Part shown: positions 1-64,000 of the stretch, one piece after another | Position numbering within the stretch: position 1 is the first letter of the stretch | Layout of the letters: each line of letters starts with the position of its first letter | Position numbers and translations under genes: made by a program | Assembly (NCBI GenBank): GCA_022842935.1 | Contig: JALHOP010000003.1 | Location: 186,001-250,000 of the forward strand | Source: Myxococcota bacterium | Lineage (GTDB): Bacteria > Myxococcota > XYA12-FULL-58-9 > JALHOP01 | DNA length: 64,000 nt | Direction: 5' to 3' | Notes under the pieces: model-generated | Told to the model about the DNA's origin: nothing | The model's database searches: none | The model's input: the letters and a program-made list of their open reading frames with translations, nothing else

Positions 1-1234
1 TTCCGACCTCGGGGACGTACACGTAAGGCCGTTCGTCGCTCCGCTGCAGCCCGTTCAAGACCTCGGCGAGGTTGTTGAAGTCCATCGGCGCATGCTCTTC
101 GGGGTCCACGTGCGGAAGGACTGGCAGCGTGCAGACACGCTTCGTCCACCGTTTACGCAGCAGGTTCTCGAACACCATCTCGATGTCCCGCTCGTGCTGC
201 ATCGTCCCTTTCAACACCGTACGGCTTACACCTCCATCGAGGACATGCGTGTCTGTCCCAAATGCCCGCTCGAGCTCGCGCGGATAGATGCTGCCCGCGA
301 CGTCGAGCACGTAGTCGACTTTGGTCGCAACCCAGCGCTCGACCTCAGGCTTGCTGAAAATGCCGTTGTAGCTGCCGATGCACCCAGGCGCGCTCTCGTC
401 GACCAGCCCCTTGGCCGACCAGCTGGTTGCGTAGGGGATGCCCGTCGTCTCGGCGAGCTCGCGGACGAGGCTTCTCAGGCGGGGGTTGAGCTTGAGCTGA
501 TCACCGATGAGCATGAGGGGCGTCTTTGCCGACTCGAGCTTGCGTGCGATGTCGTCCGCTATAGCATTTGCACCAGTGAGGAGGATGGAGTTTCTGCCGA
601 GCTGAGCTGGGGTCGCTGGTAGCTCGAAGGGTTGGGTTTTGCCGCCCAGCAGGTCGCGCGGAACCTCGATGAACACGGGTTGACGCTCGAGGTACGCGTG
701 ACTGACCAGCTCGAAGAAACGCTCGGCCGCGACGTTGGGCTGACCGGGACTGCGGGCTCCCTGCAGACGCTCCGAGCGGATACCCAGCGCGGCAAACGCG
801 CGCAGGGCCGCGTCGTAGTCCATACGCCAACCCGTCGCCGGAAGGACCGTGTGGTGAAGAGCTGCTTCGCGGGCTTCGTCTTCGCCGGGGGCGCCCGAGA
901 TGAAAACCACGGGCAGGCTCTCCGCCTTGGCGAGCGCTGCAGCCGAGACCGCCGGCAGGCTACCGACGGTGAAGGTGGTGAGGCAAAAGCCCATGCCTTC
1001 GAGCTCGGCCTGAGCGCACGCCGCGTAGGCGGCGTTTAGCTCGTTACTCGCAGGAAGGATCTGCAGGTCGCGCTCGAGCACGGCGATCAAGCGAGCGACG
1101 TAGTCACCCCCGACTCCGTAGAGGCGCCGGCAGCCGAAGAAGCGCAGCACGCGCGCCAGGGCTTCCCCGAATGGCGGCAAACTCTGGCTGTAGTCGGGTC
1201 CGAAGTTGTCGGCGTAGATGTCGGTTGCTGTCAT
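1..1234 (-). CDS. Thiamine-diphosphate 2-oxo acid decarboxylase (pyruvate/indolepyruvate decarboxylase-like), 3' end cut by window edge
   Basis: Reading the minus strand from ATG 1234 gives an open frame of about 411 codons that runs off the left edge. The N-terminal part carries pyruvate decarboxylase-family marks: N64-E65-L-N-A-A-Y, where the Glu is the one that activates the thiamine ring, a V-G-S-L segment near 90-93, S-G-A-P at 113-116, and the paired histidines H127-H128 known to be catalytic in Zymomonas and yeast pyruvate decarboxylase. The central TPP-enzyme domain follows (I-Y-P-R-E-L area). The C-terminal Mg-ThDP binding domain lies outside the window, so the substrate (pyruvate, indolepyruvate or branched 2-oxo acids) cannot be decided. 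It is divergent from the photolyase fusion, with a 199-bp spacer. The family is clear; the exact enzyme is not. Confidence 0.85.
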   Translation of the reverse strand, partial: MTATDIYADNFGPDYSQSLPPFGEALARVLRFFGCRRLYGVGGDYVARLIAVLERDLQILPASNELNAAYAACAQAELEGMGFCLTTFTVGSLPAVSAAALAKAESLPVVFISGAPGEDEAREAALHHTVLPATGWRMDYDAALRAFAALGIRSERLQGARSPGQPNVAAERFFELVSHAYLERQPVFIEVPRDLLGGKTQPFELPATPAQLGRNSILLTGANAIADDIARKLESAKTPLMLIGDQLKLNPRLRSLVRELAETTGIPYATSWSAKGLVDESAPGCIGSYNGIFSKPEVERWVATKVDYVLDVAGSIYPRELERAFGTDTHVLDGGVSRTVLKGTMQHERDIEMVFENLLRKRWTKRVCTLPVLPHVDPEEHAPMDFNNLAEVLNGLQRSDERPYVYVPEVG

Positions 1235-1263
1235 CACGGCGCGCCGATTTTGCAACACGCATG

Positions 1264-1280
1264 CCGCGAAAATATCGCGG
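1264..1280. promoter_or_regulatory. Perfect 6-5-6 inverted repeat in the divergent promoter region
   Basis: CCGCGA-AAATA-TCGCGG is a perfect 17-bp dyad with an A/T-only centre. It lies 29 bp upstream of the decarboxylase start in the spacer shared with the photolyase gene. It could be an operator or a short RNA hairpin. In a GC-rich genome short GC palindromes are common by chance, so confidence is low. Confidence 0.25.
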
Positions 1281-1433
1281 TGGCTGAACGCGTTTCGCGC
1301 ACGACTTGCGACCTGGTCGCGGCGGCCGCGAAATCCTTGCGCAGATCGCGGTGAGGTTGGTCTTGGTGATCACCGGGCCGATGCGGTACCTGGCGGCGCT
1401 CGATGCGTCTCGAGTGTGAGAGCCAGGACGACG

Positions 1434-3875
1434 ATGGGCCCAAATCTTCCTGAACACCTTCGCGAGCGCGTCGAACCGGGCGCTCCTGCTCCGCGCGCGG
1501 ACGGTGAGATGGTGGTTTACTGGATGCGCGTCGCGGTGCGGGCCGTCGAGAACCCGGCTCTCGATGTCGCGCTCGCCGCGGGGGCCGCGCTTGGCAAGCC
1601 GGTCTTCGTCTATCACGGCCTTGCGCAGTCGTACGCGTATGCTTCGGACCGATTGCACACGTTCATTCTCGAAGGCGCCCGTGACGTGCAACTGCAACTC
1701 GCAGCGCGCGGCATCTCTTACACCTTCAACCTGGAGCGGCCCGGAGCACCCGCGCGCGCCCTCGAGAGTCTAGCGCACCGCGCAGCGCTCGTTGTGACCG
1801 ACTTCATGCCGGTCGACCCGCTACGACGCTGGGACGCGAGCATCGCAAAGGTCGCGCCGCTCTGGCGGGTCGATGCGAGCTGCATCGCACCGCTGTGGTT
1901 GCTAAAGCGGCCATGCGACCGGGCCTTCTCATTTCGTCAGCAGGCAGAACCGCTTTGGCGGGCACGGATCGACAAACCCTGGCGTGATGTCGAGCCCTCG
2001 ACACCTCCCTTCCTGCCCGACGCGCTACCGTTCACTCCAGTCGATCTCCAGACGGCGGACATCGAGGCGCTGGTCGCGGCTTGTGATATCGACCATGCGG
2101 TCGCACCGGTTCGCCACACCCCGGGCGGCTCTAGCGCGGGCCTTGCGCGTTGGCGCAACTTCGCGGACGCGAAGATCGAGCGCTACGCGAACGACCGCAA
2201 CGATCCCTTACGCGACGGCAATAGCCGCCTCAGTGCTTATTTCCACTTTGGGCACCTGTCGCCCTTTACGGTGGCGCGCGAGTCGGCTGCCATGGGCGGG
2301 GAGGGCGCCAAGAAGTTTCTCGACGAGCTGCTCACTTGGCGTGAGCTCGCCTGGCACTTTTGCTGGCACGAGCCCCGGCACGCGAGCGTCGAGGCCCTGC
2401 CCGACTGGGCTCGCGCGACGCTACGTGAGCACGAGCGTGACGAACGGCCGGCGCTACCTTCGTGGGATCGCCTCGCACGAGGCCAGACCGGTGACGCGCT
2501 TTGGGACGCCTGCCAGCGCTCGCTGCTCACGCACGGTGAGCTTCACAACAACACCCGTATGACATGGGGCAAGGCCTTGCTTGGCTGGACGCGGAACGCC
2601 CAAGAAGCGCTCGCGCTCCTCACCGATCTCAACCATCGCTACGCGCTCGATGGCCGCGACCCCGCAAGCTACGGCGGCATCTTGTGGTGTCTTGGCGCCT
2701 TCGACCGCCCGTTTCCACCGGAGCAGCCGATGACCGGAACGGTGCGGTCGCGACCGACGCGCACCCACGCTGCGCGTCTCGACGTCACGGAATACGCGCG
2801 TCGCATGGCGGCGCCGACCTGTGAGCATCCGCTTGCTGTCGCGGTCGTCGGCGGAGGTGTCGCTGGCGCCGCAGCGGCGCGCGCTCTCGATGATGCGGGC
2901 CATCTGGTGACCGTCTTCGACAAGGCACGTGGACCAGGTGGTCGGCTCAGCACACGCCGTGACGGAGAGCTCGCCTTCGACCATGGAGGCCAATACTTTA
3001 CCGTGCGTGACGAGCGTTTCGCCCGCACAGCGCGAGCCTTCTGGCAGGAGGGGGTGCTCGCGGAGTGGAAGGGCGCAGTTCAGGTGATAGGACCCATCAC
3101 CGACCAGGCGCGTCGTGCGATTGATTCCAAAGACGCGCGGGTCGTCGCGGTGCCCGGCATGAGCGCGCTCTTGGGGCGTATGCTCGCTGGCGCGAACACG
3201 CGTTTTGCGACCAAGGTCGAATGCATTGTACGTGATAACGGTCAGTGGCGGTTGTTTGGTGAAGCAGACGCGAACCTCGGTGCGTACGACGCCGTCGTGC
3301 TTGCTGTTCCGGCGCCACAAGCTCGAGCCTTGGCCGAGCCCGTGGCGCCCGAGCTCGCGGCCCGGGTCGCGGCTGTCCGTATGGAGCCGTGCTGGACAGT
3401 GATGATGCGACTCGGAAGCCCGACCGGTATCGCGTGGCCCGCGGCGATCTGCACTTCCGGACCACTTAGCTGGATCGCAAACGATAGCTCGAAGCCGCAG
3501 CGCCCCCGTTCGGGTGGTGAGTCGTGGGTCTTGCAGGCATCGCCCGAGTGGAGCCTGACGAACCTCGAGGCCACCGCGGACGACGTGCTCGAAGCGTTGC
3601 TCGCGGCGTTCTTCGATGCAACTGCTATCGAACGTCGCGAGCCATTGTACGCAAAAGCGCACCGATGGCGTTACGCGCGCACGTCGACGCCGCTCGGCGA
3701 AGACTGCGCTTGGGATCCAGCAATGCGGCTCGCCGCCTGTGGGGACTGGTGTTTGGGGGCGCGCGTCGAAGCCGCCTTCTTGTCGGGCAGCGCTGCCGCT
3801 GGGCGCATCAACGGAACGACCCGGTCGTCAACGCGACCTCCTCGCGCCACGCAACGCGAGTCGATGGCGCTATAG
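1434..3875 (+). CDS. Class II CPD photolyase fused to a renalase-like FAD oxidoreductase
   Basis: 813 codons from ATG 1434; the frame is open further upstream but photolyase similarity begins here. Residues 1 to about 440 follow class II cyclobutane-dimer photolyases: the V-V-Y-W-M-R-V-A-V-R-A-V-E-N-P-A-L start, Y-F-H-F-G-H-L-S, L-L-T-W-R-E-L-A-W-H-F, T-H-G-E-L-H-N-N-T-R-M-T-W-G-K, and R-Y-A-L-D-G-R-D-P-x-S-Y-G-G. A second complete flavoprotein domain starts near residue 465 with a Rossmann dinucleotide motif (V-V-G-G-G-V-A-G-A), then G-P-G-G-R-L-S-T-R-R and F-D-H-G-G-Q-Y-F, as in renalase-like NAD(P)/FAD amine-oxidase-fold proteins. The photolyase half should repair UV dimers using light and FADH-. 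The role of the second half is unknown; flavin reduction or antenna delivery is a guess. Both halves are in one uninterrupted frame. Confidence 0.88.
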   Translation: MGPNLPEHLRERVEPGAPAPRADGEMVVYWMRVAVRAVENPALDVALAAGAALGKPVFVYHGLAQSYAYASDRLHTFILEGARDVQLQLAARGISYTFNLERPGAPARALESLAHRAALVVTDFMPVDPLRRWDASIAKVAPLWRVDASCIAPLWLLKRPCDRAFSFRQQAEPLWRARIDKPWRDVEPSTPPFLPDALPFTPVDLQTADIEALVAACDIDHAVAPVRHTPGGSSAGLARWRNFADAKIERYANDRNDPLRDGNSRLSAYFHFGHLSPFTVARESAAMGGEGAKKFLDELLTWRELAWHFCWHEPRHASVEALPDWARATLREHERDERPALPSWDRLARGQTGDALWDACQRSLLTHGELHNNTRMTWGKALLGWTRNAQEALALLTDLNHRYALDGRDPASYGGILWCLGAFDRPFPPEQPMTGTVRSRPTRTHAARLDVTEYARRMAAPTCEHPLAVAVVGGGVAGAAAARALDDAGHLVTVFDKARGPGGRLSTRRDGELAFDHGGQYFTVRDERFARTARAFWQEGVLAEWKGAVQVIGPITDQARRAIDSKDARVVAVPGMSALLGRMLAGANTRFATKVECIVRDNGQWRLFGEADANLGAYDAVVLAVPAPQARALAEPVAPELAARVAAVRMEPCWTVMMRLGSPTGIAWPAAICTSGPLSWIANDSSKPQRPRSGGESWVLQASPEWSLTNLEATADDVLEALLAAFFDATAIERREPLYAKAHRWRYARTSTPLGEDCAWDPAMRLAACGDWCLGARVEAAFLSGSAAAGRINGTTRSSTRPPRATQRESMAL

Positions 3876-3961
3876 CTTGACCGAGGCGTGGTGGGCTAAA
3901 GAGTGCGGCTGGATCGTTTCCGCTCCCAGTCGGCTCGACCGCCCCTTTTCGGAGTCCTCGC

Positions 3962-5656
3962 ATGCGCGTGATTGCTGCCAGTCTGTTTCTCTTCGCGTCT
4001 CTTGTGTGCGCCTCCGCCGAAGCCGCCTTTCTGTCGGTGACCAGCACCAATGACGATGGCGCTGGCTCGTTACGTGCGTCGCTAGCTAACGCTGCGGCAG
4101 GCGACGTCATCGTGTTTGCTTTGCCGGGCGCGGGTCCTCACACCATCGACGTCACGACTCCGCTCGGCGTCAAGCGCAACCTCACCATTCTCGGGCCGGG
4201 CAGCGCGCTGCTCACGATTCGCAAGGCGGCGGCCGTGACAGGGCCAACGAGGGTGTTCGAAGTCGACGTCGCCATCACGGCCGCGATGAGTGGCATGACC
4301 ATCGCGGACGGTACCGGTGCCCAAGGCGGCTGCGTCAGTCATCTCGGCACGAGCCTTTCGCTTAGTGGCGTCGTGATGCGCAATTGCACCGCGACCGGTA
4401 GCGTCAACCCGCGCGGCGGCGGAATCTACGTGAGCCCGACCGCGGGCGAGCTCACCGTGACAGGCTCGACCTTCAGTGATTGCGGGGCGGCCATAGGGGG
4501 CGGCATCGCCGTCGACGATGGGAGCGCGACCACGCTCATCGAGGACTCGGACTTCGACAGCAATAGCGCGACCATCGCGGGCGGCGGTGTCTACCACGGC
4601 GGGCAATCCATGAGCGTCGTGCGTGGACGCTTCGACGGTAACCGCTCGAGTGGCGGGGGTGTAGGTGGCGGCGGTGGGCTCTATGTGTCCGCTTCCGCGG
4701 GCACCACGACCGTTAGGCAGAGCACATTCAGCGACAACATTTCCACAGGTGACCCTTCGCTCGGTGGTGGCATCGCGGCGATTCACCTGAGCGCGTCCCG
4801 GACCTTGACCGTGGATAGCTCGCTCTTCCTCAGAAACAGCGCGCAGATCGGCGCTGGGCTCTTGACCGGACAGCTGAACATGTCCGCAGTCGTGGTCAAC
4901 TGCACGTTCGCCGAGAACGCGGGGTCGGGGGCGGGGATCTTTTCCTCCGGCGGCGCCGGTACATCGGTCGCGCTCTATATCGATGCGAGTACCTTCGTCG
5001 CCAATACCGTGGGGGTCGATGCGGTCTTACAGAACCCGAGCGCGACCTCGACCATTGTCTTGCGCAACAGCATCTTGGCGAACGCCACCAACGTCACGGG
5101 GAGCCTCTACTCGCTCGGCCGCAATATCGTAAGTACGAGCCCGGCAGGCTTTGGCGCCGACGACCTGCTCGCGACCGATCCCCTTCTCGGACCGCTTGCC
5201 GACAACGGCGGGCCGACCCAAACCTTCGCGCTTCTGCCGACGAGCCCGGCACTCGATGCTGGGCGCTGCACGTCCTTGGCGCCTCTCTTCCCCGACGCCC
5301 TGAGCGTCGACCAGCGCGGGCAAGCGCGTTCCGATGGCGCCTGCGACATCGGAGCTTACGAGAGCGTCGTGCTACCGGTAGGCCCCCAGGGGCCAGCGGG
5401 ACCTGCCGGGTCGGACGGTCCCCAGGGTCCGGCTGGTCCGCAAGGTCCGGATGGCGCGGGAGGCAGCGACGGCGCGGCTGGCGACGACGGTACCCAAGGT
5501 CCGCAGGGGCCCGAGGGCCCGCAAGGACCCGCGGGTGCGGCCGGCGCCGACGGTTCTCCGGGGGCCGACGGTGGTTGTACTGCAGCGGGGTTGCCAGCGT
5601 GGCTCGTGGTCGGGGTGTTTGCGCGCCGGCTGCTACGAAAACGCCGCGCGACGTGA
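3962..5656 (+). CDS. Secreted choice-of-anchor Q beta-helix protein with collagen-like tail and MYXO-CTERM-like anchor
   Basis: 564 aa. Residues 1-22 are a typical signal peptide ending A-S-A-E-A. Residues 25 to about 400 are Gly/Ser/Thr/Asn-rich repeats of right-handed parallel beta-helix type (recurring N-C-T, G-G-G-I and S-x-F motifs). They are followed by the choice-of-anchor Q segment, recognised by D-P-L-L-G-P-L-A-D-N-G-G-P-T-Q-T and ending R-S-D-G-A-C-D-I-G-A-Y-E. Next come 21 uninterrupted Gly-X-Y triplets and a short end of Cys, hydrophobic helix and R-R-L-L-R-K-R-R, which resembles the myxobacterial MYXO-CTERM sorting signal. Predicted to be exported and held on the outer surface. 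No catalytic site is recognisable; a structural or adhesive role is inferred. Confidence 0.85.
   Translation: MRVIAASLFLFASLVCASAEAAFLSVTSTNDDGAGSLRASLANAAAGDVIVFALPGAGPHTIDVTTPLGVKRNLTILGPGSALLTIRKAAAVTGPTRVFEVDVAITAAMSGMTIADGTGAQGGCVSHLGTSLSLSGVVMRNCTATGSVNPRGGGIYVSPTAGELTVTGSTFSDCGAAIGGGIAVDDGSATTLIEDSDFDSNSATIAGGGVYHGGQSMSVVRGRFDGNRSSGGGVGGGGGLYVSASAGTTTVRQSTFSDNISTGDPSLGGGIAAIHLSASRTLTVDSSLFLRNSAQIGAGLLTGQLNMSAVVVNCTFAENAGSGAGIFSSGGAGTSVALYIDASTFVANTVGVDAVLQNPSATSTIVLRNSILANATNVTGSLYSLGRNIVSTSPAGFGADDLLATDPLLGPLADNGGPTQTFALLPTSPALDAGRCTSLAPLFPDALSVDQRGQARSDGACDIGAYESVVLPVGPQGPAGPAGSDGPQGPAGPQGPDGAGGSDGAAGDDGTQGPQGPEGPQGPAGAAGADGSPGADGGCTAAGLPAWLVVGVFARRLLRKRRAT
5381..5569 (+). repeat. 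Collagen-like Gly-X-Y coding repeat (21 triplets)
   Basis: 63 codons read as 21 consecutive Gly-X-Y triplets, many of them GPQ, GPA or GPE and others acidic (GSD, GDD, GAD). The tract sits between the beta-helix body and the C-terminal anchor of the host protein, as a stalk would. The DNA is correspondingly repetitive (ggtccgcaagg-like units), so copy number could vary between strains. Confidence 0.9.
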
Positions 5657-5733
5657 CAGCGCGGGTGACGCGGCTTGCGGGGGTCTCCCAAGCTTTTTAA
5701 GCATCCCTGGCAACGCACTGCCGATGAGGCAGC

Positions 5734-8235
5734 ATGCACGAAATCCGACGCTCGCAGCCCCAGGCACGCCTGGTGGACGGCCCCTCTTTGGCAAGCGCCC
5801 CCGCCGTGTTTCCGGCTCGCCCCACCTCCAACGTCGTCCCCGACCTGCGACCGACAAACCCCGCGAAATCGGTCAAAGTCGACAGTCCGTTTGCCCCTGA
5901 TCCGGTGCGGGAGAAGGAGATCGGCAAGCTTCTTCGCGCGATGACCCTCCAGGAGAAGGTCATGCAGCTCGTCATGATCCCCTGGGACGGAAACCTCACC
6001 GGCCCGAAGCCGGGTGAGCCACCCAGCGGTGGCAGCATTGGGCAGCTGCGACAGGGCGCCGGCTGGGTCTTGAATCCCAATACCCTGCTCGATGCGCGCA
6101 CCATCCGAAAGACGAGCGCCACCGAGACGCGCCTCGGCATCCCCACCGCAATCGGTTTCGATGTCATCTCTGGCGACTACACGCTGGGGCCACAGCTCAT
6201 GGGGACGGCCTGTAGCTTCGACCCGAGCCTCGCGCGGCTCCAGGGACTCATCTCTGCTCGTGAGGCGCGCGCCCGCGACCTCGACCTCACGTTCGCGCCC
6301 AATGTCGACGTCTCGAAAGGCCTGGCGCCTTATGGCCGCGCCATCGAAAGCGCCGGCTCGGCTCCGTTCCTCATCAAGCAGATGGGCGCCGCCAACATCC
6401 GTGGTTTTCACGACGGCAAGCTCGCAACCTGTGCCAAGCACTTCGCTGGCTACGGGCAGCCGCGCACCGGCATCGACTATGGCGGCGCCTCGCTCTCGAA
6501 GGCCGAATACGACCGAACCCTCATCCCCTTCAAAGAAGCGGTGGCGAACGGGACCGACACCATCATGGCGTCGTTCAACACCATCAACGGCATCGCCTCA
6601 CATGAGAACGGCGATCTCTTCAAGGTGCTGCGTGCCTGGGGCTTCGACGGCGTCGTCATCTCTGACTGGACGGGGATCGCGGAGCTCATCCGTCACGGCA
6701 CCGCCCGCGACCGCAAGCACGCGGCCGAGCTCGCCTTCAAGGCGGGTGTCGATGTCGACATGTCGTCAGGCATTTACCAGGAGCACCTGGGCGAGCTGGT
6801 CAAAGAGGGCGTCGTCTCCGAGCGCGAGCTCGACGAAGCCGTGCGCCGCGTGCTCCGCTACAAGTTTCGCCGTGGCCTGTTTGCCGAAAAGCTCGGCAAC
6901 CCCAACGCCGAAGCAGAGCAGAAAAACATCCTAGGCGCCGAACACCGAGCGGCGGTCCGTACCATCGCTGAGCGTTCGCTGGTTCTGCTGAAGAACGGCG
7001 ACTTCGGCGGCAAGCCAGCGCTGCCGTTGGGCGTCGACCTTAGTAGGGTGGCTGTCGTCGGTGCTATCGCGGACAACCCTGTTGCGTACCTCGGTCACTG
7101 GCGTGGTCGCGGCGAGATCAACGGCCCCGGCGCCGAGGGCAAGCCCACCAACCACGACCACATCGCGACCGTGAAGGACGCCTTCGAGGAGCGTTTCGGC
7201 AAGGCACGCGTCGGCTATGCACAAGGCAACTACGTGCTCGAGCGGGGCGACGCGCTCATGTGGACGCGCGCGCACGCGCACGCGCTCGGCTCCGACGCGG
7301 TGGTCATGGTGATCGGCGAGAGCGCCGCCATGAGCGGCGAGGGCGCCTCGATCACCAACGACGCGCTTCCCGTACAGCAGCACGATATCGCGCTCGCGAA
7401 GTCGCTGCATGACGCGGGTCACAAGGTGATCGTCGTCAACATCAGCGGCCGCCCGAAGCCGGGCATGCACGCGCTCGAGCCCTATTGCCACGCCCTCGTT
7501 CAAGGTTTCCAGCCCGGTACAGAGGCGGGCAACGCCATCGTAAACCTTCTCACCGGCCAACGCGCCGACGGCTCGCTGACCAACTTCAGCGGCAAGCTCT
7601 CGGTCGAGCTCCCTCGCGAGGCGCTCGACAGCTTCAGCGTCCATCACGAGCGTGAGACGACCGGTCGGCCCGCGGATGTCGAGAACGCCGATGGTAAATA
7701 TACCTGGGGCCCGGCTTTCTACGATCGCGATGGCAATCAGGTGACGTACCCGAAGCCCCACCCGCTTCACGTTCAGCACAAGCCGGCGTTTCCTTTCGGC
7801 TTCGGCTTGTCGTATTCGCCCGTAAGCTACACCGGACTCGTGGCGCCGGCGAAGGTCAGCCGTCGTGAGCTCTGGGACAAGGGCTGCACCCTGCAGATCA
7901 CTGTCCGCAATGACGGTGAGCGCGCCAAACACGAGGCGGTGCAAGCCTACATGCAGCTTTTGAACGCTAGCGAGAACCAGCCCGAAAAACGCCTCGTTGG
8001 GACCGTCGTTGTTGCCCTCGAGCCCGGCGAGCAAAAGCAGGTGAGCATTACGATTCCGGCCGAGGAGTTCGAGTTCGCCAGTGAGCGCGCCCAAGGTGCG
8101 CGCGTCCTCGAGCCAGGCAAAGCGTTGATTGGAGTTGGTGCTAGCTCCGACCCCAAGAGCTGGCAGACAGCGACCGTCGAGGTCGTCGCAGAGCGCCATT
8201 TCGGCAAACCCCACGACATTCAGGCGCGGAGCTAA
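5734..8235 (+). CDS. Glycoside hydrolase family 3 beta-glucosidase / exo-beta-glucanase
   Basis: 833 aa. It contains the GH3 N-terminal barrel with the signature G-F-D-G-V-V-I-S-D-W-T-G, in which D311 is the predicted catalytic nucleophile, K-H-F-A-G-Y-G substrate-site residues, a GH3 C-terminal domain (near 400-610) and a fibronectin-III-like end (P-F-G-F-G-L-S-Y, then a beta-rich module). The start resembles exo-1,3/1,4-beta-glucan glucohydrolases (M-T-L-Q-E-K-V-M-Q-L-V). No signal peptide precedes it: residues 1-50 are charged and Pro-rich. The stop is 5 bp before the GH30 gene, so the two are probably co-transcribed and act on related beta-linked glucans or glucosides. The exact substrate is not decidable from sequence alone. 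Confidence 0.92.
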   Translation: MHEIRRSQPQARLVDGPSLASAPAVFPARPTSNVVPDLRPTNPAKSVKVDSPFAPDPVREKEIGKLLRAMTLQEKVMQLVMIPWDGNLTGPKPGEPPSGGSIGQLRQGAGWVLNPNTLLDARTIRKTSATETRLGIPTAIGFDVISGDYTLGPQLMGTACSFDPSLARLQGLISAREARARDLDLTFAPNVDVSKGLAPYGRAIESAGSAPFLIKQMGAANIRGFHDGKLATCAKHFAGYGQPRTGIDYGGASLSKAEYDRTLIPFKEAVANGTDTIMASFNTINGIASHENGDLFKVLRAWGFDGVVISDWTGIAELIRHGTARDRKHAAELAFKAGVDVDMSSGIYQEHLGELVKEGVVSERELDEAVRRVLRYKFRRGLFAEKLGNPNAEAEQKNILGAEHRAAVRTIAERSLVLLKNGDFGGKPALPLGVDLSRVAVVGAIADNPVAYLGHWRGRGEINGPGAEGKPTNHDHIATVKDAFEERFGKARVGYAQGNYVLERGDALMWTRAHAHALGSDAVVMVIGESAAMSGEGASITNDALPVQQHDIALAKSLHDAGHKVIVVNISGRPKPGMHALEPYCHALVQGFQPGTEAGNAIVNLLTGQRADGSLTNFSGKLSVELPREALDSFSVHHERETTGRPADVENADGKYTWGPAFYDRDGNQVTYPKPHPLHVQHKPAFPFGFGLSYSPVSYTGLVAPAKVSRRELWDKGCTLQITVRNDGERAKHEAVQAYMQLLNASENQPEKRLVGTVVVALEPGEQKQVSITIPAEEFEFASERAQGARVLEPGKALIGVGASSDPKSWQTATVEVVAERHFGKPHDIQARS

Positions 8236-8240
8236 GCGCC

Positions 8241-9587
8241 ATGCGAACCATCACCCCTACCATGACTACGGCTTCGGTTGGGGTGTTTGGTCCGCAAATG
8301 CGGACGACCGAGCTCGCGTCTCGTCCGGCGAGCGGGACGGCTATCAGGGTCAGCGTCGACTCCAGCAAGCGTTTCCAGACCATCGAGGGCTTCGGCGGCT
8401 CGATGACGGAATCGGCAGCGATCACCATCGCCCGCTTGCCTGAGCCGCAGCAGAGCAACGTGCTGCGTGAGCTCTTCGACCCCGACGCTGGCATGGGCTT
8501 CTCGTTCGTTCGCGTGCCCCTCGGCTCATCCGATTTTGCGGAGGGGACCTACAGCTATTGCGATGTCAAAGGTCCGCCGGGTCGGGAGCTCGAGCGCTTC
8601 TCCATCGATCGCGATCAGCGTGCCGTCATCCCGATGTTGCACCGGGCTATCGCCATCAACCCCAACATCAAGCTGATGATCTCGCCTTGGGCGCCGCCCG
8701 AGTGGATGTGTGCGCGCACGGAGAAGAATGAGCGGGTCTTGCCAAGAGAGAACTTCGGCCTCTACGCCGACTACTTGGTGAAGACACTCGAAGCTTTCGC
8801 GAACCTCTCGCCACCGATCCTCTTCGAGGCGATGACGTGCCAGAACGAGCCGTTCTTCTTCACGCCGAATTACCCATCGCTCTTGTTGTCGGCGGAAGAC
8901 CAGGTCGAGCTCATCAAGAACCACCTCGGGCCCAAGCTGCGCGACTACAACCAAGCGCATGCGGGCGCCCGACCCCGCGTGAAGCTTCTCACCCATGACC
9001 ACAACTGGGGACTGTGGGAAGGCGCGCGCCAAGTACTCGATGGAGTCGGCGCTTTCGCGGACGGCATCGCGTACCATGGCTATGAGGGCGAGCCGCTCGA
9101 TCATCAACGGCACATCGCGCCCGCGTATCCGCGCCTGCCGGTCTACTACACCGAGATCACCGGCATCTACGGAACCGCGAGCGTCGCCGATGACCTCATG
9201 TGGGACGCGAAGAACGTCCTCGTTGGTCCGCTCAAGCAGGGCGCGCGAGCATGTCTCAAGTGGAACATCGTCCTCGACGGCAAAAACGGTCCGCTGAACG
9301 GCGCCGTCGACTTCTTGAAAGCCTTCATCCGCGTGGTTTCGCCCGACCGCATCGAGGCCAACCAAGAACACTTCGGGATGGGCGTCGCGAGCACCACTAT
9401 CAAGCGCGGCGCGGTCCGCATCGAAGCGCGCGCTTCGGCGCCGCTCGACTGCGTCGCGTTCCAGAACCCCGACGGCTTCCGCGTTCTTTTGACCTACAAC
9501 CCGAGTGAACAACCGCTGCTGGTAGCGCTCGAGAGCGGCGTACAAGCAAGCTTGGCTCCGAAGAGTCTGGTCGCCATTCGCTGGTGA
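8241..9587 (+). CDS. Glycoside hydrolase family 30 beta-glucosidase / glucosylceramidase-like
   Basis: 448 aa. The opening I-E-G-F-G-G-S-M-T-E-S-A-A is diagnostic of GH30 (glucosylceramidase / endo-1,6-beta-glucanase clan A). The predicted acid/base is E203 in C-Q-N-E-P-F and the nucleophile E305 in Y-Y-T-E-I-T-G. The C-terminal 80 residues form the small beta domain expected for the family. There is no recognisable signal peptide: the protein starts with about 40 polar residues. It begins 5 bp after the GH3 stop, which implies one operon in which a GH30 endo-acting or deglycosylating enzyme works with a GH3 exo-glucosidase. Endo-1,6-glucanase and glucocerebrosidase activities are both possible. 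Confidence 0.92.
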   Translation: MRTITPTMTTASVGVFGPQMRTTELASRPASGTAIRVSVDSSKRFQTIEGFGGSMTESAAITIARLPEPQQSNVLRELFDPDAGMGFSFVRVPLGSSDFAEGTYSYCDVKGPPGRELERFSIDRDQRAVIPMLHRAIAINPNIKLMISPWAPPEWMCARTEKNERVLPRENFGLYADYLVKTLEAFANLSPPILFEAMTCQNEPFFFTPNYPSLLLSAEDQVELIKNHLGPKLRDYNQAHAGARPRVKLLTHDHNWGLWEGARQVLDGVGAFADGIAYHGYEGEPLDHQRHIAPAYPRLPVYYTEITGIYGTASVADDLMWDAKNVLVGPLKQGARACLKWNIVLDGKNGPLNGAVDFLKAFIRVVSPDRIEANQEHFGMGVASTTIKRGAVRIEARASAPLDCVAFQNPDGFRVLLTYNPSEQPLLVALESGVQASLAPKSLVAIRW

Positions 9588-9712
9588 ACCGTTGCCTTTG
9601 CCCCCCAAACTCGTCCCACACCAATCCACACACCACGCCATACAAAGCCCACAATCGGTGATCTTGCGGTGGTTTGCGGTTGGATCGGGTCTTGCTTCCT
9701 TAAGTATCGCCC

Positions 9713-10720
9713 ATGAACAGCCACTTGGGTGCCGAAACGGCGGACGACCGTGTTCTCTTCGAGCAGGCGAAAGCCAAGCTCGAGGAGGCCTTCACCTTGC
9801 TGCAGTCCCTCGAGGGCCGCATCCAGGAGACCGTCCGCAGTCCAATCGATGCCGCAAAGCGCGCCGAAGAGCGTGAGCGGTTGCTGGCGTACGTGGAGCA
9901 CGCCCAGAGCGAGGCCATGCGGCTAGCGCGCCGTAGCAGGCGCCTGAGCCGTATTCGTCTCCGCGCCCAGCCGCAAGCCAACGTGCAGCGGGCGCCGGTG
10001 AGCGCTCCGGCACCAGAGACACTCGCCGACATCCAGGCAGCCGAGCCTGTGACTCCCAAACCAGGCGAGATCGTGACTGAGCCGACGCCGTCGATCTCCG
10101 CTGTCGAGGTCATCGTCGAGCACGTCGATCCGAGCGAGCTCGACCCCATCGAGCGTGCTTTCGAGGCCGCGACCAAAGAGCTGCGCGTGCGCATCGAGGC
10201 CAAGCGCGCCGAGCTCAGTCCAGAGCGCATCGCTCGCTCTCGCGCCGACACTCTTATCGGCCCGTACGGCGACCTGGACGACGAAGCGGCCGAGATCAGC
10301 GACGAAGAGCTGCAAGCGTTCGAAGAGTCGATGGCGAAGACCATGACTCAGACCAAGATCGAGTGGCGACCTGCTGCTGCGTCGAGCGCCGAAGGCGAAA
10401 AGGCTGGGGCACGTATGCGGCGCGATCGCTCACCCACCGAGCGCATGGACCGGCCGACGACGCCGGCGCCGTTCTACGGGCGCTTCCTCACGGTGCGATC
10501 GCTCGTCATCGCCGTCGCAAGCGTCGTGCTCGCGACCATCGGCGTCTTGACCGTCAAGGCGATGCGCGCGTCCAGCGCTGCGGCCGTCTTCGTCGAGATC
10601 CCGTACGTCTTCGTCGGGCCGCCGAGCGAGCTGGCGATGCCGTTGATTGCGGACGACGCAGCCAAAGCCGCCCCCCGGTCCCGTAATGCGCGTCTCGACC
10701 GCAATCGCGGACGTCGTTAG
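9713..10720 (+). CDS. Uncharacterised single-pass membrane protein with helical N-terminal region
   Basis: 335 aa, not recognised. Residues 10-90 are charged and helical with coiled-coil-like spacing (E-Q-A-K-A-K-L-E-E-A-F, then A-A-K-R-A-E-E-R-E-R-L). A Pro/Val-rich linker and a second charged helical block (150-215) follow. Around 262-284 there is one hydrophobic segment (L-V-I-A-V-A-S-V-V-L-A-T-I-G-V-L), then about 45 residues ending in a basic R-N-R-G-R-R tail. With no signal peptide, the long N-terminal part is probably cytoplasmic. It follows the GH pair after 125 bp. Composition and length suit a real gene, but no function can be proposed. Confidence 0.6.
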   Translation: MNSHLGAETADDRVLFEQAKAKLEEAFTLLQSLEGRIQETVRSPIDAAKRAEERERLLAYVEHAQSEAMRLARRSRRLSRIRLRAQPQANVQRAPVSAPAPETLADIQAAEPVTPKPGEIVTEPTPSISAVEVIVEHVDPSELDPIERAFEAATKELRVRIEAKRAELSPERIARSRADTLIGPYGDLDDEAAEISDEELQAFEESMAKTMTQTKIEWRPAAASSAEGEKAGARMRRDRSPTERMDRPTTPAPFYGRFLTVRSLVIAVASVVLATIGVLTVKAMRASSAAAVFVEIPYVFVGPPSELAMPLIADDAAKAAPRSRNARLDRNRGRR

Positions 10721-10795
10721 GCTGCTCGTCGTACTGGGGAGACGCGATGGGGGCCATTCGGCGTGGCTTGCTGGCCCTCGAGACGCGGTGCGCCG

Positions 10796-11557
10796 CTAGC
10801 GCCCGGCGAGACCAGCGGTCATCTTTTTTTGGTGCGTAAGCAACCACCCTGCAAGCAGAAGCAAGGCCCAAAGAGTGAGCCCGAGCCACCCCGAGAGTGC
10901 TGCGACGCACGTCCAGAAGAATAGCCCCCAGGCGAGCGAGTATGTTGTAAACCAGGGCAGAGCCGCCGAGCGCGTGAGCAGGGTGAGCAAGACCTGCGCG
11001 ATGAGCGATGAGATGACCCAACCAACGAAGTTGCTCTCGGGGATCCCGTAATAGGCTCCGGCGCTTTCCCAGGTCCAATAGCGCAATGCAGCCGCGCCGG
11101 GGTCGAGCACGAGATCGAAAGCAACCATCAAGCCGGCCGACAGCAATAGCGTCGGGAGCACACGCGCTGGGCCGAGGATCGCCGCTGCCCACACCCGGCT
11201 GCCAAGGACGATGGGGATCCACGAGAACGGCAGGGTCATCGGAACCAGTCCGAGGAGCTTGGGGCCGAGGTCTGCGCCATAGGAGAAGCGACCATACGGA
11301 ACACCCGTGGCCACGGCGATCGACTCGATGGCGAATGCAAACAACGAAAGCACGGCAAGCGTGATGAGCCATCGCGTGGCTCCCGTCGCTCGCTTGAGTC
11401 CGAGAAAGGCCGGGATCGCCAGGGCGATGTTGAAGACCATCGCAATCACGGTTTGACCCGGCAGGTCGCCATAGTGGACAGCGCCAACCGCACCGAAAGC
11501 AAGACATGGCGCCAAGAAGAACGGCGCGCTGGGCTTATCGTAAAATCGTAGGCTCAC
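10796..11557 (-). CDS. cruF: CruF-family carotenoid hydratase (DUF422 membrane protein)
   Basis: About 253 aa, largely hydrophobic with some seven membrane segments. G-V-P-Y-G-R-F-S-Y with a following P-F-S-W-I-P is typical of the CruF/DUF422 carotenoid 1,2- or 2'',3''-hydratases, which add water to terminal double bonds of acyclic carotenoids (gamma-carotene in bacteria, bisanhydrobacterioruberin in haloarchaea). The GTG at 11557 overlaps the TGA of the desaturase by 4 bp and is preferred; a GTG at 11569 would add four residues. It is third in an operon with a UbiA prenyltransferase and a CrtI-family desaturase, so a C50 substrate is more likely than a C40 one. The family assignment is good; the substrate is inferred from context. 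Confidence 0.8.
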
Positions 11558-13026
11558 AGAGGTCGACACGTATTGTCGGCCGTCGCCGAGGAGCGCGAGC
11601 GAAGCGCCCGCAAGACTTTATCGCTGACGATCATGGCGCCACCGAGAGTACCGGGAATACCTCCACCGGGATGGACGCCCGCGCCAACTTGCCAGAGCCA
11701 GGGCAGTTCGTGGCGATGACGCACGGGGTGGAACGGTCCCGACGCCATGGGTTCGACGAGGTGCCCGTAGATCGCGCCCGAGGGATGACCGAACTCGCCA
11801 TAGTAGTGCGGGTCGACGGTCATCGGCGTATCGATCCAGAGTTCCTTGAACGGATCTTCGCTTGGCGACACCGACGCGAGACCCATGAGTGCTGCGACGC
11901 GCCTGCATTGGCGGTCGGCGAAGGCGCGGAGCTCGGCTGCCGCGAAAGGACCCGAAGGAATTGTCAGCAAAAAAGCCATCACCGCGTGGTGCGGGTCGGG
12001 GTTGACGGGGTGTCCAACCGGATAGTTGTGGCAGAACACCATTGTTGATTCGGGCAAGACCCCGCGAGCCAGCTGCGAGAAGAACGGGGCCGACTGCTGC
12101 GGCATGAACACCTGATGAATCGGTCGTTGCGCGCTGATCGCAGGCTGCACGCTCCCGAACATCGCGAACACGGAGCAACTCAGTGGGAGGTCCGCTGTTG
12201 CGGTCTGTTCTGAGCCCGTCAACTGCGCCGTTAAAGTCGGATCGACCCCGCTCACGACCACGTCGAACTGTTCATCGCCGCACGGCCCACTTACCACCCG
12301 TTCGCGGATGCGCGTGACCCGGTACCCAGTGCGAACTTCACCACCCGCCTCACGGAGAAGGGACGCGAGATGAAGCACGAGATTGTACATTCCGCCGCGC
12401 GGAACGAACACGCCGTCGACCGCGAGCGCTGCGAGGAGAGCTCCGAAAAGAGAGGGGACCTGGCTTGGGTTACCCCCCGCATTGAGTGCCTGGAGCTCGA
12501 TGATGTCGCGCAGCGCCGCGTCACGAATCCGGGCGCGCTTGAGCCACGTGCTCATGCTAAAGCTTCCTCCCAGCGCGCAGAGCATCTTCATCGCAGGGCC
12601 AATCGCCGAGCGGCTCGTTGGGTCGGTCACCAGGAGATCACCCAAGATCGTAGACAGTCCTCTGTAGCGTGATGCGTAGTCGCTCCACGCCTCGTAGCCG
12701 GCATCGTACGGCTCGAGTGGGAGCTCGCGGGTCATGTCGTCCCGGCAATAGTGACCGATACCCTTCAGCTTGATGAGCTCGAGCGGTTCCGCTCTGCGAC
12801 CCGCGAGTGACTCCCAGCGCCTGTTGAAGGTCTCGAGCAGGCGAGGAAACGTCAGCATGGCGGGGCCGGTATCGATGACCACTCCGCGATGAAGGACGCG
12901 TCGACATTTTCCTCCGAGCCAGTCGTTGCGCTCCATCAAGGTGACGCGATGACCCGACGCCGCGAGCAGGGCCGCGCACCCGAGTCCGCCGAGGCCGCCG
13001 CCGATGACCGCTATGCTCTGACTCAC
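11554..13026 (-). CDS. CrtI-family carotenoid desaturase (phytoene desaturase / carotenoid 3,4-desaturase-like)
   Basis: 490 aa from GTG 13026, which overlaps the prenyltransferase TGA by 4 bp and has GGAG six bases upstream; GTG 13038 is an alternative. The N-terminal FAD motif is [12 protein letters not shown], with [10 protein letters not shown] and D-T-G-P-A-M-L next, as in phytoene desaturases. The C-terminal [13 protein letters not shown] motif is the CrtI-family flavin-binding signature. CrtI, CrtD and CruO-type enzymes share this fold and cannot be split by eye. Flanked by UbiA and CruF genes, the likeliest role is the 3,4-desaturase (CrtD) step of bacterioruberin-type synthesis. No phytoene synthase lies in the window. 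Confidence 0.85.
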
Positions 13027-13904
13027 GGCGCGCTCCACTTACCCAAAAAGACCGCCAACGCTAGAGCCACGCCGCCATAGGTGCCGACGACATAGGGAAA
13101 CGCGACCGAATAAACGTAGAGACGGCGTTCGCTTGCTCGCTCCTTGGCGAACGCCATTCCGCTCAAGAGGAGCACCGCGTAGAGCCCATTGAGCGCGGCG
13201 AGCGATACACTCAGCCGCGCGAAGGCGAGACATGAAAGCAACCAGAACGCCCCACAGAAGACGAGAGCGCCACGTTTGTCGAGAACGACGGCGGTCGTTC
13301 TCAAGCCAGCGCGCCGGTCCTGTTCGATGTCCTGGATGGAATCGAAGCAGTGCTTGGCCGTGCTCCAGGCCATGAGTCCCAGCGCCGCCGGCCAGATGAC
13401 GTCGTGGTTCAATGCCAAGGGAACGAAGACGAGGGGAAGTGCGTATGCAGCGTTGCTCGCGCTGTCGAGAAACGGTCGCGCCTTGAGCCGGGGTGGCAAC
13501 GAGTACAACAAAAACACCATGGTGTAGATGGCCAGGGCAACGAGCGCGTCGCGCCTGTAGGTGAGCGCGAAGTAGATGACGAATGGACCATTGAGCGCCG
13601 CAACCCACGCCAAGACACCAGCGATCTCGTGTTTGCCGACCCGGGCGCCTTCCCAACCGCCCTTGCGATCATTGAGCGCATCGGTGTCGAGATCGGTGAT
13701 GTCGTTAACGCCGTAGATGAGGAGGTTGAACGGTAGGGTCAACCACAGGAGGAGCGGCAGAAACGAGGCTCTCCACAGCAGACCGGTCGTCCACAGTCCC
13801 ACCCAGGCTGGTCCGATGGTGTTAATCCAAAGCACCGGCCGCGACAGCGCGAGGACCTTGCGGAGGGGGAGCAGAAGGCGCCGCGTGGGTGATTGCTCAT
13901 TCAT
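13023..13904 (-). CDS. UbiA-superfamily prenyltransferase, probable lycopene elongase
   Basis: 293 aa polytopic membrane protein from ATG 13904, with GAGG ten bases upstream; a TTG at 13913 lies too close to that Shine-Dalgarno. Both Asp-rich prenyl-diphosphate motifs of the UbiA superfamily are visible: N-D-I-T-D-L-D-T-D (first) and D-S-I-Q-D-I-E-Q-D (second). The body matches the lycopene elongase branch (LyeJ of haloarchaea, CrtEb/LbtB of actinobacteria), which adds C5 units to lycopene ends, better than ubiquinone or heme O synthases, judging by its neighbours. It heads a three-gene operon with a desaturase and a CruF-like hydratase. The superfamily is certain; the lycopene substrate is inferred from context. 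Confidence 0.82.
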   Translation of the reverse strand: MNEQSPTRRLLLPLRKVLALSRPVLWINTIGPAWVGLWTTGLLWRASFLPLLLWLTLPFNLLIYGVNDITDLDTDALNDRKGGWEGARVGKHEIAGVLAWVAALNGPFVIYFALTYRRDALVALAIYTMVFLLYSLPPRLKARPFLDSASNAAYALPLVFVPLALNHDVIWPAALGLMAWSTAKHCFDSIQDIEQDRRAGLRTTAVVLDKRGALVFCGAFWLLSCLAFARLSVSLAALNGLYAVLLLSGMAFAKERASERRLYVYSVAFPYVVGTYGGVALALAVFLGKWSAP

Positions 13905-14063
13905 CAACGACAAACCTCACTGCCCCCTCGGGGAGCGCGCGGCGCGGGAGGATTGCCCGGTTCGAGCGATGAGAACAAGACTTGGCCGGGAGCGGCTGCC
14001 TCGAAAACGGGTCGCGGCGAAAAGCGGTTCCGACTGCATGCCAGCCGACACTCGAAAGGCAAA

Positions 14064-14684
14064 CTACGCTCGAATCAACCGGGCGGCGGCAACCCCGACG
14101 AGGCCGCCCACGGCTAGCGCGCCCCCCAGATGACCGATGGCGAAGTGCCAGTGCTCAACGACTGGACAGGCCAGGAACACCGCTGCTCCAGCGACTGCGG
14201 CGGAAGAGCTCGCGAGCAAGAGCCCCTTGAGCAGCGGGCGTAGTGGCTCGGTACCCCGCCGCGCGAACAGGATCGCGACTCCAAACACGCCTCCGAGTGC
14301 AAGCGTCGTGAGCAGACAGGGCACGTCACCGCGCAGGGAGTGTGGCGGGGTTGGGCCCTGCGCGTAAGCGACAGCGACCGCGGCGAGCACCACATAAGGC
14401 ATGGCCACCAAACGTTGCGTGCCGCGCGGACTCGTCCACAGACTTCCAGTCGCGGCGAACAACGTCCGCGCCGCGAAGCTCAGGATGATGAAGGCCACGG
14501 CAGCCAAGAAGAAGGGCTCACGGGGGCCTGGATCGATGCCATGCCGACCCACGAAGAGCGCGGAAACGGCGAGACCAATCGTGGCCGCTATCGCGGTCTT
14601 TCGTCGCAGCTCCGACCGCGTAGGGGAGGGCGTCTGTTTGACTTCGGCGACGAGCTTGGCCTTCCACTCCGACGGCATGCTCAT
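14064..14684 (-). CDS. NrsF-like (DUF1109) membrane anti-sigma factor
   Basis: 206 aa with a short charged N-terminal tail and about six hydrophobic segments. Two cysteines lie in or next to membrane segments (D-V-P-C-L-L and F-L-A-C-P-V-V-E-H-W-H), followed by H-x-x-x-x-H-L-G-G-A-L. NrsF-type proteins hold ECF sigma factors at the membrane and in Caulobacter use a conserved Cys pair to sense metal or redox stress; that layout is matched here. The ATG overlaps the sigma factor TGA by 4 bp, so the pair is translationally coupled. Sequence identity to DUF1109 is judged from architecture and partner rather than a search. Confidence 0.68.
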   Translation of the reverse strand: MSMPSEWKAKLVAEVKQTPSPTRSELRRKTAIAATIGLAVSALFVGRHGIDPGPREPFFLAAVAFIILSFAARTLFAATGSLWTSPRGTQRLVAMPYVVLAAVAVAYAQGPTPPHSLRGDVPCLLTTLALGGVFGVAILFARRGTEPLRPLLKGLLLASSSAAVAGAAVFLACPVVEHWHFAIGHLGGALAVGGLVGVAAARLIRA

Positions 14685-15232
14685 GCGTCACCCTTACCGT
14701 GCCCGATACCCAGGGCCACATAGGCACGATGGGCACGCATCTTCATGGCTGTTGGCGTCGCTCCGACCACCGCGGCGGCTTCGGCAAGCGAGAGACCCTC
14801 GACGCGAACCAGCTCGAACGCGGTGCGATGCTCTTCAGGGAGCTTGGCGAGCTTGGCGCTGAGTTGATCGAGGTCTTCGCGTCCAGCGACGCGCGCCTCG
14901 GGATTGTCCGCCGACCGCAAGAGCTCTTCGTTCGGGAGCGCCGCCTCCGGCTTGCGGCGGCGGGTCCGCAAGGCATCGAGCAACAAGCGCCGCGCGATGG
15001 CATAGGCCCAAGGGATCACCGCCCCGTTGCGCTCGAAGCTCGCGCGGCCACGGTGCATGCGCAGAAACGTCTGCTGCAACAAGTCATCGGCGAGCGCGGC
15101 GTCGTTCGTGGAACGACGCAAGAAGCCCCGCAGTCGTGCCGCGAGTCCCTCGTAGAGCGGCTCGAACGCGGCGTCATCGCCTTGGGCATAGCGCTCCATG
15201 AGCTCGTCTAACTCTGTCGGTTCCGCAGTCAC
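14681..15232 (-). CDS. ECF-subfamily RNA polymerase sigma factor
   Basis: 183 aa from GTG 15232. Region 2 is present (A-L-A-D-D-L-L-Q-Q-T-F-L-R-M-H, then W-A-Y-A-I-A-R-R-L-L-L-D) and so is region 4 (L-P-E-E-H-R-T-A-F-E-L, then L-S-L-A-E-A-A-A-V-V-G, the -35 recognition helix-turn-helix). There is no sigma 1.1 or region 3, as expected for ECF factors. The downstream gene encodes the probable membrane anti-sigma factor, overlapping by 4 bp. Together they should respond to an envelope or oxidative signal. The carotenoid operon lies 160 bp further on the same strand and could be a target, but I identified no promoter match. Confidence 0.92.
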   Translation of the reverse strand: MTAEPTELDELMERYAQGDDAAFEPLYEGLAARLRGFLRRSTNDAALADDLLQQTFLRMHRGRASFERNGAVIPWAYAIARRLLLDALRTRRRKPEAALPNEELLRSADNPEARVAGREDLDQLSAKLAKLPEEHRTAFELVRVEGLSLAEAAAVVGATPTAMKMRAHRAYVALGIGHGKGDA

Positions 15233-15322
15233 TTAGCGGGCACCGGACCACAAAAGGTTAGCAGGCACAACTCGTGTGCTTCTCACCATCGATACGTCGG
15301 GGCAGCCGTCCGGTTTCCGGTC

Positions 15323-16183
15323 GTGTACGAAGTGGTCATGGACTTCGATGGGAGCTTCTCCCGCATCGGCCCCCATGCCACTGACACCCTGCGGGCCAAG
15401 GTCGAAGCCTTAGCCCCCGACGATTGGCTCGAGGACGCCTGGCGGCAACACGTCTATCGTCCGCACCGCGAGTCGAACACGATTCTCCTGATGTTCGACA
15501 AAGACTATCGCCACGAGGCGCCGACCACACACGCCGCCCACGCGCGCTTCGACGCCGAGCTGCAGAGCGTCTATCGACACCTGAACGCGCACTACGGTAC
15601 CGGCTACCCGGTACGGGCATTGTTTGCGCGCCTGCCCCCCGAGGCGCGCGTTCACCCACACTCCGACGCCGGATTTTCGCTCACCAACTCGCACCGGGTC
15701 CACTTGCCGGTCGTCACGCATCCGTCGGCCTGGTTCACGGTGGGCGGCGAAACCAAGGCCGTGCCCTATGGCGAGCTCTGGGAGATCAACAACCAGCGCG
15801 AGCACTCCGTCTACAACCAAGGTGACCGCGATCGCATCCACTTGCTCGTCGATTGGGTAATCCCGGGCGAGCTGCGCTTCTTTCGCCCGGAGCCCGCGTT
15901 TACCGTCCATCTGCGGCTCGCGCCCGGCGCCAAGGTCGAAACCCCGCTTGGTCGGCCCCATCTCGTCGTCGTCACGGCCGACGACGTTGACCCGGTCGAG
16001 CTCGAGCTCACGCGTGAGATCGAGCCCCTCGCACGCTGGTTGCGCATGCAAAGGGGGCCCTTCACGGCGCGTCACCTGCAGGCAGGAGTGCCGTCCCTGT
16101 CCGAGTCCCAGATCAACGATGTCCTCGATGTGCTGGTTCGCGCCGAGGTCGTCTTGCACTCCTTCCGTGCGTTCACGCCGTGA
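15323..16183 (+). CDS. Aspartyl/asparaginyl beta-hydroxylase-like Fe(II)/2-oxoglutarate dioxygenase
   Basis: 286 aa from GTG 15323; an ATG at 15338 would shorten it by five residues. The Asp_Arg_Hydrox fold is seen in A-R-V-H-P-H-S-D-A-G (metal-binding His), H-L-P-V-V-T-H, G-E-L-W-E-I-N-N and N-Q-R-E-H-S-V-Y-N, followed by R-I-H-L-L-V-D-W. These correspond to the 2-His core and the Arg/His that hold 2-oxoglutarate. A C-terminal extension of about 80 residues carries a predicted helix-turn-helix-like end (A-R-H-L-Q-A-G-V-P-S-L-S-E-S-Q-I-N-D-V). The stop overlaps the sulfotransferase start by 4 bp, so the two probably act together on one substrate, which is unknown. Confidence 0.82.
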   Translation: MYEVVMDFDGSFSRIGPHATDTLRAKVEALAPDDWLEDAWRQHVYRPHRESNTILLMFDKDYRHEAPTTHAAHARFDAELQSVYRHLNAHYGTGYPVRALFARLPPEARVHPHSDAGFSLTNSHRVHLPVVTHPSAWFTVGGETKAVPYGELWEINNQREHSVYNQGDRDRIHLLVDWVIPGELRFFRPEPAFTVHLRLAPGAKVETPLGRPHLVVVTADDVDPVELELTREIEPLARWLRMQRGPFTARHLQAGVPSLSESQINDVLDVLVRAEVVLHSFRAFTP

Positions 16184-17115
16184 CTGACGCCGGCCGCTAC
16201 GCCCCCAACGACTTGCGCATGGCACGACGCATCGCGGAGCGCCCCGACTTTTTCGAGCGTCCGCTCGTCATTCTGTCCGCACCGCGCTCGGGCAGCACCT
16301 TGCTCTACGAGTTGTTGACGCGGGCGAGCGGTGTCTGGTCGCTCGGTGGCGAGAGCCACGGGGTCATCGAAGAGCTCGGCGGGCTCGACCCGATGGATGG
16401 CCGCGTCCGCTCGAACAGACTCGACTCGAATGACGCCGACGCCGAGACCGTCGCGACGCTGCGCACCGGATTTCTCCTGGGCGCCCGGGATGCCTCTGGC
16501 GTGCGCTATCTCGACTGCTCACCTGCCGCGCGACCCGCAACCATGCGGTTCGTCGAGAAGACGCCCAAGAACATGTTGCGCGTGCCCTTCATGCGGACGG
16601 TGTTTCCTGGCGCCCGCTTCGTATTGCTATTGCGCGAGCCGCGCGAGGCGCTCTCGAGCATGATCGAAGCGTGGGAGTCGGGAAAGTTCATCACCTATGC
16701 GGCCCTACCGGGGTTTCGCGGACCGTGGTCGATGTTGCTGCCGGAGCGCTACCAAAGCGTCACCAACACGTCGGTGGATGTGTGTGCGGCATTCCAATGG
16801 CGTGAGGCGATGCGTGTAGCTTTCGCGGATCTCCGGACGCTGCCGCCCGACGCGATCGGAGTCGTTACCTATGAAGAGCTCGTGCGGGACCCGGCCAGCG
16901 TGGTGCGCCGTATCGCCGCGCTTGCGGAGCTCGACCTCGAACATGTCGCGCTTCTCTCCGAACGCGAGAAGCTACCGATCTCGACGCACACACTGTCACG
17001 GCCTGCGGCCGACAAGTGGCGGCGCCACGCCCAGCGGATGAAGCCGTTCCTACCCGAGCTCGAAGAGATCTTCCTCGAGGTCAGCGCTTGGTCGCGAGCT
17101 CGAGCTGCTCGGTGA
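16180..17115 (+). CDS. Sulfotransferase-family protein
   Basis: 311 aa from GTG 16180, overlapping the hydroxylase stop (GTGA). The 5'-phosphosulfate-binding loop is L-S-A-P-R-S-G-S-T-L-L-Y-E-L near residue 32. The 3'-phosphate-binding region is F-V-L-L-L-R-E-P-R-E-A-L-S-S-M, near 145-160. This is the layout of PAPS-dependent sulfotransferases (Sulfotransfer_3-like). The C-terminal helix-rich part (R-D-P-A-S-V-V-R-R-I-A-A-L-A) is also typical. The acceptor may be a peptide, sugar or small molecule hydroxyl. Co-translation with a hydroxylase suggests that a newly made hydroxyl could be the acceptor; this is inference. The last 35 bp overlap the convergent ddl gene. Confidence 0.85.
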   Translation: MTDAGRYAPNDLRMARRIAERPDFFERPLVILSAPRSGSTLLYELLTRASGVWSLGGESHGVIEELGGLDPMDGRVRSNRLDSNDADAETVATLRTGFLLGARDASGVRYLDCSPAARPATMRFVEKTPKNMLRVPFMRTVFPGARFVLLLREPREALSSMIEAWESGKFITYAALPGFRGPWSMLLPERYQSVTNTSVDVCAAFQWREAMRVAFADLRTLPPDAIGVVTYEELVRDPASVVRRIAALAELDLEHVALLSEREKLPISTHTLSRPAADKWRRHAQRMKPFLPELEEIFLEVSAWSRARAAR

Positions 17116-18091
17116 TGAAGTCGGTGAGTTTGATGCCACGATGTGCGAGCTGTTGCGGCACGAACGACGACTTCGACAACCCTGGCAGGGTGTTTGTCTC
17201 GAGAAAAATCGGACCTTTGGCGGTTAGGATCATGTCGCTGCGCGAGTAGCCATAGCAGCCGAGGTGCTGGTGGACGGCGACGCCGAGCTCGAGACACTTC
17301 TTGGTGTCAGCGGCGTCGAGCTTCGCGGGCGTGACTTCGGTGATGCCGTCGCCCAGGTATTTGCCCTGATAGTCGAAGGCGCGACCCTTTTGTACGAGCA
17401 CCTCGGACGCGCATAAGGCTTCGACTTTGCCACCTCGCTGGGCGACACCGACCGTGATCTCGCGGCCTTCGAGGAACATTTCCGCCATGTAAGCATGTCC
17501 CGACGTGGCCACCGCGAACGCCACCTTCGCGAGATCGCTCGAACGGTCGACGATGTGGAGACCGACCGATGAGCCACTCGCGATGGGCTTCACCACGATC
17601 TTCTGGTGTCTTTCGACGAAGTCCGTGATAGCGGCCTGAGTTGCTTTGACGTTCCCCTTGGTCAGGGTGATCTGCTCGGCCACCGACACGCCGTGTGTTG
17701 CCACCACCTTCTTGGTCGCGAGCTTGTCGAAACACGTTGCCGAGGCTTTGGCGCCCGAGCCGGTATAGCGGATGCCCGCGTCCTCGAAGACCTTCTGGAT
17801 GGTGCCGTTCTCACCTTCGTCTCCGTGCAGGCAGAGGAAGACTGTGCGGCCGTTGATGTCGCGTACGGCCGCATGGATGTCGGCGGCGAACGGCACACCC
17901 TTGGGTGCAAACTGCACCTCGAAGGGCTTCTGGTGCGCGATGACCTCGGTCGCGGGCACCTCGGTGACCGCACCGTTGGGCGCGATGAACCACGGAGTAA
18001 ATCCGGGCATGGTCGAAAGGACGTTCTGTGCCGAGGCGAGGGCCACCAGGCGCTCGTCCGACATGCCACCGAAGAGAAGGATGGATTGCAT
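17081..18091 (-). CDS. ddl: D-alanine--D-alanine ligase
   Basis: 336 aa from ATG 18091; the open frame extends upstream but homology starts at M-Q-S-I-L-L-F-G-G-M-S-D-E-R. ATP-grasp marks in order are the L-H-G-D-E-G-E-N-G-T-I-Q segment, K-P-I-A-S-G-S-S-V-G (phosphate-contacting loop), E-M-F-L-E-G-R-E-I-T-V-G, Y-S-R-S-D-M-I (metal site Asp) and F-L-E-T-N-T-L-P-G-L-S-K-S-S (Glu/Asn metal ligands). It joins two D-Ala for peptidoglycan precursor synthesis. It is not in a mur cluster here. Its 3' end overlaps the convergent sulfotransferase by 35 bp. Confidence 0.9.
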   Translation of the reverse strand: MQSILLFGGMSDERLVALASAQNVLSTMPGFTPWFIAPNGAVTEVPATEVIAHQKPFEVQFAPKGVPFAADIHAAVRDINGRTVFLCLHGDEGENGTIQKVFEDAGIRYTGSGAKASATCFDKLATKKVVATHGVSVAEQITLTKGNVKATQAAITDFVERHQKIVVKPIASGSSVGLHIVDRSSDLAKVAFAVATSGHAYMAEMFLEGREITVGVAQRGGKVEALCASEVLVQKGRAFDYQGKYLGDGITEVTPAKLDAADTKKCLELGVAVHQHLGCYGYSRSDMILTAKGPIFLETNTLPGLSKSSFVPQQLAHRGIKLTDFITEQLELATKR

Positions 18092-18200
18092 CGACTGGAC
18101 CGCTATCCAACCAGTGGCAGCGCGGCAAGGCCATTTCGAGTCTGGCGACTCGATTCGCCGGAAGGGACGGAGACGTACCGGTCGCTTGGGCTCCGCAGGC

Positions 18201-19817
18201 TCAGCGGAGAACCTCGCGCAACGCGCCGCTATGCTCCAGCACCGCCTCGGCTGCGCGCATACCGTCAACCGCGGCGCTGACGATGCCGCCGCCGTAGCCC
18301 ATGCCCTCGCCGGCGGGATAGAGGCCGCGAGCGCCGATGGCCTGCATGTCGGTATCGTCGCGTGGCACGCGTACGGGCGACGAGGTGCGTGTCTCGACCC
18401 CGATGAGCTTTGCTTCGTTGGTGATGAAGCCGGGGAGCGAGCGGTTGAAGCGCTGCATGGCGCGCTTGAGCGCCTCGATCACTGGTGTCGGGTAGAGCGT
18501 CGTGAGGTCTGCGGCTACTAGCCCGCGCCGGTAGCTCGTCGCGGGGATGTCGGCAGAGAGGGTTCCCGCGACGAAGTCGGCGACGCGGCTTGCGGGCGCG
18601 ACGAAGGCGCCGCCGCCCGCCGCATAAGCTTTGCGCTCGGCATCGAGCTGAAAGTCGACCCCAGCGAAGACGCCCTGGTGTCCTGCGGCTGCGTAGTCGG
18701 CGGGGCCGACGGAGACTACCAAGGCACTATTTGCGTATTTGCCCGACCGCGACGCGTGGCTCATGCCGTTGATGCAAAGCTCGCCGGGGTGGGTCGGGGT
18801 CGTTACGACGACGCCGCCTGGGCACATGCAGAACGACCAGACACCGCGATCGTCTTCGTTGTAGGTGAGCCGGTAGTCGGCGGCCGGCAAGTAGCCGCGC
18901 TCGGACGGTTGGCCATAGCGGACATCGTCGATGAGCGCCTGCGGGTGTTCGACCCGGAAGCCGACCGCGAAGGGCCGGCATTCGAGCGGTAGGCCGCGTG
19001 CGAGCAGCTTCTGCCAGAGCTCACGGGCCGAGTGGCCGGTCGCTAGCACGACGCGCGACACATCGAGCCTCTCGCCCGAGCGCAGCGTCAAGCCGCGCAA
19101 AACGCCGTCGCGGATGTCGAAGTCCTCGAGTGGCGTGTCGAAGCGGAACGTAGCTCCGAGCTCGAGAAGATGCGCGCGGATGTTGCGCAACAGGCGTACG
19201 AGCTTGTCGGTGCCCAGGTGGGGCCGATTGTTGATACGGATGAGCGGATCGGCGCCGCGCTCGACGAGGAGCTCGAGAACGCGGTCGACGCGGGCGTCGC
19301 CGACCCGTGTGTAGAGCTTGCCGTCCGAATACGTGCCGGCGCCGCCCTCGCCGTAGCAGACGTTGGAATCGGGATCGAGCTCACCGCGCTGATAGAGGCG
19401 GCTCACGGCCCGCGTGCGCTCCTCGACCGCATGACCACGCTCGAGAATGACCGGCGCGAGGCCGGCCTCCGCGAGGGTGAGCGCTGCGAAGAGACCGGCT
19501 GGGCCGGCCCCGACGACGATTGGGGGCGGGCCATCGGGGCGCCTTGTCACGCGGTAGCGATACCGCTCGGGCGGTGTGTAAGGTACGGCACGGCGCGTGC
19601 GCACGAGCTTGTTTGCGAGCTTGTCGTGGAGGTCCGCGGTTACCGTGTAGACGAAGCGTGGCGGTCGCTTGCGGGCGTCCAGGGCGCGTTGCAGGACGTG
19701 TACGCTCGTGAGGTCCCCTTCACCCAAGCCGCTCTTCTTGAGCAGCGCGCGCAACGCCGGCATTGGGTCAGCTGCCGCTTCCAGCGGTAGCGGCAGCTCG
19801 GGGATTTTCACGCGCAT
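18201..19817 (-). CDS. COG2509-type FAD-dependent dehydrogenase
   Basis: 538 aa from ATG 19817. The FAD Rossmann motif (P-I-V-V-G-A-G-P-A-G-L-F-A-A-L-T-L) begins near residue 100, after an N-terminal domain with K-R-P-P-R-F-V-Y-T-V. The string N-V-C-Y-G-E-G-G-A-G-T-Y-S-D-G-K-L-Y-T-R is characteristic of uncharacterised FAD-dependent dehydrogenases of COG2509. A second FAD contact is Y-P-A-G-E-G-M-G-Y-G-G-G-I near the C terminus. The reaction of this family is not established. It lies 110 bp upstream of ddl on the same strand, which may be coincidental. Confidence 0.85.
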   Translation of the reverse strand: MRVKIPELPLPLEAAADPMPALRALLKKSGLGEGDLTSVHVLQRALDARKRPPRFVYTVTADLHDKLANKLVRTRRAVPYTPPERYRYRVTRRPDGPPPIVVGAGPAGLFAALTLAEAGLAPVILERGHAVEERTRAVSRLYQRGELDPDSNVCYGEGGAGTYSDGKLYTRVGDARVDRVLELLVERGADPLIRINNRPHLGTDKLVRLLRNIRAHLLELGATFRFDTPLEDFDIRDGVLRGLTLRSGERLDVSRVVLATGHSARELWQKLLARGLPLECRPFAVGFRVEHPQALIDDVRYGQPSERGYLPAADYRLTYNEDDRGVWSFCMCPGGVVVTTPTHPGELCINGMSHASRSGKYANSALVVSVGPADYAAAGHQGVFAGVDFQLDAERKAYAAGGGAFVAPASRVADFVAGTLSADIPATSYRRGLVAADLTTLYPTPVIEALKRAMQRFNRSLPGFITNEAKLIGVETRTSSPVRVPRDDTDMQAIGARGLYPAGEGMGYGGGIVSAAVDGMRAAEAVLEHSGALREVLR

Positions 19818-19832
19818 CGGGGTAACGAAATA

Positions 19833-20369
19833 CTACCGCGCCTTCTTCTTGGCCATGGGGGCGCCTTTCGGAGCGGCGCCCTTTTCCAGCTGCTTCAAGG
19901 CGAGCAGGCGGTTGTCGCGGTCTTCCCAGAGGTTCAAGACGAGCGCGATGTCCTGCAGCGACAACACGTCCGCAAGGTGTGGGAATTCGACGATGAAGCG
20001 CTCCTCGTAGAACGAGCGAATCCGGTCGGAGACGAAGAAGCGCAGCAAGCGCTCGCGGTTCTCGGCGTCGACGTGGGTGAAGATGAGCCCCATGCCCGAC
20101 TCGGCGGCGTTTTCGTCGACGCTCACCGTGTGCATGATTTCGCCGCGGGCGAGTAGGTGCTCGCCGCTTTCGAGCTGGACCTCGAGGTTGAGCGGGAAGC
20201 CGATCGGCAAGAGGTAGCTCGAGTCGAGGAAGATGCCGCCGATCGCGAGGTTGCGGGTGCGGCAGTGGCCTTCGAAGCGGATCGGCTTGCCCTTGTGTTG
20301 TTCGTCCAGCCACATCCGTGTCGGCATGCGGATGTCGATCCGCTCGTGGTCGCGTCGCTCGTCGCTCAT
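19833..20369 (-). CDS. PilZ domain protein (probable c-di-GMP binding)
   Basis: 178 aa. The N-terminal R-R-D-H-E-R-I-D-I-R and, about 35 residues on, T-R-N-L-A-I-G-G-I-F-L correspond to the PilZ RxxxR and (D/N)xSxxG motifs, although Ala replaces the usual Ser. A C-terminal helix (residues 130-178) ends in A-K-K-K-A-R. Myxobacteria have many stand-alone PilZ proteins of this type that couple cyclic-di-GMP to motility or development. The Ser-to-Ala change may alter ligand affinity. It is 15 bp upstream of the FAD dehydrogenase gene on the same strand, so co-transcription is possible. Confidence 0.8.
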   Translation of the reverse strand: MSDERRDHERIDIRMPTRMWLDEQHKGKPIRFEGHCRTRNLAIGGIFLDSSYLLPIGFPLNLEVQLESGEHLLARGEIMHTVSVDENAAESGMGLIFTHVDAENRERLLRFFVSDRIRSFYEERFIVEFPHLADVLSLQDIALVLNLWEDRDNRLLALKQLEKGAAPKGAPMAKKKAR

Positions 20370-20448
20370 GGGCGCCGGTTTACCTTCGCCATGCAGGGCG
20401 CCGCAACTCTTTGCCGGCCCCGAGGGTTTACGCTACGGTGCGCGCGCT

Positions 20449-20865
20449 ATGAATCGCACCGAGTTTTTGAGCGAGCTCGGCAAGCTCCAGCGCGCCTACG
20501 AAGCCGAGCAGCCGAGTATGGGGTGTATTGCCAGCACCAACGTGCGCGCTTGTTCGCACTGCATGTTTTCGGACGACCTTACCGGCTGCCACCACTGCAC
20601 GCACTGCTCGAGCTGCACCGACAGCACGAACTTGTCGCACTCGACCGGCTGCACCTCGTGCCATTCGTCGGCCTATCTCGTTGACTGCACCGGTTGCAGC
20701 AAGAGCGCCTATCTCATTCGCAGCATCGGTTGCACCGAATGCAACTACTGCTTCGGCTGCGTCGGCCTCGCCAAGAAGGACTTCCACATCCTGAACGTGA
20801 AGTACAAGCGCGACGAGTACTTCAAGAAGCTCAAGGTTCTGAAGAAGGAGCTCGGGCTCGACTGA
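20449..20865 (+). CDS. Cysteine-repeat protein ('caib/baif family' type of myxobacteria)
   Basis: 138 aa from ATG 20449; the frame is open further upstream but the family begins at M-N-R-T-E-F-L-S-E-L. Residues 25-103 hold fifteen cysteines in a quasi-periodic pattern (C-x-x-C and T-G-C-x-x-C units alternating with S-x-x-Y-L turns), ending C-F-G-C-V-G-L-A-K-K-D-F-H-I-L-N-V-K-Y and a charged helical tail. Genes of this kind are carried in myxobacterial genomes under the misleading label 'caib/baif family'; no CoA-transferase domain is present. The periodicity suggests a small solenoid or a multi-zinc or Fe-S scaffold. Function unknown. Confidence 0.75.
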   Translation: MNRTEFLSELGKLQRAYEAEQPSMGCIASTNVRACSHCMFSDDLTGCHHCTHCSSCTDSTNLSHSTGCTSCHSSAYLVDCTGCSKSAYLIRSIGCTECNYCFGCVGLAKKDFHILNVKYKRDEYFKKLKVLKKELGLD

Positions 20866-20995
20866 TGCACCCAGCCCGGCCCTCACCCCACCCGCAAGGC
20901 AGGCCCAGGAAAGCCGGTGCGAACCAACACGAGTGAATAGCGCTAAAGGCGGGTTCCGCGTAGTGGGCTCGTTTTGTTAGGGTGCTGGATACGTC

Positions 20996-21628
20996 ATGGC
21001 AAAGCTCGACGACCTCCTCAGTGATCTTGCGAACTTCGACGCTCAGCACGACCTGCAGGGCCTGCGAAAGACGCGCGAGACCATCGTTAGCGAGCATCCC
21101 GACAGCGAGGCTGCTGTCGAGGCGCTCTACAAGATTGGTCTCGACCACCTCTTCCGCGAGCGTGATTTGGTGGCGGCAGTGGCACGCTTCGAGGAAGCAG
21201 CCAAACGTAAGCACCCCTTCTGGTCGGCGGCAGCGCGCACCTCGCTGGGCCTCTGTTACTTTCATCAGGGTCGCGGCCAGAAGGCGCTGCTCGAGCTGCG
21301 CAAGGTCGCCTATCCCGAGACACCGACGTCGCACTCGGTGACCGCGCTTGGCTTCATCGAGAACATCGCGGAGCAGTCGGGTCAGTCTGACGAGGCAAAG
21401 CGCGCCCGCAAGGATCGCATCAAGCAGCTCGAGGTGCTCATCGACTCTGCCCGCTCGCGCGGACAAGCACAGGAGCGTGGTTTCTATCTGTACACGTTGG
21501 CCCTAGCGCTTCGCGATCAGGGCGGCGACGAAGCGAGCGCCAAAATGTTGCTGGCGGAGGCGAAAGATCTTGGGCCCGAGTTGCTGGGCGCCGATCTCTT
21601 CCGCGCGGTGGCTAGCGCCCTGGGCTGA
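20996..21628 (+). CDS. TPR-like helical repeat protein
   Basis: 210 aa, no signal peptide. Helical repeats with tetratricopeptide spacing are visible: A-A-V-E-A-L-Y-K-I-G-L-D-H-L-F-R-E-R-D-L-V-A-A-V-A-R-F-E-E-A, then A-A-R-T-S-L-G-L-C-Y-F-H-Q-G-R-G-Q-K-A-L-L-E-L, and G-F-Y-L-Y-T-L-A-L-A-L-R-D-Q-G-G-D-E-A-S-A. Probably a cytosolic protein-interaction scaffold. It lies 90 bp upstream of a STAND-like ATPase on the same strand and may belong with it, although no coupling is evident. Confidence 0.7.
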   Translation: MAKLDDLLSDLANFDAQHDLQGLRKTRETIVSEHPDSEAAVEALYKIGLDHLFRERDLVAAVARFEEAAKRKHPFWSAAARTSLGLCYFHQGRGQKALLELRKVAYPETPTSHSVTALGFIENIAEQSGQSDEAKRARKDRIKQLEVLIDSARSRGQAQERGFYLYTLALALRDQGGDEASAKMLLAEAKDLGPELLGADLFRAVASALG

Positions 21629-21718
21629 CCGCCCGCCGATTCCCGCTCAGCCGGCCCGTGATCGACGTGGCGTCCGCTCCATCTCGAATCCGCGCCCGCT
21701 TTGTGCGAGGTACCCGTG

Positions 21719-22858
21719 GTGGGCTTCTACGTCTACCATCGCCCGGTGAGCGGAGCCGGCCTTTTCGTGGGTCGCGAGCTCACCATGCGCTCGCTCACGA
21801 GCGGTCTCGCTTCGAACCGCATGTTCGCGGTCTGTGGCGGGCCCAAGCTCGGACGGACGTCGGTGCTGCAGCAGCTTTACGGCGCCAATCAACTGCAGTG
21901 GCTGCGCAACCCCAAGGCGGCCAAGCTCGTCCCCATCGTGCTGGACGTCACACGCGTAAACCCAGGACAGACCACACTGCAGGCCTCGCGCAACTTCGCG
22001 CAGGCCCTCTGGGAGGCCGTGACCCGCTCGATCAGCGACCCGCGCGTCTACGGCAACAGTCAGCCGCCCAAGTTCCCCAAGGTCGACTTCCCACGCGAAA
22101 AAGACCCGTGGGCTCTTTTTCATCGCTCGTGCGACGAGCTCTGGACCAGCATCTCGGGCACGCCGGCTTGGGCGCGCACCGCGCTCTTTCTCGACAACTG
22201 CGATGAGCTGACCACGCGTACCTTCGATATGGCGCTGCTGCCGCTCATGGATTTCCTGCGGCTCAAGGTCCAATACGCTCCCGTCGCTTCAGTCTTCACC
22301 GGCGGCCGCATGTTGCGGGAGTTCATTACCGAAAAGACGAGCCCGCTACGCATGGCTCGCCCCCTGCTGCTTTCCGTCTTGAAGAACAGCGAGGCCGACA
22401 GCCTCGTGCGCGCCGGCATGCCCGAGGTGACGCCAGAGGGCCTCGAGCTCATCAAGTTCGTGACCGGCCGGCACCCGTATTTGATGCAGCGCGTGCTCGG
22501 ACAGATGGAAGCAAACGGGGGTGTCTTCGACGTCGACCAGGCCTTGCAGGGCGCGTGGCCCGACATCGAGCCGGCTTTCAACGCCATCTGGGACGAGTTC
22601 GATCTGCGCCGTGGGGTCACATATCGTGGTGCTTACGCGGCACCCGAACACGCGCTCATGCAATACCTCATCGACGCGCGGCGTGAGATCGTCCTCAAGG
22701 ACGCGGAGCGCGACCTCGGTGTGAAGCCGCTCAAGGAGCACGCCGAGTTCCTGGAGTACATCGGTGTCGCCGATCGGCAGATCCGTGGCGACGTCATCCA
22801 CCTGCGGGCGCCATTCGACCTGTGGAATCGCTGGTACTTGAACAGGATCATGCATTGA
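21719..22858 (+). CDS. STAND/ORC-like P-loop ATPase of unknown function
   Basis: 379 aa from GTG 21719, chosen because GAGG lies eight bases upstream; TTG 21701 and GTG 21716 are alternatives. An F-V-G-R-E entry motif is followed by Walker A G-G-P-K-L-G-R-T-S-V and Walker B A-L-F-L-D-N-C-D-E-L, the order seen in STAND and archaeal-type ATPases. A sensor-like region (V-A-S-V-F-T-G-G-R) and a C-terminal helical and winged-helix-like part (Y-R-G-A-Y-A-A-P-E-H-A-L-M-Q-Y-L-I-D) follow. Such proteins usually switch state on ATP and act in signalling or defence. The esterase gene overlaps its stop by 4 bp. Confidence 0.65.
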   Translation: MGFYVYHRPVSGAGLFVGRELTMRSLTSGLASNRMFAVCGGPKLGRTSVLQQLYGANQLQWLRNPKAAKLVPIVLDVTRVNPGQTTLQASRNFAQALWEAVTRSISDPRVYGNSQPPKFPKVDFPREKDPWALFHRSCDELWTSISGTPAWARTALFLDNCDELTTRTFDMALLPLMDFLRLKVQYAPVASVFTGGRMLREFITEKTSPLRMARPLLLSVLKNSEADSLVRAGMPEVTPEGLELIKFVTGRHPYLMQRVLGQMEANGGVFDVDQALQGAWPDIEPAFNAIWDEFDLRRGVTYRGAYAAPEHALMQYLIDARREIVLKDAERDLGVKPLKEHAEFLEYIGVADRQIRGDVIHLRAPFDLWNRWYLNRIMH

Positions 22859-23820
22859 GCGGACTGACCGATCGTATCGCCGCTGTCGCCATCGAGCGGG
22901 CTTTCACCAGCGCCGCCGCGGTCGCGCGCTTGCATCCTCGCGCCCGCAAGCAGCGTCGCGCTCTCGATATCGTCCACGATGTGCCGTACCTGCCGGGCCG
23001 CTCCCGCGCCCACCTCCTCGACATCTACCGACCAACGCGGCAGGCCGGACCGTGGCCGGTGGTCGTCTATATCCACGGGGGTAGCTTTCGGATCCTCTCC
23101 AAGGACACGCACTGGATCCCCGGCGTGCAGTTTGCGCGTGCTGGCTATCTCACCTTCGTCGTGAACTATCGGCTATCGCCCGCGCATCGCTTCCCCGCCG
23201 CATTCGAGGATGTGACCGCAGCTATCGAATGGGTCATGCGAAGCGCGCCCTTTCACGGAGGTGATACCCAACGGCTCATCCTCGCGGGAGAATCCGCTGG
23301 AGCAAACCTCGCCCTAGCGTGGAGCATCGCTGCCACCTACGAGCGATCCGAGCCATTCGCGCGTCGCGTCTACAATAGCGGTATCGTACCCATCGCCGTT
23401 GCCCCTGCCTGTGGCATCCTACAGGTAAGCTCGCCGGAGCGCTTCCGCGCTGCAGCGGACGCGCCGAGTGGCCGCCTGGCCGACCTCGTGTACGGCCGCA
23501 TCGCCGGGGTCGGCGCCAACTACTTGCCGGACGACCACCCTGACGCGCCGAGCCTCGCCGATCCACTCTGGGTACTCGAGGAAGAGACACAACCTCCGGC
23601 TCGACCGTTCCCCGCCGTGACCGCCGGCGTGGGTGACCATGATCCGATTCGCGCCGACACCGAGCGGCTCGGCAAGGCTCTCGAACGCTTGGGTTTCGAC
23701 CACGCCGTGCGAGTTTACGAAGGGCGTCACGCCTTTCAAATGCTCGTCTGGCAAGAAGCCGCTAAAGCGTACTGGAATGATACGGTTGCTTTCTTGAACG
23801 AGCGCGCCAAGCAAGCATAG
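22855..23820 (+). CDS. Alpha/beta hydrolase (esterase/lipase, hormone-sensitive-lipase-like)
   Basis: 321 aa from TTG 22855, which overlaps the preceding TGA and has AGGA seven bases upstream; GTG 22822 is an alternative. The oxyanion-hole motif V-Y-I-H-G-G-S-F, the nucleophile elbow L-A-G-E-S-A-G-A-N-L (catalytic Ser), V-G-D-H-D-P-I (catalytic Asp region) and Y-E-G-R-H-A-F (catalytic His) make a complete triad. The family cleaves small carboxyl esters, and I see no signal peptide. Translation is coupled to the ATPase, so the ATPase-esterase unit may be functional. The 3' end overlaps the convergent beta-helix gene by 59 bp. Confidence 0.87.
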   Translation: MSGLTDRIAAVAIERAFTSAAAVARLHPRARKQRRALDIVHDVPYLPGRSRAHLLDIYRPTRQAGPWPVVVYIHGGSFRILSKDTHWIPGVQFARAGYLTFVVNYRLSPAHRFPAAFEDVTAAIEWVMRSAPFHGGDTQRLILAGESAGANLALAWSIAATYERSEPFARRVYNSGIVPIAVAPACGILQVSSPERFRAAADAPSGRLADLVYGRIAGVGANYLPDDHPDAPSLADPLWVLEEETQPPARPFPAVTAGVGDHDPIRADTERLGKALERLGFDHAVRVYEGRHAFQMLVWQEAAKAYWNDTVAFLNERAKQA

Positions 23821-25309
23821 CGGCGAGCGCACCGATGACCAGCCACGATGAGCCGCCCACCTCGGTGCAAACACCGCTGATGGCCGCGCCGCCCGCCATC
23901 AAGTCTTCGGTGTTGTCGGCTGCTTCCGGTGGTGGCGGCGGCGGCGTGTTGGGGTTTGGCGGGCCCGTGATGACACCGCCGTCGTCGTCCTCCTGCGGAG
24001 CCATTGGGTCCTCTTCGCCGATCGGGATGCCGGCCTGCACTTCGTAGGCGCCGATGTCGAGCGGGCCGGTCTGCGGCCGTGTTTCCCCAGCGGTTGGATG
24101 CAGATATTGCACCACCGGCGACAAGTCGAAGCCCTGAGCGCTCCCCGGATCGATGCCGTTATTGATGGCTGGCGAGTCGGCCTCGAGACGCCAATCGAAA
24201 CCCGCGCGGTTCACCAGCTTGGCGTCGGTGATGCGCTGGTTCCCCGCGTAGCTATAGTCAATGTCCGCTGGGGCGGATAGAGCGCCCGCGAACAACGTGA
24301 GCCGGTCGAGCGCGTCGTCCACGTAGTTGTTGACGACGCTGAAGACGCGCCCTGCCGCGGTTTCGAGCGGGTCGAAGTTCAGGATGGTGACGCCATCGCC
24401 CAGGATGAGGTTGTTGGCTACGAAAACGATGCCGGCGCGCCGCGCGAGGATCATCGCTGTCGTCGCCGACCCCGTGGCGCTCACGTACGTGTTGTTGACC
24501 ACATAGAGAGAGTGGGGGGCGTTGTTGCCGTTTTCGCCCGCGTACCAGATGGCCGCGTTGCGGTTCTGCGTGTTCGACCCTTTGTGCAAGAGGTTGCCGA
24601 CGATGTAGGCGCGACCGCCTTGCGGCAGGTCGATGAGCGCGCTCGACTGGTCCATGGTGCCACCGTCGGATACCGGCACCTCGTCCATGATGCGGTTCGC
24701 GATGATGTAGTTGGCGAGGGCGCGCGACTTCACGAGGTGGCCCTCCTTGGAGTGATGGGAGTAGCTGTAGCGCAGCGTGAAGGTCGCGACGCTCGCGCTG
24801 ATGTACATGTTGTGTTCGTAGCCCGAGTCGGCGACGCCGTTGAAGGCGAACTCAGTGCGCTCGATGAGGACGACACTGCCGGTGACCTCGCCATGGCCTT
24901 CGAGGATGCCGTTCTGGCTGTGATGCAGATACGCATCGCGGACGGTGAGGTTCCGACCTTGGAAGCGGATGGAAGCCGCGTTCCCCGAGGCACTTTGGGC
25001 CCCCGAGATCTCGAGGTTCTCGATGGTGATGTCGTGGACGGTCGGGAGCTCGACCACGAGGATGCCCTTGTCGTTTGGAATGTTGCCTGTGAACGACAGA
25101 TGGGGGCGGCCGCCCACACCTTTGAGGGTTAGGTTGCTCTTGGTGATCTTGACCGCGGTGTTGGGGTAATTCCCGGCATCGATGGCGATCGTGTCGCCAT
25201 CGACCGCAGCGTCAAGACCCGCCTGGATGGTCGTATATGTGCGTCCTGGGCCGACTTCGACGACCCCGAGGGGAAGGCTCGTAGCAATGAGGACGGTGGC
25301 GAGCAACAT
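23762..25309 (-). CDS. Secreted right-handed parallel beta-helix protein with MYXO-CTERM-like anchor
   Basis: 515 aa from ATG 25309, chosen over an upstream codon because it opens a signal peptide (M-L-L-A-T-V-L-I-A-T-S-L-P-L-G) and has GAGG upstream. Y-T-T-I-Q-A-G-L-D-A-A-V-D-G-D-T-I is the usual first coil of pectate-lyase-like parallel beta-helices. Further repeats (N-L-T-V-R-D-A-Y-L-H-H-S-Q-N-G, Y-S-Y-S-H-H-S-K-E-G-H-L-V-K-S) follow up to about residue 410. A Pro-rich linker leads to Cys, a hydrophobic helix and R-A-R-S-R-K, a MYXO-CTERM-like end. It could bind or cleave polysaccharide, but catalytic residues cannot be assigned. The 3' end overlaps the esterase. Confidence 0.83.
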   Translation of the reverse strand: MLLATVLIATSLPLGVVEVGPGRTYTTIQAGLDAAVDGDTIAIDAGNYPNTAVKITKSNLTLKGVGGRPHLSFTGNIPNDKGILVVELPTVHDITIENLEISGAQSASGNAASIRFQGRNLTVRDAYLHHSQNGILEGHGEVTGSVVLIERTEFAFNGVADSGYEHNMYISASVATFTLRYSYSHHSKEGHLVKSRALANYIIANRIMDEVPVSDGGTMDQSSALIDLPQGGRAYIVGNLLHKGSNTQNRNAAIWYAGENGNNAPHSLYVVNNTYVSATGSATTAMILARRAGIVFVANNLILGDGVTILNFDPLETAAGRVFSVVNNYVDDALDRLTLFAGALSAPADIDYSYAGNQRITDAKLVNRAGFDWRLEADSPAINNGIDPGSAQGFDLSPVVQYLHPTAGETRPQTGPLDIGAYEVQAGIPIGEEDPMAPQEDDDGGVITGPPNPNTPPPPPPEAADNTEDLMAGGAAISGVCTEVGGSSWLVIGALAAMLAWRARSRKQPYHSSTL

Positions 25310-25482
25310 GTAGGGGCACCTCGGTGGGGCCCATACCTTGCATCCCCTGTGCCGCAGAAACACCCACCCGACTGTGCGTGGCTCTAGAATTGAGGCTCGG
25401 CGCAGGTTGCTAGGTGAGGCGGCGAGGGGTTAGTCTCGAAGTTTACCGTCACGGATTTCTCGATTCGAGGAGCGTAGGGCCT

Positions 25483-26823
25483 TTGGACCCGTCAGCAGCG
25501 ATCGTTGAGTGCATCGTCGTCCTCGCGCTGATTCTGGTGAACGGCTTTTTCGCCATGGCCGAAATGGCCATCGTCTCTTCGCGCAAAGGGCGTCTCAAGC
25601 AGGCCGCCGACGAGGGGAAGAAGGCTGCCGCGGCTGCCCTCAAGCTCGCCGAAGACCCGACGCTATTTCTCTCGACCGTGCAAACCGGCATTACCTTCGC
25701 TGGCATCTTCGCAGGTGCGTACGGCGGCTCGACGATCGCCGGACGTTTGGCGCCGGGAGTGGAACCGTGGCTTGGCCAGTACGCTTACGCGGTTAGCTTC
25801 GGCGCCGTCGTCACCATCATCACCTTCCTGTCGGTCTCGCTGGGCGAGCTCGTCCCCAAGCGCCTCGCGCTCATCCATCCCGAGCCGATCGCGATGGCGA
25901 CAGTCGGGCTGCTCAACTTCGCGACCAAGGTCTTCAAGCCTTTCGTGAAGCTGCTCTCGTTCACGACCAACATCGTGTTGCGCTTGTTGCCCGAGAAGAA
26001 CCCGGAAGAGCCCTCGGTGACCGACGCCGAGATCACTCAGCTCATGGAACAGGGCGCCGAGTCGGGTCACTTCCACGAGGCTGAGGCCGAGATCGTGACC
26101 ATGGCGCTTCGCCTCGGCGACCGCCGTGTCTCGTCGCTCATGACCCCGCGCGCGGTCATGGACTACCTCGACGTCGAGGAGTCCGACGATGTCACGCGCC
26201 GCAAGATCATCGAATCGCCCCATTCACGCTTCCCGCTCGCCCAGGGCGGACTCGAGCACACGCTCGGCATCGTTCAGGTGAAAGACCTCCTGGCGACGCT
26301 CCTCGCACGCGAGAAGATCGACTTGAAGGCGTCCGTTCAAGCGGTTCCGTTCATTCCGCAGAACGCTCAAGCGCTCAAGGCGCTCGAGTTGTTCAAAAGC
26401 TCTGGCGCCGCCATGGCTATCGTCGTCGATGAATACGGCGCCATTACTGGCCTGCTAACCTTGAATGACATCCTCGAGGCGCTGGTAGGCGACATCGCCG
26501 ACGCAGACGCCGACGAAGACCTGGGCGCCGTGAAGCGCGACGACGGCTCGTGGCTCGTCGACGGCATCTTGCCCATCGATCAGCTCCGCCATTTGCTCGA
26601 GATGAACGAACATCTGCTCGACGGCGAGCACAACACGGTCGCGGGCTTCATGCTCACGCACTTGAACCGCATCGCCAAGGTCGCCGACCACGTCGAGGTG
26701 GAAGGCTACCGATTCGAAGTGGTCGACATGGACGGCCGCCGTATCGACAAGGTTCTGGTGGTGCCGCCGCCGCCCACGCAGGCGGAGCAGCAGGGCAACA
26801 CGGTCGAATCTGGCGGCAGTTAG
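25483..26823 (+). CDS. HlyC/CorC (CNNM-type) DUF21-CBS membrane protein
   Basis: 446 aa from TTG 25483, which has GAGGAG ten bases upstream and yields the typical M-D-P-S start; the frame is open back to GTG 25414. The DUF21 membrane domain has about four hydrophobic segments with the conserved N-G-F-F-A-M-A-E-M-A-I-V-S-S-R-K motif and G-E-L-V-P-K-R-L-A-L. A CBS pair (L-M-T-P-R-A-V-M-D-Y through V-V-D-E-Y-G-A-I-T-G-L-L-T) and a CorC_HlyC end (Y-R-F-E-V-V-D-M-D-G-R-R-I-D-K-V) follow. Relatives export magnesium or cobalt or are labelled hemolysins; ion transport with CBS nucleotide sensing is the likelier role. Confidence 0.92.
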   Translation: MDPSAAIVECIVVLALILVNGFFAMAEMAIVSSRKGRLKQAADEGKKAAAAALKLAEDPTLFLSTVQTGITFAGIFAGAYGGSTIAGRLAPGVEPWLGQYAYAVSFGAVVTIITFLSVSLGELVPKRLALIHPEPIAMATVGLLNFATKVFKPFVKLLSFTTNIVLRLLPEKNPEEPSVTDAEITQLMEQGAESGHFHEAEAEIVTMALRLGDRRVSSLMTPRAVMDYLDVEESDDVTRRKIIESPHSRFPLAQGGLEHTLGIVQVKDLLATLLAREKIDLKASVQAVPFIPQNAQALKALELFKSSGAAMAIVVDEYGAITGLLTLNDILEALVGDIADADADEDLGAVKRDDGSWLVDGILPIDQLRHLLEMNEHLLDGEHNTVAGFMLTHLNRIAKVADHVEVEGYRFEVVDMDGRRIDKVLVVPPPPTQAEQQGNTVESGGS

Positions 26824-27130
26824 CTTCGCAGGCGACGCGACCCGCCTCAAGGAGAGGCGAGCAAAGGCCCTGGCCTTCGGCCGCGAGCGAACCGGGATGA
26901 CACTCGGCTGGACGGGCGCGTTCGACGCCCTCGAACTGTTGTTGGGTCCGCGTGTTGGTGGGCTGGAAGGTCTCGACGGGTATGTCCAATGACCCACTGC
27001 GGCGTTCCTGTGCAGAGGAAACCCGTTTTTTGACCCACCCGGCGACGGCTTTCGCGGTGACATGGAGTCCCGAAGGAAGGCGTACGGCCATGCTGCAAAG
27101 CGCGTGGCCGACAGGTTAGACTAAGGGGGC
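26824..27130. other. 307-bp intergenic region, possible decayed coding remnant
   Basis: No gene can be defended here. On the plus strand a 45-codon frame (26982-27119) contains H-P-A-T-A-F-A-V-T-W-S-P-E-G-R-R, which looks like one WD40-type strand set, but there is no Shine-Dalgarno sequence and no continuation. A T-rich run (gttttttg near 27025) follows an imperfect GC stem and could assist termination of the upstream gene. Otherwise I see nothing. Confidence 0.3.
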
Positions 27131-29149
27131 ATGGCGCTGGATCGAGTTGGCCAAGGACCAAGCCCTACTGCGGTTGCCGCGCCGTCGGTCCCAGTCGCCG
27201 CGCCGACAACGCCGGTGCCCGAGTCGTCCGAGGACACCGACGCCGCCAAGAAAGGACCCAATCGCAAGCTGATCCCAGGCGCGGGTCTCGAGGGTGTCTC
27301 CGGCAGCGATATCGATCGGGCGCTCAACGCAGCAACCCGGCGTGGCGCCGATCATCGCCGGCAAAAGCTCGACGATCTACGCGAGCTCCTGCGGGGGGCG
27401 ACGCCAGCACAGCTCCAGCGAATCCAGGCAGAGACCAAACACGTCGAGGTGCGAACCCTCATCGCCGAGCTCACCGCGCTCAGCGGTAACCAAGGTCGCG
27501 CAATCGGCGAGGTCATGCACGCGGAGCGTCCGGTCCCCCCGCAACTCGAGCTCGCAAGGCCCACCGCGCAGCCGGACGCGCGCATCGAACCCCGTCGCGT
27601 CGAGCCGGTCTCCCCGGAAGCTCCGACCTTCCGCCGAAACCCGAATCTGAACGCTTTAGCGAATCGGGTCACCGAGTTCGTCTTCGGGCGGGGTGGCGGA
27701 CCCGATGTTTTGCGATCGGTCTTCTATGGCCTCTCGAAGGGCGATCAAGCACGACTCGAGCGCCTCATCGGTGAGGCCATCCTGCGCGGTCCGCCCGAGA
27801 GGGCGCGGCCTGGGCAACAACAACAGCCTGCCATGACGCCGGAGCGGGCCTTCGAAGACATGTTGCAGGGACGTTTTAGCAGATTGGCCGGAGGCGCGGC
27901 GGACGCCGAGCGCAGGCTCTTTCGGGCTCTGCGCGCCAATCCCGATAGTCGCTTTTCGCTAGGCGATCAGATCTTCATGGCCGTGAAGAATCTAGGCGTG
28001 GTCGAGCAGCGCGAGAAGCTCCTCGCCCGCTTCGATCAACTCAGCCGCCGTGACCAACAAGAGCTCGCCGCAGCCTACCGCGTCCGCTACGCCGAGGAGT
28101 TTCCGCCTCGCCTGACCAGCGAGCTCAGCCGCATCCAGCCGCCCCGTGACCTCACCGGCTTCGAAGCGCACGTTCGGCTGGTCGAGGGGGAGGACCCCAA
28201 TCAACCCGAAGGTAAGCCACGCGACGCCGACCTTGCGTTCTCGGTTTGGCGCGCCTCGACGCCGCGTACGCGCTCTGACCTGCCCTATTTGTTCACAGCC
28301 CTCGAAGATGCGGTCGACGGTGATCGATTCGCCGAGGTTCGCGCACTGTATGCTCAAGCGTTGGGTGGGCCGGACATGCTCGCCGAGATTCATGGCCGCA
28401 CGCATCGGGCCGCGCGCGGCGAGGGCGGCAACCCCGATGCCTGGGCCCTGCGCATAAGCGCCATCACCGAGCGCCAGTACGACCGCTATATCGCAACGAC
28501 AGCGCAGCTCTACTTCGCTGGCGAGCTCGACGCCGACGAGATGTTGCGCGTCGTGCAGCGCTACTACGGCGAGGGTCGTGAGGTGAGCCACGACCAGCTG
28601 CGTGACGCGACGAGCCACGAGGTGATCGCGCGGTTGCGTGCGAGCGACCCGCGGCTCGACAGCGCCATGGCGACGAGTGCCGATCGCGACCTCGGCACCA
28701 TTGCTGACGATCTCCAGCGAACCCTGCTCGGCCACGGCGTCGAGCGCGGCCCGGCGGTCGCGGCGATCTTGCGTCGCGTACCAGCACGCGAGCGTCAGGC
28801 CTTCGCCGATCTCTACGCGCGGCTGCACGGGCTGTCGCTCGAAAACGCCATCGCGCGCGCCTTCACCATGCGCACGAGCGCAGAAGAAGGCCCGCTCGAC
28901 CGCGAGCTTCCTTGGCGAGCCCGTTTGCTACGCGAAGCACGCGAAGGTCCGTACGACGTCATCGACCTTTTGAACGCGGTGGCGTCACAGGCTGGCGACC
29001 CGCAAGAGCTCGCTGGCGCGCTCGAGCGAGCTCCAAGCGACCTCCGCCCACGACTGCGCGCGGCCTACGACGAGCGGTTCGGCGCTGGCGCCTTCGACCG
29101 AGTGGTCGCAAGACTCGAGGCGCGTTATCAGCGACTGCTCCGCGGGTAA
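27131..29149 (+). CDS. Large helical repeat protein of unknown function, possibly annexin-like
   Basis: 672 aa, no signal peptide or membrane segment. The first 50 residues are Pro/Ala/Val-rich and probably disordered; the rest is almost all helical. Several blocks share a pattern of about 60 residues that ends in a Leu/Arg-rich helix, x-Y-x-x-x-F/Y-G and another helix (for example I-L-R-R-V-P-A-R-E-R-Q-A-F-A-D-L-Y, and L-R-P-R-L-R-A-A-Y-D-E-R-F-G). This resembles annexin repeats, although a type II Ca loop (G-x-G-T) is not evident. It is not secreted by any visible signal and lies upstream of a lipoprotein gene on the same strand. Function unknown. Confidence 0.6.
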   Translation: MALDRVGQGPSPTAVAAPSVPVAAPTTPVPESSEDTDAAKKGPNRKLIPGAGLEGVSGSDIDRALNAATRRGADHRRQKLDDLRELLRGATPAQLQRIQAETKHVEVRTLIAELTALSGNQGRAIGEVMHAERPVPPQLELARPTAQPDARIEPRRVEPVSPEAPTFRRNPNLNALANRVTEFVFGRGGGPDVLRSVFYGLSKGDQARLERLIGEAILRGPPERARPGQQQQPAMTPERAFEDMLQGRFSRLAGGAADAERRLFRALRANPDSRFSLGDQIFMAVKNLGVVEQREKLLARFDQLSRRDQQELAAAYRVRYAEEFPPRLTSELSRIQPPRDLTGFEAHVRLVEGEDPNQPEGKPRDADLAFSVWRASTPRTRSDLPYLFTALEDAVDGDRFAEVRALYAQALGGPDMLAEIHGRTHRAARGEGGNPDAWALRISAITERQYDRYIATTAQLYFAGELDADEMLRVVQRYYGEGREVSHDQLRDATSHEVIARLRASDPRLDSAMATSADRDLGTIADDLQRTLLGHGVERGPAVAAILRRVPARERQAFADLYARLHGLSLENAIARAFTMRTSAEEGPLDRELPWRARLLREAREGPYDVIDLLNAVASQAGDPQELAGALERAPSDLRPRLRAAYDERFGAGAFDRVVARLEARYQRLLRG

Positions 29150-29266
29150 CTCGGCGTATGCGTTCCACGCGCGGATCGCTCCCTCTCGGCGCGCACATTG
29201 GGTAAGGGCTCTCCCGAACGCCGCGGCCGTAGCCGCGACCAGTTGGGCAGGCGCGCTGAGTGGGAT

Positions 29267-30307
29267 ATGCGGGCTTCAATGAGGCCGTCCTGCCCAGCTC
29301 CCTCCACCTTAGCAACCTTGTTGGCGTGCTTCGCGGCCGCCCCGTCGTGCACCAGCGGGAAGGCGGTTGTGGCGGCTGAGCCCGCGGTCGCGAGCCCGGC
29401 GCGGGCTCCTGGGTCGGCGCCAGAGCCGCCGTCCGGGACAGAGGTGCCCAACGACGTAGAGTTGACTGTGAGGGGATCGACTCTGCCTGCCGCGCTCAAG
29501 GATTGCACCAGTGTGATCCTCCCGGACCACACGAGTCCTGTCTTGCGCTGCGGCAGCCTCACTCTCGTTTCTGTGTATCAACCGTGGGCCTTCGAGAAGA
29601 GCTCAGTCGTGGATGGGCCCGGTTGGACCGCGTCCGATGATCTCACACAAAAGGCTCGGTCCATGTTCCGGGGGCTCGTGCCAAGTGCAGTGGGCGGGTG
29701 GTTGTCGCAGCCGGGCTCGGTCGCGCCCACTCCGACGTTCGTTCTGGGCGACCACCACGACCACTACGTCATTCTGTGCAACGATGACGACGCGCTCAAC
29801 ACCGTCACTGGTAAGTGCGGCGCTCTGCTACCCTCCTTCGTTGAGGCGGTGTTGAATGGTTCGGCGTACCCACCGCTCACCGTCGCCATCCAAGCGAATT
29901 GGACGCAGCACCCCGGACCGGCGGGATCAACTCAGTGGGATGGGCCAGGAGTATTTCTTCGCGTGTGGACGATCGTCGAGCCCTATAACGACCAAACCGT
30001 GCTCGCGTTCGAGCGCAATATCATTGGCGAGCCGCTGCGGGAGTTACCCGTTGATGCCCTGGTTGGTCTCATACGCGACAGTGCGCCGACCAGCCTCGTC
30101 ATGAAGGGTTTGGTGCGCGATGCCTATGGCCAAGGCAAGCGTCCCAGCGTCGTGGTGTTGTTCGATGCCAAACGCATGACGATCGGAGTCATGTGCGAGG
30201 CGGCTGAACCGCTTTGTCACGGTGGCCAACAGTGCGTCGTACCACCCGTCTGTTTGCGTGTGCTCGCGGGGTCAATCAAGCTCATGCAAGCGGACTTGAC
30301 GCCTTGA
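29267..30307 (+). CDS. Putative lipoprotein of unknown function
   Basis: 346 aa from ATG 29267; ATG 29279 is an equal alternative. The N terminus has a short basic stretch, a hydrophobic core and A-A-P-S-C-T-S-G, a lipobox whose Cys would be lipidated. A Pro/Ala/Val linker follows, then a globular part with G-D-H-H-D-H-Y-V-I-L-C-N-D-D-D-A and several Cys (C-G-A-L-L, C-E-A-A-E-P-L-C, Q-C-V-V-P-P-V-C) consistent with disulfides in the periplasm or on the surface. I recognise no family. The spacing of 117 bp from the preceding gene leaves operon structure open. Confidence 0.6.
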   Translation: MRASMRPSCPAPSTLATLLACFAAAPSCTSGKAVVAAEPAVASPARAPGSAPEPPSGTEVPNDVELTVRGSTLPAALKDCTSVILPDHTSPVLRCGSLTLVSVYQPWAFEKSSVVDGPGWTASDDLTQKARSMFRGLVPSAVGGWLSQPGSVAPTPTFVLGDHHDHYVILCNDDDALNTVTGKCGALLPSFVEAVLNGSAYPPLTVAIQANWTQHPGPAGSTQWDGPGVFLRVWTIVEPYNDQTVLAFERNIIGEPLRELPVDALVGLIRDSAPTSLVMKGLVRDAYGQGKRPSVVVLFDAKRMTIGVMCEAAEPLCHGGQQCVVPPVCLRVLAGSIKLMQADLTP

Positions 30308-30407
30308 CTCTCGGGCGTGTCGCGATTCAATCCGGGCGCCGCGACCCGATTGCACCACTGGCGAGGGAACGGTCAGACGAAGCACGCGGCTCAGGACACC
30401 GTGCTGA

Positions 30408-31790
30408 TCAGCGCGCCGCTCGCTCGATGCCCGCGAAGTAGTCGCGAGCCGCGGACCGCCCGACGCGCAGATAGGCGTCTTGAATACTGCGCAGCTCGTC
30501 CGGCGTGAACGCCCAGCGGTCACGGATGTGAGCCGCGATCTCACCATGTGGTAGCGCCGCAAGCTCGGCGAGTCGCGCTTCGGAGTCCTCGCCGCGTGCG
30601 CGGAAAACGCGCTCGACCTCGCCGCGCATGACACCAACTGTCAGCGCGTAGTTGTGGTCCGCTGGGAGGCTGCTGCCCGCCGCGAGAAATGCCATGACAC
30701 GCGCGACGTCACGCCTGTCGGTGCCGATGCTTGCGGCATCTGACATGAGCTCTTCGATCTGAATGTTCCTCGCGACTGGGACGCGAGCACTGCCGGTGTC
30801 GATTGTGTGTAAAAAGCGGCCGCTGTTGACGGTGCGCAAGAAGTCGAGCTCTTGTTGACCCGTCGCTCCTGGATGAGTCGCTCGGTAGGCCGAACGAATG
30901 GCTCCGGCGACGAGCACGTGGGTGAGCTCGTTGTTGCGGGCTGCATCGACGAGACGGTCCGGGTCGACGCCACCAGCTTCTGCTGCCGCTGCGCGTGTGT
31001 TGATGAACGCGAAGCCTCCGAGCGTATGGCCCATACTCCCGAAGTCGATCTCCGTGGCGTAGTAAGTTGCCGGTCGTCGCAGGTCGACAGACGTCTCGCC
31101 GAAAAGATTCGCCAGCACCGGCACGTCAGCTGGGAGGACGGTGTGAGCTTCTACCCCGGGGGCAGGGGCCAACTTGCCGTCGCGTAGAGTTAGCAAATCG
31201 CGCACGTCGGTCTGAAGGGTGAGGCCGATATGGACTGGGTCTCCCGCACCGTAACGCGCTTCGACGTCTAACCGCCGCGTCGCAGGATCGATTGTGACTC
31301 GGGTGTGAGCCAGGTTCGTACCCGCGACTCTGCCATCAAGGACCAGCCGTCCGCCCTCGACGCGACCCTCGAAGCTGCTCAGTGGGTCGAAAAAGGGGAG
31401 GTCCGGACCTGGAAGCTCCAACGTCGAGCGGTCGTCACTCAGGCGCACACGAAGACGCGTCATGAGCTCGGTCGCCTCTGGCGTGACGTTGTCCGCTGGG
31501 GGCGGCTCGTCTACGGGCTGGCTCACGCTCGTCAGGCCCGCTTCGGGCCGCGCCGATGGTGGCGGCGGCACAGGCTTTGTGTCTGCGGGTATCTCGGCGG
31601 TTGGCCTCCGCGGCGCCGGCTCGACAACACGATCGGGGGCGACCCTGGCATCGGGCTGATCGATTTTCGCGGGAACATCGGCGGCGTCGATAGCGGCGCT
31701 CGGCAAGCGTGTGGGCCTTGCGGTGACGGACACTCCGCTCATCTCTTCACTGTAGTCGACTGGCAAGGCGCGGTCGACTGCCACGAACAT
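30408..31790 (-). CDS. Uncharacterised protein with Pro-rich N terminus
   Basis: 460 aa from ATG 31790; ATG 31742 is an alternative. The first 110 residues are Pro/Ala/Asp-rich and look disordered. A beta-rich block of about 90 residues ([18 protein letters not shown], then R-L-D-V-E-A-R-Y-G) is followed by a helical domain with [11 protein letters not shown] and W-A-F-T-P-D-E-L. There is no signal peptide or membrane segment. The N-E-L-T-H string is not a HExxH zinc site. It is divergent from aroC, sharing a 110-bp spacer. I do not recognise the family, and no function is proposed. Confidence 0.55.
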
Positions 31791-31900
31791 TGGGAGTGTG
31801 CCGTGGGTCGCGGGGAGGTCGCGCCTTCGTCCCGCAGTCGTTTCCGCCTACGCCGAGGGACTTGCTAATCCAGCGCTCGCCGAAGCACTCTCGAGCGGGC

Positions 31901-33001
31901 ATGTCGCACAACACGTTCGGGCATCTCTTTCGCGTGACGACCTGGGGTGAAAGCCATGGGCCAGCTTTGGGCTGCGTCGTCGACGGATGCCCTCCCGGGC
32001 TTCTGCTCACCGAGGCCGACATTCAGAAATGGCTCGACCGCCGCAAACCCGGGACGAGCCGGTTCGTGACGCAGCGTCGTGAGCCCGACCAGGTCAAAAT
32101 ACTCTCCGGTGTGTTCGGCGACGATCGCAGTGACGGACAGCGCACGACGGGCACGCCCATCGCGCTGATGATCGAGAACGTCGATCAACGCTCGAAGGAC
32201 TACAACGCCATTCGCGACAACTACCGCCCCGGGCACGCGGACTTCACCTACGAGGCGAAATACGGACTGCGCGACTACCGCGGTGGCGGGCGCTCCTCCG
32301 CGCGCGAGACCGCAGCACGGGTCGCGGCTGGTGGTGTTGCGCGGGCGGTCTTGGGTGGCAGCATCACGATTCGCGGCGTGCTCGTACAGATTGGGCCCAT
32401 CGCCATCGATCGCGCGCGCTGGGACTGGAACGAGGTCGACAACAACCCCTTCTGGTGTCCTGACCCAGCGACCGTACCGCTGTGGGAAGAGCACCTCGAC
32501 GCTGCACGCAAGGCGGGAACATCCGCCGGCGCCATCGTCGAGGTTGTTGCCGAGGGCGCTCCGGCGGGGTGGGGCGCACCACTCTATGGAAAGTTGGACG
32601 CCGATCTCGCCGGCGCGTTGATGAGCATCAACGCGGTCAAGGCGGTCGAGGTTGGGGCGGGCTTTGCAGCAGCCGCGCTCACCGGCGAAGAGAACGCCGA
32701 TGAGATGCGCGAGTCCACGAGCGGGGTGGCGAATTTTCTGTCGAACAACGCTGGCGGCATCCTCGGCGGCATCTCGACTGGTCAGCCAATAGTCGTGCGC
32801 ATGGCCGTGAAGCCGACCTCGTCGATTCGCAGCACCCGCCGGACCGTCAATCGCGACGGCGAGAACGTCGACATCTCCACCGAGGGGCGGCACGACCCGT
32901 GTGTCGGTATTCGTGCCGCGCCGGTGGCCGAAGCCATGGTGGCATGCGTCCTTGCCGACCAGAAGCTCCGACATCGCGGACAAACGGGGCGTGACCCGTA
33001 G
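31901..33001 (+). CDS. aroC: Chorismate synthase
   Basis: 366 aa from ATG 31901, the start that gives the standard [20 protein letters not shown] opening. Family signatures include [20 protein letters not shown] and [12 protein letters not shown] (FMN and EPSP binding). The length equals typical bacterial AroC. It catalyses the last shikimate step, 5-enolpyruvylshikimate-3-phosphate to chorismate, with reduced FMN. No other aro genes are adjacent. Confidence 0.97.
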
Positions 33002-33087
33002 CCGACGAAGGGTTCGACGTTGAGCCTGGCCTCGTCATGAACTAGCGCGCCCCACGCAGTGCGAGAAGCGCCCTGGTCCGGCGTAAG

Positions 33088-33909
33088 TCAGATGTCGCTG
33101 ATGCGGTCGATGAGCTGCGGGTGCAACACGAAGTAGTTGGCGTTGCCCTGTTCCTGGACGATGCGTCCGTCGCGCGCGAGCTCCCGCGGGTCGACGGGGT
33201 CTTCCTTGTCCCAGGCGCGCAGGGCTGCTTCTTCCTTCGGCTCGACCCTGAAGCCATAGACCGACGCGAAGTAGAAGATGCAGCGCGCAACATCACCGCG
33301 CGATTCCTTGCGCGGCATGAAGACCTCGTCACCGTCGGCATCAAGGCCGAGCACTGAGCCGCCCTTGCTCCAAACGGGCGTCGTGACGATGCCAAAAGGC
33401 GTGTTGCCCCGCTTGCCGTTGGCCTCCGAGTCGGCGACCAAGATGTTGTGCATATCGCGCTTGGCGACGCCTTTGGCACCCCGCGATTGCGGCCAGACGT
33501 GCTCGAGGTTCATATCCGCGTCGTCGGGGACCTTGCCTGCCGGCAATTTGCGGCCGGTGTAGACGCACTCGACGTCGCCTTCGACGCTGTCGATGATCGT
33601 GAAGATCAGCTCGCGCACCTCGGGATAGTCGAGCGTTCGCTTCTTCGCGAGGGCGGCGCCCCGGATCGCGCGGATGAGCGCCTGGTCGCGTAGGCCCTGG
33701 AACGGGTCGTCGGCAACCGCGCGCGCCGCGACTTTGGCCCCCTGCGTGGGGCTCCGAGCGACCGTGTCCGCGCTCGAGAAGCCGCCGCGCTGGGGCTTCG
33801 CCTGGCTACCCGCGGACGCGGTTTTCCCCGGGGCCTCGCCGCCAGGGGCGGACGCCTGCGAGCGCGTCGTGAGGTCACGACGCCCAAAAAGACTGGGCAT
33901 GGGTCGCAT
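33088..33909 (-). CDS. Endonuclease I (Bsn/EndA-like) family nuclease
   Basis: 273 aa from ATG 33909; ATG 33900 is also possible. The C-terminal 200 residues contain the core of the endonuclease I family: M-N-L-E-H-V-W-P-Q-S (catalytic His region), R-D-M-H-N-I-L-V-A-D-S-E-A-N-G-K-R-G-N and F-Y-F-A-S-V-Y. The first 75 residues are a low-complexity Ser/Ala/Gln/Gly region with no clear signal peptide, which is unusual because relatives are secreted. It may use another export route or act inside the cell. It is divergent from ggt across a 105-bp spacer. Likely a nonspecific DNA/RNA nuclease. Confidence 0.8.
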   Translation of the reverse strand: MRPMPSLFGRRDLTTRSQASAPGGEAPGKTASAGSQAKPQRGGFSSADTVARSPTQGAKVAARAVADDPFQGLRDQALIRAIRGAALAKKRTLDYPEVRELIFTIIDSVEGDVECVYTGRKLPAGKVPDDADMNLEHVWPQSRGAKGVAKRDMHNILVADSEANGKRGNTPFGIVTTPVWSKGGSVLGLDADGDEVFMPRKESRGDVARCIFYFASVYGFRVEPKEEAALRAWDKEDPVDPRELARDGRIVQEQGNANYFVLHPQLIDRISDI

Positions 33910-34014
33910 GGCGTCGGTTTTCGGCGGGTTTGGCGAGCCGACCTGCAAATCGGCTGAGCGAGCGGGTGTCTGCACGCGATTGCCCACTCCGTCCAGAAGC
34001 GCTATCCGGCTCCT

Positions 34015-35811
34015 ATGCGCCGTATGTGCTCGCTCGCTGGCTTTTTGGCGGTCCTGTCGTTCTGTCTCCCCGTCATCGCGGCGCCGGCCTCGGGCATGCG
34101 CGGAATGGTTGCCTCGGGGCACGCCGATGCGACCGCCGCCGGAGTGATGATGCTCCGCCAAGGCGGCAACGCAGTCGATGCGGCAGTGGCAACCGCGTTC
34201 GCCTTGGCGGTCGTTGAGCCCTACTCCTCGGGGATCGGGGGCGGTGGGTTCGCCCTCGTGAAGATGGACAAGGCGCTCACTTTCCTCGACTTCCGCGAGG
34301 TCGCTCCTGCCGCCGCGACGCGTGACATGTACATCAAGAACGGCGTGCCTGAGCCGTTGCTCTCGCGCGACGGCATCACATCGGTTGCGGTCCCGGGCGC
34401 GGTCGCCGGTTATCTCGGCATGCACAAGCGCTACGGCAGACTGACGCGGGCACAGGTGCTCGCGCCGGCCATCAAGCTCGCCGAAGACGGATTCGTCATG
34501 AACCCGGTCTTTCGCCGTGATGTCGAATGGCGCATCGACGAGCTACGCAAGGACCCGGAAGCGACCAAGGTGTTCCTGACCCCCGATGCGCAAGGGGTCG
34601 GTCAGAACCCCGAGCTGGGCGTTACGTGGAAACAGCCCGACCTTGCCTGGACTCTGCGCCAGCTCGTCGAGGGCGGTGCCGACGCCTTCTACAAGGGTTC
34701 GGTCGCCAAGAAGCTCATCGAAGATCAGAAGACCCGCGGCGGCATCATGACAGCCCGCGATCTCGCACGCTATAGCGTACGAGAGCACAAGCCGCTCATG
34801 GGGAGCTTCCGCGGCCACGCGGTCGCCACCGCGCCGCCTCCCTCGGCAGGTGGCGAAGTGCTCTTGACCCTCCTCAACATGCTCGAGACCCAACCAGCAG
34901 ACCGTGCCTACCGGGATCCGTCGGCGCTCCATCTCTACGTGGAGGCCTCCAAGCGTGCCTACGCCGACCGGTATCTCATCGCCGACCCCAAGTTCGTGCG
35001 TGACGTCACGCGCGAGCTGACCACCAAGGAGCGCGCCCGCAAGCTCGTCGCCTCGATCGGCACGCAAGCCAGCTCGGCGTTCGACGTACCTCCGGGCGAG
35101 GCGGCGACGTTGCCAACCGGAGTCGTGCCGAAGGTGCCGCTGGTGGTGAAGCCCGCTACGACCGAAGACATGCCGCTTACCGGCGGCTCCGCGAAGGCCC
35201 CTGATCCGGCCAAGTCACCGCATACGACGCACCTATCGGTGGTGGATGCCGACGGTAACGCGGTCTCACTCACCGCGACGGTGAACTACGCCTTCGGTTC
35301 GTGTGTCGTCGCCAAGGGAACCGGCGTCCTGTGGAACGACGAGATGGACGACTTTTCGGTTGCTCCTGGCGTACCCAACACCTACGGCGTCGTCGGTAGC
35401 GAAGCGAACGCGGTTGCCCCAGGCAAGGTTCCGGTTTCATCGATGACTCCGACCCTGGTGTTCGAGGGAGCAACCACCGACTCACCGGTGCGCTTGGTCG
35501 TCGGCTCGCCTGGCGGTCCGCGCATTCCAACCACCGTAGCGCAGATCATCCTGAACTACTTCGATGCCGGGGCGGACGTGCAACAGGCAGTCGCAATGGG
35601 CCGGGTGCACCACCAGCACCTTCCCGACCTGGTCATGATCGAGCGGCTCGGCATTGACGCGGCCACGCTCAACGAGCTCGAAAAGCGCGGTCACAAGATC
35701 AAGCGCCAGGAGACCTGGAGCAACGCCACCGCGGTTGCTGTCGACCCCAAGAGCAAGATCCGCTCTGGCGCCGCCGATCCGCGCGGGGTCGGCGCCGCGA
35801 TGGCCGAGTAG
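34015..35811 (+). CDS. ggt: Gamma-glutamyltransferase (glutathione hydrolase)
   Basis: 598 aa with an N-terminal signal (M-R-R-M-C-S-L-A-G-F-L-A-V-L-S-F-C through A-A-P-A), so probably periplasmic. N-terminal marks are G-G-N-A-V-D-A-A-V-A-T and Y-S-S-G-I-G-G-G-G-F. The autoprocessing site and catalytic nucleophile are at H-T-T-H-L-S (T404). S-P-G-G-P-R-I-P-T-T is the conserved oxyanion loop. The enzyme removes or transfers the gamma-glutamyl group of glutathione and related peptides. It is 6 bp ahead of a Ser/Thr kinase gene, which suggests co-transcription, although a link in function is not obvious. Confidence 0.95.
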   Translation: MRRMCSLAGFLAVLSFCLPVIAAPASGMRGMVASGHADATAAGVMMLRQGGNAVDAAVATAFALAVVEPYSSGIGGGGFALVKMDKALTFLDFREVAPAAATRDMYIKNGVPEPLLSRDGITSVAVPGAVAGYLGMHKRYGRLTRAQVLAPAIKLAEDGFVMNPVFRRDVEWRIDELRKDPEATKVFLTPDAQGVGQNPELGVTWKQPDLAWTLRQLVEGGADAFYKGSVAKKLIEDQKTRGGIMTARDLARYSVREHKPLMGSFRGHAVATAPPPSAGGEVLLTLLNMLETQPADRAYRDPSALHLYVEASKRAYADRYLIADPKFVRDVTRELTTKERARKLVASIGTQASSAFDVPPGEAATLPTGVVPKVPLVVKPATTEDMPLTGGSAKAPDPAKSPHTTHLSVVDADGNAVSLTATVNYAFGSCVVAKGTGVLWNDEMDDFSVAPGVPNTYGVVGSEANAVAPGKVPVSSMTPTLVFEGATTDSPVRLVVGSPGGPRIPTTVAQIILNYFDAGADVQQAVAMGRVHHQHLPDLVMIERLGIDAATLNELEKRGHKIKRQETWSNATAVAVDPKSKIRSGAADPRGVGAAMAE

Positions 35812-35816
35812 CGTCG

Positions 35817-36971
35817 TTGGTTCCGGGCCTACCGGAGGTCATCGGCCGCTATCGCGTCCTCGGACTGCTCGGGCAGGGTGGTATGGGGCGGGTCGTCCGT
35901 GCGCGTGACGACGCGGCCGGACGCGACGTGGCGCTCAAGTTGTACGAGGGAACTGACGAGGAGAGCCGCTACATGTTCGTCCGCGCGGCAAAAGCGCTGG
36001 CGAGCCTTTCGCATCCCAATATCCTCGAGGTGTTCCAGTATCTCGACGAGCCTCCATTCATCGCCTGCGAGCTCATTGATGGTCCGACATTACGGACAAT
36101 GCTCGACGAGCGAGGTGTGCCTCTCTCGGCGCTCGAGGCGGCGAATATCGCCTATGCACTGGCGCAGGCTCTCGAGCATGCGCACGCCTGTGGCGTGGTT
36201 CATCGGGACGTGAAGCCCGAGAACGTGTTTTGTGCGCGAAGCGGCCGTGTTGTGCTCGCGGACTTTGGTTTGGCGAAGGCGATGGGGAGGGCTGCGACCC
36301 TGGCCACCAGTCTGTACGGGTCACCCGCGTACATGGCTCCCGAGCAATTTGCTGGGAAGTCGGCGGACGCGCGGAGCGACCTGCACGCGCTCGGCGTCAC
36401 ACTGTTCGAGATGCTCGCTGGCGCGCCACCTTACGATGGTGCGTCGGTGGCGGAGCTCGAAACCAACATCCTTCAGGGCAAGCGTCGTGCGCTGCCCAAT
36501 GGCGTTGCTCCCGAGGCGTTGGCGCGGCTGGTCGACCAGTTGCTCGCGACCGACCCACGTGCGCGCCCAGCCCACGCGCGAGCGGTCGCGCAGCGGTTGC
36601 AACATGTGCTCGATGCCTTCCCGCCCGAGCTGGTCACGCGGACCTCGTATGCGCCGGTCGCAGCCGTGCATCGCGGACGTCTTGCGAGGCTGTGGCCGTT
36701 GGGCCTCATCGCGACCGCGGTGGCGGGGCTCGTGTTCTGGGTGCAGCGACCAGTCGCGTCGAGCCAGCCCGTGCCTGTCGTACTGTACTTCGATGGAGCG
36801 GCGGAGTTGTCGATTGACGGTGTTGCCGTGGGTATGGCGAGGGAGCCTCATCGCACGGAGCTGCTACCAGGTAGACATCGTCTGGAAGCGCGTGTCTATG
36901 ATAGCGGACAGGTGCTCAGTCGTGAGGTGGTGATCGTTCCGGGAGGAGAGGCCCAGATTCGTCTGCAGTAG
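35817..36971 (+). CDS. Membrane Ser/Thr protein kinase (Pkn2-like) with PEGA-like C-terminal domain
   Basis: 384 aa from TTG 35817, the only start that keeps the whole kinase domain. Kinase marks are G-Q-G-G-M-G-R-V-V (Gly loop), V-A-L-K-L-Y (Lys), H-R-D-V-K-P-E-N (residue 129 on; catalytic D131), D149-F-G and A-P-E-Q. A transmembrane helix lies near 290-308 (L-W-P-L-G-L-I-A-T-A-V-A-G-L-V-F). The last 70 residues (A-E-L-S-I-D-G-V-A-V-G then L-P-G-R-H-R-L-E-A) look like a PEGA-type beta domain outside the membrane. It is probably a sensor kinase of the myxobacterial eukaryotic-like class; ligand and substrates are unknown. Confidence 0.93.
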   Translation: MVPGLPEVIGRYRVLGLLGQGGMGRVVRARDDAAGRDVALKLYEGTDEESRYMFVRAAKALASLSHPNILEVFQYLDEPPFIACELIDGPTLRTMLDERGVPLSALEAANIAYALAQALEHAHACGVVHRDVKPENVFCARSGRVVLADFGLAKAMGRAATLATSLYGSPAYMAPEQFAGKSADARSDLHALGVTLFEMLAGAPPYDGASVAELETNILQGKRRALPNGVAPEALARLVDQLLATDPRARPAHARAVAQRLQHVLDAFPPELVTRTSYAPVAAVHRGRLARLWPLGLIATAVAGLVFWVQRPVASSQPVPVVLYFDGAAELSIDGVAVGMAREPHRTELLPGRHRLEARVYDSGQVLSREVVIVPGGEAQIRLQ

Positions 36972-37022
36972 GGGCCCCTTCGTCCGCATCGAAAGATCCG
37001 TGCGTGCGAGTCAAGCAGCCGT

Positions 37023-37799
37023 TCAGAGCGCGCGGGCGCTACGCCAGACCATGTAGACGGCGACCAAGAAGATCATCGCCGCGAAGACGGTGGAGAGTCG
37101 GCCACTCCCGGACAAGCGCTTGGCGACCCGCGTACCGAGGAACCCACCGAGGACTCCGCCGCCGATGAAGACACCGGCGAGAGCCCAATCAACGAGACCC
37201 GACCGGGCGTAGTTGAGCGCGGTCGTTAACCCGAACGCGGCGACGGCGACGAGGCTCGTGCCGACGGCCTGGATCATGGGCATTCCTGTCGCGGCTAGCA
37301 GCCCCGGGACGATGAGAAAGCCACCGCCAATCCCGAAGAAACCCGAGAAGAGCCCTGTTACGACCCCGAAGCCGATGACCTTGTGGGCGTTACCGAGATG
37401 ACAGTCGGCCCCTGGTGTTCCCAGCGCCTTTCGACTGCGCAGCATGAGCGCCGCGACCACGACCATGACGAAGGCGAAGAGGAACAGGAGTCGCTGCCCG
37501 TCGAACGCCTTGCCGGCAGTCGAGCCGACAAGCGCCCCGATGACCCCAGACGCGGCGTACAGTGCGCCGCATCGCCATTTGACGTTGCCAGCACGTGCGT
37601 GGCCAACGAGACCTGTCGCGGCGTTGGTCGCAACCGCTAAAGCGGACGTCCCGATCGCTACGTGCGGGTCATCGACGCCGACCAGGTAAACCATCAGAGG
37701 CACCGCCAAGATCGACCCGCCGCCGCCGACGAGACCCAGCGTGAAGCCAACGAGCGCTCCCGAGAAAACACCCGCGATGTACTGAAAGGGCTCGAGCAT
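37023..37799 (-). CDS. TauE/SafE-family sulfite/sulfonate exporter
   Basis: 258 aa, almost entirely hydrophobic with about eight membrane segments. The repeated G-F-T-L-G-L-V-G-G-G-G-S-I-L-A-V-P and F-S-G-F-F-G-I-G-G-G-F-L-I-V-P motifs define the TauE/SafE (DUF81) permeases. Members export sulfite, sulfoacetate or thiosulfate-type anions. The gene is on the same strand as the persulfide dioxygenase 117 bp upstream, the pairing seen in bigR-type sulfide detoxification operons, where the transporter removes the sulfite made by the dioxygenase. Confidence 0.9.
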   Translation of the reverse strand: MLEPFQYIAGVFSGALVGFTLGLVGGGGSILAVPLMVYLVGVDDPHVAIGTSALAVATNAATGLVGHARAGNVKWRCGALYAASGVIGALVGSTAGKAFDGQRLLFLFAFVMVVVAALMLRSRKALGTPGADCHLGNAHKVIGFGVVTGLFSGFFGIGGGFLIVPGLLAATGMPMIQAVGTSLVAVAAFGLTTALNYARSGLVDWALAGVFIGGGVLGGFLGTRVAKRLSGSGRLSTVFAAMIFLVAVYMVWRSARAL

Positions 37800-37915
37800 C
37801 GCTACTCAGCAGGCCGTTGTCGGTTGCGGAGGCCTACCACTTACCACGAGCGCCACGGCTGTCATGGCGGCTGCGTCACACGCGTTAGCGTCCGAGCGTC
37901 TGGTGGCGCGAAGCT

Positions 37916-38851
37916 TCAAAGAGCGTCGACCGGGAGCTTCAGATACTGCGTGCCGTTGTCTTCCGCTGGAGGCAGCCGACCGCCGCGCATATTGACCTGA
38001 ATCGACGGGAGAATCAGCTTCGGCATCCCGAGCGTCGCGTCACGCTGTGTGCGCATGGCGACGAAGTCGTCCTCGGCGACTCCGTCGTGGACATGCACGT
38101 TCGTATCGCGCTGTTGCCCGACTGTGGTCTCCCACGCAAACGTGTCGCGACCCGGCGCCTTGTAGTCGTGGCAGAGGAACAACCGCGTCTCGCGCGGCAG
38201 CGACAGCAAACGACGAATCGATTGGTAGAGTCGACGCGCATCGCCCCCCGGGAAATCGGCGCGGGCCGTACCGTAGTCCGGCATGAAGATCGTGTCGCCC
38301 GCGAAAACCGCGTCCCCAATCACGTAGGCCATGTCGGCGGGGGTGTGACCGGGAACATGGAGCGACGTCGCGGGAATACGCCCCAGGGCAAACTTGTCGC
38401 CGTCGACGAACAGGCGGTCGAACTGCGAGCCATCACGCCGAAAGCGGGTTCCCTCGTTGAAGATCTTTCCGAACACCTGCTGCACGTCGATGATGTTGCG
38501 GCCGATGGCGAGCTGCCCGCCGAGCAAGCCCTGGAGATAGGGCGCTGCCGAGAGATGGTCGGCGTGCACGTGGGTTTCGAGGAGCCACTTCACCTCGAGA
38601 GCGTGGCGCTTGATGTGGTCGGCGATCCGGTCGGCCGAGCGGTGCGCGGTGCGCCCTGCGGCCGGGTCGAAGTCGAGCACGCTGTCGATCACGGCTGCCT
38701 CGCGCGTTTCGGGATCGTGGACGACGTAACTGGCCGTGAAGGTCGGCTCGTCGAAGAAGGCCTGAACGCTCGGCGTCGGGTGGCGACGCTCCCAGGTCGC
38801 GCGCACGACGGCGCTCGCGTGCTCGAGATTTGCGTCGTGCGACGTTTCCAT
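37916..38851 (-). CDS. Persulfide dioxygenase, metallo-beta-lactamase fold (ETHE1/Blh-like)
   Basis: 311 aa. The metal-binding motif T-H-V-H-A-D-H (H94, H96, D98, H99) lies in the MBL fold. The run H-V-P-G-H-T-P-A-D and M-P-D-Y-G-T-A-R-A-D-F-P-G-G-D-A characterises the Blh/ETHE1 persulfide dioxygenase branch, and L-C-H-D-Y supplies another ligand. These non-heme iron enzymes oxidise glutathione persulfide to sulfite. It lies back to back with the peroxiredoxin-ArsR-TlpA operon, sharing a 45-bp AT-rich spacer, and is followed by the TauE/SafE gene, so a sulfide detoxification role is well supported. Confidence 0.9.
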   Translation of the reverse strand: METSHDANLEHASAVVRATWERRHPTPSVQAFFDEPTFTASYVVHDPETREAAVIDSVLDFDPAAGRTAHRSADRIADHIKRHALEVKWLLETHVHADHLSAAPYLQGLLGGQLAIGRNIIDVQQVFGKIFNEGTRFRRDGSQFDRLFVDGDKFALGRIPATSLHVPGHTPADMAYVIGDAVFAGDTIFMPDYGTARADFPGGDARRLYQSIRRLLSLPRETRLFLCHDYKAPGRDTFAWETTVGQQRDTNVHVHDGVAEDDFVAMRTQRDATLGMPKLILPSIQVNMRGGRLPPAEDNGTQYLKLPVDAL

Positions 38852-38860
38852 TCTGGCCTC

Positions 38861-38893
38861 TTCCTTTATTTACACGATAGTAGTAATTGATAG
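38861..38893. promoter_or_regulatory. AT-rich divergent control region of the sulfide island
   Basis: The 45-bp spacer between the persulfide dioxygenase and peroxiredoxin genes contains a strongly AT-rich stretch with imperfect symmetry (ATTTAC, nine bases, GTAATT) in an otherwise GC-rich window. ArsR-family BigR/SqrR repressors bind A/T-rich dyads in such divergent spacers, and the operon encodes an ArsR-type protein. This makes it the best candidate operator and promoter, inferred from composition and position. Confidence 0.4.
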
Positions 38894-38896
38894 GTC

Positions 38897-39544
38897 ATGC
38901 AAGACGGCTCAGCGGTCGCGGTTGCCCCTCTGCGGCTCGGAGAGAAGGCCCCGAGCTTCGCAGCGCGCTCGACGCTCGGAGCCGTGCGGCTTGACGACTT
39001 CCGTGGGCATTGGCTGCTCCTCTTTTCGCACCCCGCCGATTTCACGCCAGTCTGCACGAGTGAGTTCGTCGCTCTGGCGCGGGCGCACGAGCGCTTTCGC
39101 GCCATCGACTGCGCGCTCATGGGGGTGTCGATCGACTCGCTGTTTTCGCACCTCGCGTGGGTACGCAGCATCCGTGACCGCTTCGACGTCGTGATTGATT
39201 TCCCCATCGTCGAGGACCCGACGCTCGAGATCGCCAAGGCCTACGGTATGGTCGGCCCGGACGCCCGCGACGCAAGCACGGTGCGCGCCACATACGTGCT
39301 CGATCCCGAGGGTGTTCTGCGTGCGTCGACCTGGTACCCGGCGAGCGTGGGCCGCTCTGTGGAGGAGCTCTTGCGTCTCGTGCAGGCGCTCCAGCGTGTC
39401 CACACCGGTGAGGTGCTAGCACCCGAGGGGTGGCGCCCCGGCAAAGACGTGCTCGCGGTACCGCGTCCCGATTTGAAGGTCGTGCTCGCTGGTGCCGCGC
39501 CGGCCGACTGGTTCTACACGCCCATGCGAGACAAGAAATCGTGA
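38897..39544 (+). CDS. Peroxiredoxin of the Prx6 (1-Cys) type
   Basis: 215 aa. The thioredoxin-like core has H-P-A-D-F-T-P-V-C-T-S-E (peroxidatic C53), with the Pro, Thr and Cys arrangement and the F-D-V-V-I-D-F-P-I-V-E-D-P block of Prx6-type enzymes. Length also fits. It reduces hydroperoxides, or persulfide-type oxidants, using an external thiol. The ArsR-type regulator starts within its stop codon (GTGA overlap). It is divergent from the persulfide dioxygenase gene and probably belongs to the same stress response. Confidence 0.9.
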   Translation: MQDGSAVAVAPLRLGEKAPSFAARSTLGAVRLDDFRGHWLLLFSHPADFTPVCTSEFVALARAHERFRAIDCALMGVSIDSLFSHLAWVRSIRDRFDVVIDFPIVEDPTLEIAKAYGMVGPDARDASTVRATYVLDPEGVLRASTWYPASVGRSVEELLRLVQALQRVHTGEVLAPEGWRPGKDVLAVPRPDLKVVLAGAAPADWFYTPMRDKKS

Positions 39545-39909
39545 AGCGACGAAAGAACGACCTGATGCAAACAGCCGAGACGCTACGAGCGCTCGCCCAT
39601 CGGAGTCGACTCGAGCTCGTGCTCGCGCTCGCGTCCGCGGCTCGCTCGGTGGGTGAGCTCGAACAGCTCACCGGCATCGAGCAGCCAGCGCTCAGCCAAC
39701 AGCTCGCCATCTTGCGCAAGGCCCGCCTCGTGCTCACGCAACGCAAAGGCAAACATGTCTTCTATCGCGTTGACCCAACGGGCCTGGCCGGTGTCGTGGC
39801 GTTGCTGGGCGAGCTCGTCGGGCCGGTAGCCCGTGCAGAGCCCTCCGGGACGCAATCCCCAAGCAGCGCCGCCGCGTTTGCCCGCGTCACGTCGCGCGAT
39901 GTCGCTTAA
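39541..39909 (+). CDS. ArsR-family transcriptional regulator, BigR/SqrR-like but cysteine-free
   Basis: 122 aa from GTG 39541, overlapping the peroxiredoxin stop by 4 bp. It has a winged-helix ArsR core: A-E-T-L-R-A-L-A-H-R-S-R-L-E-L, then S-V-G-E-L-E-Q-L-T-G-I-E-Q-P-A-L-S-Q-Q-L-A-I-L-R-K (recognition helix) and Q-R-K-G-K-H-V-F-Y-R-V-D (wing). The sequence and context match sulfide-sensing BigR/SqrR repressors, but there is no cysteine anywhere, so the known persulfide/disulfide switch cannot operate. It may sense another signal or be a constitutive repressor. It sits in the operon it probably controls. Confidence 0.88.
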   Translation: MKRRKNDLMQTAETLRALAHRSRLELVLALASAARSVGELEQLTGIEQPALSQQLAILRKARLVLTQRKGKHVFYRVDPTGLAGVVALLGELVGPVARAEPSGTQSPSSAAAFARVTSRDVA

Positions 39910-39960
39910 GGCAATCGTGTAAGCGACTGCGGAATCACAGGCTGAACGACGCCCCTTCAG

Positions 39961-40770
39961 GTGGACATGACACTCACCCTTGGCCCCATCGCAATTGCGC
40001 TCGACCGCCTCGTGGCGGTGGCTCTTCTGTGGGCTTTTCTCGAGCTCGGACGCTGGCTGGCTCGGCGAGGCCCGGGTGCAGCGCACCGCGTGAGTGTGTG
40101 GGCAGTATGCGTGGGCGTAGGTGTTGCTCGCGCCGTCTTCGTGGCGACGCATTGGAACGCCTTCGCTATCGATCCTCTGGCGATACTCGCGGTGTGGCAA
40201 GGAGGATTCGCGCTCTGGCCCGGGGTTGCCGCAGCTGCGCTCGTCGTCTTGCTCATGCTGGGGCGAACGCGCGCGGCGGGTCTCATGGTCGGTGCCCTCG
40301 TGGGTTTCGCAGCGCTCCTGTCTGGCGCGACCCTCCTCACGCGCGCTCCCGACCGGCCGCTCTCTGGCGACCTATCGCTTACCACCCTGGACGGTGCGCA
40401 GCTCGAGCTCACAGCGCTGCACGGAGCGCCCTTCGTCATCTCGCTCTGGGCGAGCTGGTGTCCGCCCTGCCGGCGCGAGCTACCCATGCTCACCGAGGTT
40501 GCACGCGACGCGCGGGTCCGGATCCTTCTCGTCAACACAGGTGAAGAGCCTTCCGAGGTCAGGCGTTTCCTCGGCGAGCATGGGCTCGACGCGACCAACG
40601 TCGTCCTCGACCGGCAGAGCGCGGTCATGAGCGCGACGGGCGCATCGTCGCTTCCCACGACGCTCTTCGTCGACGCACAAGGTTGGGTGCGCGGTCGACA
40701 TGCGGGCGAGATATCGCGCGCGGCCCTGCTCGACGGCGTGCAGCACGTGGCGGAGAGCCGGGCGCCTTGA
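39961..40770 (+). CDS. Membrane-anchored TlpA-like thiol-disulfide reductase with N-terminal multi-pass region
   Basis: 269 aa from GTG 39961; ATG 39967 would remove two residues. About four membrane segments occupy residues 1-125 (L-G-P-I-A-I-A-L-D-R-L through L-V-V-L-L-M-L-G-R). The C-terminal thioredoxin domain has W-A-S-W-C-P-P-C-R-R-E-L (Cys167-Cys170) and S-L-P-T-T-L-F-V-D (cis-Pro). This type reduces periplasmic disulfides; its electron donor is not identified here. It follows the ArsR-type gene after 51 bp and probably completes the operon, linking thiol redox to sulfide handling. Confidence 0.87.
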   Translation: MDMTLTLGPIAIALDRLVAVALLWAFLELGRWLARRGPGAAHRVSVWAVCVGVGVARAVFVATHWNAFAIDPLAILAVWQGGFALWPGVAAAALVVLLMLGRTRAAGLMVGALVGFAALLSGATLLTRAPDRPLSGDLSLTTLDGAQLELTALHGAPFVISLWASWCPPCRRELPMLTEVARDARVRILLVNTGEEPSEVRRFLGEHGLDATNVVLDRQSAVMSATGASSLPTTLFVDAQGWVRGRHAGEISRAALLDGVQHVAESRAP

Positions 40771-40800
40771 CCACCCTCGTCGGCACCTAGCTGGTCGCTG

Positions 40801-41283
40801 TCAGCGCGACCCTGCCTCGATGATGTCGATGCCGATGAGCAAGATCCCGTTCAGATCGCTGAACACCTCGATGAGATGTTGCCCAGGCTCTTGGACGCGG
40901 CGCGTCTCTGAATAGACGTTGGTGTCGCGCGACTCAGCCACGAAGTCTCTTCCCTGGCTGTCCCAAACGTAGAAGTCAGAGCACCCAGGCTCATTCCAGT
41001 AAATGATCGTCTGCTGCCCGACATCCAGCACGTTCTGCACGAACAGCTCGACCTTGATCTCGTCTTCGGCGCGAGCCTGGACCAAGAACGATACGTCGCC
41101 AGGAAAGCGTTGCTCGATATATTGCGCTTCGTCGAGCTCGCAATCAGCGGCGGTTTCCGCGCAGGCTGGAATCGTGGCGGTGCACGGATTCTGTGAGCGT
41201 CCTGATTCGAACGCGCGTGACGAGTTTGGGTCGCAGGCGGCGGCCGCCACGCATACCAAAGGCAAAATCCACCAACGCGACAT
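40801..41283 (-). CDS. Small lipoprotein of unknown function
   Basis: 160 aa from ATG 41283, chosen because it opens M-S-R-W-W-I-L-P-L-V-C-V-A-A-A-A-C, a signal with lipobox A-A-A-C. The mature part has Cys at C-T-A-T-I-P-A-C-A-E-T-A-A-D-C-E-L and a beta-rich segment that may be a small sandwich. It lies 69 bp downstream of the vWA/TSP3 lipoprotein on the same strand, so the two probably form a surface pair. No family recognised. Confidence 0.68.
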   Translation of the reverse strand: MSRWWILPLVCVAAAACDPNSSRAFESGRSQNPCTATIPACAETAADCELDEAQYIEQRFPGDVSFLVQARAEDEIKVELFVQNVLDVGQQTIIYWNEPGCSDFYVWDSQGRDFVAESRDTNVYSETRRVQEPGQHLIEVFSDLNGILLIGIDIIEAGSR

Positions 41284-41352
41284 GTTGCAGGGTTCTCCGG
41301 TCGTCAGGGGTTGTCCCTGAAGGCCGCTCGATTGGGCGGCCACTCTATAAGG

Positions 41353-43383
41353 TCAACGTGCGGTGACGAACTGCTCCGAGGTAATCACGACGGACGCCTC
41401 CGCTGGATTGCGCGCGCAGCTCGACAAGTCACGCGTGTTGCTGCAGCGGAAGACCACCGGAATATTGGTGACCTGCGCGATGCCAGGCTGCGTGAGGCGG
41501 TCGGCTGGTGCCTGCGTGAAGAACACGTAGATGTTGTTCACGCCCACGAGGTTGGGGTCGTATGAGCCGGTCTGCATCAGCTTGATGTTGCTGATGCGCA
41601 CGTTGTAGCAGTTGCGGTCCGCTATCGAGATCAGCGGGAATACACGCACCGTGGCGTCGGGCAAGAGATCGGCGTCGACGCGTACATCAATGTAAGCGGT
41701 CTCGCCGTTCGGTGCTCGGGCAGTGAGTCGGTAGGTGCCGCTGCCGTTGATGGCGACCGGCACGGCGGACCAGAACGGCGGGAAGCGCGAGTGCGCGTCG
41801 ACCCAGGCGAGCGTGCCCGCTGCTGGATCCCAGGTAAGGTCAGCTTGGCCTGCCGCGATGTTGCTCGACCCCTGCACGAATTGCACGGCGCGCAGCTCGG
41901 GAGAGTCCTCCATCGAGGCGATGGTGCGTAGACCGATGGTGTCGATGCCAGTGCGGTAGCTCTCAACGCCCCGTACAGCTGATTCGTTGATGCGGGGGTC
42001 GGTGTGAGCGAGCACCTCGTCGCCGTTCAAGACGCCGTCCGAGTCGAAGTCGAGCAAGCGGTCGTTCGGGTTCGTCGGCAAGGTCCCGCTCATGAACTCG
42101 ACGAAGTCGGTGAGACCGTCGCCATCGGTGTCGGGCTTCGACGCCGATGTTTCGATGATGCCCTCTTCGCAGTCATTCAAGATGTCGAGATCGCTATCGG
42201 GCAACTCGCCGACGTCCGCTGGGTTGGGACACGACGAGGGGCGGTCGAGCGGATCGAGCGGATTCTTGTTGCTACGCGATTCGATGCCGTCGCCGAGACC
42301 GTCACCGTCGGTGTCGACCAGGAACGGATCGGTGCCGATGATGCCGACCTCCTGGGTGTCAGGAAGGCCATCGCCGTCGCTATCGAGCTCGGGTCCAGCT
42401 GGTGAAATACGGACGTTGCGATTGAAGGCGAGGATGTCCTTGCGGACGAGGTTCACCGACCCCGAAGCGATGGGCAGCTTGATGTCGATGAGGTTCGGAC
42501 AGTTGTAGGTGCGCAGGGTGCCGTTACCGACGGTCTTGATGTTTTGGTACACGCTGACTGCTTCCGCGAACTGGTCGTCGTAGTAAGTCGGCGTCGGCGC
42601 CGCGGCGAGCAAGCACTCTGTGGCGCAATACAGATCGCCAGCGAGGTTCAGGCAGTCGCACGCAGGCGGCGTGGTCTGCGGCAGGTAGCAGTTGTACGAT
42701 TGGGCGACGCCTTGATCGATGGTCGAAGGTCCGAAGTACAACAGGCCGATGTTGAACTGGAACTCCAGCGCGCCGTAGTCGTACACGAGGTCGCGAAGAT
42801 TCGCGACCTGCGCGGCGATTTCGGGCGTTTCGAGGTCTGGGTTCGCGGGTCCTGCGACCAACAAGAAGACAACGTAACGCGTGCGCAGGACATCGCCGGG
42901 CGGGGACCGCGAGACGTCGGCCGAGATGAATGACTCTGCGGTCGTGATCGCCGTTGTTAGATCGCGACGCGGATCACTCGGTGCTACGCGCAGCTGTGCC
43001 TCGGCGAGGGCGATGAGATCCTGGTCCTGCGGGCGCAGGAACTGCTGCCCAACGGTGTCTGGAAGCGCGCGCGCTGTCGAGTTGAAGCCCACGAAGCCGA
43101 ACGAAACGTGGAGCTGATTGCGATTGGCCTGAACGAGAGCATCGATGCCGCCGGGAGCATCGATGAGCCGCTGGTCGGGATCCGCCTGGCGCATCTCCGC
43201 GGAGGTGTCGACGACGAAGAGCACCTTCACGGGGAATTGTGAACCGCTGGTGTTCTCCGAACAGACCTCGCCGGTCAGGGCGATGCGGTCCGGGATCAGC
43301 GGGTTGTTGCCATTCTGGACATAGAGGTCCGAACCGGTGCAGCCCAGTGCGAACAACAAGGGGAGGAGAGCTGAGCGCTTCAA
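41353..43383 (-). CDS. Surface lipoprotein with vWA-like and thrombospondin type 3 repeats (CglD-like)
   Basis: 676 aa with signal and lipobox L-L-F-A-L-G-C-T-G-S. Residues 50-300 look like a von Willebrand A domain (V-K-V-L-F-V-V-D-T-S-A-E-M near 54-66), though the metal site is incomplete: D-T-S-A-E replaces D-x-S-x-S, and the later metal Asp is replaced in L-L-V-A-G-P-A. Residues about 315-480 contain D-x-D-G-D-G-x-x-D calcium-binding thrombospondin type 3 repeats. Several cysteines are present. Myxococcus CglD and CglB, outer-membrane gliding adhesins, have vWA-type domains, and this locus also holds CglF-like and GltG-like genes, hence the comparison. Homology to CglD is not proven. Confidence 0.72.
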   Translation of the reverse strand: MKRSALLPLLFALGCTGSDLYVQNGNNPLIPDRIALTGEVCSENTSGSQFPVKVLFVVDTSAEMRQADPDQRLIDAPGGIDALVQANRNQLHVSFGFVGFNSTARALPDTVGQQFLRPQDQDLIALAEAQLRVAPSDPRRDLTTAITTAESFISADVSRSPPGDVLRTRYVVFLLVAGPANPDLETPEIAAQVANLRDLVYDYGALEFQFNIGLLYFGPSTIDQGVAQSYNCYLPQTTPPACDCLNLAGDLYCATECLLAAAPTPTYYDDQFAEAVSVYQNIKTVGNGTLRTYNCPNLIDIKLPIASGSVNLVRKDILAFNRNVRISPAGPELDSDGDGLPDTQEVGIIGTDPFLVDTDGDGLGDGIESRSNKNPLDPLDRPSSCPNPADVGELPDSDLDILNDCEEGIIETSASKPDTDGDGLTDFVEFMSGTLPTNPNDRLLDFDSDGVLNGDEVLAHTDPRINESAVRGVESYRTGIDTIGLRTIASMEDSPELRAVQFVQGSSNIAAGQADLTWDPAAGTLAWVDAHSRFPPFWSAVPVAINGSGTYRLTARAPNGETAYIDVRVDADLLPDATVRVFPLISIADRNCYNVRISNIKLMQTGSYDPNLVGVNNIYVFFTQAPADRLTQPGIAQVTNIPVVFRCSNTRDLSSCARNPAEASVVITSEQFVTAR

Positions 43384-43554
43384 GATGTCGGGAGTGTACC
43401 ACGTGGAGGGCGGCCGACAACGCGACGGTTTCAGGACCAGAAGAGGCGCGGAAAAACGACATGCCCAGGGGAGCGGGCTGCCGCGGCGACCCGCGAGCGT
43501 CGTGCGGGCGTGCTAGCTGCGGGACAAGCGGCGGAATCGTGCTATCCTCGCCAG

Positions 43555-45357
43555 ATGTTTCGGCGATCCCCCGTCATCCTCGGTCTCACCGCGGCCGCGC
43601 TCCTCCTTGCCCAGTGCCGCGATGACAACCGCCGCGTCATCGAAGATTTCGCGAATCGCCAGCCGCGCTGGCACTTCGTGCGACAGAGCCAGCCTGCTGG
43701 CGACACGACATTCACGTCTTCTTACGGCAACAGTCTCAACGAGCTCTTCGTGGTCGGTTGGGGCGGTGTCATCCTCACCAACCGCAGCGGCTCGTGGGAG
43801 CGCATGCCATCCCCGACCACGGTCAACCTGACGTCGATCACCGGCGTCGAGAACGGCGGCGTGTTCGGGCTACCCGCTGCCCACGGCGAGATGATCGCGG
43901 TCGGCTGGCACGGCACGATTCTACATTATCACCCAAACCCCGACGCTGATCCGCTGACCGAAGACGGCGTGTGGAGCTTGATCGCGAGCGCGGGCGACCC
44001 CGCGACGGGGCAGCTCGCCGACGCGGCCACCCAGAGCTTGCCGGTTTTTCCTCCGCTATTGCGGCCAGACCCCGCTTGTCCCGATACCGATGGTGACGGC
44101 CGCGGCGACGATGGCGACGGCGACGGCTGGGTCGGCAATGCCGGTGGCTTGCAGCACGTGTGCATCGGCGGCGCCACAGCCAACTGCGATGACAACTGCC
44201 GCATCGTTGCCAATGGCAATCAGCGCCCGCTCACCGACGCGACCGGCACCGGGTGCGTTGGGCCGGGCTCTCTCCCAGACCTGTCACGTGATCAGGTCGA
44301 CAACGACGGTGATGCGATTGGCCTCACCTGTGATGACGACGATTTCGCGCCGAGCTTTGCACCCCGGTTCCAGGCGCATCTCTTTTCGGTTTGGATGCGA
44401 GCCAACGGCAACAACCTCCGCATCATTGCGGTAGGCGAAGACGGCGCCCTCGCCGACTTTACCGGGCTTTCCGCTGGGGCGGTTCCCTCGGGCATGCTGC
44501 AGCCAGTGACCGCAACTGGCGCCTGGGAAGCTCAGGTGAACCTTGGCTTTCGCTTCGTTGACGATTGCGACGCCGCGACACCCGCCGGCCAGTCTTGCAA
44601 CAACGGCCGCTTGCCGCCCACCTGCCAAGCCCAGTGCAACCCTATCAAGACGACCTGCAGTTGCCCCGTCGCGCAGGGTCAGTGTTGTGACCCAGGTGCG
44701 AGCACTGGCGCCGCTGGGCCCTCTGGTCCGGCAGCCAACGCCTGCGATGGAGCAACGGGCAATTGTTCGGTGCTCTGCCCGAACTGCTTTCGTCACCTCG
44801 AGGAGACCCTTCGCAGCGTCACCGTCGACAACAACACCATCGCGGCCGTCGGAGCGAGCGGCACCATCGTTTATGGAGACTTGAACGACGTCAACCTCAC
44901 GTGGAGCGCTCCGAGCTGTCCCGATCCACCACGGCCGTATGACGAGAAGCCACTGCTCACCGCGGTGCGAGCCGCCGGTGGCGCGTTTCAGATCGTCGGC
45001 GCGGCTGGTGCCATTTTCCGAGGCAGCGATGGCGGCGGTTGTGACCTCACGTCCCGGCCAGGGGCTCCGAAGGGCTTCTTGTCGGCGCTCTTCCCAACCG
45101 GCGGCGATAGCTCCTTCATCGTCGGCGATGAGGGTGTTTTCGTGCAGCAGCAGGGCGGTACCCTGACCCCCATCCCAACCGAAACCGACGAGAATCTCTT
45201 CACGATTTGGCGCACGTTCGCGCCGCTGAGCGACGAAGAGATCCTCTCGACCGGTCAGCGGCTCGAAGACCTCGATCCGAACGTGCCGCGCCCCGATGTC
45301 GCCCGCTTTTGGCTCATCGGCGCGGGCGGGGCCATCATTCAGGCCACCTTCTTCTAA
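43555..45357 (+). CDS. Surface lipoprotein with beta-propeller-type repeats and TSP3-like segment
   Basis: 600 aa from ATG 43555. The signal ends at L-L-L-A-Q-C, a lipobox. Recurrent strands of about 60-90 residues (F-V-V-G-W-G-G-V-I-L, A-V-G-W-H-G-T-I-L, A-V-G-E-D-G-A-L, A-V-G-A-S-G-T-I, I-V-G-A-A-G-A-I, I-V-G-D-E-G-V-F, I-G-A-G-G-A-I-I) suggest a WD/BNR-like propeller. A cysteine-rich TSP3-like insert with D-T-D-G-D-G-R-G-D and D-N-C-R-I-V-A-N-G sits between them. It shares the TSP3 feature with the divergent lipoprotein and precedes the gliding-type genes. Function unknown; calcium binding and surface exposure are inferred. Confidence 0.72.
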   Translation: MFRRSPVILGLTAAALLLAQCRDDNRRVIEDFANRQPRWHFVRQSQPAGDTTFTSSYGNSLNELFVVGWGGVILTNRSGSWERMPSPTTVNLTSITGVENGGVFGLPAAHGEMIAVGWHGTILHYHPNPDADPLTEDGVWSLIASAGDPATGQLADAATQSLPVFPPLLRPDPACPDTDGDGRGDDGDGDGWVGNAGGLQHVCIGGATANCDDNCRIVANGNQRPLTDATGTGCVGPGSLPDLSRDQVDNDGDAIGLTCDDDDFAPSFAPRFQAHLFSVWMRANGNNLRIIAVGEDGALADFTGLSAGAVPSGMLQPVTATGAWEAQVNLGFRFVDDCDAATPAGQSCNNGRLPPTCQAQCNPIKTTCSCPVAQGQCCDPGASTGAAGPSGPAANACDGATGNCSVLCPNCFRHLEETLRSVTVDNNTIAAVGASGTIVYGDLNDVNLTWSAPSCPDPPRPYDEKPLLTAVRAAGGAFQIVGAAGAIFRGSDGGGCDLTSRPGAPKGFLSALFPTGGDSSFIVGDEGVFVQQQGGTLTPIPTETDENLFTIWRTFAPLSDEEILSTGQRLEDLDPNVPRPDVARFWLIGAGGAIIQATFF

Positions 45358-45498
45358 CCCGATGATTGACCTTTTCCTTGCCAGGGGGCCTAGCGAAGCA
45401 AGAACATGGCGTGCCACGCCTACCTACGGTAAACACAGGTGGACTTGGGTAAGCCTTCCTTCACCCTACGTTAGGCCAAAGCTCGAGGATCGAAGACC

Positions 45499-45762
45499 AT
45501 GCGACGCAATTTGACGCTCATGTCGTTCATGGCCGTTATCGCAACGGCCGTGCTTGCAAATAGTTCCGTCGCCCACGCGCAGGCGGCCGGCGGTTATCGC
45601 GGTCCGACGCGTGTCGACTTCGACGATCGCCTCATCAAAGGACAGACCACCAAAGCAGACTCCGTCTATATCTATGACCGGCAGCAGATCGAAATTCGCT
45701 CCCTGGTCACCAAAGCGCGTACCTTCCGACCGAAGATCGTCAAAAGCGTGTTCGAGGAGTAG
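45499..45762 (+). CDS. Small secreted CglF-like protein
   Basis: 87 aa. The signal peptide (R-R-N-L-T-L-M-S-F-M-A-V-I-A-T-A-V-L-A-N, then A-H-A-Q-A) is followed by about 55 mature residues with V-D-F-D-D-R-L-I-K-G-Q-T-T-K-A-D-S-V-Y and Y-D-R-Q-Q-I-E-I-R-S-L-V. Size, export signal and position just before a GltG-like FHA/TonB gene fit the small gliding protein CglF of Myxococcus. A 6-bp gap separates its stop from the next start. I judge CglF similarity from memory and context. Confidence 0.65.
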   Translation: MRRNLTLMSFMAVIATAVLANSSVAHAQAAGGYRGPTRVDFDDRLIKGQTTKADSVYIYDRQQIEIRSLVTKARTFRPKIVKSVFEE

Positions 45763-45768
45763 ATCACG

Positions 45769-48312
45769 TTGGCGAACCGACCCGGCCCAGCCGTCCTCCA
45801 AGTTCACATCTTTCGTGACGGCGAGTTCTTGGGCACCGATGTCTTCGCCGAGAGGCAAATCGTCGTCGGGCGCGACCCCGACGAGGCCGATCTCGTTTTG
45901 GAGTCGTCGCAGGTTTCGCGGCGTCACGCGATCATCGAGAACGAAGGCGGTCGGGTTACCGTCCGCGATGCGGGGAGCACCAATGGCGTCTTCCTCAACG
46001 CCGATAAGGTCGTCAACTCGGTAGAAGTCACTCGGCTCGACGAGATCCGCATCGGCGAGTTCGCCCTCAAGCTCAAGTTCGCCTCGAAGGGCAAAGGCGC
46101 CGGAGAAGAGTCGGCACCGGTGCCCGCTCTCGAGCGGCGTCCCGGCGACTCGACGCGCGAGCTGCAGGCGATGTCGAAGACCGGCCAAGCAGCGGCGCTG
46201 CCACGCGACGAGCGGACCGCCCCCGCCCCAGTAGCCGCGTCCGCAGCGCCGAAGCCTGCGCCCCGCGCAGAGGCCAACGCTTCGCGGTCGCGGATGCCAG
46301 CTTCGGCGAGCGATCTGTCCGAGTTCGACGACGTCCCCGACGAGCCTACCGACGAGCTCGGCCGTGCCCCGCGAGCGGAGTTCCGCAAACGCGACGAGCC
46401 GGTCGATCGTGACAAGCTCGGTGACATGCTCGCGGGTATTGGCATCGCTGAGCCAGGCGTCAACTCGCCCACCACCGTCGACGCGTCGCCGTTGCCGATG
46501 GCGCGCGGCGATTCCGAATCGAAACGACGTGGCGGCAAAGGCAAAGGTGCCGCTTTCGCGGACTTGGCCTCCGAGCTCGAAGGCCCCGAGGCTGCGACAC
46601 GAACGAACATCACTGGTTTCGATAGCGACGAGGGCGACGATACGCGGCGCGAAGCCTCGCGCGGCATGAACGGCAAGTCGATGAACGGTGGCGGCCGCGC
46701 CTATTCGCACGCGCACGGCGCGGCGCTCGCGCGCGACGAGCTCGAACCCGAGTCGATTCCTTCCGCCGCGCCGGTGCAGGCGCGGGGCATGCCCAAAGCC
46801 CCCGACATGCTGGGTCTCGACGGCGACCCCATGGCCGCATTCGAGCCCCACGCCGATGTCACCCACGACGACGATCACGACGATCACGACGAGGACGACG
46901 ACTACATCCCGACGTATTCGCTCGCGCAGCACATTTTGGGCGACGAGCTTCCTCCGAAACATGGCGTGCCGCGCGTCGAGATTCTCGCGGTGCGTGACGA
47001 CGTGGTCGATAGCGTCGTTTTGCTGGCACCCGGAGAGTCGTATTGGGTGGGGCCCGAGTCCACCATTGCCCGCCTCATGGCTAAAGCCGCCAACAAAGAG
47101 GGCGGCGCTGTGTACAAGCCCGGCCCACGCTTCGAGCTGGTGAAGCACAAGCGACCTGGCGAGGTCGAAGTCGAGTTCAAGAAAGAATCGCGCGGCATGG
47201 TCGTTCGCGGCGGGCGCAGCGTCGAGCTGGGTTCGGTGCAGGGCCGACAGGGTCGCAAGCAAGTCCGCCGCGGCACTCAGATCATGGGCCTGTCGCGAGG
47301 CGAAATTGCCCAAGTCCACGACGGCCCGACCACATATCACATTCGCCAAGTCATCGCGCCGGCGCCGCTCCGCGATGACAGACCATTCATCCAGCGTATC
47401 CGCCCCGAGAAGCTCCTCCTCACCTCGGCGCTATCCGCGTTCCTCGTTCACATCGTCGTCATGTCCTTGATGACTCTCCTGGGTGGTCCGCCCGAGATGA
47501 AGGAGAAGGTGCAAGAGGAGTTCATCGAGGTGACGGTCGAGCCCGAGATGAAGCTCGAAGAGCCGCCGAAGCCTCCGGAGCCCCCGCCGCCCGAGCCTAC
47601 TCCCCCGGCGCCGACCCCTCCGCCTGTTCCTATGAAGCAGCCGAAGATGAAGCAGCCGAAGGTGGCAGCCGTTGCGCCCGCGCCTCCGAATCCGGCGCCC
47701 GTAGGTGTTCTTGGCTTGCTGAACAAGAAAGGTCCGACGCAGGCGCCTGGACCGGCTGCTGCGGTCGCGGCCATCTCGAACCTCGCGGCGGCCAAGACCC
47801 CGAGCGGCTCGAGTGGCTACAAGGTGTCTGGTCTCATCGGCAAGCTTCCGACCTCCGATCTATCGATCGGTGGCGGCGGCGGTGGACCGATGACCAAGGG
47901 CGCGGCGGCGTTACTCCGCGGCGGCGGCGGCGGCGCTGGTGTGCTCACGGGCAAGGCGACTGGGCAGGTGCGATCGCTCGTTACGAAGATGCCGCAGGGC
48001 ATGCGCGCGCAAGGCGGGTCGCTCGACCGCGAAGAGATCCAGAAGGTCGTCAACAAGCACATCGGTGAGATTCAGCGCTGCTACGAGCGCGAGCTCCTCA
48101 AGACGCCAACCCTCGCCGGCAAGGTCACCATCGAATGGGTGGTCGCGACGAGCGGCGCGGTCAAGTCGTCACGCCAGAAGGACGCGACGCTCCAGTCGTC
48201 CGGTGCGGTGAACTGCATGCTGGCATCGGTCAAGGGCTGGCAGTTCCCGCAACCGCGTGGCGGCGAGGTCGTCGTCAGCTATCCGTTCAACTTCTCGTCG
48301 ATAGGCATGTAG
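45769..48312 (+). CDS. GltG-like gliding motility protein: FHA domain, membrane helix, AgmX/PglI TonB-like C terminus
   Basis: 847 aa from TTG 45769, with GAGGAG nine bases upstream. An N-terminal FHA domain is clear (V-V-G-R-D, S-R-R-H-A-I-I, G-S-T-N-G-V-F-L), followed by a long charged linker that includes an Asp/His-rich stretch near residue 365. A second globular region precedes a single membrane helix near 550. A Pro-rich spacer (E-P-P-K-P-P-E-P) reaches into the periplasm and ends in the AgmX/PglI TonB-like domain (K-V-V-N-K-H-I-G-E-I-Q-R-C-Y-E-R-E-L). GltG of the Myxococcus Glt gliding machinery has this layout. It may bind phospho-Thr partners inside and the outer-membrane part outside. 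Confidence 0.82.
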   Translation: MANRPGPAVLQVHIFRDGEFLGTDVFAERQIVVGRDPDEADLVLESSQVSRRHAIIENEGGRVTVRDAGSTNGVFLNADKVVNSVEVTRLDEIRIGEFALKLKFASKGKGAGEESAPVPALERRPGDSTRELQAMSKTGQAAALPRDERTAPAPVAASAAPKPAPRAEANASRSRMPASASDLSEFDDVPDEPTDELGRAPRAEFRKRDEPVDRDKLGDMLAGIGIAEPGVNSPTTVDASPLPMARGDSESKRRGGKGKGAAFADLASELEGPEAATRTNITGFDSDEGDDTRREASRGMNGKSMNGGGRAYSHAHGAALARDELEPESIPSAAPVQARGMPKAPDMLGLDGDPMAAFEPHADVTHDDDHDDHDEDDDYIPTYSLAQHILGDELPPKHGVPRVEILAVRDDVVDSVVLLAPGESYWVGPESTIARLMAKAANKEGGAVYKPGPRFELVKHKRPGEVEVEFKKESRGMVVRGGRSVELGSVQGRQGRKQVRRGTQIMGLSRGEIAQVHDGPTTYHIRQVIAPAPLRDDRPFIQRIRPEKLLLTSALSAFLVHIVVMSLMTLLGGPPEMKEKVQEEFIEVTVEPEMKLEEPPKPPEPPPPEPTPPAPTPPPVPMKQPKMKQPKVAAVAPAPPNPAPVGVLGLLNKKGPTQAPGPAAAVAAISNLAAAKTPSGSSGYKVSGLIGKLPTSDLSIGGGGGGPMTKGAAALLRGGGGGAGVLTGKATGQVRSLVTKMPQGMRAQGGSLDREEIQKVVNKHIGEIQRCYERELLKTPTLAGKVTIEWVVATSGAVKSSRQKDATLQSSGAVNCMLASVKGWQFPQPRGGEVVVSYPFNFSSIGM

Positions 48313-48316
48313 TTTT

Positions 48317-48339
48317 GGCCAGGCTTTACTGCCTTGGCC
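48317..48339. terminator. Hairpin in the convergent spacer between the GltG-like and serA genes
   Basis: GGCCA-GGC, a 6-base loop, then GCC-TTGGCC can pair with a one-base bulge just after the GltG-like stop, between convergent genes. It lacks the U-run of a classical intrinsic terminator (CTCTCTG follows), so it may be only an mRNA 3' end stabiliser. Confidence 0.35.
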
Positions 48340-48421
48340 CTCTCTGTCCGCTATAGCGTCTTGTTGCCCTGGGTCGTTGCTTCGCCGGTAGAGTCATCGT
48401 GTCAGATAGGGGCGGCGGAGC

Positions 48422-49630
48422 TCAGAGCGGCGTCGCGTTGAGGCGCACGAGTCGCGCGTCGAGCACGTGGTCGTATTCTCCGATCTTCGCAATGAGATCG
48501 GCAGGTGGCTCGCTCCCCAAACGAATGCGGGCGCTCGCAGCTTCGGCGCCGTCGAAGATGACGTTTTCGACCTCTTCGACGTTGATGTTCGACTCGCGCA
48601 ATGAGCCAAGCACGTTCGCGAGGACGCCAACACGATCGAGGTGACGAACGTTGAGCTGCCACTGGGCCGGCGACTGCTTACAGAGATTCACGCAGTTCAA
48701 CGCCCGACCATCGCGCGTGAAGGTCGTGATGATGCGGACCGTCTCCGTTGCGACCGCGTTCTGTGCTTGCTCGGTCGAAGCGCCGATGTGTGGCGTTGCG
48801 AGCACTGCGGGGTCTCCCGCCAACGCATGCATGAAGGGGCCTTCGCCCGCGGCCGGCTCGCCGTCGAACACATCGGAGGCGTAACGCAGACCGCGCGTCT
48901 TCATGGCGGTGGCGACGGCTTGTTCGTCGACGATGCCGTCTCGTGCCATGTTGATGAGCATTGCCCGTTCGGGGAGCATGGCAAGAAACGCTGCGTTGAT
49001 GCAGTGTTTGGTGTCAGCCGTGTAGGCGACGTGAACGCTCACGATGTCGCTTTTGGCGGCCAGCGTGAGTAGATCCGCTGCCCTGACCACGCTTAGCTCG
49101 CTTGCGTTCTCGTCGGTGAGTGAGCGCGACCACGCCACGACGTTCAAGCCGAACGCCGAGGCACGCAGCGCGACCTCGCGGCCGATTTGACCCAAGCCGA
49201 CGATGCCGAGGGTTTTGCCGAAAAGCCCATCCGCTTTGGAGTATTCCTTCTTGTTCCAGCGCCCTGCGGTGAGGTCGTTCGAGGCGCGGTGGACGCGACG
49301 GTCGAGGCCGAGCATCAGCGCGAACGTCAGCTCCGCGACCGCGATCGCGTTCTTACCGGGACAGTTGGTGACGAATACGCCGCGTGCGCTCGCTGCGGCG
49401 ACGTCGATGGTGTTGACCCCGGCACCCGCGCGTACGATGAGCTGCAGGTTCTTCGCGCCGCGAATGACGTCGCCCGAGACCTTGCTCGACCGAACGACGA
49501 GAACGTCGTGGTCCGCCAAAGCCGTCATGCCCTTGGCGCCTGCCTCGGGATCGTAGTCGACCGTGATGCCGGCGGCGTTGAGAGCGGTGATTGCGGACTT
49601 CTCGAGCTTGTCTGCGATCAGAACTTTCAC
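48422..49630 (-). CDS. serA: D-3-phosphoglycerate dehydrogenase (short form with ACT domain)
   Basis: 402 aa. The 2-hydroxyacid dehydrogenase fold shows V-G-L-G-Q-I-G-R-E-V-A (NAD-binding Rossmann loop), R-A-G-A-G-V-N-T-I-D and N-C-P-G-K-N-A-I-A-V-A-E-L-T near the active site, and H-I-G-A-S-T-E-Q-A-Q-N (catalytic His). The last 80 residues (H-L-D-R-V-G-V-L-A-N-V-L-G-S-L-R-E-S-N-I-N-V) form an ACT domain for serine feedback. The length fits the short form lacking the extra substrate-binding domain. It catalyses the first serine step. The ATG overlaps the pseudo-receiver PilZ protein TGA by 4 bp. Confidence 0.93.
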   Translation of the reverse strand: MKVLIADKLEKSAITALNAAGITVDYDPEAGAKGMTALADHDVLVVRSSKVSGDVIRGAKNLQLIVRAGAGVNTIDVAAASARGVFVTNCPGKNAIAVAELTFALMLGLDRRVHRASNDLTAGRWNKKEYSKADGLFGKTLGIVGLGQIGREVALRASAFGLNVVAWSRSLTDENASELSVVRAADLLTLAAKSDIVSVHVAYTADTKHCINAAFLAMLPERAMLINMARDGIVDEQAVATAMKTRGLRYASDVFDGEPAAGEGPFMHALAGDPAVLATPHIGASTEQAQNAVATETVRIITTFTRDGRALNCVNLCKQSPAQWQLNVRHLDRVGVLANVLGSLRESNINVEEVENVIFDGAEAASARIRLGSEPPADLIAKIGEYDHVLDARLVRLNATPL

Positions 49631-50325
49631 GCGCGCTTGTCCGCCTTGACGAGGGATTGGATGTAGTCGACGAGCCGCTTGTGGTCAGGACCCCAAAGCC
49701 GCTCGAATTGAATGCGCGCTAGCACTGGCGCGGGCTGGGTGCCCTCGACCTGGAGAATTCGGCTACGCACGCGCAGCGGCCGGGATGCGCCGTCGGCGAT
49801 CATCAGGTCGAACAACTGCGACTCATCGGGGCGGACCGGATGGAGCGCGTCCATCGACATGCCGCCTTCGGAGAGGTCGCGGGTGCGACCGACGAGCACG
49901 CCGTCGGCTCGGTAAACCTCGATGGTTACATTGTGGCGGTCGTGGCGGCGGAAGTGCATCTGAAAGCGGTTCGAAGCAGCGCGGAAGATCTCCGTCACCT
50001 CGACCGGTTGCGGCACGAAGTGCGACAGGCCGAGGCGCGACAGCTTCTCCATGAGCGGCACCGACAGCTCGCGGTAGGTCGCGATGATCAAGAGATCACC
50101 CGCGATACGCTGCAACCGCGGGATGATGTCGACTGTATCGGGGCGGCTCATCTCGAGCGAGATGATCAAGAGTTGTGGCTGCTTGTCGGCCACCACGTCG
50201 ATGACCTCTTCGCCACTGGCCACAACCTGGCGAATCTCCGCGAGACGCTCGCAGGAATCGGCGATGGTCTGGGCCGTCTCGCGGTTCGGATCGGCGACGA
50301 CCAGATGCTGCAACTTCGACGACAT
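49627..50325 (-). CDS. Degenerate response-regulator receiver fused to a PilZ domain
   Basis: 232 aa. Residues 1-120 follow a CheY fold (V-V-A-D-P-N start, then L-L-I-I-S-L-E-M-S-R-P), but Ser stands where the phospho-accepting Asp should be, so ordinary phosphorylation is unlikely. Residues 125-232 are a PilZ domain with F-R-R-H-D-R (RxxxR) and R-D-L-S-E-G-G-M-S (DxSxxG), which keep the c-di-GMP-binding residues. Such proteins can act as c-di-GMP effectors. It is translationally coupled to serA, an unusual pairing. Confidence 0.85.
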   Translation of the reverse strand: MSSKLQHLVVADPNRETAQTIADSCERLAEIRQVVASGEEVIDVVADKQPQLLIISLEMSRPDTVDIIPRLQRIAGDLLIIATYRELSVPLMEKLSRLGLSHFVPQPVEVTEIFRAASNRFQMHFRRHDRHNVTIEVYRADGVLVGRTRDLSEGGMSMDALHPVRPDESQLFDLMIADGASRPLRVRSRILQVEGTQPAPVLARIQFERLWGPDHKRLVDYIQSLVKADKRA

Positions 50326-50362
50326 GGCCTTGAGCTTCCCTCTCCCGGGCGCATTTTACAAG

Positions 50363-52117
50363 CTAAGGAGACTTCTTGCGTAACTCGATCCAAGCATTGA
50401 CGTGCGCGTCGAGGACCTCGAGCGGTAGTGCTCCATCATCGAGGACGCGGTCGTGGAACGCGCGTAGGTCGAAGTGGTCGCCGAGTGCTGCTTGTGCTCG
50501 TGCCCGCAGGGCCTTGATCTTGAGCTCGCCGAGCTTGTACCCGAGCGCCTGCGCCGGCCAGGCGATATAGCGATCGACCTCGACCTCGATATCGTGTTGG
50601 GCCTTGCCGGTATTGTCCTTGAAGAACTGAATCGCGCGTTCACGGCTCCAGCCCTTCGCGTGCATGCCAGTGTCGACCACGAGACGGATGGCACGCCACA
50701 TTTCATAGGTGAGTTGTCCGAACTTCGAATAGGGGTCCTGGTAGAGGCCAAGCTGCTCACCCAGTGACTCGGAGTAAAGCGCCCAGCCCTCGACGTAGGC
50801 GTTGTTGAAGGCGTGCCTGCGATATTCGGGTGCGTTTTCGACCTCTTCGCCGAGCGCGATCTGCAGGTGGTGGCCGGGGACGGCTTCGTGCGCGGTCAGC
50901 GCCTCCATCTCCCACTTTGGGCGCGACTTGAGATCATAGGTGTTGCAGAAGAACGTACCGGAGCGGCCCGCGGCTCCCGAGCCCGGCTGATAATAAGCGG
51001 TCGTTTGCACCTTCTCCGCATACGACGGGATGGGCTTCACACCGTAGGTGAGGCGGGGCAGCTTGCCGAACAGCTTCGGTAGCTCACCGTCGATACGTTT
51101 TGCGATCTCGCTATAGCCCCGCAAGAGATCCGCTTTATCGGTGTAGAAGAAGCGTTTGTCGGTGCGCAAGAACTCGAAGAACGCCGGTAGACCCTTGGTG
51201 AACTTCGCCGCGACCATAGCCCGTTCCATTTCGGCGCGGATGCGTGCGACCTCCGCGAGACCGAGCTCGTGGATCGCGTCGGCGCTCATGGTCGTGCTCG
51301 TTTGGTCGCGGATACGCGCGACGTACCAGTCATTGCCGTCCGGCAAGGTCGCCCAGCCGATCGTCGTACGCGTGTGCGGCAGATACTTCTGCTCGATGAA
51401 GTTGGCGAACGCTGCATACGCCGGATAAAGCCGTTCGCGCAGGATCGTGAGCGCGCGCTCACGCAGTCGCGTCTGCTCTGACGGCGGGATGTCGCTCGGC
51501 ATCGTCGCGAAGAGCGTCGCGTACGCTGGGTTATCCTTGGGGTCCTTCGGGATCTGCTGCCGAATGAGGGCTGGCACGCGCTCCATGAGGATGCGCGGCA
51601 TGGTGACCCCCGCAAGCACTCCTTTCTCGAGCCACATCGTGGAGTGCATGAGCTGGACCGGCGTCCGCTCCATGCGTTTCAAGAAGTCTTCGTAGTGTTT
51701 GACCGTCGCGTGCGGTGCAGTCTGAGCGAGGTTCGCTAAAGCGGTGTGCGTGCCGTAAATGTGATCAACCTGGAGATATTCGGTGGGAAAGCGGGCGAGG
51801 GCTACGCTGGTCTCGAGGTCGAACGCCAGAACGTCGTAGTCGAGCTTTTGCACAGGGCCAAGCTCGGCGCGTCGAATGCTCCCTAGCTGCTTCAGCGCCG
51901 CGGCTGCGTGGAACTTGCGGCGACCCACGCCTTCCGGTGAGAGGTCGACGAGCCTGTCGTTGTAGCGGAGGTCGCCCACGTCGGTTGCGAGCTCGGGATA
52001 CTCGGCCAGGAGCCACTCCCACTCGTCACGCATCAGGTTGGAGAGGCGGACCTCGTCGGTGACCGGTCCCTTGGGTTCGATGGCGGCGAAGGCAATGAGA
52101 ACCAGGATGGTTGGCAT
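50363..52117 (-). CDS. DUF885 family putative zinc-dependent peptidase (exported)
   Basis: 584 aa. The N-terminal 15 residues form a weak signal (M-P-T-I-L-V-L-I-A-F-A-A). The body matches DUF885 proteins; H-E-A-V-P-G-H-H near residue 410 is the family's gluzincin-like HExxxHH-type zinc motif, preceded by M-E-A-L-T-A. The rest is helical (W-A-L-Y-S-E-S-L-G, L-T-Y-E-M-W-R-A-I-R). The substrate is not known. The gene lies 38 bp upstream of the pseudo-receiver gene on the same strand, possibly forming one transcript with it and serA. Confidence 0.87.
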   Translation of the reverse strand: MPTILVLIAFAAIEPKGPVTDEVRLSNLMRDEWEWLLAEYPELATDVGDLRYNDRLVDLSPEGVGRRKFHAAAALKQLGSIRRAELGPVQKLDYDVLAFDLETSVALARFPTEYLQVDHIYGTHTALANLAQTAPHATVKHYEDFLKRMERTPVQLMHSTMWLEKGVLAGVTMPRILMERVPALIRQQIPKDPKDNPAYATLFATMPSDIPPSEQTRLRERALTILRERLYPAYAAFANFIEQKYLPHTRTTIGWATLPDGNDWYVARIRDQTSTTMSADAIHELGLAEVARIRAEMERAMVAAKFTKGLPAFFEFLRTDKRFFYTDKADLLRGYSEIAKRIDGELPKLFGKLPRLTYGVKPIPSYAEKVQTTAYYQPGSGAAGRSGTFFCNTYDLKSRPKWEMEALTAHEAVPGHHLQIALGEEVENAPEYRRHAFNNAYVEGWALYSESLGEQLGLYQDPYSKFGQLTYEMWRAIRLVVDTGMHAKGWSRERAIQFFKDNTGKAQHDIEVEVDRYIAWPAQALGYKLGELKIKALRARAQAALGDHFDLRAFHDRVLDDGALPLEVLDAHVNAWIELRKKSP

Positions 52118-52164
52118 TGACGTTGTCCTAACCCTGAAGCGAGCTTTGGGCTAGAGTCGCGCGC

Positions 52165-52698
52165 GTGCTCTACCTCGTTGTGAAAGCCCTCCACCTCATC
52201 GCCATGGTGGCTTGGTTCGCCGGGCTCTTTTACCTGCCGCGCATCCTCATCTACTCGGTGGAGGCGTACGACAAACCCGCGCCAGAGCGCGACCCGTTGC
52301 TCGCCCAGCTCGAGGTCATGGGGCGAAGGTTGTGGCGCGGTATCGCGTGGCCGGCGATGGTGGCGACGCTCGCCTTCGGACTTTGGCTTGCCGTGCTGCG
52401 TAGCGGCTGGAGCGAGCCTTGGCTGCACGTGAAGCTCACGTTGCTCGCGCTCCTCGTCGCGTATCATCTAAAGTGTGGCAGCCTACGCCGCGCAGTCGTC
52501 GCCCGGAGCACGCGCTGGACTTCGTATCACCTGCGCCTGTGGAACGAAGTGGCGACCGTGCTGCTCATCGCAATCGTTTTGGTCGCGACCCTCAAGGACG
52601 CGGCTCTGTCGTGGACCGTGGTCGCGGCCATCGGCGCCGTGATGTTGGCGCTCACCGGCGCGGTGCAACTTTACAAGCGCCTGCGCCGTCGAGGCTGA
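52165..52698 (+). CDS. hemJ: Protoporphyrinogen oxidase HemJ
   Basis: 177 aa from GTG 52165, with five or so hydrophobic segments. A-L-H-L-I-A-M-V-A-W-F-A-G-L-F-Y-L-P-R-I-L-I-Y is the HemJ signature, containing the conserved His (H10), and L-H-V-K-L-T-L-L-A-L-L-V-A-Y-H supplies the second conserved block. HemJ oxidises protoporphyrinogen IX to protoporphyrin IX in bacteria lacking HemG/HemY. The gene converges on hemN, which makes its substrate two steps earlier, so both heme steps are grouped. Confidence 0.9.
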   Translation: MLYLVVKALHLIAMVAWFAGLFYLPRILIYSVEAYDKPAPERDPLLAQLEVMGRRLWRGIAWPAMVATLAFGLWLAVLRSGWSEPWLHVKLTLLALLVAYHLKCGSLRRAVVARSTRWTSYHLRLWNEVATVLLIAIVLVATLKDAALSWTVVAAIGAVMLALTGAVQLYKRLRRRG

Positions 52699-52734
52699 GC
52701 GGCCCGCGTCTTGGTGCCGCGTATCACTGCGGCT

Positions 52735-54084
52735 TCAAACGGCCCGCGACGCGACCACTCCGCTAACCCCCGCGTAGGCGTCGAAGATGTTGGCGAACGT
52801 CCGTAATAGAGGACGAGCTCGCTCATCGACACGGATGCGGGTGCCAACTTCTATGAGTCCATCGTCTGCGAGCTCGCTGGCGCGGAGCAGCTCGCTCGCG
52901 AAAGCGCGCCCGAAATCGGAGCCGTAGGTCGTCGGGTCGACCTCGAGGTTACACATGAGGTCGAAGATGATTCGGCGTCGGAGTTGATCGTCTGGAGAAA
53001 GGCGCACAGCACGCTCCTTGTCGAAGGGCGCACTGTCGACCGCGGTGTAGTAGCGCGACAGCCGGTGGTGGTTCTGGACGTACGCTTCACCGAAGTCGCT
53101 GACTGCCGAGGCCCCTACGCCCAAGAGGTCGGCTTCTCCGAGCACGGTGTAGCCTTGGAAGTTCCGGCGAAGGCGACGTTGCCGCGAGGCCAAGGCGAGT
53201 GCGTCGTCGCTGCGCGCGTAGTGGTCGAAGCCGATGGGCGTGAAGCCGGCGGCATCGAAAGCATCGCGAGCCGACGCGCACAGCGACCAGCGCTCTTCGG
53301 GTGATGGTAGGCCCAAGCGCTCGAGACGCTTCTGGTGCGGCCGCAATTGCGGAACGTGCGCATAGCCGAAGACAGCAGCCCGGTGAACGCCGGTCGACCT
53401 CACGGTCTCGGCGTTACGCTCCATGTTGTCCGGCGTCTGCCCCGGGAGTCCGTACATGAGGTCGACGTTGATGCTGCGATACCCAACGGCTTGAGCGTCG
53501 TCGATCACGCGCCGGGCGAGGGCTCCGCGTCCGCCCCGTCCGATGGCCGCGAGCAGAGCGTCGTCGAAGTCCTGTACGCCGATTGACAGACGATTGACGC
53601 CTGCATCTCGGAGCGCGAGCAGGTGTTCATGACTTGCGGTGGATGGGTCGACCTCGACGCCGATCTCGACGTCGTCGCGCGGCTCGAAACGCCGCGTGAT
53701 GCCGCCGATGAGCATGGCGAGGTCGTCCGGCCGTAGAAACGTTGGTGTGCCGCCGCCCAAGTGAACCTGTACGAGACGCCGCGCACCAAGCTTTTCGCGC
53801 CACACGTCGAGCTCGCGCTCGAGCGCCGCGAGATACCGTGGCACCTGGTCGTAGCTGCGGGCCACCACGACGTTACATCCGCAGTAGGCGCACATGCTCA
53901 CGCAGAAAGGGATGTGAACGTAGACGGCGAGGTCGCGGTTTCGCTGCTGGACGCCGTCGATGATGGCGCTAACCAAGTCGCCGTCGGCGCCTCTCCAATG
54001 GGGGACGGTCGGGTAGCTCGTGTAACGCGGCACCGGCTTGTCGAAGCGACGGGCGATCTCCCAACTCAGGTGGCGAAGGCTCAC
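52735..54084 (-). CDS. hemN: Oxygen-independent coproporphyrinogen III oxidase
   Basis: 449 aa from GTG 54084, which has AGGAG eight bases upstream, rather than the longer upstream start. The radical-SAM motif is C-V-S-M-C-A-Y-C-G-C (CxxxCxxC plus an extra Cys), preceded by Y-V-H-I-P-F. P-R-Y-T-S-Y-P-T-V-P-H-W at the N terminus is the true HemN signature that separates it from HemW. H-L-G-G-G-T-P-T-F-L, R-L-S-I-G-V-Q-D-F and D-L-M-Y-G-L-P-G-Q-T follow. It converts coproporphyrinogen III to protoporphyrinogen IX without oxygen. It converges with hemJ. Confidence 0.94.
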   Translation of the reverse strand: MSLRHLSWEIARRFDKPVPRYTSYPTVPHWRGADGDLVSAIIDGVQQRNRDLAVYVHIPFCVSMCAYCGCNVVVARSYDQVPRYLAALERELDVWREKLGARRLVQVHLGGGTPTFLRPDDLAMLIGGITRRFEPRDDVEIGVEVDPSTASHEHLLALRDAGVNRLSIGVQDFDDALLAAIGRGGRGALARRVIDDAQAVGYRSINVDLMYGLPGQTPDNMERNAETVRSTGVHRAAVFGYAHVPQLRPHQKRLERLGLPSPEERWSLCASARDAFDAAGFTPIGFDHYARSDDALALASRQRRLRRNFQGYTVLGEADLLGVGASAVSDFGEAYVQNHHRLSRYYTAVDSAPFDKERAVRLSPDDQLRRRIIFDLMCNLEVDPTTYGSDFGRAFASELLRASELADDGLIEVGTRIRVDERARPLLRTFANIFDAYAGVSGVVASRAV

Positions 54085-54366
54085 GCAAAGGACTCCTTTG
54101 CTGCGGGCTTCCTGCAATCACCATGCGAGCCCCGAGCCCTCGCAGCGACGTTTCCGCGGGGAGGAGCCTTCAGAATCGCGCAAAGTCTGCGTCGCCCTGC
54201 GGGTATGGCCTCAAGCATTGCCGGCTCGCCAACTTGGCACGCCTTGCACGAGCGCGCGGGCTCGAAATTGCCAAATTGTCAAAAGCACGCGGAAGCCGCC
54301 TGAAGCTGGCGGTTTACGGGGCAGTCACGCTATGGCGCGCTCCTTGCTCTAACCCCCCCTCACACG

Positions 54367-55308
54367 ATGTCTAGCGCCCGCATAGCAGCGTTGCTCAAGG
54401 ATTATGGCTGGGGCTTGAACCTGGTCTTCATCGGTCTTGCGGCCTATTTCGTCGCGGGCGCCGTGAACGCGATTGTCGCGCGCTCGATCCGTGTGGTGCC
54501 GACGGTCGAGGACGTCGCGGCGTCACAGAGCATGCGCCCCCAGAGCGGCCCCCGCCCGAAGGTACCTCTCACCACGATCGCGAGCCGCAACCTCTTCAAT
54601 GTGAAGCGTGAAGAGCTCAACCCCAAGCCCGCCGAAGACAGCACGCTCACCGATACGGTCAGCTTCGATGGCAAAGACCTGAAGCCCTGCACCGTTCCCG
54701 CGGTCGTTTCAGCGACCCTGGTGTCTGCCGAGTACCCCGAGTGGTCGCTGGCGGTGCTGGTGTCGAACACGACGCACGAGCCCGAGGTCTATTCGATCAA
54801 TGCAGGTAGCAATCAGGTGGCCGATGACGCGACGGTAGTCGACATCCGCTATCGCGAAGTCGTTGTCCGCCGTCGCGATCATTTCGAGCTGTGCTCGACG
54901 GAGGGCAACGCGCCGCCTCCTGTCATTACGGCCGCCCCAGCCCCGGCCGAATCAGGTGGCGGCGAAGGCGTTACCGACAACGGCAATGGTAACTACACGA
55001 TCGCGGGATCAGAGATCGACAAGGCCTTGGGCGACATGAACGAAGTCGCCACCCAAGCGCGCATCGTACCCAGCTTCCAGAATGGCAAGGCCAACGGCTT
55101 CAAGCTGTTTTCGATCAAGCCCAACAGCATCTATCAGAAGATCGGCCTGCAGAACGGCGACGTCATCTCGAAGATCAACGGGTATGAGATGAACAGCCCC
55201 GACAAGGCCCTCGAGATCTACGCCAAGCTCAAGGACTCGCAGTCCATCCAGATCGATCTCAAGCGACGCGGCAAAGACATGAGCATGAACTATACGGTGC
55301 AGCGATGA
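54367..55308 (+). CDS. gspC: Type II secretion inner-membrane protein GspC
   Basis: 313 aa. One membrane helix lies near residues 17-38 (L-N-L-V-F-I-G-L-A-A-Y-F-V-A-G-A). A homology region of about 100 residues (C-T-V-P-A-V-V-S-A-T-L through H-F-E-L-C-S) is flanked by two cysteines. A C-terminal PDZ domain follows, with G-F-K-L-F-S-I-K-P-N-S-I-Y, G-L-Q-N-G-D-V-I-S-K-I-N-G and L-K-R-R-G-K. GspC links the secretin GspD to the inner-membrane platform. It is first in the gsp operon here. The 282-bp region upstream, shared with hemN, must hold its promoter; a TTGNCAA tandem pair (54268-54282) is the only feature I note there. Confidence 0.92.
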   Translation: MSSARIAALLKDYGWGLNLVFIGLAAYFVAGAVNAIVARSIRVVPTVEDVAASQSMRPQSGPRPKVPLTTIASRNLFNVKREELNPKPAEDSTLTDTVSFDGKDLKPCTVPAVVSATLVSAEYPEWSLAVLVSNTTHEPEVYSINAGSNQVADDATVVDIRYREVVVRRRDHFELCSTEGNAPPPVITAAPAPAESGGGEGVTDNGNGNYTIAGSEIDKALGDMNEVATQARIVPSFQNGKANGFKLFSIKPNSIYQKIGLQNGDVISKINGYEMNSPDKALEIYAKLKDSQSIQIDLKRRGKDMSMNYTVQR

Positions 55309-55336
55309 GACGCTGCGAGCCCGACCAGGTGCACCG

Positions 55337-55807
55337 ATGAATCGCGGGGTCGCGGTCGCTGCGGTGTTCGTCGCCATGCCATTCGCCATGACGGTCGCCC
55401 GCTCGGTTTTCGCGCCGGATGCAGCCGCCGCGGTGGCACAGGCGCCCAAGGAGCTGTCCTCCTTGGCGGAAGCCGAAGCATTGCCGAGGAGGTATGGCCT
55501 CACGGTCGTCGCGATGCCCGAACCGCCGATGGCAGATGAACGGGCGCCGCTCGCAGCCGACCTTTCACCTCTCACCGATCGCCGGCGAGCCGACCCCACA
55601 GAGCTCGTCTGCCCAGATATTCGCGCCATCGTCAGCGGTGACTCTCCGTTCGCCGTCGTGGCCTGGGACGAAACCTCGCAGGTCGTCAAGCCTGCTCAGA
55701 CGGTCACCGCTCCCGCCGGCGATGTTCTCGTGCGTCGCATTTCGAACAAATCGATAACGTTCGCGAAAGCGGACACTACTCTGCAGTGCAAACTCTCGGT
55801 GAGGTAA
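55337..55807 (+). CDS. Small exported GspC-HR/PilP-like protein within the gsp operon
   Basis: 156 aa with an N-terminal hydrophobic segment (V-A-V-A-A-V-F-V-A-M-P-F-A-M), a linker to residue 90, and a C-terminal block (L-V-C-P-D-I-R-A-I-V-S-G, F-A-V-V-A-W-D, L-V-R-R-I-S-N-K-S-I-T-F, L-Q-C-K-L-S-V) that has the order of the GspC homology region or PilP domain. As in GspC, one Cys precedes the first strand and one sits in the last. It lies between gspC and gspD, 28 bp after gspC and 5 bp before the preferred gspD start. Probably an accessory periplasmic component; not a named gsp gene. Confidence 0.6.
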   Translation: MNRGVAVAAVFVAMPFAMTVARSVFAPDAAAAVAQAPKELSSLAEAEALPRRYGLTVVAMPEPPMADERAPLAADLSPLTDRRRADPTELVCPDIRAIVSGDSPFAVVAWDETSQVVKPAQTVTAPAGDVLVRRISNKSITFAKADTTLQCKLSVR

Positions 55808-55812
55808 CCCCT

Positions 55813-58509
55813 TTGCTCGCCCTCTTGCTCCCAGTCATCATTCTCGCGCAGCAACCCGATGAAGTGGTGCGCCCGCGCAATCTGCCTCGCAACCTGCCGC
55901 TAGGTGGACCAAGAGGGCTGCCGCGTGGCAGTCCGCGCACCAACGACCCGCCGCCGGGCATCGATCCCAGCATGGGTAACGTCGAGGAGCCCACACCTGA
56001 GTCCGCCGCGTCGCCAGCCCCGGCCGCGCCGGCGCCTGCGGTGCCGCCCCCTTCCTCGACCGCCTCTCCGGCGAGCACGCGCCAGCAGGCCAAGAAGGAG
56101 TCCGAGGTCGACGTCGCCGAGCGTCTGAAGAACGGCAAGTTCAACTTCGAGTTCTCGAAGGCCGACATCATGGATGTCGTGAAGGCGATCTCGAACCTCA
56201 CGCAGCGCAACTTCATCATCCCCGAGAAGGTGAAGAGCCAGAAGATCACGATCTTGTCGCCCGGCCAGATCACAGCGGCCGAGGCCTATTCGGTGTTCCT
56301 CGCGGCCCTCGAGTCGAACGGCATTACCATCGTGCGCTCGGGCAGGTTCTACAAGCTCGTCGAGTCGAAAGAAGCCATCAAGTCACCGATCCCCACCTGC
56401 ATCGGTGATGACGACAACTGCCCGCAGAACAGTGACCAGATGGTCACGGTGATGATCCGGCTCAACTACGTTGACGGCACGCAACTCAACAACGTGCTCA
56501 AGTCGCTCATCGGGAAAGACGGCGACATCCAACTCTTCCAGCCCTCGAACGCTGTCATCATCAGCGACTACGCTCGTAATTTGCAGCGCGTGCGTCGCAT
56601 CATCGACTCGCTCGACGTGCCTGGCTTTCAGGACGAGCTCCAGATCGTCGACATCGAGTATGCAACAGCGTCCGAAGTAGCGGACAAGATTACCCAGATC
56701 TTCGAAGTGCAGGGTCGAGGCGGCGGTAACCAGCCGCGGCCGTCTGGGGGAGGTGTGCCGCCGCGTCCGAACAACCCGGAGGGCGCCAACGCGCAGACGA
56801 CGGGCGGCGATGGCGACTCCGACGTGCAGATCTCGAAGATCGTGCCGGACGACCGCACCAATCAGATCATCATCAAAGCCAACAAGCGCAGCTTCGATGC
56901 GATTCGCCGCCTCATCGCCAAGCTCGACATTCCCGTGTCGGACGTCGAGCAAGGGCGCGTCCACGTCTACTATCTCGAGAATGCGTCGGCCGAAGAGCTA
57001 TCGTCGACCTTGTCCGCTTTGGCGCAGGGTCAGCCGAACGCGGCTGGTAGTGCGGGGGGCCAGGGTGGAAGTCGCCGCAACCCGCCGAACAATCCGAACC
57101 CAGGTGGTAACCCGGCGCAGGGCCAGCGCCAAGGCGCCGAGACCGCTTCGCTCTTCGAGGGTGACATCAAGATCACCGCCGACAAAGCGACCAACTCCTT
57201 GCTGGTCTTGGCTTCCGGACGCGACTTCCGGTCGCTGCGCAAGATTATCGAGCAGCTCGATATCCCGCGCCGCCAGGTCTACGTCGAGGCCGCCATCATG
57301 GAAGTGAGCGTCGACAACACCGGCAACTACGGCACGCAATGGCACCTGCCCACGCGCTTTGGCGCCGACGACCTCCCAGGTGGCGTTGGCGGCCCGGGCT
57401 CGCTCGGCTTTTTCCAGAACCCCGGCACCGGGCAGATCTCGCCGACCCTCACCGACCTGTCGAACCCGGCCTCGTTGCTGTCGATCGCCAACGGCTCCAT
57501 CGTCGGGCTGGTGGGTAAGGCGGTCACCATTCCGGTTGGCGACAACTCGGTGACCTTGCCGAGCTTCGGCATCGTGTTGAAGGCGCTGCAGACGCAGTCG
57601 AACGTGCAGATCTTGTCGACGCCGCACATCCTGACGATGGACAACGAAGAGGCCTCCATCGAGGTCGGTCGCAAGATCCCGTTCCGTCGTGGCACGGCGC
57701 TGCCGCCTCTGGGTGTCGCGGGTCTCGGCGGCGCAGGAGGCGCGGCGGGGGGGGCGGCGGGTGCCCTGGGCGCGCTCGGTGGCGCGAACTCGCTCTTCTC
57801 GAGCGTCGACCGTATCGACGTCACGTTGAAGCTCACCGTGACACCGCAGATCAACGAGAGCGACCGCATCCGGCTGGAGATCGATCAGGACATAGAGGAC
57901 GTCGCGGGCACCGATCCGTCGACTTCGACACCCATCACGTCGAAGCGCCAGGCGAAGACCGTCGTCGTCGTCGACGATCAGCAGACCATCGTGATCGGTG
58001 GCTTGATGCGTGACAACACCACGCAAGGGGAGAACAAGATCCCCATCTTGGGCGACATCCCCGTGCTCGGCTGGTTGTTCAAGTCGAAGACGACATCGAC
58101 GCAGAAGATCAATCTCATCCTCGTGCTGACTCCGTATATCGTTCGCAGCGCCGAGGACTTCCAGAACATCCTCGAGCGCAAGGTGCGCGAGTACGAAGAG
58201 TTCGCGGCCGAGTACTACGGCGCGACGCCGAAGTATCGGGCGTACATCGACTATCGCAAGAAGACAGGCCCACTTGCGCGCCTTGCCAAGTCCATCGCCA
58301 AGGCCAAGGAGCGGGCCGAGAACGGCCAGACGGAAAATGGCGAGACCGTGGTCAAACCAAAGGGCGAGTCGGGCACGGTTTCGCCCGGAGAAGACCCATT
58401 GCCGCGCGGCGAGAACCTGCTCGAACCATCGGGTGGGGCACGAAAGACGGCGCCGGTGCCTGTTCGCGACGACTCGCCCATCGACGATGCACCGCCGACC
58501 GAGGAGTAA
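55813..58509 (+). CDS. gspD: Type II secretion outer-membrane secretin GspD
   Basis: 898 aa from TTG 55813, with GAGG eight bases upstream; GTG 55786 would overlap the preceding gene. A signal-like start is followed by a Pro/Arg-rich stretch, then the N0 domain (F-N-F-E-F-S-K-A-D-I-M-D-V-V-K-A-I), repeated N1-N3 domains (L-N-Y-V-D-G-T-Q-L-N-N-V-L, I-V-P-D-D-R-T-N-Q-I-I-I-K-A) and the secretin core (R-R-Q-V-Y-V-E-A-A-I-M-E-V-S, V-Q-I-L-S-T-P-H-I-L, V-V-V-D-D-Q-Q-T-I-V-I-G-G). Gly/Asn/Pro-rich linkers and a long C-terminal tail make it larger than the usual 650-750 aa. It forms the outer-membrane pore. Confidence 0.93.
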   Translation: MLALLLPVIILAQQPDEVVRPRNLPRNLPLGGPRGLPRGSPRTNDPPPGIDPSMGNVEEPTPESAASPAPAAPAPAVPPPSSTASPASTRQQAKKESEVDVAERLKNGKFNFEFSKADIMDVVKAISNLTQRNFIIPEKVKSQKITILSPGQITAAEAYSVFLAALESNGITIVRSGRFYKLVESKEAIKSPIPTCIGDDDNCPQNSDQMVTVMIRLNYVDGTQLNNVLKSLIGKDGDIQLFQPSNAVIISDYARNLQRVRRIIDSLDVPGFQDELQIVDIEYATASEVADKITQIFEVQGRGGGNQPRPSGGGVPPRPNNPEGANAQTTGGDGDSDVQISKIVPDDRTNQIIIKANKRSFDAIRRLIAKLDIPVSDVEQGRVHVYYLENASAEELSSTLSALAQGQPNAAGSAGGQGGSRRNPPNNPNPGGNPAQGQRQGAETASLFEGDIKITADKATNSLLVLASGRDFRSLRKIIEQLDIPRRQVYVEAAIMEVSVDNTGNYGTQWHLPTRFGADDLPGGVGGPGSLGFFQNPGTGQISPTLTDLSNPASLLSIANGSIVGLVGKAVTIPVGDNSVTLPSFGIVLKALQTQSNVQILSTPHILTMDNEEASIEVGRKIPFRRGTALPPLGVAGLGGAGGAAGGAAGALGALGGANSLFSSVDRIDVTLKLTVTPQINESDRIRLEIDQDIEDVAGTDPSTSTPITSKRQAKTVVVVDDQQTIVIGGLMRDNTTQGENKIPILGDIPVLGWLFKSKTTSTQKINLILVLTPYIVRSAEDFQNILERKVREYEEFAAEYYGATPKYRAYIDYRKKTGPLARLAKSIAKAKERAENGQTENGETVVKPKGESGTVSPGEDPLPRGENLLEPSGGARKTAPVPVRDDSPIDDAPPTEE

Positions 58510-58512
58510 GGC

Positions 58513-60273
58513 ATGGCCAGCGTGACCGAAGCACTGGAAGCCACCTCGCCGGGGTATCAGCCGTCGGCGCCACGCATCGGCGAAATCCTGATGCGTCGCG
58601 GAGTCATCGATGCCGCCGTTTTAGCGGATACACTCGAGACGCAGCGCGAAAAGGGCGGCAGGTTCGGTGAGATTCTGGTGAGCCAGCGGACCATTACCGA
58701 GCACCAGCTCCTCGAGGCCTTGGGTGAGCAACTCGGTTTTCCACTCATCGACAAGGTCGATCACAAGACCATCCCCGACGAGTTGATCAATGCGGTGCCA
58801 ATCAACTTCGCGAAACAGTTCAAGGTGGTGCCGCTCGGCACGGGCGATGCCGGTCTGGTTCGCGTTGCCGCCGCCGACCCGCTCGCTATCGCGGCCCTCG
58901 ACGATCTCGCGGTGCTCCTGCGCGCGCCGCTCGATGTGGTGCTCGCGCCGAGCCACGCCATCCTCGAAGCCATCAACTTCGCCTATGACCGCGGCACGGC
59001 GCACGCCACAGCCGCCATGGAGCAGATCGAAGACGACGACGAGCTCCAAGGTTTCGCGCAAGACATCGAAGAGGCGGTCGATCTCCTCGATTCGGAAGAC
59101 GAAGCGCCGATCATCAGGCTCGTCAACTCGCTGATCTCGCAGTCGGTCAAGGAACACGCCTCGGACATTCACATCGAGCCGACCGAGAAAGACATCGTCG
59201 TGCGGTTTCGCATCGATGGCATCCTCTACGAGAAGATTCGACCACCAAAGAAGTTGCACGCCCCGATCGTCAGCCGCATCAAAGTCCAAGCGGGCCTGAA
59301 CATCGCCGAGAAGCGTCTGCCGCAAGACGGTCGCATCCGCATCAAGATCGCCGGCAAGGACATCGACATCCGCGTCGCCACCGTCCCGACGTCGTACGGC
59401 GAGCGCATCACCATGCGTCTGCTCGATCGCTCGAACATCTTGCTCAATCTCCAAGACCTCGGCTTCTCGCCGGACAACTACGCGACGATGAACGGTCTCA
59501 TCAACAAGTCGCACGGCATCATCCTGGTCACCGGGCCAACGGGTTCCGGCAAGACGACGACGTTGTACGCCGCGCTTTCTTCCATCAACTCGCCTGACCT
59601 CAACATTCTCACCGTCGAAGATCCCGTCGAGTATCAGCTCACCGGCGTTTCGCAGACGCAGGTGAATCCGAAGATCAACCTGACGTTTGCGAGCGGCCTG
59701 CGCTCCTTTCTACGCCATGACCCGGACGTGATCATGGTCGGAGAAATTCGTGACCTCGAGACCGCGGAGATCGCGATTCAAGCCGCGCTCACGGGCCACT
59801 TGGTGCTATCGACGATTCACACCAATGACGCACCGGGCGCGATCACTCGACTCGTCGACATGGGCGTCGAGCCGTTCCTCGTCGCCTCGTCCGTCATCGG
59901 CATTCTCGCGCAACGTCTCGTCCGTACGCTTTGCCCCCAGTGCAAGGAGCCCTACGAGGCGTCCGCTGAAGAGGTCAAAGAACTGGGGCTTGCCGTCGAC
60001 GTCGTCGGTCAACATCCGAAGTTCTGGCGAGGTAAGGGCTGCCCCAACTGCTTGAACACGGGCTACCGAAGTCGTATCGGCATCTACGAGCTCATGTTGC
60101 CCACCGATGAAGTGCGCCAGCTCATCCTCCAGAACGTCGACGCCGGCAGCATCAAGAAGAAGGCGATGTCGCAGGGCATGCGGACGCTTCGCGAAGACGG
60201 AGCCCGGAAGGTCCTGGTGGGCATGACGTCGTCGGCGGAGGTGTTGCGCGTGACTGGTGAGGATTCGGCATGA
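58513..60273 (+). CDS. gspE: Type II secretion ATPase GspE
   Basis: 586 aa. The N-terminal domain (I-G-E-I-L-M-R-R-G-V-I, then L-G-F-P-L-I-D) is MshEN/N1E-like. Walker A is G-P-T-G-S-G-K-T (341-348). Asp box, Walker B and His box are present (D-P-V-E-Y-Q-L, H-D-P-D-V-I-M-V-G-E-I-R-D, T-G-H-L-V-L-S-T-I-H-T-N-D). A tetracysteine zinc site (C-P-Q-C, about 30 residues, C-P-N-C) is complete. It powers pseudopilus assembly at the inner membrane. Four bases separate it from gspD. Confidence 0.97.
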   Translation: MASVTEALEATSPGYQPSAPRIGEILMRRGVIDAAVLADTLETQREKGGRFGEILVSQRTITEHQLLEALGEQLGFPLIDKVDHKTIPDELINAVPINFAKQFKVVPLGTGDAGLVRVAAADPLAIAALDDLAVLLRAPLDVVLAPSHAILEAINFAYDRGTAHATAAMEQIEDDDELQGFAQDIEEAVDLLDSEDEAPIIRLVNSLISQSVKEHASDIHIEPTEKDIVVRFRIDGILYEKIRPPKKLHAPIVSRIKVQAGLNIAEKRLPQDGRIRIKIAGKDIDIRVATVPTSYGERITMRLLDRSNILLNLQDLGFSPDNYATMNGLINKSHGIILVTGPTGSGKTTTLYAALSSINSPDLNILTVEDPVEYQLTGVSQTQVNPKINLTFASGLRSFLRHDPDVIMVGEIRDLETAEIAIQAALTGHLVLSTIHTNDAPGAITRLVDMGVEPFLVASSVIGILAQRLVRTLCPQCKEPYEASAEEVKELGLAVDVVGQHPKFWRGKGCPNCLNTGYRSRIGIYELMLPTDEVRQLILQNVDAGSIKKKAMSQGMRTLREDGARKVLVGMTSSAEVLRVTGEDSA

Positions 60274-60300
60274 TCAACGGTCGTCGACAGTCTGCGGCCG

Positions 60301-60398
60301 GCTATCGGCTATCGGCTATCGGTCATCGGTCATCGGCGCTCGGCTATCGGCTATCGGTCGTCGGTCATCGGTCATCGGCTATCGGCCCTCGGCCATCG
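60301..60398. repeat. Heptanucleotide tandem array between gspE and gspF (14 units)
   Basis: Fourteen consecutive 7-mers of the form G(C/T)(C/T)ATCG, mostly GCTATCG and GTCATCG with a few variants (GCGCTCG, GTCGTCG, GCCCTCG). The array fills most of the 182-bp space between gspE and gspF; no gene is needed to explain it. A similar, more decayed array occurs at 62985-63047. Copy number may vary, and it may affect mRNA structure in the operon. Confidence 0.93.
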
Positions 60399-60455
60399 AA
60401 CCGTCGGCCAAGGTTCGTTTTGGCTCGCACATCGACTCTCGGAGGTCGCTGACCG

Positions 60456-61691
60456 ATGCCCGTTTTCGCGTACAAAGGCTACACGACAGTCGGTAAGTCT
60501 GTCGCCAACACGCGCGAAGCCGAGAACGAGCGCGCCGTGAAGGCGTTGTTGCGCCGCGAGGGCATCTTCGTCACCGAGCTGCGCGAGACCGGCAATAAGG
60601 GCGGCGCCAAAGGGGCCAAGACAAGTAGCAGCTCTGCTCTGCTGCGGCGCCTGCAAGAGCGTGTGAGCTCGCAGGAGCTTGCGGTTGCCACCCGCCAGCT
60701 GTCGACCCTCATTGGAGCTGGTATCCCGCTCGTCGATGCGCTGAACGCGCTGATCGATCAGCTCGATAGCGAGCACTTCCGGGCCGTCTGGGCAGACGTC
60801 AAGCAGAAGGTCAACGAAGGTATCGGCATCGGTGATGCCCTCGCGGCGCACCCTCGCGTCTTCTCTGGCCTCTACATCAACCTGGTGCGCGCCGGTGAAA
60901 CGTCGGGCGCCCTCGACGTCGTGTTGTCGCGTCTCGCTGACTTCACCGAGTCGCAAGCAGAGCTGCGCTCGAAGCTCATCGGCAGCATGGTGTACCCGAT
61001 CATCATGTTGCTCATGGCGGTCGGCGTCATAGCGATGTTGTTCACCGTGGTGATTCCGCGTGTGTCCAAGATCTTCGAGTCGCAGAAGGTGTCGCTTCCG
61101 TTGCCGACGCAGATCCTCATCGGCTCGGCGACCATCGCGCGTGACTACGCGGTCATCATCGTTCCGGTTTTCATTCTTACCTGCGTGCTGCTGACGCGCT
61201 ATTTCCGTGGCAAGGGCCGACCCAAGTGGGACCGGTTCATCTTGAAGGCGCCGCTCTTTGGTCCGCTGGTGCGGATGGTCGCCATCGTTCGTTTCAGCAA
61301 GACGCTATCGACGCTGCTCGGCTCGGGTGTGCCGCTGCTCACCGCCTTCGACATCGTAAAGAACGTCCTGCAGAACAAGGTGCTCCTCGAAGTGATCGAA
61401 GTTGCACGCGACGCCGTGAAAGAAGGCGATAGCATCGCAGCGCCTCTGAAGCGGTCGGGCGAGTTTCCGCCCATCGTTACGCACATGATCGCCATTGGTG
61501 AGAAGTCAGGCACGCTCGAAGAGATGCTCAGCAACATCGCCAAGGCCTATGAGGTGCAGGTCGACGCTCGCTTGCGTGCCATGGTGAGCATCATGGAGCC
61601 CTTGATCATCGTTCTCATGGGCGGTGTCGTCGCCTTCATCGTTTTCTCGATTTTGCTACCGATGTTGCAGCTAGCGTCTTTTGCCAAGTGA
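60456..61691 (+). CDS. gspF: Type II secretion inner-membrane platform protein GspF
   Basis: 411 aa starting M-P-V-F-A-Y-K-G-Y, with GGAGG upstream. Two cytoplasmic T2SSF domains (near 70-190 and 275-395) each precede a membrane segment, and three transmembrane helices are seen (L-L-M-A-V-G-V-I-A-M-L-F, I-I-V-P-V-F-I-L-T-C-V-L-L and L-I-I-V-L-M-G-G-V-V-A-F-I). The signature G-E-x-S-G-A-L is present as G-E-T-S-G-A-L, with a second G-E-K-S-G-T-L. It anchors pseudopilus assembly. The heptamer array lies just upstream. Confidence 0.95.
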   Translation: MPVFAYKGYTTVGKSVANTREAENERAVKALLRREGIFVTELRETGNKGGAKGAKTSSSSALLRRLQERVSSQELAVATRQLSTLIGAGIPLVDALNALIDQLDSEHFRAVWADVKQKVNEGIGIGDALAAHPRVFSGLYINLVRAGETSGALDVVLSRLADFTESQAELRSKLIGSMVYPIIMLLMAVGVIAMLFTVVIPRVSKIFESQKVSLPLPTQILIGSATIARDYAVIIVPVFILTCVLLTRYFRGKGRPKWDRFILKAPLFGPLVRMVAIVRFSKTLSTLLGSGVPLLTAFDIVKNVLQNKVLLEVIEVARDAVKEGDSIAAPLKRSGEFPPIVTHMIAIGEKSGTLEEMLSNIAKAYEVQVDARLRAMVSIMEPLIIVLMGGVVAFIVFSILLPMLQLASFAK

Positions 61692-61721
61692 GCCGGCTCG
61701 GCCCGGACGGAGTGTTTTGTC

Positions 61722-62165
61722 ATGCGTGAGAATAGTGAATTGAAGCTTGCCCGCGTTATCCGCAATGCAGAGCGCGGCATGACCCTCGTCGAGATCATGG
61801 TCGTCGTCGTGATCATCGGTCTCGTCACCAGTGTCGTCGGCGTCGCCGTCTTCGGTCAGCTGACCAAGGCGCAGGAGAAGACCGCGGCAACACAGATGTC
61901 GCAGATCGCCAACGCTCTCGACATGTACAAGCTGAGTTACCGCCAGTACCCGTCGACCGCCGAAGGTCTCCAGGCGCTGTCGGCGCCGAAAGACGGCGGC
62001 TCCCCCGTCATGGCGAGCGTTCCGCAGGACCCCTGGGGGAAGGACTACGTCTACATCTACCCCGGTCAGAACAACCCGCGCGGCTTCGACCTTTACAGCT
62101 ACGGACCCGACGGCGCTCAGGGTAACGACGACATCGTCCACGGGCAGACCAACAAAGCACCATGA
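61722..62165 (+). CDS. gspG: Major pseudopilin GspG
   Basis: 147 aa. The prepilin leader of 19 residues ends R-G, and the mature protein starts M-T-L-V-E-I-M, with Glu at position 5, then a hydrophobic helix. G-L-Q-A-L, D-P-W-G-K-D-Y and F-D-L-Y-S-Y-G-P-D-G typify GspG and its calcium-binding loop. Position +1 is Met rather than the usual Phe. The stop overlaps gspH by 4 bp. It is the main subunit of the secretion pseudopilus. Confidence 0.96.
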   Translation: MRENSELKLARVIRNAERGMTLVEIMVVVVIIGLVTSVVGVAVFGQLTKAQEKTAATQMSQIANALDMYKLSYRQYPSTAEGLQALSAPKDGGSPVMASVPQDPWGKDYVYIYPGQNNPRGFDLYSYGPDGAQGNDDIVHGQTNKAP

Positions 62166-62959
62166 AGCCAAGCCCGGCGCATAGCGTCCGCGAAAGTGGA
62201 CGAAACGCCGGGCGCGGCTTTACCCTGGTGGAGATGGTCATTACGGTGGCCATCGTCGGGATGGTGGTCGGAGTCGTCGCTGTCGGTGTCGACAACACGA
62301 CGCGGGCCGAGCTTCGCAAGCAGTCTGGCGTCGTGGCCTCGGCGATGCGGGCGGCTTACGACAGCGCTGCCTTATCAGGCCAGATCTACCGGCTGGCCTT
62401 CGTCATCGGTGACCCCAAGAAGAGCGAGAAGCAAGTGGTCCGCGTCGAGGCCTCTCCCGAGCTTCTGGTCTTCGACCCCGAGACCTCGACGCTGACACGC
62501 GCCCTGTCCGGCTCGGGCGGAGGCACCTCGCTCAGCTGGGACGAGTTTGCGACCATGAACGCTTCGACCGGCGGCGACGACGTCAAAGCGGGCTTCGCGG
62601 CGCTCGATGGCCCTGCCGCCAACGCCATCGACAAAGTGCTCGGCACCGGCGGTCGCGATGGGGCACGGGCGAACGACCGAGACGATGACGAGCAAGCGGG
62701 CGAGGACACCGGCTTCAAGGAGGTGGCCAAGCCCGTCGAAGTGGACACTGACGTCCGCCTGCTCAGCATCTGGACCGAGGGGATGGACAAGCCCGCCGAC
62801 TCTGGTGAGGCTTACATCTACTTCTTTCCGAACGGCTACACCCAAGACGCTATCGTCCATTTGCAGACCAACGATGATGACAAGCGCGTCATCAGCGTCC
62901 GTCTCGCGCCACTCACGGGCAAGCCGACCATCACCGACGGCTACGTGGAGGCGCCATGA
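62162..62959 (+). CDS. gspH: Minor pseudopilin GspH
   Basis: 265 aa. The leader of 19 residues ends R-G before F-T-L-V-E-M-V and a hydrophobic helix, the prepilin peptidase pattern. The C-terminal part is larger than usual for GspH (about 170-200 aa), with an acidic insert (N-D-R-D-D-D-E-Q-A-G-E-D-T). Assignment as H rests on order between gspG and gspI and on G-F-T-L-V-E. ATGA overlaps join it to both neighbours. Confidence 0.85.
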   Translation: MKPSPAHSVRESGRNAGRGFTLVEMVITVAIVGMVVGVVAVGVDNTTRAELRKQSGVVASAMRAAYDSAALSGQIYRLAFVIGDPKKSEKQVVRVEASPELLVFDPETSTLTRALSGSGGGTSLSWDEFATMNASTGGDDVKAGFAALDGPAANAIDKVLGTGGRDGARANDRDDDEQAGEDTGFKEVAKPVEVDTDVRLLSIWTEGMDKPADSGEAYIYFFPNGYTQDAIVHLQTNDDDKRVISVRLAPLTGKPTITDGYVEAP

Positions 62960-63714
62960 ATCGCTCATCGACCCCCGGCGCGCGGTCATCGATTGTCGGT
63001 CATAGGTCGTCGGCCGTCGGCCATTGGGCCTCGGTGATCTGGGCTCGGCCTCGCCACCGCTCGGATGCGGGCTTCACCCTCATCGAGGTTCTCATCGCCG
63101 TCCTCATCCTCGCGATGAGCCTGTCGGTCCTCCTCACCTCCCAGTCCGCGTCGATGGCCGCCGCCTCCCGCTCGCGTGAGATCACGACAGCCACGCTGCT
63201 CGCACGGGCGAAGATGATCGATATCGAGAAGCGTCTGGTCGATGAGGGGTTCACCGCCGGTGACCTCGAAGAAGAGGGCGACTTCGGCGAGGAGGGCAAC
63301 GAGAACGTCAAGTGGAAGTACAAGGTCAGCGAGGTGGAGCTCGACCTCTCGCTCATCAAGGGATTGTGCGAAGGCTACGGCGCCGACAAGGAAGAGGGCA
63401 CCGGAGGCGGCGAAGCGGGCGCCTGTGACCGCATGACGAGCGCGCTCGGTGGTCCGCTCGAGCAGCTCGCCACTGGTATCGGCCAGTCGATGCGCTTGGT
63501 CGACCTCACGGTCACCATGCCGGGCAATGGACCGAAGAGCGCGGGTGAAAAGGTCGAGCTGCGTACCCTGGTGACGCGTGAAGACATGAACGTGTTGCCT
63601 GGGCAGGTTGGTGGCCAAGGCGTACCCGGTGTTCCAGGCGCGGGCACGGGGACGGGCATCGGCACCGGGGCAGGTGGGACCACGCCCCAGACCGGCACGG
63701 GGACTCCCCGATGA
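62956..63714 (+). CDS. gspI: Minor pseudopilin GspI
   Basis: 252 aa from ATG 62956, overlapping gspH by 4 bp. The cleavage site is A-G followed by F-T-L-I-E-V-L and a hydrophobic helix. From this start the leader is 39 residues, unusually long, because a heptamer repeat encodes R-S-S-I-V-G-H-R-S-S-A-V-G-H. GTG 63034 would give a normal 13-residue leader and leave the repeat non-coding. The C terminus has a Gly/Thr-rich tail (G-A-G-T-G-T-G-I-G-T-G). Order between gspH and gspJ supports the name. Confidence 0.85.
   Translation: MNRSSTPGARSSIVGHRSSAVGHWASVIWARPRHRSDAGFTLIEVLIAVLILAMSLSVLLTSQSASMAAASRSREITTATLLARAKMIDIEKRLVDEGFTAGDLEEEGDFGEEGNENVKWKYKVSEVELDLSLIKGLCEGYGADKEEGTGGGEAGACDRMTSALGGPLEQLATGIGQSMRLVDLTVTMPGNGPKSAGEKVELRTLVTREDMNVLPGQVGGQGVPGVPGAGTGTGIGTGAGGTTPQTGTGTPR
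62985..63047. repeat. Degenerate heptanucleotide array at the start of gspI (9 units)
   Basis: Nine 7-mers related to G(C/T)(C/T)ATCG (for example GTCATCG, GTCATAG, GTCGTCG, GCCGTCG, GCCATTG) lie within the first 31 codons of the annotated gspI or, if GTG 63034 is the true start, mostly in the spacer after gspH. Three units equal seven codons, so the array encodes near-repeats of seven residues. It is more diverged than the array at 60301-60398. Confidence 0.75.
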
Positions 63715-64000
63715 GGCAGCGCGGCTTCACCCTCTTCGAGATCATGATCGCCGTCGGCATCCTCGGCTTCATCGGCATGCTCACCTTCGGCGTCGTTGGT
63801 CGATCGATGGATGGGCGTGAGCGCGCCGAACAGATCACCTCACACTATCACGGCGTGCGTCAGGCCATGTTGCGGATGGCGCGCGAGATCGAGATGGCCT
63901 ACGTGACGGCACACCGCGATTGTGAAGACCCGCGAACGCGGTCAATTTTCGCGTCGGCCAACGCGTCCGGCGGTATGCGCCTCGATTTCACGGCGTTCTC
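63711..64000 (+). CDS. gspJ: Minor pseudopilin GspJ, N-terminal part (cut by window edge)
   Basis: The ATG at 63711 overlaps the gspI TGA. A very short leader M-R-Q-R-G precedes F-T-L-F-E-I-M and a hydrophobic helix, a standard prepilin start. The frame is open to the end of the window, about 96 codons. R-Q-A-M-L-R-M-A-R-E-I-E fits GspJ. It probably continues into gspK and further gsp genes outside. Confidence 0.88.
   Translation, partial: MRQRGFTLFEIMIAVGILGFIGMLTFGVVGRSMDGRERAEQITSHYHGVRQAMLRMAREIEMAYVTAHRDCEDPRTRSIFASANASGGMRLDFTAF

Follow-up and report, generated by a model that had tools for sequence, protein, structure and literature searches.

A probable bacterioruberin-type end-group gene trio beside an ECF sigma/anti-sigma pair in a Myxococcota genome

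Introduction

The pathway that turns lycopene into the red C50 carotenoid bacterioruberin is known from salt-loving archaea and from some pink actinobacteria. Arthrobacter agilis and A. bussei are bacterioruberin makers that cluster lycopene elongase (Lye), CrtD and CruF genes in that order (PMC9122864), and Haloarcula japonica and other haloarchaea hold the same three activities side by side as crtI/crtD, lyeJ and cruF (PMC11946383). Curtobacterium flaccumfaciens has been reported with bisanhydrobacterioruberin, the unhydrated product (PMC6680902), and is named as a bacterioruberin producer in another paper (PMC11946383). UbiA-type lycopene elongases also serve the cyclic C50 pathway (CrtEb/CrtE2/LbtBC) of Corynebacterium, Micrococcus and Dietzia. 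In Jejuia pallidilutea, an elongase and a desaturase lie apart from the main crt cluster, which holds a lycopene beta-cyclase, and the organism makes zeaxanthin as well as the C45 monocyclic 2'-isopentenylsaproxanthin (PMC4256183). The myxobacterial carotenoid gene surveys that we searched make no mention of elongases, CruF or C50 carotenoids, and a literature text search pairing bacterioruberin with myxobacteria returned no relevant paper.

Here we describe a UbiA-CrtD-CruF gene trio within a 64,000-nucleotide stretch of DNA (the window) from a Myxococcota bacterium (GCA_022842935.1). The trio is a further occurrence of an already known gene combination, since Lye, CrtD and CruF have been reported in the same order in A. 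agilis and A. bussei, in an unexpected lineage. We consider it very probable that it constitutes a bacterioruberin-type end-group module fed by crtE-crtI-crtB, with a neighbouring ECF sigma factor probably driving its expression.

Results

On the minus strand, between window positions 13904 and 10796, UbiA, CrtD-like and CruF-like proteins are encoded in that order by three successive open frames (Table 1). An earlier note on this DNA had named these families, read a GTGA overlap at the first junction and called one at the second probable; Pfam and NCBIfam concur on the families, with CrtD and CruF below the strict equivalog cut-offs, and a four-base GTGA start/stop overlap is present at both UbiA/CrtD (13026-13023) and CrtD/CruF (11557-11554). 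UbiA matches PF01040 at 62 bits and PRK13595/NF010119 at 331.7 bits (cut-off of 248), with both Asp-rich motifs intact (NDITDLDTD at residue 67, of the form NDxxDxxxD, and DIEQD at 192, of the form DxxxD). The CrtD-like protein carries the FAD motif GGGLGG and exceeds the cut-off for Amino_oxidase (PF01593), scoring 134 bits against crtI_fam TIGR02734 (below the cut-off of 238) and falling under the curated NCBIfam CrtD cut-offs. The CruF-like protein, the only PF04240 member of the genome (147 bits, cut-off of 25), is best described among CruF models by TIGR03460, bisanhydrobacterioruberin hydratase, at 126 bits (below the cut-off of 154.7), while the gamma-carotene hydroxylase CruF model gives 71 bits, also below cut-off. 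Exact substrates are not fixed by these scores, as both CruF and CrtD fall under the curated equivalog cut-offs.

Table 1. Coordinates of the trio, the upstream regulatory pair and promoter-like elements (window positions)
Feature	Position	Strand	Details
UbiA-type lycopene elongase (Lye/LyeJ-like, PRK13595 family)	13023..13904	-	293 aa; NF010119, identity, motifs, tree
CrtD-like carotenoid 3,4-desaturase (CrtI-family FAD enzyme)	11554..13026	-	490 aa; GTG start in UbiA stop
CruF-like carotenoid hydratase (PF04240)	10796..11557	-	253 aa; GTG start in CrtD stop
ECF sigma factor	14681..15232	-	GTG start, 4-base overlap with anti-sigma gene; TIGR02937 76.9 bits, over cut-off; PF04542, PF08281
NrsF (DUF1109)-like membrane anti-sigma factor	14064..14684	-	PF06532 33 bits, cut-off 26.8
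ECF-type promoter-like element upstream of trio	14006..14031	-	GGAACC-N16-CGTT; fitted post hoc
Promoter-like element upstream of sigma gene	15293..15318	-	GGAAAC-N16-CGTA; same pattern as trio's

Against the UbiA protein, two further elongase-type models, PRK12875 (158.8 bits) and PRK13105 (129.7 bits), follow PRK13595, and the next NCBIfam model, a non-elongase one, reaches 32 bits. The same three-model pattern is given by a LyeJ of haloarchaea, encoded in a crtB-crtI-prenyltransferase-cruF cluster, and by a CrtEb-type protein of actinobacteria, so that these models mark an elongase group. The window protein is 53-55% identical to the elongases of A. agilis, A. bussei, Rubrobacter and Curtobacterium (54% for the Arthrobacter pair), versus 36-41% to haloarchaeal LyeJ. 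Furthermore, a four-sequence profile scan of genome contigs, which returned matches where a single-sequence scan gave none, recovered proteins of Arthrobacter, Rubrobacter, Kocuria, Cryobacterium, Curtobacterium, Clavibacter, Microbacterium and Nesterenkonia at 45-56% identity and haloarchaeal proteins at 32-41%; no relatives were found in viral contigs. In trees the protein falls within the A. agilis/A. bussei/Rubrobacter/Curtobacterium clade, separate from the CrtEb and haloarchaeal groups, so that the phylogenetic check proposed in the earlier note places it, in agreement with the NCBIfam models, among lycopene elongases rather than among the prenyltransferases of quinone or heme synthesis. 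Among 195 searchable genomes of the phylum, this is the only one with a protein over the PRK13595 cut-off.

The window UbiA branch is long (1.4), and although a quick tree nests it inside the actinobacterial clade, a sister position survives an AU test (p-AU 0.90); for this reason we claim neither a donor nor a direction of transfer. A recent transfer from Actinobacteria was considered and dropped, as the nested and sister positions are both acceptable under that test. Third-position GC of the trio (0.735-0.765) lies slightly below that of its neighbours (0.76-0.82) and is similar to that of the main crt cluster, and we accordingly claim no signal of recent import.

The CrtD-like protein is 34-37% identical to the adjoining CrtD of Arthrobacter, Rubrobacter and Curtobacterium and shares with actinobacterial CrtD a branch with support of 100 that excludes all CrtI as well as the bifunctional CrtI/CrtD of haloarchaea. 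The CruF-like protein, 41-44% identical to its A. agilis and A. bussei counterparts, groups with bacterial rather than haloarchaeal proteins, its placement among the bacterial ones not being settled. CrtD and CruF homologues adjoin the elongase in the Arthrobacter and Rubrobacter loci, and because these full-length homologues adjoin in the same combination, the trio is not a chance association. Its layout differs: CruF lies on the opposite strand in both of those loci, whereas all three window genes are co-directional with overlapping ends, and the window genome adds CrtY and an upstream ECF sigma/anti-sigma pair to what the Arthrobacter clusters hold. The earlier comparison with haloarchaea stands in that the same three activities lie side by side there; however, the trio is most closely related to the actinobacterial Arthrobacter/Rubrobacter clusters, and the haloarchaea differ from the window in gene order and in a bifunctional CrtI/CrtD desaturase from another branch (PMC11946383). 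The Corynebacterium, Micrococcus and Dietzia pathway likewise differs, with elongases of a separate UbiA clade and C50 cyclases that have no counterpart in the window trio.

Loci of Curtobacterium, Clavibacter, Cryobacterium and Microbacterium pair elongase with CrtD and show no CruF close by, a CruF gene possibly lying elsewhere in these genomes. Because Curtobacterium, which lacks a nearby CruF, has been reported with the unhydrated bisanhydrobacterioruberin, gene content appears to track product, supporting the assignments made here, with the limit that C. flaccumfaciens is also named as a bacterioruberin producer (PMC11946383). The Microbacteriaceae loci L081, L084, L074 and L078, with elongase and CrtD but without a nearby CruF, fit the Curtobacterium product. 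Separately, a contig titled as Vibrio cholerae strain 35D (L117) carries an Arthrobacter-like elongase-CrtD-CruF cluster, for which contamination or mislabelling is the most likely source. Elongase clusters with CrtI-type genes also occur in MAGs of Acidobacteriota, Parcubacteria and Pacebacteria (L125, L141, L131 and L127), three of the four including CruF.

The earlier note had asked for a lycopene pathway elsewhere in the genome, and one is encoded on the same contig: a main crt cluster about 44 kb from the trio (L021 7034-14152; G000 C3:143001-163000) contains crtY, crtE, crtI and crtB. As crtE, crtI and crtB are all there, lycopene can be made. The cluster also encodes a glycosyltransferase, a convergent CarH-like B12 regulator and a 192-aa multi-helix membrane protein without a family match, whose predicted fold we set aside (pLDDT of 57.5). 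CrtY is a genuine lycopene beta-cyclase (TIGR01789 319 bits, cut-off of 215), and matches over cut-off in 20 of 195 genomes make it part of the repertoire of the phylum. A. agilis and A. bussei, both documented to make C50 carotenoids, gave no full-length cyclase match. A rhodopsin, which would explain CrtY via retinal, gave no match in a search that matched no control either.

An ECF sigma/anti-sigma pair, encoded on the strand of the trio, lies immediately upstream of it (Table 1). Promoter-like elements upstream of the trio and of the sigma gene share the pattern GGAAMC-N16-CGTW, found at three sites in the window versus 0.39 expected, the third (35407-35432) being inside a gene. The looser GGAAC-N15-18-CGTT shows no enrichment (3 sites versus 2.49 expected), and as the pattern was fitted to two sites after both had been seen, we treat the shared element as a lead. 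An ECF sigma factor with a DUF1109/NrsF-type membrane anti-sigma factor is likewise tied to carotenoid genes in Myxococcus xanthus, as CarQ-CarR, with CarR orthologues reported from Cystobacterineae alone (PMC9304148). Within the large-genome family of the phylum nothing matches the window anti-sigma in sequence, and one other locus supplies its sole match in the 195-genome set; the window pair is thus an analogue and not a member of CarQ-CarR, and orthology with Myxococcus CarR was rejected on the same ground. The frames read at that related sigma/anti-sigma locus (L177) include no carotenoid gene. At 15323-17115, in divergent orientation to the window sigma factor, an aspartyl/asparaginyl hydroxylase-like gene overlaps a sulfotransferase gene.

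Discussion

In the pathway that we propose from gene content, Lye would take a C5 prenyl unit from DMAPP and attach it to C-2 of a psi-end of lycopene, probably leaving a 1-hydroxyl as reported for LyeJ; CrtD would insert the 3,4 double bond and CruF would hydrate the double bond in the added C5 unit, such that processing of both ends would give C50 bacterioruberin. Lycopene would be supplied by the distant crtE-crtI-crtB genes; that the trio is not adjacent to them counts against this reading. The adjacent ECF sigma factor probably drives the trio once the NrsF-like membrane anti-sigma lets go, presumably under photo-oxidative or similar stress, and the pair together with the shared element possibly forms a dedicated stress switch. 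CrtY, in turn, would compete for psi-ends, and a C45 monocyclic hybrid may make up some or even the whole of the product.

Two alternatives would leave lycopene elongation little or no part. PF01040 also includes quinone, heme and chlorophyll prenyltransferases, and the window UbiA could be one of these in a coincidental neighbourhood; we find this barely credible, given the 32 bits of the best non-elongase model versus 332, 159 and 130 for the elongase-type models and its grouping with the Arthrobacter/Rubrobacter elongases. Furthermore, the genome encodes just two other UbiA proteins, identified from their sequences and neighbouring genes as CtaB, which adjoins a COX15-like gene, and MenA, which adjoins a MenB-like one; this leaves the third with no housekeeping role to fill. 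Improbable, though somewhat less so, is a C40 pathway of the myxol/saproxanthin/spirilloxanthin type, in which gamma-carotene or lycopene would be the substrate of CruF and CrtD, and UbiA would be marginal or inactive. Deinococcus and Bacteroidota do use CruF and CrtD in this way (PMC10784355); here, however, CruF fits the bisanhydrobacterioruberin hydratase model better than the gamma-carotene one, and UbiA is intact and has its two metal-binding motifs, its gene overlapping the next as in an operon.

Within the bacterioruberin-type reading there is a real, if tentative, case for a main product that is C45 and monocyclic, in which CrtY would ring one lycopene end and Lye, CrtD and CruF would convert the other, giving a compound of the 2'-isopentenylsaproxanthin type, possibly glycosylated by the main-cluster glycosyltransferase. 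This is a sub-case of our best explanation, and the two are not exclusive. A genuine CrtY within the lycopene cluster argues for it, as does the lack of a full-length cyclase match in A. agilis and A. bussei; the same split layout accompanies the C45 product in J. pallidilutea, likened here by description only (PMC4256183). On the other hand, Ha. japonica makes bacterioruberin despite a crtY homologue (PMC11946383), CrtY enzymes usually cyclise lycopene at either end, each locus may have its own conditions of expression, and no CrtZ-like beta-ring 3-hydroxylase was recognised by NCBIfam among the five PF04116 proteins of the genome. Because CrtY competes for the same lycopene ends, the cells may make acyclic C50 bacterioruberin, or a C45 monocyclic hybrid resembling 2'-isopentenylsaproxanthin, or the two together; we place C50 ahead and keep both, as sequence alone cannot decide. 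More speculatively, and in our view rather unlikely in its full form, a bacterium outside the known C50 groups would here combine a bacterioruberin-type module with CrtY and an ECF switch of its own to make an inducible, possibly glycosylated C45 monocyclic hybrid.

The trio, read as a bacterioruberin-type module, would extend this pathway to Myxococcota, a phylum for which the searched surveys are silent on elongases, CruF and C50 carotenoids, and the clusters in Acidobacteriota and candidate-phyla MAGs suggest that C50-type pathways may extend more widely than the searched literature indicates. It would do so as a single compact operon, with overlapping frames for the three end-group enzymes. 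Its co-occurrence with CrtY raises the testable question of how these cells apportion lycopene to ring closure or to C5 elongation, and the sigma factor next to it adds the question of when they do so.
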